Assembly: GCA_011523705.1 (NCBI GenBank)
Contig: WTGC01000171.1
Coordinates: 1 to 64,000 of the forward strand
DNA length: 64,000 bases
Reading direction: 5' to 3'
From: Chloroflexota bacterium
GTDB taxonomy: Bacteria; Chloroflexota; Anaerolineae; Aggregatilineales; Phototrophicaceae
Shown here: piece after piece, positions 1 through 64,000 of the stretch
Position numbering within the stretch: the first letter of the stretch is position 1
How the letters are laid out: each line of letters starts with the position of its first letter
Notes under the pieces: model-generated
What the model was told of the DNA's origin: nothing
Databases searched by the model: none
The model's input: only the letters and a program-made list of their open reading frames with translations
Position numbers and translations under genes: made by a program

Positions 1-346
1 GCAAGCCGTGGCGCCAAGACACGTTAAACTGGCAACGCACATAGGTGCAAAACCCAATTTCCAACCCCTCCCACTGGTGGCTTAGCCCACCTGACGGAGG
101 GTGTAGAGGCAAATAGCCCTCTACCGCTCCTGCAGACTCGTCTCCCTTCACGAACTGCAACGAGTGTCATAAAAAGCTAGGGCGCCCGCCGTCGACGCCG
201 ATAAGACGGCGCCAAGACCTATCGGCTAGCGCAGTGTGAATCGGGCCCTCTGGGCTGCACGGCGTGAAACTCTTCAGAGGGCTAAGCTTGTAGATGTGCG
301 AGATTCGAAACCAGCGGACCCGGGGGGCAGGTCCCCGGCGCTTCCA
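1..346 (+). ncRNA. ssrA: tmRNA (transfer-messenger RNA), 5' end outside the window
   Basis: Ribosome-rescue RNA. The tag frame is visible: after ATAGGT a resume codon GCA at 47-49 opens a short frame reading AKPNFQPLPLVA, ending in TAG at 83-85; the LVA end fits a protease-degron tag. Downstream are pseudoknot-like pairings (GTAGAGG/CCTCTAC near 110-135, GCCCTCT/AGAGGGC near 245-282) and the conserved AAGCTTGTAGA string (about 284-294). The tRNA-like 3' end follows: GGAC at 316-319, a stem CCGGGG/CCCCGG at 320-325 and 333-338, acceptor strand CGCTTCC and discriminator A at 346. CCA is not encoded. The 5' acceptor half lies before position 1, so the gene is partial. The loop of the T-arm, GGCAGGT, does not match the usual TTCRANY. 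A strong terminator follows directly. Confidence 0.88.
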
Positions 347-356
347 CTCCCGCGGA

Positions 357-390
357 CCGTCTTGTGTAGCGCAAGGCGGTTTGTTTTTTT
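357..390 (+). terminator. Intrinsic terminator of the tmRNA gene
   Basis: An 8-bp stem CCGTCTTG / CAAGGCGG (357-364 and 372-379, one G-U pair) with a 7-nt loop is followed by TTTGTTTTTTT (380-390). It starts 11 nt after the mature tmRNA 3' end and closes that transcription unit. Confidence 0.9.
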
Positions 391-479
391 GGAGCGCCCC
401 CGTGCGCCCGCACGGATAGGCTGCTCCCCCTTTTTTCCCTGTTAGATTCACTTGCTGCTGCCGAGCGGCTTTCGTAGGT

Positions 480-485
480 TATAAT
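480..485 (+). promoter_or_regulatory. -10 element of the lipoprotein gene (near-leaderless)
   Basis: A perfect TATAAT lies only 10 nt upstream of the ATG at 496, so the transcript would start within about 5 nt of the start codon. No convincing -35 hexamer is seen at 16-18 nt spacing (TTGCTG at 452-457 is too far). No Shine-Dalgarno sequence fits in the short leader. Confidence 0.55.
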
Positions 486-495
486 CTGGCGCACT

Positions 496-1296
496 ATGCA
501 GTTCAGGTTCCCACCGCGCATGCGCTTTGTCATCCGCTGCTTCATCGTGGCGGGCGTCGCCGCCGGCTTGACCGCTTGCCGCTCCAATGAGCCGCAGGAA
601 ACCGCCACCGCCGTCTACCAAGAGGCGGTCGCCAACATCGAGGCTCTCCGCGCTACGGCAACAGTGGTCCGCGCCCGCGTACAAACGACGCTGGACTACG
701 CCGGCACACGCGTCGGCCAGGCGGAATCGGCGCGCGCATTCCTCGCCTCCAACTTGATTAGCCTCGGCACCGAAGCCGCCTTCATCGAAGCAAACCTCGC
801 GCAATTGGAACCGCTGGCGACGCCAATTTCACGCAATACGCCGGCCGCGCAAACTTCGGGCGCTGTCACGGTAGAAGCGCAGCCGCCGACGCAAAGAGCC
901 GGAATTATTGTGACGCCGCCCGCGGTTGTTATTGATCCGACAGCCACCGCGAGCGGACCGCGCCTGGAGAACGTCACGATGGCATCGGGGGTCAACGAGT
1001 TCGAATGCGCCCGCGATGTCAATCCCCGCTTCACGCCCCAATCCACAGCGATTTACGTGGTTGGGCGCGCCTACCGCATTCCCGCCGGCGCCACCATCTC
1101 GTCCACCTGGCGGCGCGCGGGCGTGGATGTCGTCAGCTTCAGTTTCCACCGCGAACACGAAATCAACGACAATTGCATCTGGTTCTACATCGACCAGACC
1201 GATACGCCATTTACCGTCGGATCCTGGAGCGTCGAGATCAGCGTGGACGGCGTATCGCTGTCATCGCCGGTGGCTTTTCAGATTGTCGGCAACTGA
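496..1296 (+). CDS. Predicted lipoprotein with C-terminal Ig-like domain
   Basis: This 266-residue protein starts with basic residues and a hydrophobic segment ending in a lipobox, LTAC, with the modifiable cysteine at residue 28. It should therefore be exported and lipid-anchored on the outer face of the membrane. Residues about 35-110 look helical (alanine-rich, heptad-like). A Thr/Pro-rich linker follows (about 110-155), then a cysteine-containing beta-rich domain (about 165-266) with the feel of an Ig-like or carbohydrate/ligand-binding fold. The second ATG (residue 9) would give a more typical signal peptide, but the -10 box at 480-485 fits the first ATG. I do not recognise a specific family, and the substrate or partner is unknown. 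It stands alone between the tmRNA terminator and the next small gene. Confidence 0.8.
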   Translation: MQFRFPPRMRFVIRCFIVAGVAAGLTACRSNEPQETATAVYQEAVANIEALRATATVVRARVQTTLDYAGTRVGQAESARAFLASNLISLGTEAAFIEANLAQLEPLATPISRNTPAAQTSGAVTVEAQPPTQRAGIIVTPPAVVIDPTATASGPRLENVTMASGVNEFECARDVNPRFTPQSTAIYVVGRAYRIPAGATISSTWRRAGVDVVSFSFHREHEINDNCIWFYIDQTDTPFTVGSWSVEISVDGVSLSSPVAFQIVGN

Positions 1297-1429
1297 GTCG
1301 CACAGCTTCCGATTCGGCTGGCATAACCCGGCGACGCGCGCCTAAGATTATACTGGCATTGCAAGCAACCTCTGGCATAATCATACGTATAGCGATTTGT
1401 AACTTAGGGCGAGCAACAGGACAGGCAAG

Positions 1430-1822
1430 ATGGCGATTGTGACCCGCTGGGACAACAAGAAGAAGACAGTGATCCTTCTTGAATTCGAGTCGGAATGGAA
1501 TTGGGAAGAATTGGAAGGCGCCGTGCACAAAGCCGACCAATTGATCGGCAGCGTTGAGCACTTCGTCGACCTGATTGTTGACCTGGAAGGCACAACCATC
1601 CCGCGCGATGTTCTGACCGCGGCTAAGACCCTGTTGGCCTCCGGCGACGCGCGACCCAATGAAGGCGCCCGCGTCGTCGTCGGCGCGAACGGCGCCATCC
1701 GCACCATCTACCAGACGATTCAAAAGACTTTCAACAGTGCCGTTGAAGGGCGTGAAGTCCTCTTTGCCCCCAACATGGCCGACGCGCGCGCGATCGTGCG
1801 CGGCCTGGCGCTGGATCGCTAA
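1430..1822 (+). CDS. Small STAS/SpoIIAA-like domain protein, unknown function
   Basis: A 130-residue soluble protein with no signal peptide or membrane segment. The pattern (short beta-strand start, WNWEELEGAVHKADQL helix, then the FVDLIVDLEG strand and a helix after it) resembles SpoIIAA-like/STAS proteins, in which a central strand carries an Asp-containing loop. The resemblance is by eye and weak; it may be only a lineage-specific conserved hypothetical. An AGGACAGG purine stretch just upstream of the ATG can serve as ribosome binding site. It is monocistronic by spacing (133 nt before, 186 nt after). No enzymatic motif is visible. Confidence 0.7.
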   Translation: MAIVTRWDNKKKTVILLEFESEWNWEELEGAVHKADQLIGSVEHFVDLIVDLEGTTIPRDVLTAAKTLLASGDARPNEGARVVVGANGAIRTIYQTIQKTFNSAVEGREVLFAPNMADARAIVRGLALDR

Positions 1823-1978
1823 GACCACCCCCAATTGCCGAGCGCCTCTGTCGACAACCGACTTATTCATTCGATTGCCGTCAAGGACGCTTTCGCTATC
1901 ATGACTCGCGACCTAGCCAAACGGTCAGCGCCCCTAACCCAAAGCGCAGTCATTCCGCCGAACGCGCTTCGCCTATGC

Positions 1979-2000
1979 TATAGTCATGTCGGGAGGTGAG
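1979..2000 (+). promoter_or_regulatory. -10 box and strong Shine-Dalgarno of the ABC exporter gene
   Basis: TATAGT at 1979-1984 is a plausible -10 element, with no clear -35. GGGAGGTGAG at 1991-2000 is an unusually strong ribosome binding site 8 nt before the ATG at 2009 and settles that start. Confidence 0.5.
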
Positions 2001-2008
2001 GAAAGATC

Positions 2009-3952
2009 ATGGGAATGTTTGGCGGCGGCGGTTGGTTCCATCGCATGCGCCGGTACGACACGAAGGCGAAACCCAACGTGTCGGGGCGTCTGCTCTTACG
2101 CGTATTGCGCTATGCCAAGCCATACCGGCTGCACATCGCCGGCATGCTTGTCGCTATTGTGTTGTCGACCAGTCTGGGACTGATCAACCCGCTGATCTTC
2201 CGCCAGATCATTGACGTCGCGCTGCCGGCGAAAGACATCGGCATGCTGAATACGCTGGCTTTGGCTATGCTCGTTTTGCCGCTCACCGTTGCCGTCGTCC
2301 GCATTGTGCAACGCAAGCTCAATGTCACCATCGGCGAAGGCGTCATCTACGACTTGCGAATCTCGCTCTACCGTCACCTGCAGCAGATGTCGCTCCGCTT
2401 TTTCACCAATACCAAAACCGGCGAATTGATGAGCCGCCTGAACAACGATGTGATTGGAGCGCAGAACGCCGTCAGCAACACCATCGTCTCGATCATCACC
2501 AACTTCTTTATGGTGGTCGCCACCATGGCGATCATGCTTCATTTGGAATGGCGCTTGACCGTCTTAAGCATCGTTGTGCTGCCGCTATACCTCGTCATTA
2601 TGCGTCGGCTGGGCGCGCGGCTCGAGAAGATTTCGCGCGAGCAGCGGGTTCATGACGCCCAGATGAACGCGATGATGAATGAAACGCTGAACATCAGCGG
2701 CGCCTTGCTGGTCAAGCTTTTCGGACGCTTGGACGCCGAGGTCGATCATTTTGATCGGCGCGCCGCCGATGTGCGTGACGCCGGCATCAAGCGCGCCGTG
2801 ATGGGCATACAATTCTCCACGCTTCTCGGGCTCTTGGAATACATCAGCACCGCGCTGGTGTACTGGATCGGCGGGCTGCTGGTGATTGGGGAGGCGCTAT
2901 CGGTCGGCACCATTGTCGCCTTCGTCGTTTACGCCACGCGGTTATATTTTCCGCTGGAGATGCTCGCCAATGCGCCGGTGGAATTCGCGCAGTCCATTGT
3001 CAGTTTCGAGCGCGTCTTCGAGATCATCGACCTGCCGCTGGAAATCGCCGAGGCCGACGACGCGATCCACTTGGACGACGTGAAGGGAAAGCTGGCTTTC
3101 GACGATGTCAGCTTTCGCTACCGAATCGATGATGGGCAGCTGCTATCGGACGTCGAGCGAATCGGTCGCTTCACCAGTGTGACGGCGACACGGTCGGGAA
3201 ATGGGGATCGCCGGCAGAATGGGGCGCCAGCCTCAGGCATCACGCATCAAGCGCGCGACATGGCTTTGGAGAAGATCTCCTTCCGCATCGAGCCGGGGCA
3301 GCTTGTGGCGCTGGTCGGTCCCAGCGGCGCCGGCAAAACGACCCTGACTTATCTGATCCCGCGGCTTTACGATCCGACGGCGGGGCGAATCACCCTCGAT
3401 GGCCGCGACTTGCGGGATCTAACGCTGAGCACCATGGCGGAGAACATCGGCATGGTGACGCAAGAGACCTATCTCTTCCACGATACGATCCGCACGAACT
3501 TGCTCTACGCCAAACCGGAGGCCTCCCAAGCCGAAATCGAAGCGGCGGCCGAGGTCGCCCATATTCACGATTTCATCATGGGCTTGAGCGAAGGTTACGA
3601 TTCCATCGTCGGCGAGCGCGGCTACCGGCTGAGCGGCGGCGAAAAGCAGCGCATGGCGATTGCGCGCGTCGTCTTGAAGGACCCGCGAATTCTCGTGCTT
3701 GACGAAGCGACGAGCCATCTTGACAGCCAGTCGGAAGCGCTGATCCAGGACGCGCTTAGCAAAGTCATGCGCGGGCGCACCAGCATCGTCATCGCTCATC
3801 GTCTCAGCACGATTCTGGCCGCTGATACCATCCTGGTGCTTGACCGCGGCGCAATCGTCGAGCAGGGTTCCCACGCCGATCTCCTGACGAAGGACGGGCT
3901 CTATGCCAAACTTTACGAAACACAATTCAGCCAGCAGCATGAATTGGCTTGA
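2009..3952 (+). CDS. ABC exporter, fused membrane and ATPase domains
   Basis: At 647 residues this is a half-size ABC exporter (MsbA/MdlB type) that should act as a dimer exporting lipids, drugs or peptides. Residues about 35-330 form the six-helix membrane domain. The nucleotide-binding domain has Walker A GPSGAGKTT near residue 437, Q-loop TQE, signature LSGGEKQR near 540, Walker B ILVLDEA near 562 and the switch histidine in IVIAHRLS near 593, so all catalytic motifs are intact. Odd: about 45 residues (roughly 374-418, rich in Gly, Ser, Thr and Arg) are inserted between the first strand of the ATPase domain and the ALEKISF strand, making the protein longer than the usual 580-600. The hydrolase gene begins 12 nt downstream, so the two are probably co-transcribed. 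Substrate unknown. Confidence 0.93.
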   Translation: MGMFGGGGWFHRMRRYDTKAKPNVSGRLLLRVLRYAKPYRLHIAGMLVAIVLSTSLGLINPLIFRQIIDVALPAKDIGMLNTLALAMLVLPLTVAVVRIVQRKLNVTIGEGVIYDLRISLYRHLQQMSLRFFTNTKTGELMSRLNNDVIGAQNAVSNTIVSIITNFFMVVATMAIMLHLEWRLTVLSIVVLPLYLVIMRRLGARLEKISREQRVHDAQMNAMMNETLNISGALLVKLFGRLDAEVDHFDRRAADVRDAGIKRAVMGIQFSTLLGLLEYISTALVYWIGGLLVIGEALSVGTIVAFVVYATRLYFPLEMLANAPVEFAQSIVSFERVFEIIDLPLEIAEADDAIHLDDVKGKLAFDDVSFRYRIDDGQLLSDVERIGRFTSVTATRSGNGDRRQNGAPASGITHQARDMALEKISFRIEPGQLVALVGPSGAGKTTLTYLIPRLYDPTAGRITLDGRDLRDLTLSTMAENIGMVTQETYLFHDTIRTNLLYAKPEASQAEIEAAAEVAHIHDFIMGLSEGYDSIVGERGYRLSGGEKQRMAIARVVLKDPRILVLDEATSHLDSQSEALIQDALSKVMRGRTSIVIAHRLSTILAADTILVLDRGAIVEQGSHADLLTKDGLYAKLYETQFSQQHELA

Positions 3953-3964
3953 CCGGCGGCTGGC

Positions 3965-4735
3965 TTGAAGGCAACGATTACGCAACTCGACGCGAGCCGG
4001 CTGGAGCGCGACTGGGATGCGCTTAAAGCGCATGTGCGCAGCGAACAGTCTGATCTCGTGCTGCTGCCGGAGATGTGCTTCGCGCCCTGGTTCTGCGCGG
4101 CGCCAGAACGCGATGATTCAGTTTGGATTGCCGCTGAATCCTCCCATGCTAGCTGGCTTGAGCGCCTGCCAGAATTGGGCGCGCCGGCGATCGTCGGCAC
4201 GGCGCCCCGGGACGACGATCGCAAGCGATACAATGTCGCCTACCTGTGGACGGGCAAGTTAGGGCTGCGCTGGAACCACCGCAAGACGTATCTCCCGAAC
4301 GATGACGGCTATTGGGAAGCCAACTGGTACGATCGCGCGCCGATCGACTTCCAGCCGGTGGATCTCAAGGAATATTCGATCGGTCTGATGATATGCACCG
4401 AAATCTGGTTTATGCAGCATGCGCGAGACTATGGCCAGCGTGGCGTACAGCTGCTGCTCAATCCGCGCAGCACGCCTGCGCATACCAACGACAAATGGCT
4501 GGCTGGCGGCCGGACGGCGGCGGTTGTTTCGGGCGCCTTCTGCCTTTCCTCCAATCATTCTGGGCGCGCGGACAAACTGGAATTGGGCGGCGCCGGCTGG
4601 ATCTGCGACCCGGATGGCGTCGTGCTCGCCAGCACATCTACCGAGAATCCCTTTGTCACGCTGGACTTGGATCTCGCCCAGGCTGATCAGGCAAAGTCCA
4701 CCTATCCGCGCTACGTCGACGACAGCCACATCTGA
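3965..4735 (+). CDS. Carbon-nitrogen hydrolase (nitrilase superfamily)
   Basis: A 256-residue cytosolic amidase-type enzyme. The catalytic Glu-Lys-Cys triad of the nitrilase/omega-amidase superfamily can be placed: Glu36 in LLPEM, Lys107 in NHRKTYLP and Cys144 in MICTEIW. The length is typical of single-domain members. The likely reaction is hydrolysis of a small amide or N-carbamoyl compound; the substrate cannot be told from sequence. The frame opens with TTG at 3965, and no better ATG gives the N-terminal beta-strand containing TQLD. It lies 12 nt after the ABC exporter and is probably translated from the same message. Confidence 0.87.
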   Translation: MKATITQLDASRLERDWDALKAHVRSEQSDLVLLPEMCFAPWFCAAPERDDSVWIAAESSHASWLERLPELGAPAIVGTAPRDDDRKRYNVAYLWTGKLGLRWNHRKTYLPNDDGYWEANWYDRAPIDFQPVDLKEYSIGLMICTEIWFMQHARDYGQRGVQLLLNPRSTPAHTNDKWLAGGRTAAVVSGAFCLSSNHSGRADKLELGGAGWICDPDGVVLASTSTENPFVTLDLDLAQADQAKSTYPRYVDDSHI

Positions 4736-4808
4736 GCGCCACCCTCGCTGTACAATCTGAGCCCTTTTCTGCTAACATATCGGCGAAGACGCGAGCGCTG
4801 GACTGCAA

Positions 4809-5843
4809 ATGGCGGAAATGCGATTGATTGTCGGGTTGGGCAACCCCGGCGCCAAATATGAGCGCACCCGCCACAATGTTGGCTGGCGCGTGATTGACGT
4901 CTTGGTTTCTCGCTACCGTCTCGGCGCTGGTCGCAGCGAGCGGCGCGCGCAAACCTGGGATGGCTTTATCCGTGGCCAGCGCGTCAAGATGGCGAAACCG
5001 CTCACCTTTATGAACCGCAGCGGCGAATGCCTGCGCGCGTTGATGGACTACTATGAAATCCCCCTCGACCGATTGATCGTCGTGCATGATGACCTGGACA
5101 CGCCTCTCGGCGCTCTTCGCTTGCGCAAGGCGGGCGGGCACGGCGGACAGAAGGGCTTGCGCAGCATCATCCAACGCCTGGGCGGCAAGGACTTCGCGCG
5201 CCTGCGCTTCGGCATTGGACGTCCGCCGGGCAAGATGCAGCCGGTCGATTATGTGCTGCGGCCATTCAAAGGCGATGACGCGATCAAGGCGGATGAACTG
5301 GCGGCGCGCGCGGCTGACGCCATCGAGGTTTGGCTTAGCGATGGCATAGAACTGGCTATGTCGCGTTTCAACGGCGACGCGCCCGGCCAGCGTGTGGGGC
5401 GATCAAAAGCTGATCTGCAAGCTCAACTCGCCATCTGCCTGCGCGCGCATGAACTGGCGCCATCCGACCACAAAGCCTTGATCAAACTGATCGCCATCCA
5501 AAAGAAACTTGGCAGGATAGAAGAGGCGGTCGCCGGGCATTTGAAGCTGGCGAGCTTGTATGACACAAAAGGTGAGAGCAGCCGGGCGAACGCGGAACGG
5601 GTCAAAGCCGTGACGATCAAACCGGCGCTTGTCGATATTCAGCGCGCAATCGCTGAATGGCATCTCTCGCAGGACCAGCCCAAGAAAGCTGCAGCGCGCT
5701 ATCTCATTCTGGCCAACTATTACCGCGAGCGGGATCCGGCGGCGGCGCTGCGCGAAGTGGAACGGGCGCTTGCGATTAATCCGCAGCATCCCAAAGCGCT
5801 GGCTTATCAACGAAGCCTGCAACCACTATTGGAAACCGAGTAG
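4809..5843 (+). CDS. pth: Peptidyl-tRNA hydrolase with C-terminal TPR-like extension
   Basis: Residues 1 to about 190 are a full Pth domain that cleaves peptidyl-tRNA released from stalled ribosomes. Asn12, His22 (in TRHNVGW), Asn69 (FMNRSG) and Asp94 (HDDLD) match the E. coli Asn10/His20/Asn68/Asp93 set, and the GGHGGQKGLRS loop is present. A typical Pth stops near 190 residues. Here about 150 more follow, helical, with repeated patterns such as A-x-x-L-x-x-A...Y...G...A, ending in ALREVERALAINPQHPKAL, which is a classic TPR signature. The frame is continuous, so this is a genuine fusion and not two genes. The TPR part probably binds a protein partner. Together with the tmRNA at the window start it gives two ribosome-rescue functions within 5 kb. 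Confidence 0.92.
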   Translation: MAEMRLIVGLGNPGAKYERTRHNVGWRVIDVLVSRYRLGAGRSERRAQTWDGFIRGQRVKMAKPLTFMNRSGECLRALMDYYEIPLDRLIVVHDDLDTPLGALRLRKAGGHGGQKGLRSIIQRLGGKDFARLRFGIGRPPGKMQPVDYVLRPFKGDDAIKADELAARAADAIEVWLSDGIELAMSRFNGDAPGQRVGRSKADLQAQLAICLRAHELAPSDHKALIKLIAIQKKLGRIEEAVAGHLKLASLYDTKGESSRANAERVKAVTIKPALVDIQRAIAEWHLSQDQPKKAAARYLILANYYRERDPAAALREVERALAINPQHPKALAYQRSLQPLLETE

Positions 5844-5874
5844 CGTCCCAACCTGAAGACAGGAGAACAATGCG

Positions 5875-7110
5875 ATGCAAGTGGTAGCGCCCGAAACCGT
5901 CGGCATCTCAGCGGAGCGCCTGAGCAATATCAACGACAGGCTGCAAGATTATGTCGATAGCGGCCAAGTCGCCGGCTTTGTCACGCTGGTCGCGCGCGAG
6001 TCGGAGGTCGTGCACTTCGAGGCCTGCGGCTATCGCGATGCCGAGAATAAATTGCCGATGGAGCGCGATACGATCTTCCGCATTTACAGCATGACCAAGC
6101 CGATCACTTCCATCGCGCTGATGCAGCTCTATGAGCGCGGCAAATTCCACCTCTCCCAACCGGTCAGCCGATTCATTCCAGCCTTCGGCAGGTCGAAGGT
6201 CTTGAGCGGCGTCGGTTTCTTGGGGCAGCAGCTCGCGCCACAGAATCCGCCGATGACGATTCATCACCTGCTCACCCATACGGCCGGCTTGAGCTATGGT
6301 TTCTTTCTGGACAGTCCCATTGACGAGATGTACCGCAATTCGATCTTTCGCAGCGAAACGGCGACGCTGGAAGAGAAGATCAGCGGCATGGCCGAGCTTC
6401 CCTTGCGCTTCCAGCCGGGCAGCGCCTGGAATTACAGCATCGCCACCGATGTCTGTGGCTATCTGGTCCAGCTGCTGGCCGATATGCCCTTTGAAGATTA
6501 TCTTGAGGAGAAGATCTTCCGCCCGCTGGGCATGGTCGATACCGCTTTCCACATTTCTGCAGGTGACATCGACCGTTTCGCCAAGCTCTACCAGCACATG
6601 CCACAGACTGGCGATTTTCGCGAGTATAACGGCGCGCCCGATATCCCCTTCCATGACTACACCCGACCGGCCAGCGCGCCATCGGGTGGCGGTGGCTTGA
6701 TCTCGACCACTGCGGACTACTGGCGCTTTGCGAACATGCTCTTAAATGATGGCGAAGCCGGCGACGCGCGCATTATCGGCCGCAAGACGCTGGAGTTCAT
6801 GACCCGCAACCACATCAGTCCGGACTTGCTGCCGCTGGCCATTGGACCGAAGCCCATACTGGGCCGAGGCTTCGGGCTCGGCTTTGATGTGGTCATGGAC
6901 GCGGCGCAGACTGGCGTGCTCAATTCGGACGGCAACTATGGCTGGAGCGGCGCAGCGGCGACCAATTTCTGGGTCGATCCACAGGAGCAGCTCGTCGGCA
7001 TCATCATGACGCAGCTGATGAACAATATGCTGTTCTTCCAGCAAGACTTCCGCGCCCTGACTTATCAAGCGCTGGTTGATTTAGATCCGTCAAGGGCCGG
7101 AATCAGATAG
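5875..7110 (+). CDS. Beta-lactamase-family serine hydrolase (class C / esterase type)
   Basis: A 411-residue protein of the serine beta-lactamase-like family. It has the nucleophile motif SMTK (Ser72, Lys75), a WNYS tyrosine motif near residue 185, and the C-terminal GWSGAAATNFWVDP region typical of the esterase/transpeptidase-like branch. No signal peptide is seen, so it is probably cytoplasmic, and an esterase or amidase role is likelier than antibiotic resistance. A GGAGAACA ribosome site precedes the ATG. Its last 46 nt overlap the 3' end of the oppositely oriented serine hydrolase gene; both C-termini look genuine. Confidence 0.87.
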   Translation: MQVVAPETVGISAERLSNINDRLQDYVDSGQVAGFVTLVARESEVVHFEACGYRDAENKLPMERDTIFRIYSMTKPITSIALMQLYERGKFHLSQPVSRFIPAFGRSKVLSGVGFLGQQLAPQNPPMTIHHLLTHTAGLSYGFFLDSPIDEMYRNSIFRSETATLEEKISGMAELPLRFQPGSAWNYSIATDVCGYLVQLLADMPFEDYLEEKIFRPLGMVDTAFHISAGDIDRFAKLYQHMPQTGDFREYNGAPDIPFHDYTRPASAPSGGGGLISTTADYWRFANMLLNDGEAGDARIIGRKTLEFMTRNHISPDLLPLAIGPKPILGRGFGLGFDVVMDAAQTGVLNSDGNYGWSGAAATNFWVDPQEQLVGIIMTQLMNNMLFFQQDFRALTYQALVDLDPSRAGIR

Positions 7111-8222
7111 TTCCAGAGAAACTGATACGATTCCGCTTCTTCCGCGTAGTCGCGCTGATTGCCTTGAAATCCGTGCGTGGTGACCAGCACAGTCTCGAGC
7201 TCGGGAATCACGTGGAGAATCTGACCGCCGGCGCCAAGCGCTGAATACAAGTCATAGCCGGCGATCCGGTTAAGCCACCAGTAGTAACCATAGCCAGCGT
7301 AATTGTTGCCGATGTCGACCTGCTGCGCGGTCGACGCAGCCACCCACCAGCCGGGCACGATCTGCTCCCCTTGCCAAGCGCCCTCATCGAGAAACAGCTG
7401 GCCAAAGCGCGCAACTTCACGAGCGGTCATGCTGAGGCTGTGCCCCCCGCTGAAATAACCCTGCGGATCGACGCCCCAGAACTCGGCTTCAATACCGAGC
7501 GGCTCAAACAGATATAGATGGGCGAATTCACAGGCGTTCATGCCGGTCGCCTCGGTCAGCACGGCCGACAACACGTGCGAGACGCCGGTGCTGTAGTTGA
7601 AGCGCGCGCCGGGCTCATTGATCAAGGGGAGGCTGAGGATATCCGCCAGCCAGTTGTTGCTGCGATTCAACAGGCGCGAGGCTTGGTCTTCCTCCCAGGC
7701 AAGACCGTGCGTCATTGTCAGCATGTCGTGCAGCGTCAACTGGCGCAGCCTGGGATCGCTTGCTGCTCCAAAGTACTCCGGAAGGTATTCAGCGATGCGA
7801 TCATCGGTCGATTCGAAATAGCCACGGTCAATCGCAATGCCGACTAGCGCCGAGAGCATGCTCTTGGAGACGCTGGCGATATTGTTGCTGTCGTCTGCGC
7901 GACTGCCATTAAAGTACATTTCGTAGACGATGTAGCCCTTGCGCATAATGATGAGCGACCGCCGCGTCGGCGAATCCGCCAATTGCGCCAGCCCGTCCCC
8001 GATGAGATACGGATCAATGCCTTGCGCCGCAAAGTCAGAGACCAGCCAAAGGTCGTCGTCAGTCAGATCGTCGGGCGCGAATCCACGCTGATAGAAGCGT
8101 CGTTGCGGTCTCCGATCAGTCAGATTGCAGGCGGATGGCGGCGACTCGGCCGCTTGCGCAAAACCGCCGGCGGCCTGAAGCGAAATGAGCAAAGTCAATA
8201 GCAATCCAATAGTGATTTTCAT
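7065..8222 (-). CDS. Secreted beta-lactamase-family serine hydrolase
   Basis: This 385-residue protein has a classical Sec signal peptide (MKIT, then a hydrophobic run, then AQA/AES), so it acts outside the cytoplasm. It carries the SVSK nucleophile motif (SxxK), a YSTG motif in the Tyr-Ser position and a C-terminal GAGGQ region, as in penicillin-binding-protein-like class C hydrolases. I chose the ATG at 8222, which directly precedes the signal peptide and has CGGAG upstream, over the in-frame ATG at 8246. It converges with and overlaps the previous gene by 46 nt. It is only distantly similar to that neighbour (one cytoplasmic, one exported), so a recent tandem duplication is unlikely. Confidence 0.86.
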   Translation of the reverse strand: MKITIGLLLTLLISLQAAGGFAQAAESPPSACNLTDRRPQRRFYQRGFAPDDLTDDDLWLVSDFAAQGIDPYLIGDGLAQLADSPTRRSLIIMRKGYIVYEMYFNGSRADDSNNIASVSKSMLSALVGIAIDRGYFESTDDRIAEYLPEYFGAASDPRLRQLTLHDMLTMTHGLAWEEDQASRLLNRSNNWLADILSLPLINEPGARFNYSTGVSHVLSAVLTEATGMNACEFAHLYLFEPLGIEAEFWGVDPQGYFSGGHSLSMTAREVARFGQLFLDEGAWQGEQIVPGWWVAASTAQQVDIGNNYAGYGYYWWLNRIAGYDLYSALGAGGQILHVIPELETVLVTTHGFQGNQRDYAEEAESYQFLWNYLIPALDGSKSTSA

Positions 8223-8379
8223 TGGCGATGCTCCGCACGCTGTCAAGGGACGCGCCTAACGCTGATCATCTTGCCCTTTCAGCGGTCTGGATCCGAATGG
8301 GCTGCACAAGTTCTCTGCCGACGAGGCGACCCCGTCTAGTTCCTTAATCTACGCTCTGATATACTCATCCGTCGCAATC

Positions 8380-11300
8380 ATGCATCTGCTAAAGGCAATC
8401 ATGTCGTTGAATCTCTCGGGCTTGCTGGACATCCTGCGCCAAGGCCAGAGCTATCAGACCCTGCTCGCCCAGCTTGCAGGCAAGCCCGGTCACATTGCCT
8501 TCGACATCGTGCGGTCGGCGCGCCCCTTTCTATTGGCGGCGCTGGCGAAGGACTGGGACGGTCCCATCATCTTCCTGACCGCCGCCGTCCGCCGCGCCTA
8601 CAATGTCAGCGAACAGCTGCCGCTTTGGCTGGCGGATAGCGATCGCCTGTATCGCTTCGCGGAACCTTCCGCCCTACTTTATGATCGCGCGCCCTGGGAC
8701 GCCAGCGTCATACGCAACCGCATCGACGCGCTTTCGGCACTGGCGAACGACAATCTGGGGCATCATCCGGTCATCATCGCTTCCGCGCGCGCTTTGATGC
8801 AGGCGACCCTTCCGCCGGCGCTCTTTGACGGCGCGACCATCGACATCGGGGTCGGTCAGCGTTTCCAGATGGAGTCGTTGATTCTGCGCTGGATCGGCAT
8901 GGGCTATGAACCGGCGACTGTCGTTGTTGAACCGGGCACATTCAGCCGCCGCGGTGGCATTCTCGACATTTTCCCGCTGGCGAGCCGATACCCGCTGCGC
9001 ATCGAATTCTTCGACGACGAGATCGATAGTCTGCGCCACTTTAAACCGGCCGACCAGCGCAGCATCCAGCGTGCCGATTCGGCGCGAATCGTCCCCGCGC
9101 GAGAAGCGCTGCCGCAGCGAACGCCGCCTCTTGGCGCTTGTCTGGACAAGTGGCTGGCAACGCTCAACGATGAGGACCGGCAATCCTCGAACCTCAACGC
9201 CGATATCGAGTCGCTGCAGCAGGGAAGCGCCTTCGCGCGCCTCGAGCATTATCTGCCCTATCTCTACGATGAGCCCGCCAGCCTGCTGGATTTTGCGCCG
9301 GAAAATTCGCTGATTCTGCTCGAAGAGCCCGACTTCCTGGAATCGACCGCGCAAGAAATCGCCGAGAACGCGGAAGACAGCCGCGCGGAGGCTCTGTCGG
9401 CTTTACAAATCTCGCCCGACCATCCGGCGCCCTACCTGCCATGGTCGGTCCTTGAGCCTAGCCTGAAGCGCCTCCGGCAATTATCGCTTTCAAACCTGCC
9501 AGCCGGCGAAGCGCAGCGGGTCTTTGAGCCAGGCGAGCGCTTTGGCGGGCAGCTGCGCCCCATGCTCAACCGCGTGCGACAGCATCGCAACAACGGCGAC
9601 CGCGCCCTGATCATCACCGAACAGGTGGAACGACTGGAGAATCTTTGGTACGAGCAAGATGCCTCCGCCTACATTCCAACGGTGGACGTCATTGACGAGG
9701 CGCCGCCAGCGGGATCGCTGCGCTTCGTACGCGGGGCGGCGGCTGAAGGCTGGTCGCTGCTCAGTGAGGACGGAGCGCTGCACTTCATCACCGATGCCGA
9801 AATCTTCGGCTGGTCGCGCCCGGAGCCGCGGCGTCGCAGCGAAGCGACACGCGGACGCGCCAGCGCGGCGACGGACACTTCGTACACCGACTGGGAGGTC
9901 GGCGCCCATGTCGTGCATGTCGACTACGGCATCGGAAGATATATGGGCATGCGCCATCGCACTGTCAACGCGACCGAGCGCGAATATCTGCTGGTGGAGT
10001 ATCAAGACGCCGACACCATTTATGTGCCCATTCATCAAGCCGACCGCATCTCGCGCTATGTCGGCGCCGAAGAAACGCCCCCCAGGCTCAATCAATTGGG
10101 GAAGCCGGAACAATGGGCCAAAGCGCGGGACAAAGCCCGCCGCAACGCCGAAGAAGAAGCGAAGGAGCTGCTTGAAGTTTACAGCAGGCGCGCGCAGGCA
10201 ACTGGCTTCGTCTTCAGCCCTGACAGCGCCTGGCAGCACGAGATGGAAGCCGGCTTCGCGTTCGTCGAAACCGAAGATCAGCTGCGCGTCATTCAGGAAG
10301 TCAAAACCGATATGCACAGCCCCAAGCCGATGGACCGTCTAATCTGTGGCGATGTCGGCTTTGGCAAGACTGAGGTCGCCTTGCGCGCGGCCTTCAAAGC
10401 GGTGCAAGATGGCGCCCAGGTCGCTGTGTTGGTGCCGACGACCGTGCTAGCGCAGCAGCATTACGACAATTTCAAGGCGCGCTTGTCAGCCTTTCCCGTG
10501 GTGATTGAAATGCTCTCCCGCTTTCGCACCAAGGCGCAGCAAAAGGAGATTACCGACCGCCTGGCCAGCGGCGAAGTCGATATAGTGATTGGCACCCATC
10601 GCCTGCTCTCGGCCGATATTCGCTTCAAACAGCTCGGGTTGATGATCATCGACGAGGAGCAGCGTTTTGGCGTCAAGCATAAAGAGCATTTCAAGCGGTT
10701 GCGCGCGCGCATCGACATCCTCACGCTGACGGCGACGCCGATCCCGCGCACGCTCTACCTGAGCTTGAGCGGCATCCGCGACATCAGCATGATCCAGTCG
10801 CCGCCGGAAGAGCGCTTGCCGGTGATCACGCAGGTCGGCGGCTGGGATGACAAGCTGGCGCGGCTGGCGATTATGCGCGAGCTCGAGCGCGGGGGACAGA
10901 TTTTTGTCGTGCATAATCGGGTCCGCTCAATTCACATCATCCGCAACAAGATTGAGCGCATCGTGCCGGAAGCCACCATCGCCATCGCGCACGGGCAGAT
11001 GACCGCGCGCGCCCTGGAAAAAATCATGTCCGAGTTTACCCGCGGCGAATTCGATATCCTTCTATCGACTTCCATCATCGAGAACGGCATCGATATGCCG
11101 CGCGTCAACACCTTGATCGTAGACCGCGCCGATCATTTTGGCGTGGCGCAACTCTATCAGCTACGAGGGCGCGTCGGGCGCTCAGCGCAGCAAGCTTACG
11201 CCTACTTCTTTCACGGACTCGGCACACTCACAGAGGAAGCGCGCAACCGGCTGGAGACGCTGGCGGAAAACGCGCAGCTCGGCGCTGGCTTCCAGATCGC

Positions 11301-11919
11301 CATTCGCGACCTGGAGATGCGGGGCAGCGGCGATATTCTCAGCACGCGCCAATCGGGGCATATCGCCAGCGTCGGCTTGCATCTGTATACCGAGATGCTG
11401 CAACAGGCTGTCAAGGATCAGAAGGGGATCACGGCCGCTGGCGATTCGGGAATGGCGCCCGCTTCGGCGCGCGAACGTCTGGTCATCGATCTGCCGCTGC
11501 CCGCCTATCTCCCGACCGATTGGATCCCCGAGATGGCGCTGCGCCTTCAACTCTATCGCCGGATCGGCAATATCAAGAGCATTGAAGAAGTTGAAGCTAT
11601 GCGGGCCGAGCTGATCGATCGTTTTGGTCCACTGCCGGCGGCGGTCGAGGGACTGCTCTACCAAATTCGGGTCAAAGTCATGGCGCAGGCGCTGCGCGCG
11701 ACGCACGTGCTGATGCCCCGGGAGCAGATTCGAATCAAGCTGCCCTTCCTCGCAACCATCAAACGCGAATTGCTGGCGCTGACGCTGGGCGAGGACGTAC
11801 AGGTGACGCGGACGGAAGTGCAGATAGATGCGGCCGAAGGCCTCTGGCAAGATCGGCTGCTGGATATCCTTGAGCAACTGGAGGAAAAAATCAGTCTCGT
11901 CGGCGCATTCGGTCCCTAG
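8380..11919 (+). CDS. mfd: Transcription-repair coupling factor
   Basis: At 1179 residues this is a full-length Mfd, the translocase that removes stalled RNA polymerase from damaged DNA and recruits UvrA. Domains in order: UvrB-like N-terminal region (about 20-330, GTFSRRGGILDIFP), the RNA-polymerase-interacting CarD-like domain (about 503-560, VVHVDYGIGRY), the helicase core with Walker A GDVGFGKTEVA (about 654), DEEQ (about 756), TATPIPRT and the QLRGRVGRS motif VI, then the C-terminal TRCF domain. A second in-frame ATG at 8401 (MSLNLSG) is an equally plausible start. TATACT just upstream of the ATG suggests a short leader. Transcribed alone, convergent with the YbaK operon. Confidence 0.96.
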   Translation: MHLLKAIMSLNLSGLLDILRQGQSYQTLLAQLAGKPGHIAFDIVRSARPFLLAALAKDWDGPIIFLTAAVRRAYNVSEQLPLWLADSDRLYRFAEPSALLYDRAPWDASVIRNRIDALSALANDNLGHHPVIIASARALMQATLPPALFDGATIDIGVGQRFQMESLILRWIGMGYEPATVVVEPGTFSRRGGILDIFPLASRYPLRIEFFDDEIDSLRHFKPADQRSIQRADSARIVPAREALPQRTPPLGACLDKWLATLNDEDRQSSNLNADIESLQQGSAFARLEHYLPYLYDEPASLLDFAPENSLILLEEPDFLESTAQEIAENAEDSRAEALSALQISPDHPAPYLPWSVLEPSLKRLRQLSLSNLPAGEAQRVFEPGERFGGQLRPMLNRVRQHRNNGDRALIITEQVERLENLWYEQDASAYIPTVDVIDEAPPAGSLRFVRGAAAEGWSLLSEDGALHFITDAEIFGWSRPEPRRRSEATRGRASAATDTSYTDWEVGAHVVHVDYGIGRYMGMRHRTVNATEREYLLVEYQDADTIYVPIHQADRISRYVGAEETPPRLNQLGKPEQWAKARDKARRNAEEEAKELLEVYSRRAQATGFVFSPDSAWQHEMEAGFAFVETEDQLRVIQEVKTDMHSPKPMDRLICGDVGFGKTEVALRAAFKAVQDGAQVAVLVPTTVLAQQHYDNFKARLSAFPVVIEMLSRFRTKAQQKEITDRLASGEVDIVIGTHRLLSADIRFKQLGLMIIDEEQRFGVKHKEHFKRLRARIDILTLTATPIPRTLYLSLSGIRDISMIQSPPEERLPVITQVGGWDDKLARLAIMRELERGGQIFVVHNRVRSIHIIRNKIERIVPEATIAIAHGQMTARALEKIMSEFTRGEFDILLSTSIIENGIDMPRVNTLIVDRADHFGVAQLYQLRGRVGRSAQQAYAYFFHGLGTLTEEARNRLETLAENAQLGAGFQIAIRDLEMRGSGDILSTRQSGHIASVGLHLYTEMLQQAVKDQKGITAAGDSGMAPASARERLVIDLPLPAYLPTDWIPEMALRLQLYRRIGNIKSIEEVEAMRAELIDRFGPLPAAVEGLLYQIRVKVMAQALRATHVLMPREQIRIKLPFLATIKRELLALTLGEDVQVTRTEVQIDAAEGLWQDRLLDILEQLEEKISLVGAFGP

Positions 11920-11944
11920 TCAGGATGCCCGCGCAAATCGCAGG

Positions 11945-12487
11945 TCAAGCTCGGACCAAATCGGCGAAGATGCCGCCCGTCATTTCCCGCAAAAGGGACA
12001 ATGGCACGGGGAAAATCGCGTTGGCGGCGCCGCCCGCGGCATAAACCACGTCGAAGCGTTTCAACGTTTCATCCAAATAGACCGCGAAACCGCTGCTGCG
12101 ATGGGCGATCGGCGGGACGCCTCCCGGCGCGTATCCAAGCAGGACAAGGCACTGCTCGGCATTCATCATGCGCGTTTTCTTGCGACCCACGCCGAAGAGC
12201 GCCGCCAGCTTTCGTTCATCAATTGATTGATCGCCGCTGGCCAGCACCAATACCGGCGTCGTCTTGCTGATCATAAATCCCAAGCTCTTGACGATCTGCC
12301 CCAATTGACAGCCGACATTGTCCGCCGCCTGCTGTGAGGTCGCGGTAGAGCTATCGAATTCGATGATGGTAATGCCCAGCTGCAGTTGGTCGAGCGCCGC
12401 TTGAACCTGCGCCACGCCCAGCGCGCCCGTCTGAGCCGCGTGAGCAAACTCGTCAGCTTTTGCCGCCCCCGCAGATTCAATCGCCAT
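11945..12487 (-). CDS. YbaK/EbsC-type aminoacyl-tRNA deacylase
   Basis: A 180-residue member of the YbaK/ProX deacylase-like fold. These proteins hydrolyse mischarged tRNA (for example Cys-tRNA-Pro). Supporting features are the VKSLGF segment with the conserved Lys, the VLASGDQSIDERKLAALFG helix, and a C-terminal half with GYAPGGVPPIAHRS, the conserved substrate-pocket Gly-x-x-P-P motif. No membrane segment. The start overlaps the upstream gene's stop by 11 nt, so it is translationally coupled as last gene of a three-gene operon. Which mischarged tRNA it edits cannot be told. Confidence 0.88.
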   Translation of the reverse strand: MAIESAGAAKADEFAHAAQTGALGVAQVQAALDQLQLGITIIEFDSSTATSQQAADNVGCQLGQIVKSLGFMISKTTPVLVLASGDQSIDERKLAALFGVGRKKTRMMNAEQCLVLLGYAPGGVPPIAHRSSGFAVYLDETLKRFDVVYAAGGAANAIFPVPLSLLREMTGGIFADLVRA

Positions 12488-13004
12488 ACAGCACCCCCCC
12501 GGCGTAGGTGAAGTTATCGCTCGGCTCGGCGAGCTCCGCCTGCGGGTGGTCGCGCGGCGTCATATTCAGCATGATGCGCCGGCCCGCCGCCTCGACATAA
12601 TAGACGTGCAACGATTGATCGGGCTTGATCTTGTGCTTTCGCGACAGCCTGTGATCGAAACGCACCGGCTCGCCGGACCTGTCGGTCAAGGTCGTCTTGC
12701 GCCAGAATTTCCAGCGAGCGTGCAGCCTCTCAGCGAAGAGCACGCGGTAACACAATTTCACGCGCGAGAAACGCAGGACGCGCATCACGATCGTGAGCAC
12801 AAAGCCGGCGACCAAAGCCAAAACGAAGGCGCGCCCGGCCGGTCCGTAACGTCCGGCGATCAAGATCAAGGGCACCGAAAGCAGAAGCAGGGTCGCCAGC
12901 GGTTCGGTCACCAGCTCGACGCGCTGCCGCGACGAGAGCCGTCCCTCGCGGTTGCGCTTGATATCGGCGAGCAATTCACTCGGCAGTTTGTCAATATTGG
13001 ACAT
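12477..13004 (-). CDS. Small membrane protein of unknown function
   Basis: This 175-residue protein has two adjacent hydrophobic segments (about residues 35-55 and 58-78) after a basic N-terminus, then a soluble, basic, beta-rich C-terminal domain of about 90 residues. The arrangement resembles small PH-like or DUF membrane-associated proteins, but I do not recognise a family. The start is taken at the ATG at 13004 (MSNIDKL), preceded by GGGGCGAG; the longer open frame to 13109 would read through the end of the upstream transporter gene and is Arg-rich, a sign of non-coding extension. It sits 8 nt after the EamA gene and overlaps the next gene by 11 nt. Confidence 0.75.
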   Translation of the reverse strand: MSNIDKLPSELLADIKRNREGRLSSRQRVELVTEPLATLLLLSVPLILIAGRYGPAGRAFVLALVAGFVLTIVMRVLRFSRVKLCYRVLFAERLHARWKFWRKTTLTDRSGEPVRFDHRLSRKHKIKPDQSLHVYYVEAAGRRIMLNMTPRDHPQAELAEPSDNFTYAGGVLYGD

Positions 13005-13012
13005 CTCGCCCC

Positions 13013-13930
13013 CTAACCTGCCTCGTGCGCGATACTGAGGTCGATTCGGTCGCGCGGGCGCAGCTGCAAAACGACGACGCTGACGACGATCAAAGCGGCG
13101 CCGATCCACTGGAGCGATTGTATCACTTCGCTCAATATCAGCATGGATATGATCATCGACATGATCGGCTCAACGGTGCTCACCAGCGACGCCTGCGCCG
13201 CGCCGATGCGCTGAACGGCGATATTCACGCCGACTATCGGCAAGACGGTGCCAAATACCGCGATGCTGATCAGCAGTAGCGCTGTCAGTGGATTCTGCGG
13301 CAATTGCAACCCTCGAATTGGAATGAGCATAAGCATGATGACGAAGGTGCTAATCATCATGACCGCGCTGGCCCGCGAGACATCAACCACACCGTCCAGA
13401 GCGCGCCGCGTCAGCAAGTAATAGATCGCAATGATCGCGGCATTGAGCAGCGCCAATGCCACACCGACTGCATCGCCGCCGCCCGCCGCAGTGAAATTTG
13501 GTACGGTCAAGGCGACGCCGGCAAGCGCCAAAACAAGCGCAAACCAGGTTCGCGCCTGGATCTTGTCCCCCACTAAGCGAGACAGCAGCGCCACCATCGC
13601 CGGATAAGCGTATAGCAAAACAATATAGGTGCTGCCCGGCAGCCGTTCCAAGGCGAAGAAAGCGGCCATGACCGCCGCGGCGATGAATAGGCCGATGACG
13701 AGCAAGCGCGTCACTGGAAGTTTTTCATCTGTCTGCACCGGTTGCGAACGACGGGTGTAGGCAACCAGCGCCCACATGATCGGAGCGGCCAGCACAAAGC
13801 GCCAAATGGCGATATCCATCGGCTCAAATGTCGAATGCAAATAGGTCAGCTTCACCAGGGTCGGCATGACGGAAAACCCGGCCGCCGCCAAGATGATCCA
13901 GAGGAATCCTTCTCGTTCTCTTCGTGTCAT
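13013..13930 (-). CDS. EamA/DMT-family transporter
   Basis: A 305-residue membrane protein with ten hydrophobic segments in two similar halves, the drug/metabolite transporter (RhaT/YdcZ/EamA) architecture. The first half has SVMPTLVKLTYL and PMDIAIWRF, and the second half ends in the typical QWIGAALIVVSVVVLQ helix. Such proteins export metabolites or amino acids across the inner membrane; the substrate is unknown. The ATG at 13930 (MTRRERE) was chosen over a frame extending to 14098, whose extra residues lie in the apparent nuo terminator region. First gene of the operon with the small membrane protein and the YbaK deacylase. Confidence 0.9.
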   Translation of the reverse strand: MTRREREGFLWIILAAAGFSVMPTLVKLTYLHSTFEPMDIAIWRFVLAAPIMWALVAYTRRSQPVQTDEKLPVTRLLVIGLFIAAAVMAAFFALERLPGSTYIVLLYAYPAMVALLSRLVGDKIQARTWFALVLALAGVALTVPNFTAAGGGDAVGVALALLNAAIIAIYYLLTRRALDGVVDVSRASAVMMISTFVIMLMLIPIRGLQLPQNPLTALLLISIAVFGTVLPIVGVNIAVQRIGAAQASLVSTVEPIMSMIISMLILSEVIQSLQWIGAALIVVSVVVLQLRPRDRIDLSIAHEAG

Positions 13931-13975
13931 CGTCGTCTCGTAGGGTAGATTGACGCCATCATAGCGACGCTTCCC

Positions 13976-14010
13976 GAAAAAAGAAAACGAGGCGAGCGCC
14001 AGCTCAACCT
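13976..14010 (-). terminator. Probable terminator of the nuo operon
   Basis: Read on the minus strand, AGG-TT-GAGC, a TGGC loop, then GCTC-G-CCT form a hairpin with a small internal bulge, followed by CG and TTTTCTTTTTTC. It begins about 33 nt after the nuoN stop and ends before the EamA start at 13930. Confidence 0.55.
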
Positions 14011-14042
14011 CGCAACCTGTCTGTGAATGCTGGCCTCTGCTC

Positions 14043-15581
14043 TCAAGCGATGCTGACCATGCCGACCAGATTGGTCGCCAGCGGATAGAAGATGCCAAAG
14101 ATCATCGTGCCGGCCAACGCGATGTTAATCGCCCAGCGGACGTATGGCGTTTCCAGCGCCGGCTGCAAATCGACGGCGCCCTCGCGCAAGTACATGTTGA
14201 CAACCACGCGCACATAATAGAAAGCGCTGACCACGCTGGTCAACACGCCGATGACCGCCAGCCCGAACAAGCCGGCCTGAAGCGCCGAAGCGAATACCAT
14301 GAACTTGCCCACGAAGCCGGCGGTGAGCGGAATACCGGTCAAGCTGAGCATGAAGATGGTCATCGCCATCGCCATCAGTGGACGCGTCTTCGCCAGCCCA
14401 ATGATGTCGTCGATCTCCCCGCCGCTGCCGTCTTCTCTCTCAATGGCCATGACCACGGCGAAGGCGCCCAGGTTGGTGAACATATATGCCATCATGTAGA
14501 CGAGGGCGCTCTGCGTTGCCGCGTCGATCACGCTCTCTGTGCCCGCGGCCGCCACCGCCACCATGATATAGCCCGCGTGCGCGATCGACGAGTAAGCCAG
14601 CATTCGCTTGAGATTGCGCTGTGAAATCGCGACGAAGTTGCCCAGCACCAGGGTCAATATGGCGATGATTGTCGCGGTCGTTTGCCAGGCGGCCGCCCCG
14701 CCCTCAACCAGGACGAGAACCGAAAGCCCGCTAACCAACACGCGAAGCAGCGCCGCGAAACCGCCAACCTTTGCCGTCACGCTCATGAAGGCGGTCACCG
14801 GCGTCGGCGCGCCTTCGTAGACATCGGGCGTCCACATGTGGAAGGGCACAACCGCCACTTTGAAGCCCAAGCCGACCACCAGCAGCGCCGCGCCAATCAG
14901 AAGATAGAAAGCGGCCGCCGAGGTCCCGCCGACGATCGTGCCAACGATGCTGAATATCTCTGGGATGTTCGTGGCGCCGGTCGCCCCGTAGACCAGCGCC
15001 GCGCCGAAAACCAGAAAGGCGCTGGAAAAGGCGCCCAGGATGAAATACTTCATGCCGCTTTCTTCCGATTTCAGCGACATTTCGCTTCCATCGTTCCGGA
15101 TTGAACGAAAAGCAGCCAGAATATAAAGCGGGATACTCAACAACTCAAGCGCGACGAAGATGACGATTAGGTCGTTCGCAGCCACCATGAACATGGCGCC
15201 GGCCGAAGAAATCAGCGCCAGGATGTAAAACTCGCCGCGGTGGATTTCGGCGCGATTGAGATAATCCCAACTCATCAGCACCGCGATCAATGTGGCGACC
15301 AGAATTACCATATTCAGAAAGCCGGTGAAAGCATCGGCGATGAACATGCCATAGAGCGCGATCTGCTCGCTCTCGGCCGGCGAGTAAACGAAGAGATTCG
15401 CTACAAAGCTGATGCCCAGTCCAACGCAAGCCATCACCGGCGTCCAGTGCGCGCGGTCCTCTCCGGCGAATAGATCAACCAGGACCAGGACTAGAGTCCA
15501 GGTCAACAACAGCGTGGCCGGCAAGGTCGAAGCCAGGTTGGATTGCGCCAGGAATTCAGCGATTGTGGGCGATTCAAACAT
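14043..15581 (-). CDS. nuoN: NADH-quinone oxidoreductase subunit N
   Basis: A 512-residue antiporter-like membrane subunit of respiratory complex I, one of three proton-pumping modules in the membrane arm. About 14 hydrophobic segments are visible. The conserved TM5 glutamate lies in VALELLSIPLYILAAF, the pumping lysine region in GLGFKVAVVPFHMWTPDVYEGAPTPV-type sequence, and the second conserved Lys in LKRMLAYSSIAHAGY. Length is normal. Last gene of the operon, 8 nt after nuoM. Confidence 0.96.
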   Translation of the reverse strand: MFESPTIAEFLAQSNLASTLPATLLLTWTLVLVLVDLFAGEDRAHWTPVMACVGLGISFVANLFVYSPAESEQIALYGMFIADAFTGFLNMVILVATLIAVLMSWDYLNRAEIHRGEFYILALISSAGAMFMVAANDLIVIFVALELLSIPLYILAAFRSIRNDGSEMSLKSEESGMKYFILGAFSSAFLVFGAALVYGATGATNIPEIFSIVGTIVGGTSAAAFYLLIGAALLVVGLGFKVAVVPFHMWTPDVYEGAPTPVTAFMSVTAKVGGFAALLRVLVSGLSVLVLVEGGAAAWQTTATIIAILTLVLGNFVAISQRNLKRMLAYSSIAHAGYIMVAVAAAGTESVIDAATQSALVYMMAYMFTNLGAFAVVMAIEREDGSGGEIDDIIGLAKTRPLMAMAMTIFMLSLTGIPLTAGFVGKFMVFASALQAGLFGLAVIGVLTSVVSAFYYVRVVVNMYLREGAVDLQPALETPYVRWAINIALAGTMIFGIFYPLATNLVGMVSIA

Positions 15582-15589
15582 GTTCTCTC

Positions 15590-17191
15590 CTAGCGAACGA
15601 ACAGCGCGACGATGCTATCCACCGAGACATCCAGCATGTTGAAGAAGACGATTGGCTGAATGCCCATCCAGAAGATCATGATGATAATCGGGATGAAAGC
15701 CGCTTTCTCGCTCCAGGTGAGCTTGTAGCCCTCTTCGCTGCTCAGTGGCCGCTTCAATTCGCCCATGAATACGTGCTGGAACATCTTCAGCAGGTAGACC
15801 GCCGCCATGATGACGCCAAGCGTTGCGAATAGTGTGAAGGCGAAGCCCAGGTATTCACTGCCCAGCGAGCCGAGCAGGATGGTGAACTCGCCGATAAAGC
15901 CGTTCAAGCCGGGCAAGCCCATGCTGCTGAGCGATATCACCAGGCTAATCGCGCCAAAGAGCGGCATCATCTTCCAGACGCCGCCGTAGTCCGCCATCTC
16001 TTTCGTATGCCAGCGCTCGTAAAGCATGCCGACGATCAAGAAGAGACCGCCGGTGCTGATGCCATGATTGACCATCTGCAGCGTGGCGCCTTGCAAGCCC
16101 TGCGCGTTGAGGGCGAAAATGCCCACCACCACAAAACCGAGATGGCTGACCGACGAATAAGCCACCAGCTTCTTGACGTTGTCCTGCGCATAGCTGACCC
16201 AGGCGCCGTAGATGATGCCGACCACACCAAGAAACGCAATGGTCGGCGCCCAAGCCACTGTCGCCTCGGGGAATAGATTTAGATTGAAGCGCACGATGCC
16301 ATAAGTGCCCATCTTTAGCAGCACGCCGGCTAGAATCACCGAGCCAGCCGTCGGCGCTTGCACGTGCGCATCGGGCAGCCAGCTGTGGAAGGGGAAGATT
16401 GGCACCTTGATGGCGAAAGCCACCAGGAAGCCCAGGAAGAGCCAACTCTCAACCGAATTGAGGAGGAAACCCTCTTGCTCGCCCTCTGGCCCCACCGCGT
16501 CCCAATACGTGCCCTCGCCTTCCCAGTTGTGCACGCGCTCAATCACGCCAACATCACCGCCGGCGCTGTAGGTGCTGAATGTGCCGGAGCGATTTCCGAC
16601 ATAGAGGATGGCGATCAGCATCAAGATTGAGCCGGCCATCGTATAAAGGAAGAACTTGACCGCGGCGTAAATCCGCTCTTCCGAGCCCCAGATGCCAATC
16701 AAGAAATACATCGGCACCAGCGTGACTTCCCAGAAGACGTAAAAGATGATCAGATCGTGCACAACGAAGACGCCGAGCATCGACCATTCAAGCAGCATCA
16801 GGAAAATATAGTAGAGCTTCTCGCGCCCGCGCTCTTCAAAGATATGGCTGCCGAAGGAACCCAGGATCGATATCGGCATAATGAAGGTCGTCAGCAGAAC
16901 CAGCAGCATGCTGATGCCATCGACGCCGACAAAGTAACTGACGTTAATGACCGAATCGCCCAATGAGACTTCCGCCCAGGTATTGCGCTGGACCATCTGC
17001 AGCCCGGCGCTGCCTGGATCAAAGTTGATCCACATCAGGACCGAAGCGACAAAGGTGACCACGCTGGTCGCGAAGGCAACCCATTTGAGATTCGCTTTCT
17101 GTGTCTCGCCGTTCATGAAGAGCAGAATAGCGAGACCGACCATGGGCAGGAACAAGGTAATTGTTGTGAGCGAAAGTCCAGTTACATCCAT
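15590..17191 (-). CDS. nuoM: NADH-quinone oxidoreductase subunit M
   Basis: A 533-residue complex I antiporter-like subunit. Conserved features: the TM5 glutamate in FWEVTLVPMYFLIGIWG, FAIKVPIFPFHSWLPDAHVQAPTAGSV around the pumping lysine, and VKKLVAYSSVSHLGFV in TM12. A modest insertion of about 30 residues (near residues 210-240, Gly/Glu-rich, after YSAGGDVGVIERV) lengthens a loop before the PFHSWLPDAH region. It lies 15 nt after nuoL and 8 nt before nuoN. Confidence 0.96.
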   Translation of the reverse strand: MDVTGLSLTTITLFLPMVGLAILLFMNGETQKANLKWVAFATSVVTFVASVLMWINFDPGSAGLQMVQRNTWAEVSLGDSVINVSYFVGVDGISMLLVLLTTFIMPISILGSFGSHIFEERGREKLYYIFLMLLEWSMLGVFVVHDLIIFYVFWEVTLVPMYFLIGIWGSEERIYAAVKFFLYTMAGSILMLIAILYVGNRSGTFSTYSAGGDVGVIERVHNWEGEGTYWDAVGPEGEQEGFLLNSVESWLFLGFLVAFAIKVPIFPFHSWLPDAHVQAPTAGSVILAGVLLKMGTYGIVRFNLNLFPEATVAWAPTIAFLGVVGIIYGAWVSYAQDNVKKLVAYSSVSHLGFVVVGIFALNAQGLQGATLQMVNHGISTGGLFLIVGMLYERWHTKEMADYGGVWKMMPLFGAISLVISLSSMGLPGLNGFIGEFTILLGSLGSEYLGFAFTLFATLGVIMAAVYLLKMFQHVFMGELKRPLSSEEGYKLTWSEKAAFIPIIIMIFWMGIQPIVFFNMLDVSVDSIVALFVR

Positions 17192-17206
17192 AGGACTGCG
17201 TTCTCC

Positions 17207-19714
17207 TTAAGCGCCGCTTCCGAACAGCGTCTGAACAAAGGGATATATCATGAGAGCGATCACGGCGACGACGCCGATGAACAAGACCACCGCATAAAGC
17301 CGCACGTAGCCAGTTTGAGCGCGCCGCATCCACTCGGCCGCGCGCAGCACGAAGGCGCCGACGCCGTTGACCGCGCCGTCAACAATGCCGAGATCGAATG
17401 GCTTGCCCAGCAATTCAGCGATGGTATCAAAGCCGCGCTTGATGATGCTGTCGTGGAAATAGTTGTGCAGGAAATCCCAATCGACGCGATCGGCCAGGAA
17501 TCCAGCCAGTCGGTTGAAGGGCTGCTCAATAATGACCGAATAGAATTCGTCCCAATACAATCGGGCGTTCGCCAGCCGGAACAGCGGACGTGATGCGCCG
17601 CCTTCTTCCAGCAAATCGCGATTGCCGCTCCCCAGTCCATTGCCCTTGTAAATCCGATTGGCAACGAGAATGGAGGCGATGCCCAATACCAGCGCGATGC
17701 CGGCGATAGAGAGGTTGAAATCGAGCGAGTGCCCACGCGAAACGCTGACCAGGCTGTGTTCGAGGAAGTGCTTGAATTCGTATGGCTGGTAAATGCCATC
17801 AAAAATCGGCGTGGATTTGGGCACGTTGATGAGACCGATGACGAGCGTGAAAACCGCCAGAATCAACAGCGGCAGCAGCATCGCGCCGTTGCTCTCCGGC
17901 GCTTGCTCGGCCGCTTCGCTGCGCGCTTCATCAAAGAAGACCAGCACAATCTGACGCCACATGTAGAAGGCGGTGAATGCAGCCGCCACCAGCAGCACGC
18001 AAAAGGCAATGAATCCGCTCAATTCATTCAGTTCGAAACCCTCATACCAGGCATCGGCTAGAATCTCGTCCTTCGACCAGAAGCCGGCAAAGGGGAAGAT
18101 CCCGGCCAGCGCCAACGTGCCGATCAGATAAGTGATGTAGGTGATAGGCATGCGCCGGCGCAAGCCGCCCATATTGCGCATGTCCTGCGGATCGAATTCT
18201 TCATCGTCGTGATGCTCATCTCCGTGTTCCTCATGCTCATGACCGTGGCCATGCGCATGCGCGTGATGATGGCCGTGCTCGACGCCGTGGATCACCGAGC
18301 CGCTGCCGAGGAAGAGCAGCGCCTTGAAGACGGCGTGCGTGACCAGGTGGAACATCGCCGCGACATAAGCGCCAATGCCAACCGCCGCCACCATGAAGCC
18401 CAGCTGCGATATCGTCGAATAAGCCAGCACGCGTTTGATATCCCACTGCCCGAGCGCGATATAACCCGCCATGAGCGCAGTGCCGGCGCCGACCAAAGTG
18501 ATGACCATGCCGATGACGTATCCGCCGTGATTCAGTTCCCACAAGAAGACATTGGAACGCACCAAAATAAAGACGCCGGCGGTCACCATTGTCGCCGCGT
18601 GGATCAGCGCGCTGACCGGCGTCGGACCAGCCATCGCGTCCGGCAGCCAGACAAAGAGCGGAATCTGCGCCGATTTGCCGGTGACGCCCAGCAATATGAA
18701 AAGCGCAATCAAGAAGATGACATCATCAAAAGTCATCTCGAAGCCGTTGAAGTCGACGATCTCGCCCGTTCCAAAGCGCTCGGTCGTCTGCCCGAAGACG
18801 CCAAGCAGCGCGATATCAAAATGATGATTATCGCAGTAAATGGCGCGGATGTCGCTCGCCAGGGGATTCGACGCGCTGTGCCCATCATCCGTACCATGAC
18901 CGTCGTCTTCTTCTAGGGCGGCCGGCACGCATTTGTAGCTGCCGCCATACCCGTCATCGGCTTTTTCCTCCGCGGCCTCGTCCTGTCCCGCGTCGGCTTC
19001 TTCGTGCTCCACAAGCCCATTGTGCTCGCGCCAATGCACGAGATACTTGGCCTCGGTGTTGGGCAGCTCGCCCGCTTTGTGGAAATCCAGCGTGCCGAAT
19101 GTCCAGAAAATGAGGAACATCGCCATCAGCAAACCGAAGTCGCCGATGCGATTGACGATGAAGGCTTTGCGCGCGGCGTTGCTATTCTTCCAGCCTTCGG
19201 GCGCTTTCTTGTCCCACCAGAAGCCGATGAGCAAGAAGGAACAAAGCCCGACGCCCTCCCAGCCGACGAAGAGCATCAGGAAGTTGTTTCCCGTGACCAG
19301 GATGAGCATGAAAGCCAGGAACATATTCAAATACGCGAAGAAGCGCGGATACCACTTGTCGCCGTGCATATAACCGCGGGCGTAAAGATGAATCAGCGAG
19401 CCGACGCCGGTGACCACCAGCATCATCGTCACGCTGAGCGAATCGACGCGCTGCTGCCAGGAAATATCAAGGCCGATGGATTCAATCCGCAGCCAGCCGT
19501 CAACAAAGGGCGGATTGACCACCGCCGCGCCGCCATTTGTGCCCGTTACATAAGTCAGCAAAAGCAATGAAACAATGAAGGAAAGAATCGAAGCGAAACA
19601 GGCGATATAACCAGACCACTTCTCTTCGAGTTTGGCGCCGAAGAAGAAGTTGATAAAGGCGCCCAGCGCGGGCACAAATATCACTAGTGGAACCAGGAGC
19701 GGGAGGTTTTCCAT
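17207..19714 (-). CDS. nuoL: NADH-quinone oxidoreductase subunit L, with acidic and His-rich insertions
   Basis: At 835 residues this distal complex I pumping subunit is much longer than the usual 610-660. The core is intact: the TM5 glutamate in GWEGVGLCSFLLIGFWW, KSAQIPLFVWLPDAMAGPTPVSALIHAATMV, and VLAYSTISQLGFM, with the long lateral helix region at the C-terminus. Two insertions explain the extra length. One of about 70-80 residues near 225-310 is highly acidic (runs of Glu/Asp/Ala) and includes two Cys. The other, near residues 480-510 between GSVIHG and QDMRNMGGL, holds about 12 His in 27 residues with Glu and Asp. Both fall in loops and not in helices. Confidence 0.95.
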   Translation of the reverse strand: MENLPLLVPLVIFVPALGAFINFFFGAKLEEKWSGYIACFASILSFIVSLLLLTYVTGTNGGAAVVNPPFVDGWLRIESIGLDISWQQRVDSLSVTMMLVVTGVGSLIHLYARGYMHGDKWYPRFFAYLNMFLAFMLILVTGNNFLMLFVGWEGVGLCSFLLIGFWWDKKAPEGWKNSNAARKAFIVNRIGDFGLLMAMFLIFWTFGTLDFHKAGELPNTEAKYLVHWREHNGLVEHEEADAGQDEAAEEKADDGYGGSYKCVPAALEEDDGHGTDDGHSASNPLASDIRAIYCDNHHFDIALLGVFGQTTERFGTGEIVDFNGFEMTFDDVIFLIALFILLGVTGKSAQIPLFVWLPDAMAGPTPVSALIHAATMVTAGVFILVRSNVFLWELNHGGYVIGMVITLVGAGTALMAGYIALGQWDIKRVLAYSTISQLGFMVAAVGIGAYVAAMFHLVTHAVFKALLFLGSGSVIHGVEHGHHHAHAHGHGHEHEEHGDEHHDDEEFDPQDMRNMGGLRRRMPITYITYLIGTLALAGIFPFAGFWSKDEILADAWYEGFELNELSGFIAFCVLLVAAAFTAFYMWRQIVLVFFDEARSEAAEQAPESNGAMLLPLLILAVFTLVIGLINVPKSTPIFDGIYQPYEFKHFLEHSLVSVSRGHSLDFNLSIAGIALVLGIASILVANRIYKGNGLGSGNRDLLEEGGASRPLFRLANARLYWDEFYSVIIEQPFNRLAGFLADRVDWDFLHNYFHDSIIKRGFDTIAELLGKPFDLGIVDGAVNGVGAFVLRAAEWMRRAQTGYVRLYAVVLFIGVVAVIALMIYPFVQTLFGSGA

Positions 19715-19745
19715 ATCGCTAGCGCCTCTTCCGACGGGCTTTCTA

Positions 19746-20054
19746 TCAACCTTGCATCTGCTGCAAGTCGTCTATATTAATGCTCTGACGCTCGCGGAAA
19801 ATATTTACGATCAGCGCCAAGCCCACCGCCACCTCGGCCGCGGCCACAGTCATGACAAAGAATACGAAGACATGCCCGTTGACTTGGCCCCACTCGCGCG
19901 CGAAGGCGACCAGCGCCAGGTTCGCCGAATTCAGCATCAGCTCAACCGACATAAAGACCAGGATGGCGTTGCGCCGCATGAGCACGCCCAGCGCCCCCAA
20001 CAGGAACAGCACCATGCTCAAGACGATATAGGGTTCGGTGCCGATTGGATTCAT
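19746..20054 (-). CDS. nuoK: NADH-quinone oxidoreductase subunit K
   Basis: A 102-residue, three-helix membrane subunit of complex I. The two buried glutamates needed for proton transfer are present: Glu38 in [17 protein letters not shown] and Glu74 in [13 protein letters not shown] (E. coli Glu36 and Glu72). Length is exactly typical. Located between nuoJ (19 nt upstream) and nuoL (31 nt downstream). Confidence 0.97.
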
Positions 20055-20073
20055 CGCCTAGCTTCTCCCGCGG

Positions 20074-21462
20074 CTACTCAGCTGAGCCATCATCAGACCC
20101 GCCGGGCAGCTTCGCCAGATAGTCGCCACTCAATACATCCGCGCCCGTCTGCTGTGAAATCACACTGACCAGCGGGCGATTCACCCGCCGCCGTCGATTG
20201 ATTCGCCGGCGCTCGGCCTGCGCCAGCGCATCGGGCCGCGCCAATACAATCACGCCAATCAGCGCGACCAGCAGCAGCATGCCCACCAACATCACTGGCA
20301 GCACGTATTCGATGAACAAGACCTGCCCGACCGACTCGGGGCTGCCGAAAGCCGGCAGGCCGAAAGCATGATAGACTGCGGCGCGGTAACTAGCCTGGCT
20401 GCCCGGCGCGCCCGGTTCGCGCACCAGCACGCGCGTCTCGATAAGACCGCGATCCGCCTGATAATCGGCCAGCGTACGCAAGACTTCTTGATCTTGATCG
20501 ACGAAAGCCAGATTATATGTTCCCTCATCGAGCTCGAGGCTGGTGTGCTCGCCGGCCGGCAATAGATCAATTAGCGTGCGATGCGGGATCAAGCCGTTGC
20601 AGGCGGCGTCCTCACACAAGCTGCGCCGCGCCGTATATTGCCCGACATCAACCAGTGAGACTTGCCGGTCGGTTACGGCGTTGAAGAGCGTCAGGCGCAT
20701 CATGCCGACCGCCGGCGCGCTGATATCATCCGCAAGCACCGCGACATCGACCAAGTCTTCATCGTTTTCGAATACGACGAGCGAGAAGGCCGATTCCGGC
20801 GGCAGAATCAAATCTTTGGTGAAGATGGGTCCGGATACGTAGCTGCCGTCATCGACGCCGACCAAGACGGTGTATTGTCCCGCTTCGAGCTCGGTATAAC
20901 CGCGCACGGCCTCGCGCGAGTCGCCATACACTACGCCGTCGATTCTGCTATCCGCCTTTGTTTCGTCAAGCGCGTCGAGAGCGACATTGGCGCTGACCGT
21001 GCCAGCCAGGGGCATCGCAAAGCCCATTTCCATCAAGGTGTACGCTTCCGCCTCGCCGCCCGGAATGGCGTTGATGACGCGCAAGCGGGCGCTGGCAGAT
21101 AGCGTTTCGGGGCTCTCGTTCGCCAGCATATCCGATGCGATGGGGAAGGCAAAAATCAATAGCAGAATAATCGCAACCGCCGAGCCGGCCAGCCCCAGCC
21201 AGCGCATGCGCCCTGAGGTGTCGGTGGTGGTTTCGGCGCCCAGAAGCATAATGACAAAGAGAAAAAGCACCATGATTGCGCCGGTGTAAACCGTCACCTG
21301 CACCATCGCCAGGAAAGGCGCGTCCAACATCAAATAGAGAAAGGCGACGCAGCCGAAGTTGACAATCAGAAAGAGCGCGCTGTGCACCGCGTTTTGCCGC
21401 GTCAGCATCATGGCGGCCGCCAGCACCGCCACAAAGCTAACCGCCAGAAACAACCATTCCAT
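20074..21462 (-). CDS. nuoJ: NADH-quinone oxidoreductase subunit J with two inserted DUF4397-like domains
   Basis: NuoJ normally has about 165-200 residues; this one has 462. Helices TM1-TM3 with the conserved MVQVTVYTGAIMVLFLFVIMLLG are at 1-75, TM4 at about 91-110 and TM5 at about 380-408, followed by a basic tail. Between TM4 and TM5 lie about 260 extra residues (about 112-373) that look like two tandem beta-sandwich domains: ARLRVINAIPGG ... ELEAGQYTVLVG ... LVVFENDEDLVDVAVLADD, then MRLTLFNAV ... LPAGEH ... LDEGTYNLAFVDQ. Both resemble DUF4397. By standard NuoJ topology the TM4-TM5 loop faces the outside. The frame is continuous with no stop, so this is a real insertion. Function of the added domains unknown. 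Confidence 0.93.
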   Translation of the reverse strand: MEWLFLAVSFVAVLAAAMMLTRQNAVHSALFLIVNFGCVAFLYLMLDAPFLAMVQVTVYTGAIMVLFLFVIMLLGAETTTDTSGRMRWLGLAGSAVAIILLLIFAFPIASDMLANESPETLSASARLRVINAIPGGEAEAYTLMEMGFAMPLAGTVSANVALDALDETKADSRIDGVVYGDSREAVRGYTELEAGQYTVLVGVDDGSYVSGPIFTKDLILPPESAFSLVVFENDEDLVDVAVLADDISAPAVGMMRLTLFNAVTDRQVSLVDVGQYTARRSLCEDAACNGLIPHRTLIDLLPAGEHTSLELDEGTYNLAFVDQDQEVLRTLADYQADRGLIETRVLVREPGAPGSQASYRAAVYHAFGLPAFGSPESVGQVLFIEYVLPVMLVGMLLLVALIGVIVLARPDALAQAERRRINRRRRVNRPLVSVISQQTGADVLSGDYLAKLPGGSDDGSAE

Positions 21463-21559
21463 ACGATCTAAATCCCACTCAGAACGAGTTTGTGCATTTT
21501 AGCACAATGTCCAATACGCTTCAATTCGCAGTGCCGACGATTACCTAAAAAATAATCCA

Positions 21560-21729
21560 ACTACAGAGGGCGCAGAGCGCGCAGAGGATTAGTCTCAAGG
21601 AAATGAACTGGCCGCATTGATCATTCCGATACGAGCGACAGTGACGGGCTGCCTAATGATTTTTCTCCGTTTGCGCGCGTGAAGGCCATTTCACCTTAAA
21701 TCTCTGCGTTCTCTGTGTCCTCTGTAGTT
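21560..21729. repeat. Inverted-repeat element between nuoI and nuoJ
   Basis: The 270-nt gap 21463-21732 has no credible gene. It holds two imperfect inverted arms: 21560-21589 (starting AACTACAGAGG, then repeats of GCAGAG) and 21701-21729 (ending CCTCTGTAGTT). They are about 110 nt apart and each is built of short CAGAG/CTCTG units. The right arm abuts the nuoI stop. This resembles a MITE- or REP-like dispersed intergenic element. No transposase is linked. Confidence 0.6.
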
Positions 21730-21732
21730 CAA

Positions 21733-22227
21733 TCAAGACGGGTCTTCCATATCCGGGATCGAGCGATCATACGCGCCCGGCTCGACTTCCTGCGGCGTGC
21801 TTTGAGCGCCTTCGTCCGGCGCGTCGATCAGCATCTCTTTGGTATAAATCGCGTCGCGGCGATCGGTGAAGGACAGTTGATGCTCATGCCCCAATTGAAT
21901 CGCTTCCGTCGGACAGGCGTCTTCGCAATAGCCGCAATAGATGCAGCGCAGCATGTTGATCTCATAGGTCTTGGCATAGCGCTCGCCCGGGCTGAAACGT
22001 TCTGCGTCGGTATTCTCGGCCGCTTCCACCCAGATGGCATCGGCCGGGCAGGCGGCGGCGCAGAGCGAACAGCCGATGCATTTCTCCAGTCCGTTCTCAT
22101 AACGGCGAAGATGATGCCGGCCCTTGTAGCGATCGTGGAATTTCTGCACCTGTTCCGGATATTGCACGGTGACCGCATCATCCATGAGGTGCTTCAAGGT
22201 GGTTTGGAATCCTTTGATGACGTTCAT
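21733..22227 (-). CDS. nuoI: NADH-quinone oxidoreductase subunit I (two [4Fe-4S])
   Basis: A 164-residue ferredoxin-like peripheral subunit of complex I. Two complete [4Fe-4S] motifs are present, CIGCSLCAAACPADAI and CIYCGYCEDACPTEAI, which carry clusters N6a and N6b from the hydrophilic arm towards NuoB. The N-terminal amphipathic helix that docks on the membrane arm is also there. It lies 62 nt after nuoH; a 270-nt repeat-containing gap separates it from nuoJ. Confidence 0.96.
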   Translation of the reverse strand: MNVIKGFQTTLKHLMDDAVTVQYPEQVQKFHDRYKGRHHLRRYENGLEKCIGCSLCAAACPADAIWVEAAENTDAERFSPGERYAKTYEINMLRCIYCGYCEDACPTEAIQLGHEHQLSFTDRRDAIYTKEMLIDAPDEGAQSTPQEVEPGAYDRSIPDMEDPS

Positions 22228-22289
22228 GATCCTGTCCTCAAGTCCATGTGTTTCGAGCCATCAGCCTGGCGCTGATAGCCCGGTCTCGC

Positions 22290-23864
22290 TTAGTCGCCGC
22301 CGACCCTTTTGATGGCGGTCTCTCCGCTTTCGAAGATGCGATCTTCTTCCGGCGTCCGTCCCAAGCTCGCCAAGCCTTCAAGCGCCCTGATTTGAAAGCG
22401 AATCTGCGCCAGCGGGATCGCGATCAACATGCCGACCACATGCACCATCGCCCAACCCAAGCCGCGCCGTTCGCCGGTATAAGCCGGGTCGTCTTCCAGC
22501 GGAATCGCTTCTTCAAGGTCGCGCTCGCGGCTCATCCGGCGCAGCGCCAGGGCGCCAATCAGCAGCACGACCACAAATACGATGCCGGAGATGAATGGAT
22601 AAGCCGTGCCGCCAAGCGCATCGCCGACGACGATCGATACCGCCGTCCAAGCCACCGCCAGCAGCGCCAGCGGGATCATCACCTTCCAGCCGAATTGCAT
22701 CAGGCGGTCGTAGCGGATGCGCGGCAGCGTCGCCCGGATCCAAATCATGAAGCAGAGCATGAGAAATACTTTAAGAATGAAAATGACCGGCGCCAGAATC
22801 GGCAGCCCATCCATCGGCCAAAGGTGATAGCCGCCGAAGAACACCGCAATCGCCACCAGGCTGACGGCGATCATGCCCAGATATTCAGCCATCATAAACA
22901 GGGCGAACTTCATGCCGCTGTATTCGGTCATGTAACCCTGCGTGAGTTCTTGCTCGGCTTCGGTCAGGTCGAAGGGTGCGCGGTTGGTCTCCGCCAATAG
23001 CGCCAAAACCAAGACAGCGGCGGCCAAGGGATTCTGGAAGACGAACCAATCCCAGATGTTGCGCTGCGCATCCATGATATCGCCGATCGACATGCTGCCG
23101 ACGATCATGACCGGGACAGCCAGCGTTAAGGCGAAACTGAGCTCGTAGCTGATCATTTGCGCCGAAGCGCGCAAGGCGCCCAGCATGGCGTATTTGTTAT
23201 CGCTGGACCAGCCCGCCAAGACTACGCCATAAGTGGCAATGCTGGTGATTGCAATCACCCAGAGGATGCCGACATTGGAATCGACCAAGCCTTGCGGAAC
23301 CTGGAACCAAACATCGCCCAGCGACGGCGCGAACCAGGGCAAAAGCAAATCGGGCCCCATCGGGATCACGGCCGCGATCATCAAGATTGGTACGACCTTG
23401 ATCATCGGCGCCAGGCGGAAGACCCACTTGTCGGCGCCGGCCGGGATCAAATCCTCTTTGAAAACCAGCTTGACGCCGTCGGCCGCCGGCTGCAAGAATC
23501 CCTGCGGACCCACCCGGTTGGGTCCAACACGATGCTGCAGGAAAGCCAGCAATCGCCGTTCGAGCAATGTGGTATAGGCGAATCCGGTGACGATGACGAA
23601 GGCGAATCCAGCGGCGAATATGATCGGCCAGAGCGCTGAACAGCCGGCGTCGTCTTGGCACTGCACGACGTTTTGAATGCGCGCTTCCGGATGGAGCAGC
23701 ATGCCGATCGCGCCTTGTCGTCCGTCCAGGTTCAGAGCGTCGTCGAAGCCGATCCAGGTCGCGATCGCGCCGAGATTGGCGATGATCAGCGCCAGGACCA
23801 GGATTGTCACGGCAAGCCCGCCCAGGACGACGATGGCAATGGCGATCTTCAAGTTACGGCTCAT
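22290..23864 (-). CDS. nuoH: NADH-quinone oxidoreductase subunit H, extended at both ends
   Basis: The quinone-site membrane subunit of complex I. The conserved core is clear: TLLERRLLAFLQHRVGPNRVGPQGFLQPAADGVKLVFKED, then ETNRAPFDLTEAEQELTQGYMTEYSG around the quinone cavity. At 524 residues it exceeds the usual 320-430. An N-terminal stretch of about 90 residues contains an extra hydrophobic helix (about 7-33) and two Cys (CQDDAGC), and a C-terminal region of about 75 residues is charged with one more hydrophobic segment. The start ATG at 23864 has an AGAGGATCTAAGGT ribosome site, supporting the long N-terminus. Confidence 0.95.
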   Translation of the reverse strand: MSRNLKIAIAIVVLGGLAVTILVLALIIANLGAIATWIGFDDALNLDGRQGAIGMLLHPEARIQNVVQCQDDAGCSALWPIIFAAGFAFVIVTGFAYTTLLERRLLAFLQHRVGPNRVGPQGFLQPAADGVKLVFKEDLIPAGADKWVFRLAPMIKVVPILMIAAVIPMGPDLLLPWFAPSLGDVWFQVPQGLVDSNVGILWVIAITSIATYGVVLAGWSSDNKYAMLGALRASAQMISYELSFALTLAVPVMIVGSMSIGDIMDAQRNIWDWFVFQNPLAAAVLVLALLAETNRAPFDLTEAEQELTQGYMTEYSGMKFALFMMAEYLGMIAVSLVAIAVFFGGYHLWPMDGLPILAPVIFILKVFLMLCFMIWIRATLPRIRYDRLMQFGWKVMIPLALLAVAWTAVSIVVGDALGGTAYPFISGIVFVVVLLIGALALRRMSRERDLEEAIPLEDDPAYTGERRGLGWAMVHVVGMLIAIPLAQIRFQIRALEGLASLGRTPEEDRIFESGETAIKRVGGD

Positions 23865-23882
23865 ACCTTAGATCCTCTGTGG

Positions 23883-26417
23883 TCAGTTGCCGGCAGCGAC
23901 CGCTTCCGCGACTTTGCTGATGCAGCCCGCCGTGATCGACAGCGGAATCGCTTCCGCGGTCAAATGACGCGGCAGCGCGACCGCCCCAGCCGCCATATCG
24001 TCGCTTAGCGCCGCCTGCACGCGAACGCTCGCTTCGCCGGCGCGGATCTCAATGGTATCGCCATCGTTGATGCCCAGCGCCGCAGCGTCATCAGAATTGA
24101 CGATGGCAAAGGGCGTCAGGATCCGAGGCTCCAGAATCAGCGTGGGACGGAAATTGCGCTGGCGATTGTACAAGCGCGTAATCGGCATCAGCAGGACTTC
24201 ATTCTCGCCGGCTGTCGGCTGGTCAAATGAGGCCAATCGGCGCGGACGCCGGCCTTTGCGCTTGTCGGACGCAGTCGGAATCTGAACGCCGAGCCCGCCC
24301 GTATTGCTGTAAGCGGTGCCGCCATAATATTGATCGCGGCCGCCCACATCGGGGAATTCGCGTTTGACCTGCGCCAGCGCCTTGTAGGTGATGCCTTCAA
24401 ATTCGCTGATTTTGTCGCTCAATTCCAGCATCACCGCGGCTGCTGACGGCTGCAGCGGACCGTCCCCAAGCGCCTGCCGAATGCCGCCAAAGACCCGCCA
24501 AGCTGGCAGCGACTGGCCTATTGGTCCCTGCGCGGTATAGAAGCGCTGTACGCGCCGCTCGCCGTTGACGAAGCTGCCATCGCGCTCGGCGAAGCTCTGT
24601 ATCGGCAAGACAAAATCGGCCAATGTCGAGACGCCATCGTCGAAGAAGTTGGCGTAGATGACGGTCTCGACCTGGCTCAGCCAAGCGCGCGCCGCCGGAT
24701 CGTCATCAAGCAATTCCGCCTGGGCGACGATCAGCGCCTTGGGCGGGTGCGCCATGATGTCGAGCGTCGCTTCCGGCGTATAGCCCAGGTAATGCAAGCC
24801 CATGCCATTGGCGCCGGGCAAGGGGATGAGCAAGCCATTATTGCGCCGCCCGATATGATCGGTTTCGATGAGGAAATTGGCGGCCGCCTGCGCCAGCGCT
24901 TTGCTGCCAGCGAGCGTCAAGCCTTCCGCGCCGGCGACAATCACCAGATTTTCCGCCTTGCTCAAGCGCGCGGCGATTTCCGGGTGATCGGCGCTGAGAT
25001 ACTGCATGACCGCGGCCGCCTCGCCAGCGCCATAGCGGATGATATCGCCCTCGACCACCTTGTCATTGCGCGCGCCTTCAACGGCGAAGTCTTCCAGCCG
25101 CGTATGCCGCGCGTTGGCGACAACCAAATAAGCGCCACGGTCTTGCGCCTGTTTCAGCCGCAGACGCCACATCGGCACTTCTTCTTCCAGATCCGAGGCG
25201 ATCACCAGAATGGCGTCGCCGCGCCCGAGCTGGCCGAGGTTGCTGCCGAAGCCGACGCCGACTTCCGCGACGATTTCGGCGCCGCCATGGGTCGGCATCC
25301 AGGCGCCCAGCCGCGAGCCACCCAGCCCTTCCACCAGCTTGCGCAATTCCCAGAGGTCTTCGTTGGTCATGCTGCCGCCAGCGATGGCCGCGATATCACC
25401 ATCGGCGCTCTCCAAAGCGGCCGCGATTGCTGGCAGCACGGCGGACCAGTTGGATTCGCGCAGGGCGACGCCGGCTTTCATCAGCGGCTGCGTCAGGCGA
25501 TCTTCGGCCCGCGTGAAATGATGCCCAAAGCGCGTCTTGTCGCTGATCCATATCTCGTTGACGCGCTCATTCTGCCGCGGCATGACTCGCTTGATCTGCG
25601 CCTTGCCGCCGAAGTCGCGGTCGAGCCGCATGCTGAGGTTGATATTCTCGCCAGCCGCGTCCCAGGGCGAAATGCTCGGCACTTCATTCAATTCCCAGGG
25701 CCGCGCGCCAAAACGGAAATCGGTCGTTGTCAAAGCGCCAACCGGGCAGATATCGGTCGTGTTGCCGCTGAAATACGTGTCAAAGCCGGGATCGGAATTC
25801 GTGATGATTTGCAAGCGGCGTCCGCGCTCGTGGAAAGCCAGCACATCATCGCCGACCACCTCGTCCTGAAAACGAATGCAGCGCGCACATTGAATGCAGC
25901 GTTCGCGGTCGAGGAAGATCAAATCGCCAAGCGGATAATGCTTTTCCAATAATTGCTTGTCATCAAAATACATGCGCGAGGATTGCGGACCGTGACGCAT
26001 GGTCAAATTCTGCAGCGGGCATTCGCCGCCTTTGTCGCAAATCGGGCAATCCAGCGGATGGCTCGAAAGCAGAAACTCCAACACATCATTGCGCGCGTCT
26101 ATCACTTCCTGCGTATTCGTCTTGATGTGCATGCCGTCGCTGACGGTGGTCGTGCAGGCGGTTTGCAGTTTAGGGAAATAACGAATCTGCGGGCTGCCGT
26201 CATCGTTGAGCATGACTTCGCCAGTGGCGCGGTCGCGGGCGGGCGTTCCCAATTCGACCAGGCACATCCGGCACATGCCCACCGGCTCCATCTTCGGATG
26301 ATAACAGAACACGGGGATATCGTTGCCCGCGTGCCACTTGGCCGCATCGACCAGGTTCGAGCCAGCCGCTACCTCGTAATCTTTCCCGTCAACGTTGATT
26401 GTCACCGTGTCGGACAT
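23883..26417 (-). CDS. nuoG: NADH-quinone oxidoreductase subunit G (Fe-S, molybdopterin-like domain)
   Basis: The 844-residue large iron-sulfur subunit of complex I. The N-terminal [2Fe-2S] domain has CYHPKMEPVGMCRMCLVE and the distal Cys in QTACTTTV. Then come the His-Cys3 motif HPLDCPICDKGGECPLQ and the [4Fe-4S] pairs RCIQCARCIRFQDEV with DICPVGALT. Residues about 230-840 form a molybdopterin-oxidoreductase-like domain lacking an obvious active site, as in other NuoG, ending with the MopB C-terminal barrel (DAAALGINDGDTIEIRA). Encoded between the small orf and nuoH (18 nt). Confidence 0.95.
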   Translation of the reverse strand: MSDTVTINVDGKDYEVAAGSNLVDAAKWHAGNDIPVFCYHPKMEPVGMCRMCLVELGTPARDRATGEVMLNDDGSPQIRYFPKLQTACTTTVSDGMHIKTNTQEVIDARNDVLEFLLSSHPLDCPICDKGGECPLQNLTMRHGPQSSRMYFDDKQLLEKHYPLGDLIFLDRERCIQCARCIRFQDEVVGDDVLAFHERGRRLQIITNSDPGFDTYFSGNTTDICPVGALTTTDFRFGARPWELNEVPSISPWDAAGENINLSMRLDRDFGGKAQIKRVMPRQNERVNEIWISDKTRFGHHFTRAEDRLTQPLMKAGVALRESNWSAVLPAIAAALESADGDIAAIAGGSMTNEDLWELRKLVEGLGGSRLGAWMPTHGGAEIVAEVGVGFGSNLGQLGRGDAILVIASDLEEEVPMWRLRLKQAQDRGAYLVVANARHTRLEDFAVEGARNDKVVEGDIIRYGAGEAAAVMQYLSADHPEIAARLSKAENLVIVAGAEGLTLAGSKALAQAAANFLIETDHIGRRNNGLLIPLPGANGMGLHYLGYTPEATLDIMAHPPKALIVAQAELLDDDPAARAWLSQVETVIYANFFDDGVSTLADFVLPIQSFAERDGSFVNGERRVQRFYTAQGPIGQSLPAWRVFGGIRQALGDGPLQPSAAAVMLELSDKISEFEGITYKALAQVKREFPDVGGRDQYYGGTAYSNTGGLGVQIPTASDKRKGRRPRRLASFDQPTAGENEVLLMPITRLYNRQRNFRPTLILEPRILTPFAIVNSDDAAALGINDGDTIEIRAGEASVRVQAALSDDMAAGAVALPRHLTAEAIPLSITAGCISKVAEAVAAGN

Positions 26418-26447
26418 TCAGGCCTCCACAATCAGAATCCGCCGCAA

Positions 26448-26783
26448 TCAGCGCGCCGCTCGCAGCGCGTCTCGCGCCACTTCCAAGCCATACAGCGCGC
26501 GATCGCGCATGACCTGTTCTATTACATGCCATCCCTGGTCGTCATCCAAAGCATCCGCCAATTCAACGGCGGTCGCAAAGTCAGTTTGCGCGCGCTCGAA
26601 TTCTCCCCGTTCCAGACTGAGCTCGCCGCGTAGCGTAATTGCGACCAAGTCATCCGGCGCTTCATCGATCACCCGGCTCAATTCGCGATAGCGCCGGTAA
26701 AACGCTCTTTCGCGTTCCAAGGGCGACTGGAACAGCCGGCCGGCTAATTCGCGCAGGATGCCGCCTTTGTCGACCGCCTTCAT
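26448..26783 (-). CDS. Small TPR-like protein inserted in the nuo operon
   Basis: An 111-residue soluble, charged, fully helical protein between nuoF (24 nt upstream) and nuoG (30 nt downstream). The middle reads LVAITLRGELSLERGEFERAQTDFATAVELA, which fits one TPR repeat, so it is probably a helper or assembly protein and not a catalytic subunit. No cysteine cluster or membrane segment. I chose the ATG at 26783 (MKAVDKGG); a TTG 24 nt earlier would extend it. Not one of the canonical 14 Nuo subunits and not recognised as a named family. Confidence 0.75.
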   Translation of the reverse strand: MKAVDKGGILRELAGRLFQSPLERERAFYRRYRELSRVIDEAPDDLVAITLRGELSLERGEFERAQTDFATAVELADALDDDQGWHVIEQVMRDRALYGLEVARDALRAAR

Positions 26784-26807
26784 ATCAATTGAACTCCGCC
26801 GGGCCAA

Positions 26808-28058
26808 CTAGGTTTGCACATGCTGCGCGAAATCATCGGGGAAATGGCGAATCGTATGGATGATCGGGTTGGCGGCGAAATCTCCCAAGGCGCAGAGCGT
26901 CGTGCCCGCCATATTCTCCGCCACATTGGCGATGCGCTTGACATCATCCGGCGAGCCGCGCCCATCCAGAATGCGATCGATCACCTTGTCCAGCCAATAA
27001 GTTCCCTCGCGGCAGGGCGTGCACTTGCCACAGCTCTCGTGCGCAAAAAACTTGGTGACTTTCGACGCCACCCAGGTCATATCCACCGTTTCGTCCATGA
27101 CGATGATCGATGCCGAGCCAATGATGGTGCCGATGTTGGCGCAGTCCTCGTAGCTCATCGGCGTATCCAGCACCTCATCGGTCAAGGGCACGATCGGTCC
27201 AGAACCGCCCGATGGCAGCATCGCTTTGAACGGGCGATCTTCATATAGCGGACCGCCGGCGTGCTCGTATAGCAACTCACGAAAAGTCGTGCCCATCGGC
27301 AATTCATAATTGTCCGGGCGCTTCACATGTCCGCTGACGCAGTAGACTTTGTTTCCCGTGCTCTGCTCGGTGCCGATCGCCTTGAAGGCATCCGCCCCTT
27401 CGCTCAAGATGAAGGGCACGTTTGCCAGCGTCTCGACGTTGTTGACGACGGTCGCTTCTTTGTAGAGGCCGCCGCCCTTCTGCGCCGGGAATGGCGGGCG
27501 CACGCGTGGCTGCCCCAGATAACCTTCAAGGCTGTTGAGCAGCGCGCTCTCTTCGCCACAGATATACGCGCCAGCGCCGAGGTGCGTATAAACCTCGCAG
27601 TCGTAGCCGGAGCCCATGATGTTCTCGCCGACGTAACCTTTTTCGCGCAGCGCTTCAATGCATTCGTCGAGCTGATCGCCGATATCCCAGAACTCGCCGC
27701 GCAGGTAAATGTAGATCGCTTTCGCCTGTATCGCGTAAGCGCAAATCAGCGAGCCTTCGATCAACTGATAAGGATTCTCCTCCATGATCTCGCGATCTTT
27801 GAAGGTGCCGGTCTCGCTTTCGTCGGCATTCACGGTGACGTATTTGACCGGCTCATTCTGGGGTATGAAGCTCCATTTGACGCCCGTAGGAAAGCCGGCG
27901 CCACCACGCCCGCGCAAGCCCGACGCCTTAACCACGTCAATGACCTCGGACGGCGTCATCGCCAGCGCCTTCTTCATGCCGACGAAGCCGCCATGCCCTT
28001 CATAGACATCCAGCTGCTTGATGTTTTCGATATCTCGCCCGCGCAAGAGAATATGCAT
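26808..28058 (-). CDS. nuoF: NADH-quinone oxidoreductase subunit F (NADH/FMN site)
   Basis: The 416-residue NADH-oxidising flavoprotein of complex I. It has the FMN/NADH glycine-rich segment GRGGAGFPTGVKW, the second conserved stretch GAYICGEESALLNSLEGYLGQPRVRPP-type, and the N3 [4Fe-4S] ligands in ESCGKCTPCREG plus Cys in TLCALGD. The start is taken at ATG 28058 (MHILLRGRD); an in-frame TTG at 28082 is possible but would add eight residues with no known counterpart. Confidence 0.96.
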   Translation of the reverse strand: MHILLRGRDIENIKQLDVYEGHGGFVGMKKALAMTPSEVIDVVKASGLRGRGGAGFPTGVKWSFIPQNEPVKYVTVNADESETGTFKDREIMEENPYQLIEGSLICAYAIQAKAIYIYLRGEFWDIGDQLDECIEALREKGYVGENIMGSGYDCEVYTHLGAGAYICGEESALLNSLEGYLGQPRVRPPFPAQKGGGLYKEATVVNNVETLANVPFILSEGADAFKAIGTEQSTGNKVYCVSGHVKRPDNYELPMGTTFRELLYEHAGGPLYEDRPFKAMLPSGGSGPIVPLTDEVLDTPMSYEDCANIGTIIGSASIIVMDETVDMTWVASKVTKFFAHESCGKCTPCREGTYWLDKVIDRILDGRGSPDDVKRIANVAENMAGTTLCALGDFAANPIIHTIRHFPDDFAQHVQT

Positions 28059-28088
28059 AGTCGCTCTTTTTTCTTGATTCAACCCGGT

Positions 28089-28595
28089 TCAGCCGCGCCC
28101 ATTCGCCGCTTGAGCCGCTTCCAAGCGCCACTTCGCCAGCAGTTCGCGCATCTTATCTTGATCGAGATTTTCCACATAGTGGAAATTGCATTGCAGCATC
28201 GGCGCCTTGTCGCAAGCGGCCAGACACATGACATGCTCGACGGTGAACATCCCGTCTTTGGTCGTGCCGCCCTCTTCCACACCCAGTTCGTCTTTCAGCC
28301 AGGCATGAAAATCATCGGCGCCTTTGAGCGCGCAAGGCAGGTCGGTGCAAACTTGCAGCCAGTATTTGCCTTTGGGCTGCTCGGAATACATGGTATAGAA
28401 GCCGGCGATCGACTTCACCTGCGTGGGATCGAGATTGAGAATCTCGGCGACTTCGTTGATGCCTTCGGGATTCACCCAGCCGTATTCTTCCTGGGCGATG
28501 AAAAGCAGCGGCATCACCGCCGAGCGCTTGGTCTCGTATTTCGCCAAATGATGGTTGATGCGTTCTTCGTATTTTGGATTGCCAATGATGGCCAT
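28089..28595 (-). CDS. nuoE: NADH-quinone oxidoreductase subunit E
   Basis: The 24-kDa-type [2Fe-2S] subunit of complex I, 168 residues. The helical N-terminal thioredoxin-like domain is followed by cluster ligands CTDLPC (C-x4-C) and CLAAC. I start at ATG 28595 (MAIIGNPKYEE), which has AAGGGAAAG as ribosome site. The open frame reaches 28679, but those extra codons are the GGGCGA repeat element and give an odd Ser/Asp-rich leader. nuoF follows after 30 nt. Confidence 0.95.
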   Translation of the reverse strand: MAIIGNPKYEERINHHLAKYETKRSAVMPLLFIAQEEYGWVNPEGINEVAEILNLDPTQVKSIAGFYTMYSEQPKGKYWLQVCTDLPCALKGADDFHAWLKDELGVEEGGTTKDGMFTVEHVMCLAACDKAPMLQCNFHYVENLDQDKMRELLAKWRLEAAQAANGRG

Positions 28596-28628
28596 GCGCT
28601 GCTTTCCCTTGCAGTCGGAATTGCTTGC

Positions 28629-28680
28629 GGGCGAGTCAAGGCTCGCCCCTACAGAATCTCGATCATTTGCATTTGTCAAT
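28629..28680. repeat. GGGCGA palindromic repeat, copy 1 (between nuoD and nuoE)
   Basis: GGGCGAG (28629-28635) and CTCGCCC (28642-28648) form a 7-bp hairpin, followed by CTACA and a 30-nt tail that resembles the tail of the second copy at 62606-62710 (CTACA, then AATC, TCATC, TGCA, TTT, CAA in the same order). The element fills most of the 87-nt gap between nuoD and nuoE. Confidence 0.65.
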
Positions 28681-28682
28681 CG

Positions 28683-29951
28683 TCAGCGGTCGCAATCGCC
28701 GAGCACAATGTCGACGCTGCCGATGATCGCAACCATATCCGCCAAGAGATAACCCTTCGAGACGACCGGCAGCGCGCTAATATGAATGAAAGACGGCGTC
28801 TTGAAGTGCACGCGCCGCGGCTTGTTGGCGCCCGTCCCATGGATGTAACAGCCAATCTCGCCGCGCGGACTTTCGATGGCGTTGTAGATCTCTTCGTCCG
28901 GCGCGTCATAGCCGTAGGTCCAGAGTTTGAAGTGATGGATGACGGCTTCCATGCTCTGCCCCAGTTCGCTGCGCAGCGGCGGGCAATATTTGTTGTTCTG
29001 CGACCGATAAGGTCCCTTGACCGTCTCCAGCCGCGCCACTGCTTGATTCAGGATTTTCATGCTCTCGCGGAATTCGTGAATCCGAATCAGATAGCGGTCG
29101 TAGACATCGCCATGCTCGCCCAGGGGTACATTAAAGTCATAAGTCTCGTAGCCGCAATAGGGCTGCGCCTTGCGCAAGTCCCAGTTGACGCCGCTGCCGC
29201 GCAGCGCCGGGCCGGTCATGCCGTAAGCCATGGCGACATCCGGCTCGATGACGCCGACGCCCTGCGCGCGATCTTTCCAGATCGGATTCTTCGTCAGCAA
29301 GGCTTCATAATCATCGACCTTGTAAGGGAAGTCATTGAGGAATTGCTTGATTGTCGGGAGGAAATCATCCGGCACATCGCGCCAGACGCCGCCGGGCCGA
29401 ATATAGCTGCTCATCATGCGCTGGCCCGAGAGCATCTCGAACATGCCCAGAATCCGCTCGCGCTCACGGAAGGCGTAAAGCAAGACGCTCATGGCGCCCA
29501 TGTCGATGGCGTGCGTGCCCAGCCAGACCAGGTGGCTCGCGCAGCGCGCCAGTTCCAGGCAGACGACGCGAATGATCTGCCCGCGCTCCGGCACGTCCAG
29601 GTCGAGCAGCTTCTCCACCGCCGCGGCGTAAGCCATGTTGTTGGACATGGGCGAGAGATAATCCATGCGGTCCGTCAGCGGCAGCGCCTTTTCGTAGCTC
29701 TTGTCCTCAAGGGATTTCTCGATGCCGGTGTGCAGAAAACCGATATCCGGCAGGCAACTGACGATTTGCTCGCCATCCAGTTCCAGCAGAAGGCGCAATA
29801 CACCGTGCGTGCTGGGATGATGGGGACCCATATTGAGCAGCATCGTTTCGCCGGTGATCGCCCGTTCCGAGACCAAACCGCGCAACTGATCGAGGCTGCC
29901 TTCCCAACGGCGCTGTTCTTCAATGGATTGCGTCTGCTCTGCGACTGCCAT
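28683..29951 (-). CDS. nuoD: NADH-quinone oxidoreductase subunit D (49-kDa, quinone site)
   Basis: A 422-residue hydrogenase-like subunit of complex I that helps form the quinone cavity. Conserved stretches include MGPHHPSTHGVLRLLLELDGE (with the quinone-site His pair), GFLHTGIEK, DRMDYLSPMSNN, and the C-terminal FKTPSFIHISALP and ADMVAIIGSVDIVLGDCDR. I chose ATG 29951 (MAVAEQTQ); the longer frame would overlap nuoC. Upstream nuoC ends 14 nt away. Confidence 0.96.
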   Translation of the reverse strand: MAVAEQTQSIEEQRRWEGSLDQLRGLVSERAITGETMLLNMGPHHPSTHGVLRLLLELDGEQIVSCLPDIGFLHTGIEKSLEDKSYEKALPLTDRMDYLSPMSNNMAYAAAVEKLLDLDVPERGQIIRVVCLELARCASHLVWLGTHAIDMGAMSVLLYAFRERERILGMFEMLSGQRMMSSYIRPGGVWRDVPDDFLPTIKQFLNDFPYKVDDYEALLTKNPIWKDRAQGVGVIEPDVAMAYGMTGPALRGSGVNWDLRKAQPYCGYETYDFNVPLGEHGDVYDRYLIRIHEFRESMKILNQAVARLETVKGPYRSQNNKYCPPLRSELGQSMEAVIHHFKLWTYGYDAPDEEIYNAIESPRGEIGCYIHGTGANKPRRVHFKTPSFIHISALPVVSKGYLLADMVAIIGSVDIVLGDCDR

Positions 29952-29965
29952 AGCGACCTCGGATG

Positions 29966-30535
29966 CTAGTCCCTGGCAAAGGGCTTGTGCTGATGAATCT
30001 CTTCGACATTGAAGGAAAAGGCGACCGTCTCCTTGCCCAGCGGGTAGTCGCGCCGATGCGGATGACCGTACCAATCCTCGGGCATCAGCAAGCGCCGCTG
30101 GTCGGCATGCCCTTCAAAGACGATGCCCATCATATCGGCGATTTCGCGCTCCAGCCAATTGGCCGCTGGCCAAACCACAGTCGCGGTCGGCAAGCGCGGA
30201 TCCTCCGCAGTCGCGAAGGCTTTCACCCGCAGCCGCCGATTGTAAAGCATCGACAAGATATGATAAGAGACGCCGAAACGCTCCGGCCGATAATCGCTCT
30301 CTTCGCCGTCGAAGGCATCGCCGTAATCGTCCGGAAAGTAGTCTACAGCGCTGATATCGGAAAGCATGTTGTAGACCAAACCGGCAGTGACGCGAAGGAA
30401 GTCCAGCACTTCCGCTGTCCGCTCGGCCTCGACGATGAGAGTCGTTTCGCCGCGGAATTCCTTCACATGCAGCAGCGCGTCGCCAAAGACGTCGCGCAAG
30501 GCGCTCACCGGATCTCTCGCCGCCGGGATTTCCAT
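29966..30535 (-). CDS. nuoC: NADH-quinone oxidoreductase subunit C
   Basis: The 30-kDa-type subunit of the hydrophilic arm, 189 residues. The signature WLEREIADMMGIVFEGHADQRRLLMPEDW and a C-terminal YPLGKE segment identify the family; the DISAVDYFP core strand is also present. Stand-alone, not fused to NuoD. 43 nt downstream of nuoB. Confidence 0.95.
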   Translation of the reverse strand: MEIPAARDPVSALRDVFGDALLHVKEFRGETTLIVEAERTAEVLDFLRVTAGLVYNMLSDISAVDYFPDDYGDAFDGEESDYRPERFGVSYHILSMLYNRRLRVKAFATAEDPRLPTATVVWPAANWLEREIADMMGIVFEGHADQRRLLMPEDWYGHPHRRDYPLGKETVAFSFNVEEIHQHKPFARD

Positions 30536-30578
30536 TCGCTATTCGCCACCCATATTCAGCGTGTTTGCCAAAACTAAA

Positions 30579-31061
30579 TCAAGCCCAATCGGCAATGCGC
30601 TCGCCTTTGACCTTCTCATGCAGGGTCAAGATGCCGTGCAGCAGTTGTTCCGGGCGCGGCGGGCAACCGGCGACATAGACATCCACCGGGATGATCTCAT
30701 CCACACCCTGTACAATGGCGTAATTGTTATAGACGCCGCCGCAAGAGGCGCAATCGCCCATCGAGATGACCCACTTGGGCTCCGCCATTTGATCGTAGAG
30801 CTGCCGCACAACCGGCGCCATCTTCCGCGTCAGCCGTCCCGATACAATCAAAAGGTCGGCTTGCCGCGGCGTGGCGCGATTCAGTTCCATGCCAAATCGC
30901 GACAAATCATAGCTCGACGCCTGCGAACTCATATACTCAATCGCGCAGCAAGCCAGCCCAAAGAGCAGCGGCCACATCGCGCCGGTGCGGGCATGATTGA
31001 CGGCTTGTTCGACGGTGGTGGTAACGATGCCGAGATTCCCCAGCTTTGAACTTACTCCCAT
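30579..31061 (-). CDS. nuoB: NADH-quinone oxidoreductase subunit B (N2 cluster)
   Basis: A 160-residue subunit carrying terminal cluster N2 next to the quinone site. The four ligands can be seen: the adjacent cysteines in [10 protein letters not shown], Cys in [12 protein letters not shown] and Cys in GCPPRPEQ. The start is set at ATG 31061 (MGVSSKLG), with GAAAGGTGG as ribosome site. It overlaps the end of nuoA by 10 nt (coupled translation). Confidence 0.96.
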
Positions 31062-31414
31062 TCCAAACCACCTTTCTTCCATTCGTAAACGAAGCCGACG
31101 ATCAAGATTACGGTGAATACCGCCATCACCGCCAGCCCGTAAAAGCCGAGGTCGCGCATGGAAACCGCCCAAGGCAAGAAGAATATCACCTCAATGTCGA
31201 AAATAATGAAAAGTACGGCGACCAAATAAAACTTGACCGGCAAACGGCGCGTCGCCGGACCAATCGGCTTCATGCCGCTCTCGTACGGAACCGATTTGCG
31301 ATAGGTCGGCCGATGAGGACCCATCACCCGCGAGATGTTGGAGATGATCAGCGCCAGGATGACGGAGATGACCAGCAAGGCGGTGACGGGACCAAATTCC
31401 AGGACGGTCGACAT
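31052..31414 (-). CDS. nuoA: NADH-quinone oxidoreductase subunit A
   Basis: A 120-residue, three-helix membrane subunit of complex I, first gene of the operon. Conserved features are [42 protein letters not shown]-type sequence, with the acidic residues FDIEV in TM2, and a C-terminal [10 protein letters not shown] tail. ATG at 31414 has TTGGAG 5-6 nt upstream. Confidence 0.96.
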
Positions 31415-31460
31415 TGGGCTCCAAGCATTTGTGCTTTTTGGAACAAATCAGACAACAGTG

Positions 31461-31489
31461 AGATTAGCATACAACATTCGCAAAATCAA
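31461..31489 (-). promoter_or_regulatory. Predicted promoter of the nuo operon
   Basis: On the minus strand TTGATT (31484-31489) and TAATCT (31461-31466) are separated by exactly 17 nt, placing the transcript start near 31455 and a leader of about 40 nt before nuoA. No other candidate is better in the 343-nt gap 31415-31757. Confidence 0.6.
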
Positions 31490-31696
31490 GCGAGGTAAAG
31501 TACCATTTTGCGCCGAGCCATTTCAGCCACGTCGATGTTCGCGCTATTGTACAGCTTGGCGCCACGAATCCGCTGAACGTACAAGAACAATCTATCTCTC
31601 GCGCGCGGACCATAGCACGCCCCCGAAACGTTCAAAGATAATATCGCAAGCCAGATCGGCATTTTATTTGGTGAATAAAAATCGTAACACCTCATC
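31490..31696. other. Intergenic region between divergent nuo and accessory operon
   Basis: AT-richer than its surroundings and lies between two divergent promoters. A 105-codon open frame on the minus strand (31486-31803) crosses the accessory promoter and the start of the coiled-coil gene, has no recognisable protein pattern, and is treated as chance. Apart from promoter-proximal sequence I see nothing in it. Confidence 0.5.
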
Positions 31697-31724
31697 TTGA
31701 CACGATTATTATGATGTGTAGCAT
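31697..31724 (+). promoter_or_regulatory. Predicted promoter of the three-gene accessory operon
   Basis: A perfect -35 TTGACA (31697-31702) and TAGCAT (31719-31724) are 16 nt apart. The start of transcription near 31731 falls after the in-frame GTG at 31728, so the ATG at 31758 with GGAG is the real start of the first gene. Confidence 0.6.
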
Positions 31725-31757
31725 ACAGTGAGCAACGTATTATTATTGGAGTTAGAC

Positions 31758-32282
31758 ATGCCGAATAAGAACGATTACCACTCAATGAATGGCGATCTGG
31801 CATTTACTTTGGAAAGAGAGCGCGACAAATTGCAGCAGGAGCTTGAGCAATTGCGCCTGGAAATCGACGAGAAGACACGGGAGCGCCGATTCAAGGAAGA
31901 GCGGCTCGGCCATGTACAAGCCTTGCTCGCCAGTGAGCCACCAGTGAACGAAGAGCAAGCCCCGAGCCGGCGCCGCCGGAGTACCGCTTCGACACCTTCG
32001 CCTCAGCTTCTAGAAATGGCGGTACAGGTCTTGCGCGAGCGCAAAAGGGAGCCGATGCATTATCGCGACTTGACTGATGAACTTATGAAGCGTGGCGCGG
32101 CGATCCGCGGTAAAGACCCAGCTGGCGCGTTGGTGTCACGCATGACGCAGGATGACAATCGGAGGGCCGACGGTGAAAAGCGATTCGTCCGCCCGACCAG
32201 CAAGGGCTTTTATGCGCTGCGGGAAGATTATCCGAATGCGCGCAATGTCGGCGCTCGGCGGCGCAAGCGGGATTTGAGTTAG
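31758..32282 (+). CDS. Coiled-coil protein with C-terminal HARE-HTH winged-helix domain
   Basis: First gene of the accessory operon, 174 residues. Residues about 15-58 are a heptad-rich charged coiled coil, 60-82 a basic Ser/Thr/Pro linker, and about 83-155 read as a HARE-HTH domain (HYRDLTDELMKRGAAIRGKDPAGALVSRM, then RFVRPTSKGFYAL). This is the winged-helix module known from restriction endonucleases, ASXL proteins and RNA polymerase delta. A basic tail (RRRKRD) follows. The likely role is DNA binding and dimerisation: regulator or targeting subunit for the ATPase 40 nt downstream. No catalytic motif. Base composition is lower in GC than flanking housekeeping genes. Confidence 0.82.
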   Translation: MPNKNDYHSMNGDLAFTLERERDKLQQELEQLRLEIDEKTRERRFKEERLGHVQALLASEPPVNEEQAPSRRRRSTASTPSPQLLEMAVQVLRERKREPMHYRDLTDELMKRGAAIRGKDPAGALVSRMTQDDNRRADGEKRFVRPTSKGFYALREDYPNARNVGARRRKRDLS

Positions 32283-32322
32283 CCAAGCGAAGAATACATT
32301 GATTCGACAGGAGATTGACGAA

Positions 32323-34941
32323 ATGGAATTTGCGAATACTTCCAGTCACATGGTGCAGGAAGTCACGAATATCATCGATGGGTACAAAATGGGCTCGATG
32401 CGCGCATTGGCACAAGAGCCAGTGCAAAACGCGTTAGATGCTGTTCGTGAGGGAAACAAGAAGGTGGAGGTGGAATACCGCCTATTGCGTCGGCGTGACG
32501 AAGCCGGCAAGTCATGTTTCATGCTAACCGTAACCGACAGCGGCACCACGGGCTTGCGGGGCGACATGGTAAGCACCGATGAACTGGAAGTACGGAATTA
32601 CCAACTCAGACCCGAAGAAAACTGGGCGGCATTTGAAGCGCAAGGCTATACCAAAGAAAACGAAGATGCGCTCGGCTCCCGTGGACAAGGCAAAGCCGCT
32701 TTCTTGTATCATTCGCATGTGCCGCCCGGCGAGACGCGGCGCATGGCGATGTTTTATGACACTCTTCTAGAAGATGGCGAGTACCGCCTGGGTATGCGCT
32801 TCGCCCGACCGGTAGATCAGATCCTGTCGCCGCCACTCCTAAATGCAGAAGCTAAAGCCGCACTTCAGAGGGACTTCTTCCCGCTTGGCGACCTTAAGGT
32901 CCCTCTTCGACTAAGGCCGCTTGGCGAAGTCGGTACCCGTGTTATGATCCCATTCTTGGCGGAAGAAGATGCATTGGAATTACGACCCAACGGTGAAATA
33001 GTTCGTTGGCTGCAACGCAGCTGGTGGCGCGCAATCCAGATAGGCAAATTGCGCATACGGGTCGTGGATGAAGAACAAGAAAGCGAAACAGAAATCGCGG
33101 TGCCAAGGTGGTGGCAGGACTTGCCCCGCGAAAACAATCCTACTCCTGAAGGCAGATGGTTTGACCTGCCTGACGGTGGCCGCTCTTGTGTTTGGGGAGA
33201 TCTGGCATTTGGCAATGACTATAAGTTCCGCCGACTGGTAATGCTGCATTGCGATTCCTTGATTGAAGATGAAATCGTCAGAGACCATCCAGAGTATTCT
33301 GGTATCCAAGTAATACGTGTCCTGCAATGGATTGAGACTCGTGGTGCCCGGCAAGATTATGGCGACTATATTCCGCCGGATAAACGTCCTGGATTCCGTG
33401 GCTTTGTCGAATTCGACAAACTCACCAATAGCAAGCTGCGCGCTGCGGAAAACTCACAGCATGACGGCTTTGACGCACGGGGCACGAAAGGCGAAATAGT
33501 GCGTGACCTACGCACACAGTTAGATGCCTGCACCCGCGAGTTCAGCGCGGCAATGGGCTGGGAGTCGGCGACAACCATCACAACGCAGCAAGTGTCGCAG
33601 CGCGAAAAGTCCACTCATGCGCAGTTTATGGAGACCTTCCTGAATCCGAATGGACGCAAACCGAAGCCCGGGCCTGGCCCAGACGAGCCAGAATACAATC
33701 AGCTGCTCTGGGATTGCCGACTAGACCTGGAGTATCCCGATCCGAATTCGGCCCGCATTGATTGGGGGCAGTCTCTCAGCAATGTGTATGTCGAGATAGG
33801 CGTTGAACCAAGTGAAGAATTAATCGGTAACGCCGACCTGATACTGGAATGGGTAGATGAAAGTGGTCAAGCTAAAGAGCTTTGCAGGAGCGAAGATGCC
33901 ATTTGCAAGCAATGGGGAAAAGACCGCGTTGAAAAGCAATTTGAGCTTGGAGATTGGCAGATTCTCCGAGGCAAGTCGAACCTCAGTCTGCAGCAAATTC
34001 ATTGTCCCGAGCCAGGCGAGTATAGGCTGCGGGCAGTTATCCTCTATCGCCAAGGGCGAGTGAAGAGCGCAACGCGGACGGTCTACGTACAGTCCGAACC
34101 GCCGACACCACCACAGAAGAATCCGGTCACCCTCTCCATAAGCGCAGTCAACATCAGCACAAGACATAAGAAACGCATTGATCACGGCGAAGAATTACAG
34201 TTGCAAATAAACGCGCGAAACCGAGGAATACAACCGGGCTCATATCAGCTTACTGCGACCTTCGACGACAATGTGCTGGCCCGAGATGAGCCGATCAAAT
34301 TGGAGGGCACACCGGCCGGCGATTCCCCGCAACGGCAGGCGCTCCTTACTGAACAGCTCCAACTGCTTGACCCCCATCAATCCGCTCCCATGGAAATCAA
34401 TGGGTTTCAGCCCATGTCCATGCCGCAATCAAGCGGTAGGTTTACGATTAGCGCCGACCTGTACGACGAAAGTGGAATTCACGTCGCCCATGCCAGCTGC
34501 CCGGTCTACTTCCAGCGCGACCCCGGCAACGCCCGTAACAATCTTCCCTTCGAGATTGAGCAGCAAGACCAAAAGGCTATGTGGCTGCTGAATAGCGACC
34601 TTAATCGGCTTACCTACCCTCCTGATTACCCGCTATACACAGAGATGAAGGAGATTCATAGGCAGCGCCGTGCCCTACAGGGGCGTCTTGCGTTCATCGC
34701 CGAAATCAGCGCCAATGGCCTTCTTGAATGGGCACTGCGGCCGAAAGAAACTACTGGTGATGAAAGCAACTATGAACAACTGTATGATGAGAATCGTAGT
34801 CCAGACGATACCTTGTGGGACGATTTCAATCGGGGTTTGGAGAAACTGTGCAAAATAGTCGAATCACAGACTGAATATGGAATGGCCTGGCGCGAGACTG
34901 TGGCAACCATGTTGGAAATCTTTTCACAGGAGAACAACTAA
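32323..34941 (+). CDS. GHKL-type ATPase with Ig-like and helical C-terminal regions
   Basis: An 872-residue protein whose N-terminus has a Bergerat-fold ATP-binding site as in Hsp90/MutL/MORC. The N-box is EPVQNALDA (Glu32, Asn36), the G1 box is TVTDSGTTGL (Asp72, Gly74), and the G2 box is LGSRGQGKAAFLYHS (117-131). The middle region (about 200-430) has mixed fold. Residues about 500-740 are beta-rich with Ig-like repeats after a Pro-rich joint (EPPTPPQKN), and the last 120 are helical. The ATG at 32323 has an AGGAG site. The next gene overlaps its stop in a TAATG junction. GHKL ATPases of this kind occur in bacterial conflict systems, which makes defence the leading idea, but no nuclease or toxin domain is evident. 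Low GC for the window. Confidence 0.82.
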   Translation: MEFANTSSHMVQEVTNIIDGYKMGSMRALAQEPVQNALDAVREGNKKVEVEYRLLRRRDEAGKSCFMLTVTDSGTTGLRGDMVSTDELEVRNYQLRPEENWAAFEAQGYTKENEDALGSRGQGKAAFLYHSHVPPGETRRMAMFYDTLLEDGEYRLGMRFARPVDQILSPPLLNAEAKAALQRDFFPLGDLKVPLRLRPLGEVGTRVMIPFLAEEDALELRPNGEIVRWLQRSWWRAIQIGKLRIRVVDEEQESETEIAVPRWWQDLPRENNPTPEGRWFDLPDGGRSCVWGDLAFGNDYKFRRLVMLHCDSLIEDEIVRDHPEYSGIQVIRVLQWIETRGARQDYGDYIPPDKRPGFRGFVEFDKLTNSKLRAAENSQHDGFDARGTKGEIVRDLRTQLDACTREFSAAMGWESATTITTQQVSQREKSTHAQFMETFLNPNGRKPKPGPGPDEPEYNQLLWDCRLDLEYPDPNSARIDWGQSLSNVYVEIGVEPSEELIGNADLILEWVDESGQAKELCRSEDAICKQWGKDRVEKQFELGDWQILRGKSNLSLQQIHCPEPGEYRLRAVILYRQGRVKSATRTVYVQSEPPTPPQKNPVTLSISAVNISTRHKKRIDHGEELQLQINARNRGIQPGSYQLTATFDDNVLARDEPIKLEGTPAGDSPQRQALLTEQLQLLDPHQSAPMEINGFQPMSMPQSSGRFTISADLYDESGIHVAHASCPVYFQRDPGNARNNLPFEIEQQDQKAMWLLNSDLNRLTYPPDYPLYTEMKEIHRQRRALQGRLAFIAEISANGLLEWALRPKETTGDESNYEQLYDENRSPDDTLWDDFNRGLEKLCKIVESQTEYGMAWRETVATMLEIFSQENN

Positions 34942-35723
34942 TGGCAGTCTTAGTCTGGAGCGACCGCGGCAGCATCCTCGGCAACACCATCCGCAGCGGA
35001 CGCCGCGTCGCCCTCAGCGCAGAGGAATATCGCGCCGAAGCCGAAGCCCTAGACATGCAACTGGACGCCCTGCTGGATATGGCTTGGCACACGCTGACCG
35101 TAATCACGGAACACAAGGATGGCAAGCCAAGATTCAATACCTTCGAGCAAGTATGGGTGCTGGGACGCGCCGTTCATATCAGCGAAGTAATGCGACACGA
35201 GGCGATGCTAGGCGAACTTCGCACCACGCTATGGCAAGCGTTGACGGCCAAAGCTTGGTATGGCATCCGCCACGACGCCACCCGCGATCCCCGTTGGCGA
35301 GAGCTTATTCCAGCAGGCAAGAATCAATGGCGAACTCGCACCGACGACAAGCGGCTTGACCGAGCGTACGATTTTCTAGAGGTCGGATTCTGGCTGCGAG
35401 ATCAACAATTGCATGACGCTGGCGAGGTATTCGGCTGGGAATTCAGTAACGCTCGCAAGCTATATCTGCGCCCAACGCTACGGTCGCTCACGCTCCGTAC
35501 GGCGCTGCTGCATTGGCTGCGCAGACAAACACCAGACATACGAGAATTCGCAAAGGTCACCCAGACCACAGATGGCTTTATCGTCTTTGTCAAGGCGCTG
35601 AATGACCGCTTCCCGGCCAGGGGTCCCGGTTCCGCGCTATTGCCGCAGCACTATCCCGATGATGAATTACGCGCTATCGTCTGCGAGGTGCTAGACGTCG
35701 CGCGCGACGCCCATTTCAGCTAA
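34941..35723 (+). CDS. Helical protein of unknown function, third gene of the accessory operon
   Basis: A 260-residue soluble protein, mainly helical and rich in Trp, Arg and Leu, translated through a TAATG overlap with the ATPase gene. Regions such as RFNTFEQVWVLGRAVHISEVMRHE and YDFLEVGFWLRDQQLHDAGEVFGWEF look like conserved cores, but I recognise no family and no catalytic motif. The tight coupling argues that it works in a complex with the GHKL ATPase, as effector or adaptor. No signal peptide or membrane helix. The rpoB terminator hairpin begins right after its stop. Confidence 0.78.
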   Translation: MAVLVWSDRGSILGNTIRSGRRVALSAEEYRAEAEALDMQLDALLDMAWHTLTVITEHKDGKPRFNTFEQVWVLGRAVHISEVMRHEAMLGELRTTLWQALTAKAWYGIRHDATRDPRWRELIPAGKNQWRTRTDDKRLDRAYDFLEVGFWLRDQQLHDAGEVFGWEFSNARKLYLRPTLRSLTLRTALLHWLRRQTPDIREFAKVTQTTDGFIVFVKALNDRFPARGPGSALLPQHYPDDELRAIVCEVLDVARDAHFS

Positions 35724-35753
35724 GAAAAAACAGAGGCGCATCTCCATGATACG
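35722..35753 (-). terminator. Intrinsic terminator of rpoB
   Basis: On the minus strand, stem GGCGTATC / GATGCGCC (8 bp with one G-U) with a 5-nt loop, then TCTGTTTTTTC. It lies about 47 nt beyond the rpoB stop and abuts the end of the accessory operon. The plus-strand reading lacks a T-run. Confidence 0.82.
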
Positions 35754-35799
35754 CCCTTGTTCGAATACTAGCGTCGTGCAGCTATTCGCGGAAAAACCG

Positions 35800-38700
35800 C
35801 TACCCCGTCCCCAAGCCCAGCAAGCCCGTCTCCGGCTGCGGCCTGCGGGACTGCTCGTCATACTTGCCAAAGCGAACCACATCGCCGGAGCCCGTGATCG
35901 CTTCCACCGACAAACCCAGGCTCTGCAATTCCTTGACCAGCACGCGGAAGCTGGTGGGGATGCCCGGTTCTTCAATCGGCTCACCCTTGACGATGCTCTC
36001 GTAAGTCTTGACGCGCCCTTGCACATCGTCGGATTTCACCGTCAGCATCTCTTGCAAGATATGCGCGGCGCCATAAGCCTCCAGCGCCCAGACTTCCATC
36101 TCGCCGAAGCGCTGACCGCCGAATTGCGCCTTGCCGCCGAGCGGCTGCTGCGTGACCAGACTGTAAGGTCCGGTCGAGCGGGCGTGCGCCTTGTCTTCGA
36201 CCAGATGCGCCAGCTTCAACATATGGACATAACCGACAGCGACATGGCGATCAAAGGGCTCGCCCGTGCGACCGTCATACAGAGTCTGCTTGCCATAATG
36301 CGGCACCGGAATCCCGCATTCGAACATGACGCGGTTGCCGATTTCAAACAGTTCGCGCCGGGTCAGGTCCGCTGCTAGCTCGAATTCATCCCCGGCATGC
36401 TCTTCTATCCACAAGCGAATCGAAAGATCGACGGCGCTGGCGTCGCGCTTGTCGCGCTCTTCAATCGAGAGCGGGCTATTGTCATATACCATCACCGTCT
36501 CGGGGTCATAACCGTATTCGCGCAGCATCTCAGCGACGGCGACGCGCCTGACGTAGATCTCGTCGCGCTCAAAGATGATCGCTTCATTGTCGTACCGCCC
36601 CGATTCGCTCACGCGATCAACCAGATAAGCGCAAATGACGTGCATATCGTCATCGAAGTCTTCGGGCGCGATGCCAGCGCTCGCCGCCAGACGCTGATGA
36701 TTTTCCCAAGCGCGTTCGGTCGTCAGTTTCCAAGCCCAGTCGATCATCCAGGCCCGTCCTAGCTCCGCTTGAATCTCCTGCTCCTTAACGCCATCAAAGA
36801 CCGGCGTAATCGCGCGGAAGCCCAATCTGTCGGCCGCCCAGCCCAAGTGCAACTCGAGGATTTGACCGATATTCATCCGGCTGGGGACGCCAAGCGGATT
36901 GAGAATGATCTCAACCGGAACGCCGCCGTCGATATAAGGCATGTCTTCGACAGTGACGATCTTGGAAATGACGCCCTTGTTGCCATGCCGCCCCGCCATC
37001 TTGTCGCCGACAGTCAGCTTGCGGCGCTGCGCCACACTCACGCGAACCATCTTCTCCACGCCGGCGGACAGATCCGGGTGCTCATCGCGGGTGAAGACCT
37101 TGACGTCAATGACCTTGCCGCGGTCGCCGTGAGGCAGGCGCAGCGACGAATCCTTCACCTCGCGCGCCTGCTCGCCGAAGATTGCGCGCAGCAATTTCTC
37201 CTCCGGCGACAGTTCTTTCTCGCCTTTGGGCGTGATCTTGCCGACCAAGATATCGTTAGGTCCCACCTCGGCGCCAATACGCACAATGCCGTGCTCGTCC
37301 AGATCTTTGAGCGCGTCTTCCCCGACATTGGGGATGTCGTAGGTGATTTCTTCCGGACCCAGCTTGGTATCGCGCGCTTCAATCTCGTGCTTCTCAATGT
37401 GAATGCTGGTGAATTTGTCCGATCGCAGCATATCCTCGCTGACGAGCAGCGCGTCCTCATAATTGCCGCCATCCCATGACAAGAAGCAGGTCAACACATC
37501 ATGACCGAGCGCCAGCTGACCATCGTAGGTGGACGAGCTATCGGCGATGACATCGCCTGGCTTGATCACATCACCCTTGCGCACCAGCGGGCGCTGATCA
37601 ATGCAGGTCGACTGATTCGAGCGCTCATATTTGCGCAGTTGGAATGTTTTCTCTTCGCCGTCGCTCGTGCGGACGATGACGCGATGCCCCTGCACGCTGG
37701 TGACCTCCGCGTCAATATCGGAGACCAGCACCTGCCCGCTGTTGAAAGCCGCCTGGCTTTCCATGCCGGTGCTGACGACGGACACATCGGGCGATATCAG
37801 CGGCACCGCCTGCGTCTGCATATTCGAACCCATCAAGGCGCGATTGGCCGCGTCATGCGACAAGAAGGGGATCAGCGCGGCGCTGATGCCGACGATTTGG
37901 CGCGGGGCGATATCCATGTAATCGATGCGCTGGGGCGGCACCGACAGAAAGCCCTGGTCAAATCTCGCTGAGACCCGATTGGAAAGGAATTGACCCTTCG
38001 CATCCAGGCGCGCGTTCGCCTGGGCGATGATGAATTTGTCCTCGTGATCGGCCGACAGGTAGGTGATGTCGTCGGTCGCGAAAGGCACAACGGGGACTTC
38101 GAAAACATTGTATTGCTTTAGCAGATCCAGGGCGTCCCCGTCGATGGTGGCGCCTTCATCGAGGATGACGGTCTCGATAGTGACGCCCCGGCCAAGCCGC
38201 TCACCGATGAGATCTTCAGAAACTGGACGGTTGCGAATGACTTCTTCGCCTTGCAGATTGGCATTGACCAACATGGCGAGGGCGTTGCGCGCGCCTTCCT
38301 GGTCGGACTGGATCTTCGCAATCTGACTCGGATAATTCACCAGGATCTTACCCCATCTTCCGATGCGGTCCCTCAGATTCTTGGGTATATCTTGCCCGTT
38401 GAGCTCGGCAATTTCAGACAGAGCGTTGTTGAGGTTGCGCAGTCCCTTTTCAAGTTCGGCCCGTTCATCTCCATGACTCTGTAAGTCGGATACAAAGCGA
38501 TTGGCGTCAGCCGCGAGTTCTGCGGGCAGCTCAGGCCGCTTTTGCAGCTGCGACACCGCATCCAGCAGTTCCGACCGCGCATCGGCGTATCCGTCGTATA
38601 CTTGCGTGATTTCCCTCATGCGCGGTTCAAAGAGGTCGAGAAATTGCTCAACGGCGCCCGTATCAACCGAGGCGTCCTTTCTCCGCAATTCAAAAACATC

Positions 38701-40494
38701 GTTGTCGAGCCTGGCATAATCGCCCTTGACTCTTGCCGCAAAGTCGTCGAAATCTCGCTTGGTCTCGACCAGCGAATCGTCGCCGCCAAGTTCGGCAATC
38801 CGTGCGAAAACGGCGAACACATCGTCGTTATTCGCCAGTACAGGCAGGTTGCCCACCTCGCTGCCGAAGAGGCGCAGCCGCTCCAACAGCGGCTCGTCGA
38901 TTTCCGTGTCGCGCTCCAGACGCAACTCCGCCTCAACATCGTCGCGAACAACCCGGCCGATCAGGTTCGGGTCGTCGATTGCCATCGAATTCACCACCCG
39001 ACGATACGGCGTCTCGATGAAACCGAGCTCATTCACGCGAGCGTAAGTCGCCAGGCGCCCGATCAAACCGATATTAGGACCTTCCGGCGTCTCGATTGGG
39101 CAGATACGGCCATAGTGGCTGTGATGCACATCGCGCACATCGAAACCGGCGCGCTCCCGCCGCAAGCCGCCTGGTCCCAAAGCCGACAGCGTGCGCTTGT
39201 GCCGCAATTCCGAGAGCGGATTGGTCTGCTCCATGAACTGCGAAAGCTGCGACGAACCGAAGAATTCGCGCACAGCGGCCACAATCGGGCGAATATTGAC
39301 CAGCGACACCGGCGTCAACTGCTCTGCTTCGCGGATCGACATCCTTTCCTTGACGACGCGCTCCATGCGCCGTAAGCCAATGCGCAGCTTATTACCGATC
39401 AGTTCGCCCACGGTCTTGACGCGGCGGTTGCCGAGATGATCGATATCATCGCGCGCGCGCTGACCGTTATTGATGAGGATCATCTGCTCGACCAATTTGA
39501 CTATATCAGACTTGGTGATCGTCCGGTGCGACAGGTCGATCGCGTCGCCATGCCCGAGCCGCTGATTCAGCTTGTAGCGTCCGACGCGCTCCAAATCATA
39601 TCGCCGCTGGTCGAAGAGCTGGCCTTCAAGATACTCTTTGGCGTTGTCCAGGGTCGGCGGATCGCCCGGGCGCATGCGGCGGTAAAACTCGATCAGAGCG
39701 ACTTCCGCCAGCGTCTGCTTCTTCTTGACATCCCAAACCGGCTCGTTCTTGAAGCAACTCTCAATGTAGCGATGCGTCTCGGAGTTGTCGACTTCGGCGA
39801 AGAGCTCAAGAATTTCTTCGTCGTCGCCGGTCTTGATGGGAGACTTTCTCGCCGGCAAGCCATCGTCAACCGCCGCCAGCGCGCGCAGCAAAACCGTCAC
39901 GGGGATGGTTCGCTTGCGGTTGAACTTGATCGTGATGTAATCCGTCTTGCGCGTCTCGAACTCCATCCAGGCGCCGCGGTCCGGGATCAGCTTGGCGTTG
40001 GAGAGCAAGCGCCCGGTGGCGCGTTCTTCCTCCGCGTCAAAGTAGACGCCTGGCGATCGAATCAACTGGCTGACCACCACGCGTTCGGTACCATTGATGA
40101 TGAAGGTGCCCTTCTCGGTCATCAGCGGGAATTCGCCCAGGAAGATATCCTGGCGGATAATCTCGTCGCCCTGCTCGTGATTGACCAGAGCAACCTCCAC
40201 ATAGAGCGGCGCCGCGTAGGACATATCCCGCTCGATGCATTCTTCTTCATCGTATTTCGGCTCTTCAAAATAGGGCTTCAGGCCAAATTCCTGCGCCTGC
40301 GGATGATTGCCGGGGAAATAAAGCGACAGGTTGCCGTTGAAACTTTGGATGGGATTGATTTCGTCGAACAGCTCCAGCAGCCGCCCTCCGTAAAGGAAGT
40401 CTTCAAAGGACTTCAACTGGATGTCGATCAGGGACGGCAACTCCTGAATTTCCGGAGTACGGGCGTAATTCTTGACATTATAATAGTGCTTCAA
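35800..40494 (-). CDS. rpoB: RNA polymerase beta subunit with a ~300-residue insertion
   Basis: At 1564 residues this is the beta subunit of RNA polymerase. Core motifs are intact: [34 protein letters not shown] (rifampicin cluster), [26 protein letters not shown], and the C-terminal [25 protein letters not shown]. The extra length lies mainly between [10 protein letters not shown] and [12 protein letters not shown] (window 38074-38995), normally about 6 residues apart and here about 300, part of them coiled-coil-like. The start is a TTG at 40494 with AAGGAG 7 nt upstream. It is followed by its own terminator; rpoC is not adjacent and rplJ/rplL are not upstream. Confidence 0.96.
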
Positions 40495-40676
40495 GGCGCG
40501 GCTCCTTGGATGATAAGTGGACTGGGCTGAATGAGCGACAAGCCAAAGACAAAACGGCTACACGGATTGTGCGAGCTTCCGAAGGCGCAGGACAACAAGC
40601 GACCAACACGAACTGTGCATACGACCAGTATTCATGCACCCGATAAATTGTAACAACAAGAGGACTGCAAGCTTGC
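40495..40676 (-). promoter_or_regulatory. Long 5' leader of rpoB with palindrome at the transcript start
   Basis: About 180 nt separate the predicted -10 from the TTG start. The leader ends in AAGGAG. At its upstream end lies a perfect 14-bp palindrome CTGCAAGCTTGCAG (40665-40678) that covers the expected transcription start and touches the -10. Such placement suits an operator or a 5' hairpin. No known r-protein or riboswitch motif was recognised. Confidence 0.45.
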
Positions 40677-40706
40677 AGTGTAATAGAATAACCGGGGTCT
40701 TGTCAA
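40677..40706 (-). promoter_or_regulatory. Predicted rpoB promoter
   Basis: On the minus strand, consensus -35 TTGACA (40701-40706) and -10 TACACT (40677-40682) with an 18-nt spacer. The rest of the 321-nt gap up to 40815 holds no gene; the plus-strand promoter for the methyltransferase is not clear. Confidence 0.65.
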
Positions 40707-40815
40707 GACAAACCTTTGATTCGACCGTTATTCGGAGTAGCGTACCGATAGTCTATCACGTCTTGCACAGATTGCAAGAACTTTCTTGAGAAGCCGAGAG
40801 GAACGCATTCGCGAT

Positions 40816-41613
40816 ATGCTAGAACGCCCAGCGAGAGATGTCAAGAGCCAGGTCCAGCAGCGCTTTGGCGACGTGGCCGCTAACTATCGGGCGAGCAAGG
40901 TGCATGCCGCCGGTCCCGATCTGGATCGCATGTTCGAAGCCGCCTCGCTCGGCGAAGGCGCGCGCGTGCTCGACGCTGGTTGTGGCGCCGGTCACACAGC
41001 CGTGGCTTTCGCCGCCATTGCCGACCAAGTCATCGCCTGTGATTTCACGCCGGCTATGCTCCAGCAGGTCGAAGCGCTCGCCCGTGAACGCGAGGCGACC
41101 AATGTGCGCGCCCAGCTAGCCGATGTGGAAAGCCTGCCCTTCCCCAGCCGCCACTTTGACCTGATCGTGTCCCGCTACAGCGCCCATCACTGGCTGCGTC
41201 CCGAACGGGCGCTGGCCGAGTTCATGCGCCTGTTGAAGCCCGGCGGCGACTTGCTCGTCAGCGATATCATGGCGCGCGAAGACTACGCCCAGGATACATT
41301 CTTGCAGACCATCGAGCTCCTGCGCGATCCGTCGCACGTGCGCGACTACAGAATCTCCGAATGGAAGGCGATGCTGGCGGCGTCCGGCTTCGCTTCCGAG
41401 GTTCTCATGACTTTCGATTTGACCCTGCACTTCGAAACTTGGACGCGCCGCATGAACACGCCGCGCCAAAATGCCGCCATGATCAAGTCTCTCTTCAATG
41501 GCTCGTCGGACGATATCCGCGCCGCTTTCCAGGCGCCCACCCACTTGACAAGCGATGATTTCACATTCGTCATTCCCGGCGCCGTCATCCGCGGAACAGC
41601 CGCTTCGCCTTAA
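40816..41613 (+). CDS. SAM-dependent methyltransferase (class I)
   Basis: A 265-residue Rossmann-fold methyltransferase. Motif I is VLDAGCGAGHTAVAF (SAM binding), the acidic residue ending strand 2 is in VIACDFTPAML, and motifs II/III include DVESLPFPSRHFDLIVSRYSAHH and LLKPGGDLLVSD. This is the UbiE/BioC-like branch that modifies small molecules; substrate unknown. The ATG at 40816 was preferred to the TTG at 40786. Its TAA stop interlocks with that of the convergent ABC-F gene (shared TTAA at 41610-41613). Confidence 0.88.
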   Translation: MLERPARDVKSQVQQRFGDVAANYRASKVHAAGPDLDRMFEAASLGEGARVLDAGCGAGHTAVAFAAIADQVIACDFTPAMLQQVEALAREREATNVRAQLADVESLPFPSRHFDLIVSRYSAHHWLRPERALAEFMRLLKPGGDLLVSDIMAREDYAQDTFLQTIELLRDPSHVRDYRISEWKAMLAASGFASEVLMTFDLTLHFETWTRRMNTPRQNAAMIKSLFNGSSDDIRAAFQAPTHLTSDDFTFVIPGAVIRGTAASP

Positions 41614-43265
41614 TCCACCGCGAGTTTGCCGGTCGCCTGCAGATAAGCGGTGTAGCCGCCGACGTATTCCTTCAACGCGCCGTCACGAATCTCAATCAGG
41701 CGATCCACCGTCTGATCGAGAAAATAGCGATCGTGCGAAACGATGAGCACGGCGCCGTTGAATTCATCCAGCGCGTCCTCGAGCACCTCCACCGACGGGA
41801 TATCGAGGTTGTTGGTGGGCTCGTCCAGCAGGAGAAGATTGGGCTGCTGCAGCATGACGCGCGCCAATTGCAAGCGGCTGCGCTCGCCGCCTGACAGAGT
41901 TCGAACCGGCTGGCGCGCCTGCTCGTAGCTGAATGCCATGCGCAGGAGGAAGTTCACCGCGTTGGACTCGCTGCTGTTTTGCAGATTGCGCACCAAATCC
42001 AGCGGCGTCTGCTCAAGCCAGGATTCCAGCGTCTGATGCTCCTGCGAATAGAAGCCGATGCGGACGCTAGGACCAACGATAATATCGCCGGCGACCTGCT
42101 GCAGCTCGCCGAGGATCAGCTTGAGGATCACCGTCTTGCCCGCGCCGTTGGGACCGATCAAGCCGACCCGCTCCCCATGCCGCAGCAGCGCGCTGGCGTC
42201 GAGAAAAAGCGGATCATCTTCGAAAGCCATCGAAACCCGCTTCAGCTCCAAGACCTTTTTGCTGCCGCGCCAGCCATCGACTTTGAAATCCATCAGGCGC
42301 TGGTCGACGACCTTTTCAATGATTTCGCCACGTTCCTCCATTTTTTCCAGCATGCGCCGCCGTTGACGCGCCGCCAGCATGTGCTTCCGGCTCAGAACTT
42401 GCTTCGCCCAGCTCTCGAACCGCTCGATCATCGCTTTGATGCGGGCGATCTCTTTCTGCTGCGTGACATACTGCTGCTGTTGACGCAGTCGGCTCAGCTG
42501 GCGTTCATTGAGGTAATACGAAAAGTTGCCATGGTAGACCGTTAGCCGGCCCCGTTCCAATTCAACCGTCTGCTTCGCCACCTCGTCCAGCAGATAGCGG
42601 TCATGCGAAATGATGACGACGCTGCCTCGGTAGCTGTTGATGAAGCGTTCCAGCTGATTCTTGCCATCTAAATCGAGATGGTTGTCCGGCTCGTCAAGCA
42701 GCAGAATATCCGGCGCCGAAACGGCCAGCTGCACCAGCGCCACCATTTTCTTCTGCCCGCCCGAAAGCGCCTCAGTGGGACGGTCGTAGTCATCGGCGTC
42801 AAAGCCGAGCATCGCCAGCAGTTCCCGCACATGGCTGGCGTGACGGCCACCGTTCATGCGCTCGAATTCGGCGAGCAGCGCCTCGTGCCGCTCCAGCGTT
42901 TGGGCGAGCCGCGCCTCATCGCCATAGACGGCCGGGTCGGCCAGGCGCGCCTCGACTTCATTGAGGCGACATTCGACCCGCTCCAACTCTGGCGGCTTGA
43001 TCATCGCTGTTTCGATGAGCGACCTGCCGCGCGGCAAATTCATATCCTGCGGCAAGCAGCCGATGCGCACGCCCGGCTGTATGGCGATATGACCGCGGTC
43101 GGGCTCAACCTCGTCCAACAGGACGCGAAATAGCGTCGACTTGCCCGCGCCGTTGGGTCCCACAAGGGCGACGCGATCGCGCTCGCCGATCGCCCAGGAG
43201 AGATCGCGGAAAATCTCCCGGCCCGCGTAACTCACGGTAATGCTGTTGACCCGCGCGATGTGCAT
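41610..43265 (-). CDS. ABC-F family ATPase (Uup/EttA-like)
   Basis: This 551-residue protein has two ATP-binding cassettes and no membrane helices, the ABC-F layout of ribosome-associated translation factors. Cassette 1: GPNGAGKST, LSGGQKK, LLLDEPDNHLD. Cassette 2: GPNGAGKT, LSGGERSRLQLA, LLLDEPTNNLD. The linker (about residues 240-315, KQVLSRKHMLAARQRRRMLEKMEE) is the charged P-site tRNA interaction motif region. The ATG at 43265 begins directly with the first cassette; the longer frame to 43475 is unlikely. The subfamily cannot be fixed by eye. Confidence 0.92.
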   Translation of the reverse strand: MHIARVNSITVSYAGREIFRDLSWAIGERDRVALVGPNGAGKSTLFRVLLDEVEPDRGHIAIQPGVRIGCLPQDMNLPRGRSLIETAMIKPPELERVECRLNEVEARLADPAVYGDEARLAQTLERHEALLAEFERMNGGRHASHVRELLAMLGFDADDYDRPTEALSGGQKKMVALVQLAVSAPDILLLDEPDNHLDLDGKNQLERFINSYRGSVVIISHDRYLLDEVAKQTVELERGRLTVYHGNFSYYLNERQLSRLRQQQQYVTQQKEIARIKAMIERFESWAKQVLSRKHMLAARQRRRMLEKMEERGEIIEKVVDQRLMDFKVDGWRGSKKVLELKRVSMAFEDDPLFLDASALLRHGERVGLIGPNGAGKTVILKLILGELQQVAGDIIVGPSVRIGFYSQEHQTLESWLEQTPLDLVRNLQNSSESNAVNFLLRMAFSYEQARQPVRTLSGGERSRLQLARVMLQQPNLLLLDEPTNNLDIPSVEVLEDALDEFNGAVLIVSHDRYFLDQTVDRLIEIRDGALKEYVGGYTAYLQATGKLAVD

Positions 43266-43437
43266 TGCAATGTCGCCTTGTGAGATACCCGGTCTGAATC
43301 CAGAGAGAGCATAGCACAAGCCTGCGCCGCTGGGATGCCCCGCCATTAGCCCGCGTCTTGCTGACAAAATCCGTGTATTATCGTAAGCAGACAATACGCA
43401 ATTCAACGCGGACCCCGCGACGCAGAGCGCCTCGAAT

Positions 43438-44496
43438 ATGATCATCGTGGATGCCCAGCAGAATATCGCATTCAATGCTCAGCAGTTGGGGCTGGATTAC
43501 ATGCGCTGGGCTTGGCATCAGCGCCCGGGCGCGGACGGTCCGCCGCCCGTCGTCAGCCTGCGCGACAATCTGCTGGGGCGCGTCGCCGTTGTATTCGGCA
43601 GCCTGCAAGTCCTGTCCGAGTCAGCGCCGGGCCTGCGAGCTTGGCAGCGGCATACCTACCGTACCGCCGCCGACGCCCGGCAATTGGCGCTTTGGCAAAT
43701 GGACAGCTACCGGCGCCTCGCCGACGACCATGACAAGATACGACTGATCCTGACGCAGGAAGACCTGGACGATGTCCTAGAGACCTGGCGCGACGACGAA
43801 AGCATCGACAAGCGTCTGCACGGCATCGTTGCAAAGATGAAAGGGGCTGAGCCCGTCTCCGAGCCGAAGCAGCTCGAAGAATGGCTGGAATACGGTGTGC
43901 GGATCGTCGCGCCCGCCTGGCATCAGACCCGATACGCGGGCTCAGCGCGCTCGGACGAGGGGCTAACTCTGCTCGGCTACGAGTTGCTCGAGGTCATGGC
44001 CGGCTTCCAGGTCTTGCTTGATGTCTCGGCGCTGTCAGACCGGGCGACGGCGGAGGCGCTGGAGCGCTACGAAGGCGCCATCATCGCCAGCCACAGCAAC
44101 CCGCGCTACTTTTGCCAAAGTCGGCGCTGCCTTCCCGATGCGCTCATCCGCCGGCTCGCCGAGCGCGATGGGGTGATGGGCATCATGGTGTATAATCCTT
44201 TTCTAAGGAACGATTGGCATCCGGCCGATCGCAAACGGGCGGTTTATCTCGCCCACTGGGTCGACGCGGTCGATTTTGTTTGTCAGCTGACCGGCTCGGT
44301 CGACCATGTTGGCTTGGGCAGTGATATCGACGGCGGCTATCCCTATCGCGCGCTTCCAAGCGAGATTGATACGTCCAGTGATTTTTGGCTGCTATGCCGG
44401 ATATTGCTCGAGCGCGGATTCTCCGAAGCGGAAGCCGCGGCGATATTGGGCGGGAATATGCTGCGCAAGTTGAAAGAGTCTTTACCGAGCGGATAG
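43438..44496 (+). CDS. Peptidase M19 (membrane dipeptidase)-like protein, metal site altered
   Basis: A 352-residue protein with the TIM-barrel dipeptidase pattern: GVRIVAPAWHQTRYAGS, IIASHSNPR, and VDHVGLGSDIDGG near the C-terminus. The first metal motif of the family (His-x-Asp after a strand, as in DxHxD) reads DAQQN here (Gln7, Asn9), so both N-terminal ligands are lost. Whether another Glu ligand is conserved is unclear. It may bind a metal differently or be inactive. No signal peptide, so it is cytosolic by prediction. The next gene starts 6 nt later. Confidence 0.82.
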   Translation: MIIVDAQQNIAFNAQQLGLDYMRWAWHQRPGADGPPPVVSLRDNLLGRVAVVFGSLQVLSESAPGLRAWQRHTYRTAADARQLALWQMDSYRRLADDHDKIRLILTQEDLDDVLETWRDDESIDKRLHGIVAKMKGAEPVSEPKQLEEWLEYGVRIVAPAWHQTRYAGSARSDEGLTLLGYELLEVMAGFQVLLDVSALSDRATAEALERYEGAIIASHSNPRYFCQSRRCLPDALIRRLAERDGVMGIMVYNPFLRNDWHPADRKRAVYLAHWVDAVDFVCQLTGSVDHVGLGSDIDGGYPYRALPSEIDTSSDFWLLCRILLERGFSEAEAAAILGGNMLRKLKESLPSG

Positions 44497-44502
44497 AAAC
44501 TG

Positions 44503-45018
44503 ATGTGGCGATTCGCGCAAGTTGGCATCGCATTGGGCGCCTTGGGCGGCATGATTTGCTTTATGGGCTTGTTCCCCGGCGTGACCGGCGCCGTGCCGAC
44601 GGTCGGCATCGGGCTCGTTCAAGTGGTGATGGTTCTCGTTGGATACACCCTGCTCACCCTGGGCGCGTTGACATATCTCAAGTTTACCTTTTTCCTGAAT
44701 GTGCCCGCGAACCTGGTCCAGAGTATTGGCACACGGCTTGCGCTGACCGGCATTCTATTCGCATCACTGGCTGGCTTGGCCGATATTTTGGGATTTGGCA
44801 CGCATATCCGCGACGATACAAACGAACTCTACTTCGGTCAGCTGCAAATGATAGGCATATTAGCCAGCTTCGGCCTCTCGTCATTTGGCGTGCTGGTCTA
44901 TGTATTGGCGGGCGCCAACGTCGCCAGGCTGGCGCCGGTGGAAGCGTTGAGCGACAGCATCGCCGGGGTCGATGACACGAGCGAAATCCAGCTGCCCGAG
45001 TCAGAGGGCGCGCCGTAA
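44503..45018 (+). CDS. Four-helix membrane protein, unknown function
   Basis: A 171-residue protein with four hydrophobic segments (about residues 4-30, 34-58, 78-100 and 113-138) and an acidic cytoplasmic-type tail (DDTSEIQLPESEG). No family recognised. It is 6 nt from the M19-like gene and 60 nt before the glycosyltransferase, so probably in the same unit. Confidence 0.75.
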   Translation: MWRFAQVGIALGALGGMICFMGLFPGVTGAVPTVGIGLVQVVMVLVGYTLLTLGALTYLKFTFFLNVPANLVQSIGTRLALTGILFASLAGLADILGFGTHIRDDTNELYFGQLQMIGILASFGLSSFGVLVYVLAGANVARLAPVEALSDSIAGVDDTSEIQLPESEGAP

Positions 45019-45078
45019 TCAGACCGGGCCAAGCGCTTTTAAGCCGCTGTCATTCAGAATTCATCCAGAGGTAATTCG

Positions 45079-46251
45079 TTGCCGCACAAAGCGCCAAGAC
45101 TGCTCTTCGTGGTGAATATTCCACGTTTTTTTCTGTCGCATCGCCTGCCCCTGGCGCTGGCCGCGCGCGATGCCGGCTTTGAAGTGCAGGTGGCGACATC
45201 GGATTCGGATCCGACCGCGCTTCAAAGCATCGCAGATTTTGGACTCCCCTGCCACCCCATCAAGCTGCGCCAACACGGCCTGAATCCGCTGTTGGAGTTG
45301 CGGACGCTGCTCGCGCTGCGGGCGCTCTATCGCGAGATTCAGCCAGATTTGCTGCACCACGTCAGCATCAAGCCGGTCATCTACGGTGGCATCGCCGCCC
45401 GGTTGAGCGGCTGCGACAGGATCGTGCAGGCGATGAGCGGACTGGGATACGTCTTCGTCAATCCAAGCGCCAAAGCGACGCTGTTGAACATGTTATGCGC
45501 GCCCGCCTTCAAGCTGGCGTTGCGCGGCGAGCATACCCGGACCGTCTTTCAAAACCCGGACGACTGCCAACTCTTTGTCGAGCGCGGATTGGCGCCCGCC
45601 CACAAGACGCTGGTGATACGCGGTTCGGGTGTAGACGAAGATGTCTTCCGCCCCCGCGCTGAAAACCAGGACCGCCTGCCAGTTGTGCTTTTCGCCGGGC
45701 GCCTCTTAAGGCAGAAAGGCATCGGGGACTTTGTGGAAGTGGCGCGCCGGCTGCGCGGAAACGCGCGCTTCAGAGTCGCTGGCTATGAAGAAAGCACCAG
45801 CCCGCTCAATGTCTCGGCCGCCCAACTGCAAAGCTGGGAAGCGGAAGGCTTGATCGAGTGGCTGGGGGCGCGCGACGACATGCCGTCGGTTTATGCCGAA
45901 AGCAATATCGTCTGTCTGCCATCAACATACGGCGAGGGCGTGCCGAAAGTTTTGATTGAAGCGGCATCTTGCGCGCGCGCCTGCGTCACGACCGATACGC
46001 CAGGCTGTCGCGAAATCGTGCACGACGGCGTCAACGGCCTGCACGCGCCAGCCAATGACATTGCCGCGCTGACGAATGCTGTAAAGCATCTGATCGACAA
46101 TCCCGCCGAACGAAAAAAGATGGGAGCGGCTGGCCGACAAATCGTTCTCGAGGGCTTCACCCTGCGCCATGTAATCAACGAAACGCTGTCTCTATACAAT
46201 GCTTTGATCAAAGGCAAATATAATTCAGCAGAAAGTCGCCAAACCGAATGA
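45079..46251 (+). CDS. Glycosyltransferase family 4-type
   Basis: A 390-residue GT-B glycosyltransferase. The N-terminal acceptor domain begins LLFVVNIPRFFLSHRLPLALAARDAGFEV; the donor domain has RGSGVDEDVFRP, FAGRLLRQKGIGDFV and the GT4 signature YGEGVPKVLIEAASCARACV-type (E-x7-E). It transfers a sugar from a nucleotide donor to a glycan or lipid. The start is TTG at 45079 with AGAGGT 6 nt upstream; no internal ATG preserves the first strand. It converges with endonuclease V (15-nt gap). Confidence 0.88.
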   Translation: MPHKAPRLLFVVNIPRFFLSHRLPLALAARDAGFEVQVATSDSDPTALQSIADFGLPCHPIKLRQHGLNPLLELRTLLALRALYREIQPDLLHHVSIKPVIYGGIAARLSGCDRIVQAMSGLGYVFVNPSAKATLLNMLCAPAFKLALRGEHTRTVFQNPDDCQLFVERGLAPAHKTLVIRGSGVDEDVFRPRAENQDRLPVVLFAGRLLRQKGIGDFVEVARRLRGNARFRVAGYEESTSPLNVSAAQLQSWEAEGLIEWLGARDDMPSVYAESNIVCLPSTYGEGVPKVLIEAASCARACVTTDTPGCREIVHDGVNGLHAPANDIAALTNAVKHLIDNPAERKKMGAAGRQIVLEGFTLRHVINETLSLYNALIKGKYNSAESRQTE

Positions 46252-46266
46252 TGCGGCCGATGCGAG

Positions 46267-46926
46267 CTACAATCGAGCTGCGTTATGCGCCGCGCGCACG
46301 GGGTCCGGCAAGCGGTATCGCGATGTCGCCGATAAGAGAAACTTCACGGAGCTCGCCAGATCAGCCAAGTGCCCAACGGAAACATAGACTGGCTTCACCG
46401 TTGCTCGCGTGCGCAGCACCGCTCCAATTGTCTCGCCTCGATAAATCAAGGCGCTGCTGCTGCCCTTTGCCGCCGCCGGTTCCACAAAGTCGCCGATAAA
46501 ATGCGTTTTGCCGCAGCCGACCGTCGGACGATGCAGCCATAAACCCAGGTGCGCGGCAATGCCCAGCTTGCGCGGATGTATCTGACCCATGCCGTCAAAG
46601 ATGAAAGCATCCGGCTGGCAACGGAGCTGGCGCAGGGCATCCAGAATAACCGGTCCCTCGCGAAAAGCCAGCAGTCCTGGAATGTAGGGGAAGTTCGTTT
46701 CTCGCTCCGCCCGCGCGATCTCAATCGTTTCAAGCTGCGGATAGGTCATGACGACGACGGCCGCGCGTGAGCGCTTCCCGCGCACACTGACATCCACGCC
46801 GGCGACGCTTTTGAGGCGATCAAGCGCAATCGGAGTATCGCTGATCAGTTGAGGCGCCAATTCTCGCTGCAGCGCGACCGCCGATTTTGGACTGAGATTC
46901 CAATCGTGCAGATCGTCAAACTTCAT
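46267..46926 (-). CDS. nfi: Endonuclease V
   Basis: A 219-residue enzyme that nicks DNA next to deoxyinosine. The family motifs are clear: VAGVDVSVRG (catalytic Asp), YIPGLLAFREGP with Glu, and FDGMGQIHPRKLGIAAHLG (second Asp and His). It follows rpoD by 31 nt on the same strand and may be co-transcribed with dnaG-rpoD. Confidence 0.94.
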   Translation of the reverse strand: MKFDDLHDWNLSPKSAVALQRELAPQLISDTPIALDRLKSVAGVDVSVRGKRSRAAVVVMTYPQLETIEIARAERETNFPYIPGLLAFREGPVILDALRQLRCQPDAFIFDGMGQIHPRKLGIAAHLGLWLHRPTVGCGKTHFIGDFVEPAAAKGSSSALIYRGETIGAVLRTRATVKPVYVSVGHLADLASSVKFLLSATSRYRLPDPVRAAHNAARL

Positions 46927-46957
46927 CTGCTGTTATAGCGAGGGACGCCGCAAGCGG

Positions 46958-48526
46958 CTATACGCCCAGGTAATCGCGCAGTTCTCGAGAGCGCGTAGGA
47001 TGGCGCAATTTGCGCAGTGCTTTCGCTTCAATCTGACGTATGCGCTCGCGCGTCACTCCGAAGAATTGCCCGACTTCCTCCAGCGTGTTATCGTGCCCAT
47101 CCAGTAGGCCGAAGCGCATCTCCAACACCTGGCGCTCGCGCTCGCTCAGCACGCCGAGAGCCGAGCGAATTTGATCCTTGAGCAATTGCCGCCCGGCCGC
47201 GTCGACCGGCCCCAGCATATTTTCATCCGGGATGAAATCGCCCAACATACTGCTGTCCTCTTGCCCGACTGGCATGTCAAGACTCATCGGTTCCTGGCTG
47301 ATGCGCATGATCTTGCGCACTTTTTGCGAGGCGCGCCGCAGCTTCCGATTCAAGCTCGGATCCAGCTTGGCGCCGTCACTTTGCTGCTGCTTGATGGCAT
47401 TGCGGTCTTCATCATTCAGGAAGTCCATTTCCAGGGCGATCTGTTCCGTAATAGGCTCCGCGCCCAGCTTTTGAATCAGGTCCCGCTGGACGCGCATCAT
47501 GCGGTTGATCGTCTCAACCATGTGAACCGGAATGCGAATCGTTCGCGCTTGATCGGCGATGGCGCGGCTGATCGCCTGCCGTATCCACCAAGTGGCGTAG
47601 GTGCTGAATTTGTAACCTTTGGTATGGTCAAACTTGTTGACCGCCCGCAGCAAACCAATGTTGCCTTCCTGTATCAGATCGAGGAAGCTGATGCCCCGCC
47701 CCATATAGCGTTTGGCAACGCTGACGACCAAGCGCAAGTTCGCCCGCGTCAGGTCTTCCGATGCCTGGGCGGCGTGCTGCTCAACTTGCTCCTGCTGCTG
47801 CTTTGCCAGGCTGATGGGATCAATCGTGTCTTCGATCCAGCCATCGAATTCCTGCAAAGAAGGCAGCTCATGAGCGCGGCGGTAATAGCGCTGCATCTGC
47901 ATTTGGTGCTCAAAGGGGAAGAGAAACAGCGCGTGAATCACTGTGAAGAATGCCTGCGCGTGCGCCGTCCAATCTTCGTCGCGGCCCCAATTGCGTTGAT
48001 TCAGGTAGCTGCGTATATACGAATCCGCGTCGCGATCCCAATCGTTCACCGTCTCCTGCACTTCGGCCAAGACCTTGAAGAAATCCGGCGCGTCCACAGC
48101 GCGTTCCTCGGCGCTGGCTTGCAGCTTCCCCCAATCTTCGCGCAGCCGTCGGTAGGCGAATCGCTCCACATCGAGAAAGTCCGGCTCACGCGACTTCGAG
48201 GAGCCATTTTCAAAGCTCATCAACTCGTCGCGCAGCGCTTCCAGGTGGCGCTCGGCTGCAATCTGCGTGCTGAGCCACGTCTCCCGATTGCTATCGAGCA
48301 GCGGAACCTGGCCGATCTCTTTCAGGTACATCTTCACGGGATCATCGGAAGGGGGCAGGCTGTCAATCACTTCGGACGGCGAATCGTCCCGATCAAGCTC
48401 GCCGGTCTCGAATTCGGAGGACTCATAGCGGTCCCCTCGCGAGCCATCACGGTCGGTCGCTTCGTTTTCGTCCTCAGCATCGTAGTCGATGTACGCGCCG
48501 CTTCGCTTTCCGCTATCCATGCTCAT
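46958..48526 (-). CDS. rpoD: Primary sigma factor RpoD (sigma-70)
   Basis: A 522-residue housekeeping sigma factor. Region 1.2 starts at [17 protein letters not shown] long non-conserved region (about 100-240) follows, then region 2 ([47 protein letters not shown]), region 3 ([16 protein letters not shown]) and region 4 with the helix-turn-helix [27 protein letters not shown]. An acidic N-terminal stretch without a clear region 1.1. It lies 14 nt downstream of dnaG, the classic macromolecular-synthesis order. Confidence 0.97.
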
Positions 48527-48540
48527 TTGATGACTCCCGC

Positions 48541-50616
48541 TTATGAAATTGAAGCCTGCCGCAATGAACTTGAATGTCTGCTGACCGCCCGGTTGATGCG
48601 CGCTTTTGCTTTCACCGAGAGCATGATCTTCGCATTCAACTCTTCGCTCTGCTCCTGATCGACGTTTGCGCTCGACTGGGCTTCTTCCTGCAGATATTGC
48701 AACTCCACGCGTTCGTTGTCCAGGCGCGTCAGCCGAAGCTGCAATGCGCGGTGGATCAATTCGTCGCGCACGCTGGATCTTGGTCTGGTAAGGGAAGGGC
48801 GCCGCCTAAAAATATCGTTCAAATCCACCTGGAAGTTTCGCCTGATGGATCGGGCGACGGCCTCAGGCGTCTCGATCAGCAGCGCTTCGTACTCCAATTG
48901 CAGATCGTCGTCGACCGTGGATTCGAGATACTCCAGCGGCTCGCGATCATCTTGCGCCATCGATTCCTGCAAGCGCGCCATCAGCATCCGATATTGGCTC
49001 TGCGTAAAATCATCGACGCCGAGCGCGCAGAGCGGCCCCCTCCACAGATCACGGTCGTCGCCCGCCAGTTCGCGCAGTTTGCGATTGACAAGAAAGAGCA
49101 TATCTGGATTTCTGAGCAGAAGGCTCAGGCAATAGGATTCCAGGGCGCTTTTCCCTCCCCGGCCGATGCCAGAGGCAGGCGCAGCGCCGGGCGAGAACTC
49201 GCGCGTATCGCCGGCTTCCGCGGGATACGCGTCCGGGTCGTCCTGCCAATATTCCGGAGGCAGCTCTTCCCCAAGCGTCGGCTGCGATACCGAAGGCTGG
49301 GCGGGCAGCTTGTCCCGCGCCCAAGCCAGCAAATCACGTTCGCTGATACGAAGGCGGCGCGACAGCTTCTGCACATTTTCTTGTTTGTAGAGATTGCTCT
49401 CGGAGGCCGTCAAGATGGGTAAGACCCTTAGCGCCACCGCCTCCCGCTCTAGCATGCTGGAGTTTTCCGGCAGCGCGGCGGCCTCGGTATCGATCACATA
49501 ATCGGCGACCGCCTGCGCGCCTTCGACTATTGAGTCCCAAGCCTGCGGCAATTGACGGATAAAGTCATCCGGATCTTTGCCCGCCGGCACCTGCAGGATC
49601 CGCATGTCGACCGAAAGCCGGCCCGCATAATCGCGGGACAAGGCCTGGCGCGCCACATCGAGGCTGCGGCGAGCGGCATTCTGCCCCGCCTCATCGGCAT
49701 CCAGCGCCAGCACAATCTTGCCGGCGAAACGAGGCGCGACCAGCCTAATCTGTTTCTCGGTCATCGCCGTGCCCATCTGCGCCAACACGTTGAGATAGCC
49801 CGCCTGATGCGCCTGAATGACATCCATATAGCCTTCGACAATCACCGCCGTGCCGCTCTCGCGAATGGCGCCCTTGCCCATATCCAGGCCGAATAGCAGA
49901 CCGCTCTTGTCGAAGAGCGCGGATTGCGGCGAATTGATGTACTTGGCGCCCTCATCCGTCCCCAGCGCGCGCCCGCCAAAAGCGACAACCCGTCCGCGCT
50001 CATCGCGAATCGGAATCATCAAGCGATTGCGAAAGCGATCATATACGCTTCCCTTGTCGCTGCGCACGGCCAAGCCCACTTCAACGACGTCGTCATCGCT
50101 ATAGCCGAGGCGGCGCAGCGAATGAAGCAGCCAATCCCAGCTATCCGGCGCGTATCCCAGTTGAAAAATCTTAACCGTCTCATCGTTCAAGCCGCGCGAA
50201 TCATTTAGGTATCGGCGCACGGCTGATGCGTCGTCGGCTTGCAACCGATCTTGAAACAAATCCGCTGCCGCCTGGACCATTCCTCGCAGCGCCTCGCGCC
50301 GATCGCTTTCGCTTTTCTGCTGCGGCGTCTGCGCCCGGAGTGCGATTCCCGCTTCGGCCGCCAATTCGCGCAGCGCCTCTTTGAAATCCCAGCCGTGGAT
50401 TTTCTGGGCAAAGGTGAATAGGTCGCCGCCTTCCGAGCAGGCGCCGAAACAGTGCCAGGTCTGTCGCTCCGGATTGACGATGAAAGACGGGGTCTTCTCG
50501 TTGTGGAAAGGACAACAAGCCTTGTGATTGCGCCCGGCCTTTTTCAAGCCAGGCACATGCCGCTGCACATAACTGACGAGGTCGATGCGCGACTTGATCT
50601 CATCCGTCACGGACAT
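48541..50616 (-). CDS. dnaG: DNA primase DnaG
   Basis: A 691-residue primase that makes RNA primers for replication. The zinc-binding domain has [12 protein letters not shown] and [11 protein letters not shown] (spacing C-x3-C in place of the more common C-x2-C). The catalytic core shows GGRALG, the TOPRIM glutamate in [13 protein letters not shown] (about residue 260) and the Asp pair in [14 protein letters not shown] (about 300). The C-terminal third is the helicase-binding region. A -10 TATAAT lies 31 nt upstream of the start. Followed by rpoD after 14 nt. Confidence 0.96.
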
Positions 50617-50646
50617 GACAGAGCTCCCTGATGAGATTGATCTTTA

Positions 50647-50652
50647 ATTATA
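50647..50652 (-). promoter_or_regulatory. -10 box of the dnaG-rpoD operon
   Basis: TATAAT on the minus strand, 31 nt upstream of the dnaG ATG; the -35 is poor. The remainder of the 173-nt gap to glyQS (50653-50789) has no gene. Confidence 0.5.
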
Positions 50653-50789
50653 GAGCCGACCAGGCGCTTGCGCCATAAGCGCGGTCGCATTGCATTAACT
50701 CATGGCCGGCGCCCCACAGAAGCTGACTGTAACTTTGGACGAACTTGCTGGCAATTCGGCGTCAAAATCTTCGCGTTTCCAGAGCCCGG

Positions 50790-53789
50790 TCAGAAATTCT
50801 CCAGCTGGCTCAAGTCGGCTCTACCTTTCTGCAGCGACGCGATTCGCTGCAGCAGCGCAATTCGGTTGTTGCGCAGCGCGATATCGTCCGCATGAACCAG
50901 CACGTTATCAAAAAAAGCCGTTACCCTTGGGACCATACCTTCAAATGCGCTGAGAAAACCATCGACGTTGGCGTCCAGGCCAAGCCCGGCCGCCGCCGAA
51001 TGATAATTCTCGAACAGCGCTCTCTCCTGTTCCTCTCGCAATAGGTCCGGCGCGAGCTCCTTTTTGTCCTCGCCTCGTGTGATGCGCGCGCAGCGAGCGA
51101 AGGCGTCCAGCAGCGCTTCCCAATTATCGCGCTTGACCCAGGCATCCAGTTCGCGGACGCCCTGCTTTGCGCGCGTCGGGTCATGCGCCTGCTCACGTAA
51201 GACCGCATTGATGACATCGCGAGGGAACAAGGCCTTCTCGCTCAAGAGATTATCGAGACGGCCGCGCAGGAAGTCGACGAGCTGTTTCTTGACCTTGCCG
51301 TCCACGGCCACCGGCTGCCTCTCCGCAACGCGCGCGATTAGTTTGCGCAGGTCAACCGATACGGCCTGGTCCAGCAGAATCTGAATGACGCCCAATGCAC
51401 TGCGCCGCAGACCGTATGGATCGGAGGTGGATTTCGGCGCCAAGCCCACCGCGAACAAACCCACCAGGCTGTCCAGCTTGTCGGCGATCGCCATCAAGCG
51501 CCCGGCATCGCTGGCCGGCAGCATGTCGCCAGCGCCGCGCGGCAGCCAATGCTCGAATATCGCCTGGGCGACGGCGGCGTCAATGCCTTCCCGCAATGCG
51601 TACTCGCGCCCCATGACGCCCTGCAGCGCTGTCATCTCTACCACCATACTGGTCGCCAAATCTGCTTTCGCAATCTGCGCCGCCTCCCGCGCAATGGCGA
51701 CATCAGCCCTGTCAAAGCCAAGCAGCTGACCCAAGTCTTTTACGGTCGATGCAACGCGGTCATTCTTCTCGCGCATTGAGCCGAGCTCAGTCTGCAAGGT
51801 CAAAGTGTCCAGGCGAGGCAGATACGCTTTCAGCGGCTTTGTGATATCTCCTTCATAGAAGAATCGGGCATCGGAAAAGCGCGCGCGAATGACCTGCTCA
51901 TTGCCGTGAATTACCTGATCAAGACGCTTGCTGTCGCCGTTGCGGACGCCGATGAAGTAATTCATCAGTCGCCCCTGATTGTCTTCCAGCGCGAAATAAC
52001 GTTGATGCTTGCGCATAACCGTGACCAACACATCACGCGGCAAGGCGAGATAACTTTCGTCAAATGCGCCGCGAAAAGCGATCGGTGCTTCGACTAGGTT
52101 GGCGACTTCAGCCAGCAAATCGTCATCAGCCAACGGGCGCCCTTCCACTTCCGAAGCCAAAGCATGGACCTGACGCAGAATGTCGGCCTGCCGCCCCTTG
52201 TCATCCAGCGCGATCCCCTGCTTTTCGCATTCGCGGGCAAAGTGAGCCGCGTCTTGCAAGCTGACCTCCGGCGATCCGAGCGGACGCAAGCCCCGCGTGA
52301 CATTCCCGCTCGCGATGCCCGCGAATTCAAAGGGAATGACTGTCTCTCCAAACAGCGCCACAATCCAGCGGATCGGGCGCGAAAAGGCGACGCCGCTTTC
52401 GTTCCAGCGCATCGACTTGGTGAACTTTAAGCCGGCGATAAATTCCGACAGCGCTTCCGACAGCACTTCTGTCGCGGGACGCCCTGGGTTGCGAACTGCC
52501 GCAGTGACATAGCGGCCGCCGTCCAGTTCCTTGACCACCAAGTCTGCGACATCGACGCCCTTGCCGCGCGCGAATCCTTGCGCCGCCCGCGTTGGATTGC
52601 CGTCGGCGTCATAAGCGCGATCGGCCGGCGGACCTTTGGCGACGAATTCTTCATCCGCCTGTTTCGGCGATACATCGCGCGCAATGACGACGATCCGGCG
52701 CGGCGTCGCGTAAACCTCTACGCCGTTATGCCCTAGCCGCAACTCGTCGAATAAAGCGGGCGCGGTAATCTTCGCCTGCTCCAGCGCATCTGCCACATCA
52801 TCAGCCGGCATCTCTTCGACGCCGATCTCGATCAGGACATCGGCCGCTTCAGTCGGCGCTTCGGGCATCTCCCCCGCCACTTGGGCCGGCGCGCCTGGCC
52901 ATCTATCGCTCATCTTCATCAGCGGATGGCCGAGCGCTTCCCGCCCGGCGACATACTCTCGCGCAATTGTTCGCGTCATTTCGCGCATGCGCCGGAAGTA
53001 ATTCGCCCGCTCGGTGACTCCGATCGCGCCGCGCGTATCCAGCACGTTGAACAGATGGCTGCATTTGAGCACGTAATCATAAGCGGCGATCAGCGCATCG
53101 CCTTCCAGCGCTCCGGCGTATTCGCGCTCATAGGTGTCGAAGACCGTCTTCAAGGCATCGACATCGGCGACATCAAAGTAATAGCGGCAATGCTCGACTT
53201 CATCGCTGAACATCACATCGCCATAACTGACGCCGTCGAGCCAATCGATTTCCCAAGCCGATTCCTTTCCCTGCAGCGCCAGCACGATCCGCTCAATGCC
53301 ATAAGTGATCTCGACGCTCACGGGATCGAGGTTCATGCCGCCGGCCTGCTGGAAATAGGTGAATTGCGTGATCTCCTGCCCGTCCAGCCAGACCTCCCAG
53401 CCCAGCCCCCAGGCGCCCAGCGCGGGCGACTCCCAGTTATCCTCGACGAAGCGGATATCGTGCTCGCGCTGGTTGATGCCCAAAGCTTCCAGCGAGGCCA
53501 GATAGAGCTCCTGCGGATTGCCGGGATCCGGCTTCAGGATCACTTGATACTGGTAATACTTCTGCATGCGGTTGGGGTTTTCACCGAAGCGGCCGTCATC
53601 GGGACGAACCGATGGCTCGACATAGGCGACGCGCCAGGGTTCCGGTCCCAGCACGCGCAAGGTCGTCGCCGGATTGCCCGTACCGGCCCCGACCTGCACA
53701 TTATAAGGCTCCCATATCAAGCAGTCTTGCGCCGCCCAATACTCGTGCAGCTTTAGGATGACCTGCTGGAATGTCAGAGGGGATCGCAT
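50790..53789 (-). CDS. glyQS: Glycyl-tRNA synthetase, alpha and beta subunits fused
   Basis: One 999-residue frame carries the whole bacterial-type (alpha2beta2) enzyme. Residues 1 to about 300 are the alpha/GlyQ catalytic part ([60 protein letters not shown]). A short Ala/Pro/Glu linker follows, and from about residue 316 ([15 protein letters not shown]) comes the beta/GlyS part with the tRNA-binding C-terminus. Charges tRNA-Gly with glycine. Fused GlyQS is known from a few lineages such as Chlamydia. Monocistronic here by spacing. Confidence 0.95.
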
Positions 53790-53906
53790 GCCACTTCCTG
53801 ACTGTCGATTCTGTGGATATTCACGCCAGCATTATAGGAGCCAGCGCGTCAATTGACGAGGGCGGCGGGGGTTGGCGCAATACACCGCTCCGCTTTGGAC
53901 GCTCGA

Positions 53907-54989
53907 CTAATTCGTTGGCGTAGGATTGATTGCCGCCGCCCCGTCGGCTTCGGGCGCCCTGACTAAGTCAGCCCGCTTGATGTCGTTGAACGCATTGAAG
54001 ACTGTGTCGCGCACCAGCACGTAGTATTCGGCGTCAGAGGACTTGAGAACGACGCCATCTTCCAATTCCACGCCGAAAGTCAAGGTGTAGACTTCTTCCG
54101 TGTACGCCGGCTCGGCTACCTCGGCTTCATTCTCGGATTGCTCTTCGGCGCTTTCGTTCGATTCTCCCGCGTCTTCGGCTTCGGCGGGCTCGTCCACTTC
54201 GACAAGTTTGCGGTATCGCACCTGAACCCGGACCCGCGGTTCAGCCAGTTCATATTCATCCAGTGCGGCCAGCCCCAGTGGCGCCAGCAGACGGATCGTC
54301 GCCGCATTGCGCAGGATGATGGGCAGTTTCGTATCTTCGAGGACCTCGTCTTCGCCCAAGCCAGCATAGTTCAGGCTATCGCCATCACGAACGAAGGTGA
54401 ATTTGCCTTCGTTATTGTCTACCACGATCTCCATCACATCGTCTTGCGCCACGCTGACGTAACCGGCGTCGACCCAGTTCGATATCTGCGTGGAGAGTTC
54501 CCAGGAGTTTAGCCCGACGCCCAGGTAAACATCGTCTTCACCGGCTCGCCGAACATAGACGGTGTCGGCGCCGCCGCTGCCGCCAAGAATCAACTCGGCG
54601 CTCGCATCTTCACGTTCGAGCTGGACCTTGCGCCGGAATTCTTCATCGCTGACCTGGAGACGCGTGAAATTCGCCGGATTCGTTGCCACCAGCCTGCGCG
54701 TATCCAGGTTCGCGATCTTCTCCAGCAGCCCTTCCACCTTATCGCCGTCGACCGGGAAATCATCGGCATCAGGAAGCGCCCAGCCATTTTCGCTTCGCGC
54801 GACTGTCACTTCATTGCCCTGGTCATCGCTGAAACTGAGGCGGTCAATTTCAGCGGCGCTCATGTCTGACAAGATTGACTCGATCAGGCGCGCCTGCCCG
54901 CCGGACGAGGTCGCGACCGAGAGCGCCAGCAGGACAAGCTGAACAAGCAGAACGGCGAGCAGCAGAAAATTGCCACGACTCAACATCAT
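53907..54989 (-). CDS. DUF4340-type membrane-anchored protein of the Gld-like ABC operon
   Basis: A 360-residue protein with one N-terminal membrane anchor (about 7-25) and a long extracytoplasmic part. It has repeats of the DUF4340 type (ISFSDDQGNEVTVARSENGWALP-like strands, then SGGADTVYVRRAGEDDVYLG). A Glu/Ala-rich acidic stretch lies near residues 265-300. The start overlaps the stop of the upstream permease gene by 4 nt, so all three genes are coupled. DUF4340 proteins regularly accompany GldG-like transport subunits. Confidence 0.85.
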   Translation of the reverse strand: MMLSRGNFLLLAVLLVQLVLLALSVATSSGGQARLIESILSDMSAAEIDRLSFSDDQGNEVTVARSENGWALPDADDFPVDGDKVEGLLEKIANLDTRRLVATNPANFTRLQVSDEEFRRKVQLEREDASAELILGGSGGADTVYVRRAGEDDVYLGVGLNSWELSTQISNWVDAGYVSVAQDDVMEIVVDNNEGKFTFVRDGDSLNYAGLGEDEVLEDTKLPIILRNAATIRLLAPLGLAALDEYELAEPRVRVQVRYRKLVEVDEPAEAEDAGESNESAEEQSENEAEVAEPAYTEEVYTLTFGVELEDGVVLKSSDAEYYVLVRDTVFNAFNDIKRADLVRAPEADGAAAINPTPTN

Positions 54990-57928
54990 GCGTCTCCCTT
55001 GCGTAATTCAGTGCCTGTCTCATCGGCGCCGCTTGCTACGTCAGGCGGCTCGGGAGCGCCAGCCCGCGGATCAAGCGCTATCGGCTGCTCCGCGCGGCGC
55101 TGCGCATGCCAGACAACGGCAATAGCGATCAAGCCGATGATGGCGACCGCGTAATTGATCAGCACCCAGCGGTCTTGCGCTTCCTGGCTGATGGCCGGCA
55201 AGATGCGCGCCACGCTGCCGCGGCTGCGAATCGACGCCAGCGACAGATCTTCGCTGAACCAGTCAATCGCGTTGGCAATCAACTGCAAATTGCTGACGAA
55301 GCGATCGCCGGCGAAACTCGCCGAAATCTGATAAACCGTGTCGTTGACGAATTCGGAACTGCCGAGAACGATGATGCGCGTGCCCTCGGGCGAACGCTCG
55401 ATCAAGCCGATAGGCTCGCTCTCCGCAGCTGCGGGATCAGTTGCTGCATCAGCTCCAGCGCTTTCGAAGGGCGATGGTTTGTCGACGAAGTAGCTGCTGA
55501 AGGAAGACTCGACCGCCACCGCCAAGGGGTAGGACGACAAGTCGTTGCTCAGCGCAAAGCCGAACTCGGGATACAGTTCCAGGTTCGGCTGCGGGTCTGC
55601 CACCGTCGTCTCCCAGGAGGAGTCGCTGGAGCGGATCAAGGTCGTGACACGGGCATCAGTCAAGATCGATTCATCTACCGTCACCGGCGATGCCCAGCTC
55701 ATGGTCGCCAGCGGCAAGCTGTTGACCACGGGGCTATCGGCATCCAAGCCATTCGGGCGCACATCAATGAAGAAGGGATAATCCAGCGCCTGGATCTCGG
55801 TGACGACCATGTCGCCGACATCGCGCTGCGTCTGCATCGGGAAAGGCGCGTTCTGCAGGTCCATCACCAGGCTGTCGCCAACGATGATGCCATAGCTTTC
55901 AAGCAGGTCCTCAAGGCCGTTTTCGTTGCGGTCGAGCAGCAGAGTCCCGGCGTAGGGATCAACGCCCAGCCGATAATGCCCGGCCGCCACCACCAGCGAC
56001 CCGCCACGCATAAGGTATTGATCAATGGCGTAGCGCTGCCTGTCACTCAAGCTGTGGGGAGACATCAAAATGAGCGCGTCCACATCGGCGGAAAGCTGCC
56101 CCTCCTCCAGCGTCACGCGCCGCAGTTCATACGATTCGCGCAGCGCGCCTTCGAGAATGCTGTACTGCTGCAGGCTCGGCATCGGCTGCCCAAACTGATC
56201 GGCGCCCGGCGCCGGCGGCGTCCACAAGCCGATCACCTTGAGGAAACCGGAAGACGACCGTTTCAGCGCCGCTTCGATCGCGCCGCGTATCTCCGCCTGA
56301 CTGAGATCGCCAGAGGGATAAACCACCTGAATTTCGCCACCGGCCTCCACAACTAGATGCAGATAAAAGGTCTCGCTTGAAAAGAAGCTCGTCGGCACCG
56401 CCTGAATCTGGTAGCGCTCAAAGAGCTCCTGCTCGCTGAGGCCGGCATCCAGCGCCGACATATCCACCACGACGTAGTCCACGCTGGCCGGGTTGGCTTC
56501 GGCGATTTCAGCCGTTACCGCTTGCATCGTCGCGGAGACCTCCGCCATCGTCCTCGGCAAAGTCGCGGATGAGAGGTAGAGCGTCAGCTTGGCCGGCTGA
56601 TCGAGCGAGGCGAGCACCGCTTCCAGGCTTTGGAATCCGTAAACCACGCGCTGTATGCTGCTGGTCAGATCGTATTCCAGATTGCGCAGGCGCACCTCGA
56701 TGCCCAGCGGCGTATCGACCACTTCTATGAACTCGGAGAAATTGAGCGCGGCGCTCTGGTCGCCATAAGCGATGAGCACGTCAAAGTACACATTGACCAG
56801 CGACAATCCGCCGCGATCGTTGACCTGCAAGGGGGTCGGGCGTATGCCATGGATCTGATTCGCCTCGCGCTCCATGTCCGGATCTGTCAGCGGATCGACG
56901 AATTCCAGCTTCAGCATGCCATTTGACGCCAGCTCATATTCGCGCAGCGTATCCTGGATGCGCGGGACCAAGGGCGAAAGCAGGGGATGGCTCTCCTCGC
57001 TGAAATAGCCGCGCACCAGCAGCGGTTCCTGCAAACCCGCCAGCAGATTCCTCGTGACATCGGACAGGCTGTATTCGCTGTGCTGCGTCAAGTCCAGGCG
57101 AGCGGCTTTGGCCGGCGCGATCAATAAGTTAAAGATAAGCAGATTCAGCCCGATCAGCGCCAGACCGACGGCGCCATTCAAGCGATGCGCTCGCAGGTGA
57201 AGGCCCCGGCTCCAGCGTTTGCCATCCAGCGAAAGATTGTTGCAAGCCAGGAAAAAGATGGCCAGCGAAAGGTAATAGACCAGATCGCGCAAATCGATGA
57301 CGCCGCGTTCAATGCTCTCGAAGCGGCTGCCCGTGCCGAATTGACGCAGCAGGTCGCTTGCCCCCGCGCCGAATAGATCCGTGATAACGGGCGAGCCAAT
57401 CGCCTGCAGCAGCCCGCAAATAATAGCCGTCCCAATTAGAGCGACCAATTGATTATCGGTGCGAGAAGACACAAATAGCCCAATGGCGATATAACTTGAG
57501 GCGAGCAAAAGCGCCGCTAAATAACCGCCGATGACCGGTCCCCAATCCAGATTGCCCAGCGATTGCACCGTCAGCGGCAGGAAAAGCGTCAAGCCCAGCG
57601 ACAGCGCGACCAGCGCAAGCGCGGAAAGAAACTTGCCGGCGACCAATTCGCTGAGGCGCACTGGCATCGTCAGCAGCACCTGCAAATTGCCGCTCTCTTC
57701 CTCGCGGCTCCACTGATGCATCGTCAGCGCCGAGACCAGCAAGATCATCAGCAGCGGCATCCACTCAAACAGCGCCCGCACATCGGCAACGCCGCGAGCG
57801 AAGAAAGAATCGACCCAGAAAAAAACGAAGAGCGTCAGCACCAGGAAGACGCCGACGAAGATGAATGCCATCGGCGAGCCGAAGTAAAGTTTCAGTTCCT
57901 TGCCCGCAATCGAAAGTATCTTCTTCAT
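54986..57928 (-). CDS. ABC-2 permease fused to GldG-like auxiliary protein
   Basis: A 980-residue fusion. Residues about 1-245 are a GldF-like ABC-2 permease with six membrane helices (KELKLYFGSPMAFIFVGVFL, REEESGNLQVLLTMPVRL). From about residue 255 comes a GldG/ABC_transp_aux protein: one membrane helix, a large extracytoplasmic domain (LDLTQHSEYSLSD ... RVVYGFQS, and YLMRGGSLVVAAGHYRLG near the middle) and a final membrane helix (about 925-945). Usually these are two genes. With the ATPase 9 nt upstream and the DUF4340 protein downstream it forms one transporter whose substrate is unknown. Confidence 0.88.
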   Translation of the reverse strand: MKKILSIAGKELKLYFGSPMAFIFVGVFLVLTLFVFFWVDSFFARGVADVRALFEWMPLLMILLVSALTMHQWSREEESGNLQVLLTMPVRLSELVAGKFLSALALVALSLGLTLFLPLTVQSLGNLDWGPVIGGYLAALLLASSYIAIGLFVSSRTDNQLVALIGTAIICGLLQAIGSPVITDLFGAGASDLLRQFGTGSRFESIERGVIDLRDLVYYLSLAIFFLACNNLSLDGKRWSRGLHLRAHRLNGAVGLALIGLNLLIFNLLIAPAKAARLDLTQHSEYSLSDVTRNLLAGLQEPLLVRGYFSEESHPLLSPLVPRIQDTLREYELASNGMLKLEFVDPLTDPDMEREANQIHGIRPTPLQVNDRGGLSLVNVYFDVLIAYGDQSAALNFSEFIEVVDTPLGIEVRLRNLEYDLTSSIQRVVYGFQSLEAVLASLDQPAKLTLYLSSATLPRTMAEVSATMQAVTAEIAEANPASVDYVVVDMSALDAGLSEQELFERYQIQAVPTSFFSSETFYLHLVVEAGGEIQVVYPSGDLSQAEIRGAIEAALKRSSSGFLKVIGLWTPPAPGADQFGQPMPSLQQYSILEGALRESYELRRVTLEEGQLSADVDALILMSPHSLSDRQRYAIDQYLMRGGSLVVAAGHYRLGVDPYAGTLLLDRNENGLEDLLESYGIIVGDSLVMDLQNAPFPMQTQRDVGDMVVTEIQALDYPFFIDVRPNGLDADSPVVNSLPLATMSWASPVTVDESILTDARVTTLIRSSDSSWETTVADPQPNLELYPEFGFALSNDLSSYPLAVAVESSFSSYFVDKPSPFESAGADAATDPAAAESEPIGLIERSPEGTRIIVLGSSEFVNDTVYQISASFAGDRFVSNLQLIANAIDWFSEDLSLASIRSRGSVARILPAISQEAQDRWVLINYAVAIIGLIAIAVVWHAQRRAEQPIALDPRAGAPEPPDVASGADETGTELRKGDA

Positions 57929-57937
57929 CGCCGCCTC

Positions 57938-58852
57938 CTAAGCCGAGGTCGCCAGTTGATTGAAGAAGGCTTCGAGCGTGACCGTATCGCGGCGCAGCTC
58001 GCGCACCGGCCAGTTTCTATCGCGCGCGATGGCATAAACGCTCGGCGTGATATCGGCGGAGCTGCTGATACGATAAGCCGGATAATCATCGCTGGAACGC
58101 AGCAGTTGCACGCGGGAGATGCCCTCCAGCGACGCTAGGGCGACTTCGACTTCTTCGTTAGCCTGCTCAAGCACGAGCGTGGCGTCATGGCTCCTGCTTA
58201 ATTCGCGCAGGCTCTGATCGGCTTTCACTTCTCCGTTGATGATAATGATGACGCGGTCGCAAATCGCCTCGACTTCGGACAGGATATGCGACGAAAACAG
58301 GATGGTGCTCTCCCGCGCCAGCGTCTTGATCAAGGCACGGATCTCGACGATCTGCGTCGGATCCAAGCCCACCGTCGGTTCGTCCAGGATGAGAAAGGGC
58401 GGTTTGTGCAAGATCGCCTGCGCCAAGCCGACGCGCTGCCGCAGCCCCTTGCTCAATGATGCGATCGGCCGCGTCAGATAATCCTCCAAGCCGGCGCCAT
58501 AGACGGCGTCTGAAAGCAGCGGAATGAAATCAGCGGTCTCGATGCCGCGCAACTCCGCCATCATGACGAGATAAGCCTGAACGGACAGCTCAGGATACAG
58601 CGGCGTATTTTCCGACAGATAGCCGAGCTTTGCTTGCACCGCATGCAATTCGGTCAGGACGTCCTTGCCCTCAATCTCAACCGATCCCTCATCCGGATGC
58701 AGAAAGCCGGTGATGATTTTGATCGCGGTTGACTTGCCGGCGCCATTTGGGCCGAGCAAACCCACAATCTCGCCCGGCTGAATATTGAAGCTGACGTCTT
58801 GAAGCGCGCGAATGCTGCCATAGCTCTTGGAAATGTTGCGCACAGAAATCAC
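57938..58852 (-). CDS. ABC transporter ATP-binding protein (GldA-like)
   Basis: This 304-residue ATPase powers the ABC-2 permease encoded 9 nt downstream. Walker A GPNGAGKST (about 38-46), signature SLSKGLRQRVGLAQA, Walker B FLILDEPTVGLDP and switch His in SSHILSEV are intact. A C-terminal domain of about 85 residues (after about 220) is typical of the gliding/multidrug ABC-2 group. First gene of the operon. Confidence 0.92.
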   Translation of the reverse strand: MISVRNISKSYGSIRALQDVSFNIQPGEIVGLLGPNGAGKSTAIKIITGFLHPDEGSVEIEGKDVLTELHAVQAKLGYLSENTPLYPELSVQAYLVMMAELRGIETADFIPLLSDAVYGAGLEDYLTRPIASLSKGLRQRVGLAQAILHKPPFLILDEPTVGLDPTQIVEIRALIKTLARESTILFSSHILSEVEAICDRVIIIINGEVKADQSLRELSRSHDATLVLEQANEEVEVALASLEGISRVQLLRSSDDYPAYRISSSADITPSVYAIARDRNWPVRELRRDTVTLEAFFNQLATSA

Positions 58853-58943
58853 AAGCCGAAGCCTTTCCCCTCATAGAGGCGCAATCGCCTGCGTCGTATT
58901 CTCGGCAGAATTGACCGCCATAATAGAAATCCCGCGCGAAAAA

Positions 58944-58973
58944 TCTATACAAAATCTTTTAACAAAGTGTAAA
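58944..58973 (-). promoter_or_regulatory. Predicted promoter of the Gld-like ABC operon
   Basis: Minus strand TTTACA (58968-58973), 18-nt spacer, TATAGA (58944-58949). Leader of about 85 nt to the ATPase start. The region is AT-rich. Confidence 0.5.
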
Positions 58974-58984
58974 TTCTCGGCGAT

Positions 58985-59932
58985 TCAAAGCGGCACATAT
59001 TCGATCCGCGTTTGCCGCAAGACATCCCGATAGCGTTCAAACGGAAACTGCGCGCCACCGGCGTACAAGGCGTTGACTGTGCCGGCGGCGACGCCGCAGC
59101 GGAGCGCCTCGGCGATATCTTTTTCGGCAGCCAAGGCGGTGACGAGGCCCGCGTGCAGGCAATCACCGCTGGCGATTGGATCGACCGCTTGAATCGCCGG
59201 CGGCCTCGCTGAGACAATCCGATTCTCCGTCACCAGCAGGGCGCCCTCCGCGCCTAAAGAGACGACTACCACGCGCGTGCCAGCGTCGATCAGGCTTCTC
59301 GCCGCCGATATGATGTCGCGGCTCCGGCGCAGCTTCAGGCCGAGCGCCGCCGCGATCTCGTCTCGGTTGACCTTGATGGCATACGGTTGCGCCGCCATAG
59401 CGTTCGACAAAGCTCTCTTGCTGCTGTCAACCCAAACACGCGCGCCGGTTCGCTTCAAACGCGCGATCAATTCGCCCGGCGCGTCAGCCGGCGCGCCCAG
59501 CGGTAAACTGCCGCAGAGGCAGACCGCGCTCACATCATCACGCTCGGCCGCGCGGCAAATGTCATCGGCCAGCGCCAGCCAGTCCGAGTGGGTAATGAGG
59601 CCGGACTCGTTGATCACCGTCGAGACGCCTTCACTATTCGCAATAATCGTGCAGGTCCGGGTCTCGCCGTCGAAGCTAGTCCATTCAGCATCCAAGCCGG
59701 CTTCGGCCCACAGCGCGGCGACCATGCGCCCGGTGTGGCCGCCGAGCAGCCCCATCGCCAGTGGCGCCCCGCCGAGAATCTTGACCGCGCGCGCCACATT
59801 CAAGCCCTTGCCGCCCGGCACGGCGATCGCTCGATTAATCCGCGAAATATGACCAATGGCGAAATCCGGCACGACCATGGTCCGGTCTAGCGCGGCATTG
59901 GGCGTTACGCAGATGATGGTCTCTCGCTTCAT
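58985..59932 (-). CDS. PfkB-family sugar kinase (1-phosphofructokinase-like)
   Basis: A 315-residue ribokinase/PfkB-fold kinase. The N-terminal motif VPGGKGLNVARAVKILGG and the C-terminal active-site region VVSLGAEGALLV and AVDPIASGDCLHAG (catalytic Asp in the GDC motif) are present. The CVTPNAALDRTM start is typical of the FruK/LacC/tagatose-6-phosphate kinase branch, so it likely phosphorylates a phosphosugar; the substrate is not certain. The motif I glycines and the anion hole are intact. Start ATG 59932 (MKRETIICVTPN); the frame to 59992 adds an unconvincing Arg-rich leader. Confidence 0.9.
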   Translation of the reverse strand: MKRETIICVTPNAALDRTMVVPDFAIGHISRINRAIAVPGGKGLNVARAVKILGGAPLAMGLLGGHTGRMVAALWAEAGLDAEWTSFDGETRTCTIIANSEGVSTVINESGLITHSDWLALADDICRAAERDDVSAVCLCGSLPLGAPADAPGELIARLKRTGARVWVDSSKRALSNAMAAQPYAIKVNRDEIAAALGLKLRRSRDIISAARSLIDAGTRVVVVSLGAEGALLVTENRIVSARPPAIQAVDPIASGDCLHAGLVTALAAEKDIAEALRCGVAAGTVNALYAGGAQFPFERYRDVLRQTRIEYVPL

Positions 59933-60102
59933 CCCGGTGTCCTGGCGCCATCTTGCCATGCGAAACTTACAACAGGCGCCCGCTCTCATCAAGGCGACGC
60001 TTCACCGACGGCGACGCCGACTCAGCGCCCGTGTCTAGTCTTGATTCATTCTCCAAGCTAGAATGACCTTAAGCAAACTGACGTACCAGCTACGACGGAC
60101 GA

Positions 60103-62061
60103 ATGACTGTTCTAAGCCGCCTCGACATCATGTATCCCGACGGACGCAGCGAAACCTATGTCCTGGACCAAGACGTGATCACCATTGGCAGCGCGGCGGG
60201 CAACACCATTCAGGCGCCTGAGGCGAGCCTGGCGGCGCGCCACATCCGCTTTGACCGTGATGACGAGGGCGTTTACTTGACCAGTCTGGACGCCCTCCAC
60301 TTGACAACCCTTGATGGAGTGCCCGCGCCCGTCAATCAACCGCAGCGGCTCAGCGAGGTCTGCCAAATTCGAGCGGGGCAGTTGCGCATCGTCTTCAATC
60401 AGAGCAGCGACGAGCCAACTGCCGCGATGGCCGCATTCAGCGAAGCGACGCAGCCGACCGCCGCCAACTTCCGCGCCGAGCTCCAAACCGGCAAACTGAA
60501 AGTCTGGCAATTTTCGACCGCTACGACGGTCCTTAGCATCACCAACCTAGGCGATTGCGACGGACTATTTCGCCTGGAGTTGTCAGGGCGGCCGAGCCAA
60601 TGGACAAGCCCCGTTGGCTTGACATTCTCTGTTGCCGGCCAGGACGCCGTCGACTTGCTCCTCCAGGTCAAGCCAACGCGAAGTCACGACTGCGCGCCGG
60701 GCGAATATCCGCTCATCATCACCGTTCGTCAACTCGACGGCGGGGACGAATCGGTTAATCTTGTACTTCTGGTTGAGGTCGGCGGCGTCGGTGGCTTGAG
60801 CGCCACGGTTAATCCGACTCGCCTCGAAACGCGCGAGCCTTTCAACCTGGTCTTGCTCAATCTGGGCAACGAAGAGCTGACGCTTCAATTCGGCGTACAC
60901 GATCCAAGCCAGCAGCTTCGCCTCAAGCTGACGCAAGATGAGCTTCGGCTCCAGGCGGGCGAACGCGCAGTCATCAACGTCCAGGGCGAAGCGCGCCGCC
61001 GACCACTGCTGGGCAAGCCGCGAGAATATGCCTTTGCAATTCTGGCACAGGCGCGCGCGCCCGGTGATTACGTCGTCGCCCTGCCCGCGACCATTATTGT
61101 CAAAGCGATTCTCGATGTCCGGGCGCTCATCGCTGCAACGCTTTCCATCGTGATTCTGATCCTGGCGCTGGCCGCCCTGCTGTATCAGCCGCCCCGGCCG
61201 GCGATCGCGTCATTCACCATTTCCGATCAAACGGTCGCGCAAGGCAATCCGGTCGAATTGACCTGGTCGGCCGCCGAGGCGCTGAGCTTCGTGATCGAGG
61301 TTGATGGCCGGCCAGTTGACGAGCTGCCCGGCGACGCTTTCAATTACTTGCTTGAAACGCATGGCTACCTGGACCCGATTGACATCGCCCTGATTGCCTC
61401 AAACGGCGACGCGACCGACATACGCTCCTTGCGCCTGACCGTGTACCAGCCTGTGATCATTCGCGTTTTCGAAACAAATAAGTCGAGTTTGCTGCGCGGT
61501 ATTCAAAGCGACCTGACTATCAACTGGCGCGTCCAAGGCGCGGTCGCGCTGGATATCGCCCCGCCGGCCGGCTTCGAGACCGTCGAAAGGCAGGTCGCCG
61601 GCGAAGAAGGCGAAATCGTCATTGCCGGCCTGCCAGCCGACGACTTCGAAATTACCATCTGGGCTGATGACGAAATCGGCAACCGGACAACGCGCGCAAT
61701 ACGAATCGCAGTCCGAGATCCGGAATGTACGCCGATTCGCGACACCTTGCTGTACTTTGGACCGGACTCCCGCTTTGAGCGCGCCGGTTTCGCCGTGGAA
61801 AATGTGCCGCTATTGGCAAAAGGCGTCAATGCGGTGGCCGATTGGCTGTATCTGGAGCTGGCCAATGGAGAACGAGGCTGGGGCTTTCATAGCAACTTCC
61901 GCTGTCACGATTTCGAACCGGCGAATTTGCACCTGGTCAGCGATATTCCTCAACTGCCAACCGCGACGCTTTCGCTGACACAGAACCCGATAGCGACCGC
62001 CACCTTGATTCCGGCGCTGGATTCATCCCCAACGCCGGCGCCGGCCCCCGCCGATTCATAG
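60103..62061 (+). CDS. FHA-like / Ig-like / SH3-like single-pass membrane protein
   Basis: A 652-residue protein. Residues about 5-100 resemble an FHA domain (VITIGSAAGNTIQAPEASLAARHIRF, then LRIVF), though the phosphopeptide Arg/Ser set is only partly visible. Two Ig-like beta modules follow to about 325, one membrane helix (about 341-363), then two more Ig-like modules and a C-terminal SH3-like domain with two Cys (ECTPIRDTLLYFGP ... RGWGFHSNFRC). The Thr/Pro-rich tail is low complexity. Inferred topology: FHA side in the cytoplasm, SH3-like side outside. This suggests signal sensing across the membrane, but no kinase is nearby. Function unknown. Confidence 0.82.
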   Translation: MTVLSRLDIMYPDGRSETYVLDQDVITIGSAAGNTIQAPEASLAARHIRFDRDDEGVYLTSLDALHLTTLDGVPAPVNQPQRLSEVCQIRAGQLRIVFNQSSDEPTAAMAAFSEATQPTAANFRAELQTGKLKVWQFSTATTVLSITNLGDCDGLFRLELSGRPSQWTSPVGLTFSVAGQDAVDLLLQVKPTRSHDCAPGEYPLIITVRQLDGGDESVNLVLLVEVGGVGGLSATVNPTRLETREPFNLVLLNLGNEELTLQFGVHDPSQQLRLKLTQDELRLQAGERAVINVQGEARRRPLLGKPREYAFAILAQARAPGDYVVALPATIIVKAILDVRALIAATLSIVILILALAALLYQPPRPAIASFTISDQTVAQGNPVELTWSAAEALSFVIEVDGRPVDELPGDAFNYLLETHGYLDPIDIALIASNGDATDIRSLRLTVYQPVIIRVFETNKSSLLRGIQSDLTINWRVQGAVALDIAPPAGFETVERQVAGEEGEIVIAGLPADDFEITIWADDEIGNRTTRAIRIAVRDPECTPIRDTLLYFGPDSRFERAGFAVENVPLLAKGVNAVADWLYLELANGERGWGFHSNFRCHDFEPANLHLVSDIPQLPTATLSLTQNPIATATLIPALDSSPTPAPAPADS

Positions 62062-62074
62062 CGCCTCACAAGGA

Positions 62075-62524
62075 TCACTGATTCGATCTGCGCCCATTTT
62101 CCTGGTCATCCAGCCCTTCTTGCCCAGCAATCGGATAACCCTCGCCTTCCCAATATTCGATGCCGCCGATCATTTCTTTCACTGCGTATCCGAGCTGCGC
62201 CAGTTTGAGCGCGGCTTTGGTGGAGCCGTTGCAGCCCGGTCCCCAGCAATAAACCACGAACAGCGTATCGTCCGGGAATTCGCTCATCCGCTTCCGCGTA
62301 ATCCGGCTGTGAGGCAAGCTTAACGCGCCCTTCACATGCTTGCGGGAGTAATCCGCATCGCTGCGGACGTCCAGCAGGACAAAGCTGTCCACGCCGTTTT
62401 CCATATCGGCATGCACGTCCGCCGGATCAGTCTCGCAGCGCAGCTTGTCAGCGAAAAAGCGAATCGAATCGCCATCAGGCGCTGCCGGCGCCGCCGACAC
62501 TTGCGACTTGTATTTCAAATGCAT
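62075..62524 (-). CDS. Rhodanese-like sulfurtransferase domain protein
   Basis: A 149-residue single-domain rhodanese. FVLLDVRSDADYSRKHVKGALSLPHSRI is the N-terminal half of the fold, and the active loop is VYCWGPGCNGS, with the second Cys in the catalytic position. The C-terminal motif GYAVKEMIGGIEYWEGEGYPI fits. Start ATG 62524 (MHLKYK) with GGGAGAACC upstream. Cytosolic; sulfur donor and partner unknown. Confidence 0.88.
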   Translation of the reverse strand: MHLKYKSQVSAAPAAPDGDSIRFFADKLRCETDPADVHADMENGVDSFVLLDVRSDADYSRKHVKGALSLPHSRITRKRMSEFPDDTLFVVYCWGPGCNGSTKAALKLAQLGYAVKEMIGGIEYWEGEGYPIAGQEGLDDQENGRRSNQ

Positions 62525-62605
62525 ATTCTGGTTCTCCCATTTGCAGGTCTCGCGCGCAACTATAGGCGCTCCTCGAAAGAAAATCTGCGGCAAATTATGG
62601 GTCAG

Positions 62606-62710
62606 TGTAGGGGCGATTCTGTGAATCGCCCAAGGTCATAATCACGCATTATCGGGCGACGCACAGAATCGCCCCTACAAATCGTCATCATCTGCACTTT
62701 ACAAACTAAA
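62606..62710. repeat. GGGCGA palindromic repeat, copy 2 (complete element)
   Basis: Outer arms TGTAGGGGCGATTCTGTG (62606-62623) and its exact reverse complement (62662-62679) form an 18-bp perfect inverted repeat. Each arm also folds on itself (GGGCGATTC TGT GAATCGCCC). The tail 62680-62710 resembles the tail of copy 1 at 28629-28680. MITE- or REP-like, no transposase linked. Confidence 0.75.
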
Positions 62711-62718
62711 GCTCGCAA

Positions 62719-62747
62719 TTGTCAGGCATATTGCGCTGGATTATAAT
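62719..62747 (+). promoter_or_regulatory. Predicted promoter of the chelatase gene
   Basis: TTGTCA (62719-62724), 17-nt spacer, TATAAT (62742-62747). It lies just after the repeat. The in-frame TTG at 62719 and ATG at 62746 fall inside the promoter, so the coding start must be further downstream. Confidence 0.75.
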
Positions 62748-62790
62748 GGCGCATTCAGTTGAAGCGAGCCTCAAGGAATCTTTCAGTCAA

Positions 62791-63912
62791 ATGAGCAAGC
62801 GACCGCCCGTCTATCCCTTCACGGCCATTGTCGGCCAAGACATGATGAAACTCGCCTTGATCCTCAACGCCATCGACATGAGGATCGGCGGTGTGCTGAT
62901 TCGTGGCGAACGCGGCACCGGCAAGTCCACCGCCGCGCGCGCATTGGCCGCCCTCCTGCCCGAGATTGATGTCATTTCCGATTCGCCCTTCAACGATGAT
63001 CCCTTCCGCCGCGAATCCTGGTCAGATTTCGCGCGCAGCAAATACGAAGACTGCGACGAGATTCCGAGCTCGCGCCGGCGCATCAGTTTCGTCGACTTGC
63101 CGGTCAGCGCCACCGAAGACCGCGTCGTCGGCACGCTCGATATTGAAAAGGCGATTCAATTTGGCGAGCGCCATTTCGACACCGGCGTCTTGGCCAATGC
63201 CAACCGCGGCATTCTGTACGTGGACGAGATCAATCTGCTCGACGACCATATTGTCGATCTCTTGCTCGATAGCGCGGCGATGGGTGTCAACATCGTCGAG
63301 CGAGAAGGTATCAGCTTCAGCCATCCAGCCCGTTTTATCCTGGTTGGCACGATGAACCCGGAAGAAGGCGACCTGCGCCCGCAGCTGTTGGACCGCTTCG
63401 CCCTCTCTGTCGATGTCACCAGCATCAAAGACGCGGCCGAACGCATCGAAATCCTGGAGCGCCATATCGCTTACGAAAACAGCCCCCTGCGCTTCAAGGA
63501 CGATTGGGACCCGGTCGATGAACAGCTGTCCCAGCGCATCGCCGCCGCCCGTGAGATCATCGATGACGTCACCCACAGAACACAGGATTTGCGCGTCATC
63601 GCCAGCATCACCAGTGATCTGCAAATTGACGGGCATCGCGCCGACCTGGTCATCCTGAAAGCGGCGCGCGCCCATGCCGCTTTTGAAGGGCGCAAAGCCA
63701 TCAACGACCGCGACATCACCATCGCCATCCGCTTGACGATTCCTCATCGCCTGAAGCGCGGTCCCTTCAACGATGCCCAAGCCGATCTCAACGCGGTGGA
63801 ATCAGCCGTCGATGAGAAGCGGCAGGAAATCGGCGAGGGCGAAGAAGCGGGCGAATTCACCGAAGACAGCGACGAGCAAGCAGCGCAGACTAAAAAAAAA
63901 GTGAGTCTGTAA
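62791..63912 (+). CDS. ChlI/BchI-like AAA+ chelatase subunit, probable N-terminal half of a frameshifted ChlD
   Basis: A 373-residue AAA+ protein of the magnesium/cobalt chelatase family, the ATPase that helps insert a metal into a tetrapyrrole. It has Walker A GERGTGKST (about 39), the family sequence PFTAIVGQ at the start, Walker B GILYVDEINLLD (about 141), GTMNPEEGDLRPQLLDRF with sensor and arginine finger, and a helical lid. The tail is acidic. It ends KKKVSL at a run of nine A (63892-63900) followed by TAA (63910-63912). The -1 frame stays open from the A-run to the window end with an acidic, Gln/Pro-rich reading that looks like the linker towards a von Willebrand A domain. ATG 62791 is used because the upstream starts lie inside the promoter. 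Confidence 0.9.
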   Translation: MSKRPPVYPFTAIVGQDMMKLALILNAIDMRIGGVLIRGERGTGKSTAARALAALLPEIDVISDSPFNDDPFRRESWSDFARSKYEDCDEIPSSRRRISFVDLPVSATEDRVVGTLDIEKAIQFGERHFDTGVLANANRGILYVDEINLLDDHIVDLLLDSAAMGVNIVEREGISFSHPARFILVGTMNPEEGDLRPQLLDRFALSVDVTSIKDAAERIEILERHIAYENSPLRFKDDWDPVDEQLSQRIAAAREIIDDVTHRTQDLRVIASITSDLQIDGHRADLVILKAARAHAAFEGRKAINDRDITIAIRLTIPHRLKRGPFNDAQADLNAVESAVDEKRQEIGEGEEAGEFTEDSDEQAAQTKKKVSL

Positions 63913-63930
63913 GCGGCGAAGGCGAGCCGC
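63892..63930 (+). promoter_or_regulatory. Candidate -1 frameshift site (A9 slippery run and hairpin)
   Basis: Nine consecutive A (63892-63900), the zero-frame stop TAA 9 nt later, and a GC hairpin GCGGC (63913-63917) / GCCGC (63926-63930), 12 nt past the run. A one-base slip back joins the AAA+ frame to the downstream open frame. A homopolymer sequencing error would look the same. Confidence 0.6.
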
Positions 63931-64000
63931 AAGATCAAGAGCTGGGGCAAACCGAAGCCGCCCCGCAAGACGTCTTCCCCACTTCCGACGCGCGCTGGTG
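63901..64000 (+). CDS. Start of the -1 frame of the chelatase gene, partial
   Basis: After the A-run the -1 frame reads SESVSGEGEPQDQELGQTEA-type sequence, with no stop through position 64000. It is acidic and Gln/Pro-rich, as in the linker between the AAA+ and vWA halves of ChlD/BchD. The vWA domain itself would be outside the window. Inference only. Confidence 0.5.

Follow-up and report, generated by a model that had tools for sequence, protein, structure and literature searches.

The window analysed here, a stretch of 64,000 nucleotides, carries a complete operon for respiratory complex I on its minus strand. Within this operon, the subunit gene nuoJ encodes a protein enlarged by a long insert, and two neighbouring subunits, NuoH and NuoL, also have distinctive segments. 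The features, all on the minus strand, are as follows.

14043-31414, minus strand: complete nuoABCDEFGHIJKLMN operon containing the insert-bearing nuoJ
20074-21462, minus strand: nuoJ, complex I subunit J with insert; Oxidored_q3 and DUF4397 matches in one open frame
21130-21462, minus strand: NuoJ TM1-TM4, residues 1-111; model helices 2-21, 25-45, 49-77 and 87-109
20350-21129, minus strand: insert, residues 112-371, in the predicted outer TM4-TM5 loop; defined by Pfam, model and relatives, with a rough dN/dS of about 0.15 within the genus
20716-21102, minus strand: insert domain 1, residues 121-249, DUF4397; Pfam match, and hhalign to secreted DUF4397 domains
20350-20715, minus strand: insert domain 2, residues 250-371, diverged DUF4397-like; hhalign to domain 1 and to secreted DUF4397 domains
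20077-20349, minus strand: NuoJ TM5 and Arg-rich tail, residues 372-462; helix from residue 375 in the model, Oxidored_q3 positions 109-146
23640-23660, minus strand: NuoH C69-x5-C75, in an N-terminal extension just before the conserved first helix
18731-19075, minus strand: enlarged acidic TM6-TM7 loop of NuoL, about residues 214-328, from alignment

The nuoJ product, 462 aa in a single open frame, matches the Oxidored_q3 family (PF00499) at E 1.9e-35, with 122.2 bits against a cut-off of 33.2, and the family model is split by the insert between profile positions of about 99 and 109. A model of the full-length protein shows the five-helix layout of NuoJ (helices at residues 2-21, 25-45, 49-77, 87-109 and 375-425) and sets the 260-residue insert between TM4 and TM5. 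The protein is like NuoJ/ND6 in its five membrane helices, its family profile and its place in a nuo operon with all other subunits. It differs from the solved NuoJ/ND6 chains that it matches, which measure 161-252 aa, by a folded TM4-TM5 insert of 260 aa. An initial annotation had read a 462-residue NuoJ in a continuous frame with its extra residues between TM4 and TM5; both statements hold, and the interval that it gave for the insert, 20344-21129, fits residues 112-371.

Homology, predicted fold and placement of the insert

Pfam comparison of the insert alone gives a DUF4397 (PF14344) score of 34.1 bits (E 4.7e-8), above the cut-off of 30.6, which the whole protein also exceeds with 31.5 bits. 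All 46 sampled long NuoJ proteins match DUF4397 at E 0.01 or better (best E 2.7e-24), and this, together with the score over the cut-off, places the identity of the insert far beyond chance. Profile-profile comparison by hhalign relates domain 1 to secreted DUF4397 domains from within the order (99.7%, E 5e-27), and domain 2 both to domain 1 (96.7%, E 3.6e-10) and to the secreted domains (96.1%, E 3.4e-9). Because domain 2 is linked to the family by profile-profile comparison alone, it is called DUF4397-like. The proposal of two tandem DUF4397-type domains, for which the initial annotation had suggested an HMM search, thus stands in full for domain 1; for domain 2 of the window's protein the relationship stands, with no separate Pfam match.

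In the relative L049, the first strand of the insert reads VRVIHAAPDADAVDV, near the consensus start of secreted DUF4397 domains. The DUF4397 proteins inspected at other loci of the order look exported or lipoprotein-like, with N-terminal signal-like sequences by eye, and unlike NuoJ they do not belong to a membrane pump; exported proteins of this family, whose domains are homologous to the insert, are its likely source. Exported-looking members of 690-941 aa are encoded in two families of the order, at L220 (5415-7988) and L221 (5026-7848 and 7985-10054), where the genes adjoin, by eye, adenosylhomocysteinase-like and sugar/adenosine kinase-like genes.

In the known layout of NuoJ, the TM4-TM5 loop lies outside. 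This layout, the Arg-rich tail that follows TM5 and the acidity of the insert (17 K/R against 41 D/E) indicate that the insert would lie on the outer, extracytoplasmic face of assembled complex I. The initial annotation had assumed the same side, and nothing in the analysis places the insert in the cytoplasm.

The full-length model has a mean pLDDT of 75, with most of the insert at 84-94, and the L049 insert modelled alone has a pLDDT of 90 and a pTM of 0.88. For both models, the best fold match is the tandem extracellular domain of PepT1/PepT2, with Z 15.5 over 188 residues (3.1 A) for the full-length model and Z 15.6 over 183 residues (3.4 A) for the L049 insert. These fold searches support an earlier comparison of the whole-protein NuoJ profile with solved structures, which had pointed to SLC15A2 (PepT2) at E 7e-5; a sequence search for a solved homologue with the insert alone gave nothing better than E 0.54. 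Further matches are the N-domain of AlgF on domain 1 (Z 9.2), the C-domain of AlgF on domain 2 (Z 11.0) and the lumenal domain of HGSNAT on domain 2 (Z about 12). Transthyretin-like folds come next at Z about 7, and these may reflect merely a common arrangement.

The predicted insert repeats the tandem arrangement of the PepT and AlgF proteins, with its two beta-sandwich domains in matching order. Like NuoJ, PepT1/PepT2 (SLC15) carry their pair in an outer loop of a multi-helix membrane protein; they differ in that the identity is about 12%, the host is an MFS transporter and the ligand, trypsin, is known (PMC4597091). These extracellular domains bind trypsin, and their removal leaves transport intact (PMC4597091). 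AlgF of Pseudomonas aeruginosa has the same N- to C-domain order as NuoJ domains 1 and 2, and differs in being a free-standing adaptor in the periplasm that links AlgJ with AlgX (PMC10641220). HGSNAT resembles NuoJ in that its folded domain lies on the side of a membrane enzyme that faces away from the cytoplasm, but it is a lysosomal acetyltransferase with a single matching domain, that for domain 2.

Distribution, origin and neighbouring features

A search of 100 relatives found the long NuoJ in the window's own genus, in most of its family and in four further families (f3, f4, f7 and f8); in families f2, f5 and f6 it found short NuoJ only. Long frames of 397-513 aa were taken from 69 genomes. 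Across phylum and class samples of Chloroflexota, no NuoJ with a DUF4397-type insert appeared outside the order Aggregatilineales. One relative (G060), consisting of one contig of 5,631,885 bases, encodes a NuoJ of 482 aa with a DUF4397 match at E 2.8e-12, and is apparently the closed genome of the cultured phototroph Phototrophicus methaneseepsis ZRK33. The closest relative of ZRK33 is Aggregatilinea, yet a separate order has been proposed for the strain (PMC8941918); Aggregatilineales was formerly SBR1031, and older names of the order are recorded (PMC8067394). The genome that contains the window is a draft of 246 contigs, and the initial annotation had recognised that its reading would be undone if the insert were a misassembly absent from all relatives. 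With the insert spread through the order in 69 frames, apparently including a closed genome, an assembly or frame artefact is refuted.

In a tree built from NuoH, NuoI, the NuoJ core and NuoK, all insert-bearing operons fall into one clade with support of 0.999, its sister being f5/f6, followed by f2. On the sequence evidence, the insert is the product of a single gain in an ancestor within Aggregatilineales. Median dN/dS values within the genus, which are rough with synonymous distances near 1, are 0.045 for TM1-4, 0.027 for TM5, 0.18 for domain 1 and 0.14 for domain 2. The insert is under purifying selection, yet evolves faster than the membrane part.

Eleven genomes were checked for their complement of NuoJ: each insert-clade genome among them combines a single long NuoJ with one or more short ones, and the genomes of f2, f5 and f6 have short NuoJ only. 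The short protein offers an internal control for the long one in the same cells. In the window's genome, the second nuo cluster has the composition HJKLMMN, with two NuoM and a NuoJ of 170 aa. It lies at L158 (G000:C151, 2482-11784) with no peripheral-arm genes alongside, and a second NuoD family member of this genome is found on contig C193. Other inserts also occur in the TM4-TM5 loop. A NuoJ of 331 aa in another Chloroflexota family (L160, 397-1389; L162, 528-1520) carries an insert of about 110 aa that is unrelated to the one in the window and gives a weak, sub-threshold match to the Pfam P2 response regulator binding domain. A NuoJ of 266 aa (L161, 932-1729) differs from both, with an insert of about 70 aa that contains two cysteines.

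Wherever NuoH is readable in an insert-bearing operon (L185 by hand), its outer N-terminus has the cysteine pair, whose spacing in this clade (C-x4/5-C) is longer than the C-x3-C of sister families f5/f6, which have no NuoJ insert. In the window's genome, CTGLC likewise stands at the start of the NuoH of the second complex I. A strict link between the pair and the insert was rejected, since C-x3-C is present in f5/f6 and in the second complex, where NuoJ has no insert; the pair is older than the insert, and given the CTGLC of the second complex a functional tie between them is no more than possible. A disulfide from the C-x4-C of domain 2, a genus-level feature, to the NuoH pair was dropped because the domain 2 cysteines are unconserved outside the genus. 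The enlarged acidic NuoL loop occurs across the order, already in f2, f5 and f6, and is absent from most other Anaerolineae compared; in Anaerolineae, a NuoL loop rich in His is common. Being older, the enlarged loop was rejected as part of the same event as the NuoJ insert. Because f5/f6 have the NuoH C-x3-C and f2, f5 and f6 the enlarged NuoL loop, all without the insert, the outer side seems to have changed stepwise, from the NuoL loop to the NuoH cysteine pair and then to the NuoJ insert with the longer C-x4/5-C.

Between nuoF and nuoG, the window also encodes a small TPR-like protein of 119 aa (26451-26807, minus strand), and the ZRK33-like genome has one of 133 aa in the same position (L232, 7693-8091, plus strand). 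This protein is a possible accessory or assembly factor of the insert-bearing complex I.

Possible roles of the insert

The location of the insert in the sequence, its homology, its single origin, the selection on it and its predicted fold are established computationally; from these we infer that it sits on the outside of assembled complex I, that it docks a partner and what kind of partner this would be. The idea of an added outer-face module, put forward in the initial annotation, is supported by the fold, by selection and by conservation throughout the clade. In the proposed mechanism, two DUF4397 beta-sandwich domains, of a type otherwise found on exported proteins, would have been inserted once into the outer TM4-TM5 loop, and the resulting acidic module of about 26 kDa would stand on the extracytoplasmic face of complex I. 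There it would hold a partner at the enzyme, which could be another respiratory complex, a soluble electron carrier or an envelope protein. Alternative complex III is made unlikely as a general partner, as ZRK33 is reported to lack it (PMC8941918). Such a docking platform is, in our judgement, the most likely role of the insert, with chances of about even. Docking is favoured because the tandem fold binds partners in PepT1/PepT2 (trypsin) and in AlgF (AlgJ and AlgX). None of the uses suggested at the outset (assembly, supercomplex formation or envelope contact) is singled out by the results, and the fold match leans towards docking. Several points count against it: a shared fold is no proof of function, transthyretin-like folds of Z about 7 bind other things, the insert changes faster than the membrane part, and the loop also takes unrelated inserts, which fits a tolerant site.

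Within the membrane arm, NuoH is a neighbour of NuoJ. This arrangement counts for a serious alternative, possible though not probable, in which the module lies against the outer face of NuoH, NuoA or NuoK, perhaps against the cysteine-pair extension of NuoH, and gives the complex stability with no partner from outside, as supernumerary subunits of mitochondrial complex I do. The presence of the NuoH pair in all readable insert-bearing operons and its longer spacing in the insert clade agree with such an internal role, but sister families have the pair without the insert, the second complex has CTGLC in its NuoH, and the nearest fold matches are partner-binding domains. Tolerance of the loop could go further and explain the insert as a near-neutral decoration, its domains kept without a specific role. 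The unrelated inserts at the same loop (L160/L162 and L161) and the mere 55% identity of domain 1 within the genus are in keeping with this, yet a dN/dS of about 0.15 (rough, with dS near 1), retention across five families and a well-formed predicted fold make it improbable.

Catalysis or metal binding is unlikely because the insert lacks conserved Cys or His (in the respective best columns, Cys occurs in 5 of 24 sequences and His in 13 of 24) and because every one of the 24 inserts has a net negative charge (-6 to -39); a redox or metal-binding insert was rejected on the column counts. The acidity itself might collect or retain protons, or attract cationic carriers, beside the pump. Per 100 residues, domain 1 stands at -11.7 and is thus more acidic than the secreted DUF4397 domains at -6.6, and the NuoL loop is likewise acidic. 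However, the secreted domains of the order are acidic too and charge needs no folded domain pair, and we consider this role quite improbable.

Significance for complex I

Core subunits of complex I are highly conserved, and additions are normally separate accessory subunits. In most families of one bacterial order, a folded outer domain pair is built into a core subunit itself. The enzyme remains complex I and DUF4397 is a known family; their combination in NuoJ appears new. No earlier report of such an outer domain pair on complex I was found, nor any paper joining NuoJ with DUF4397, in a literature search that was thin on subscription journals, so that an earlier description elsewhere is possible.

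That the tandem fold recurs in a peptide transporter, in a periplasmic adaptor and in complex I points to a binding module that can be reused on the outer side. The insert is apparently carried by P. methaneseepsis ZRK33, a phototroph available in culture and with its genome closed, and its role is testable there. More speculatively, and rather doubtfully at present, the docking NuoJ may tie the outer face of complex I to a specific partner, such as a bc complex, a soluble electron carrier or a photosynthetic complex, while the second complex with its plain NuoJ stays free. If true, this would be a core-encoded route to supercomplex formation.
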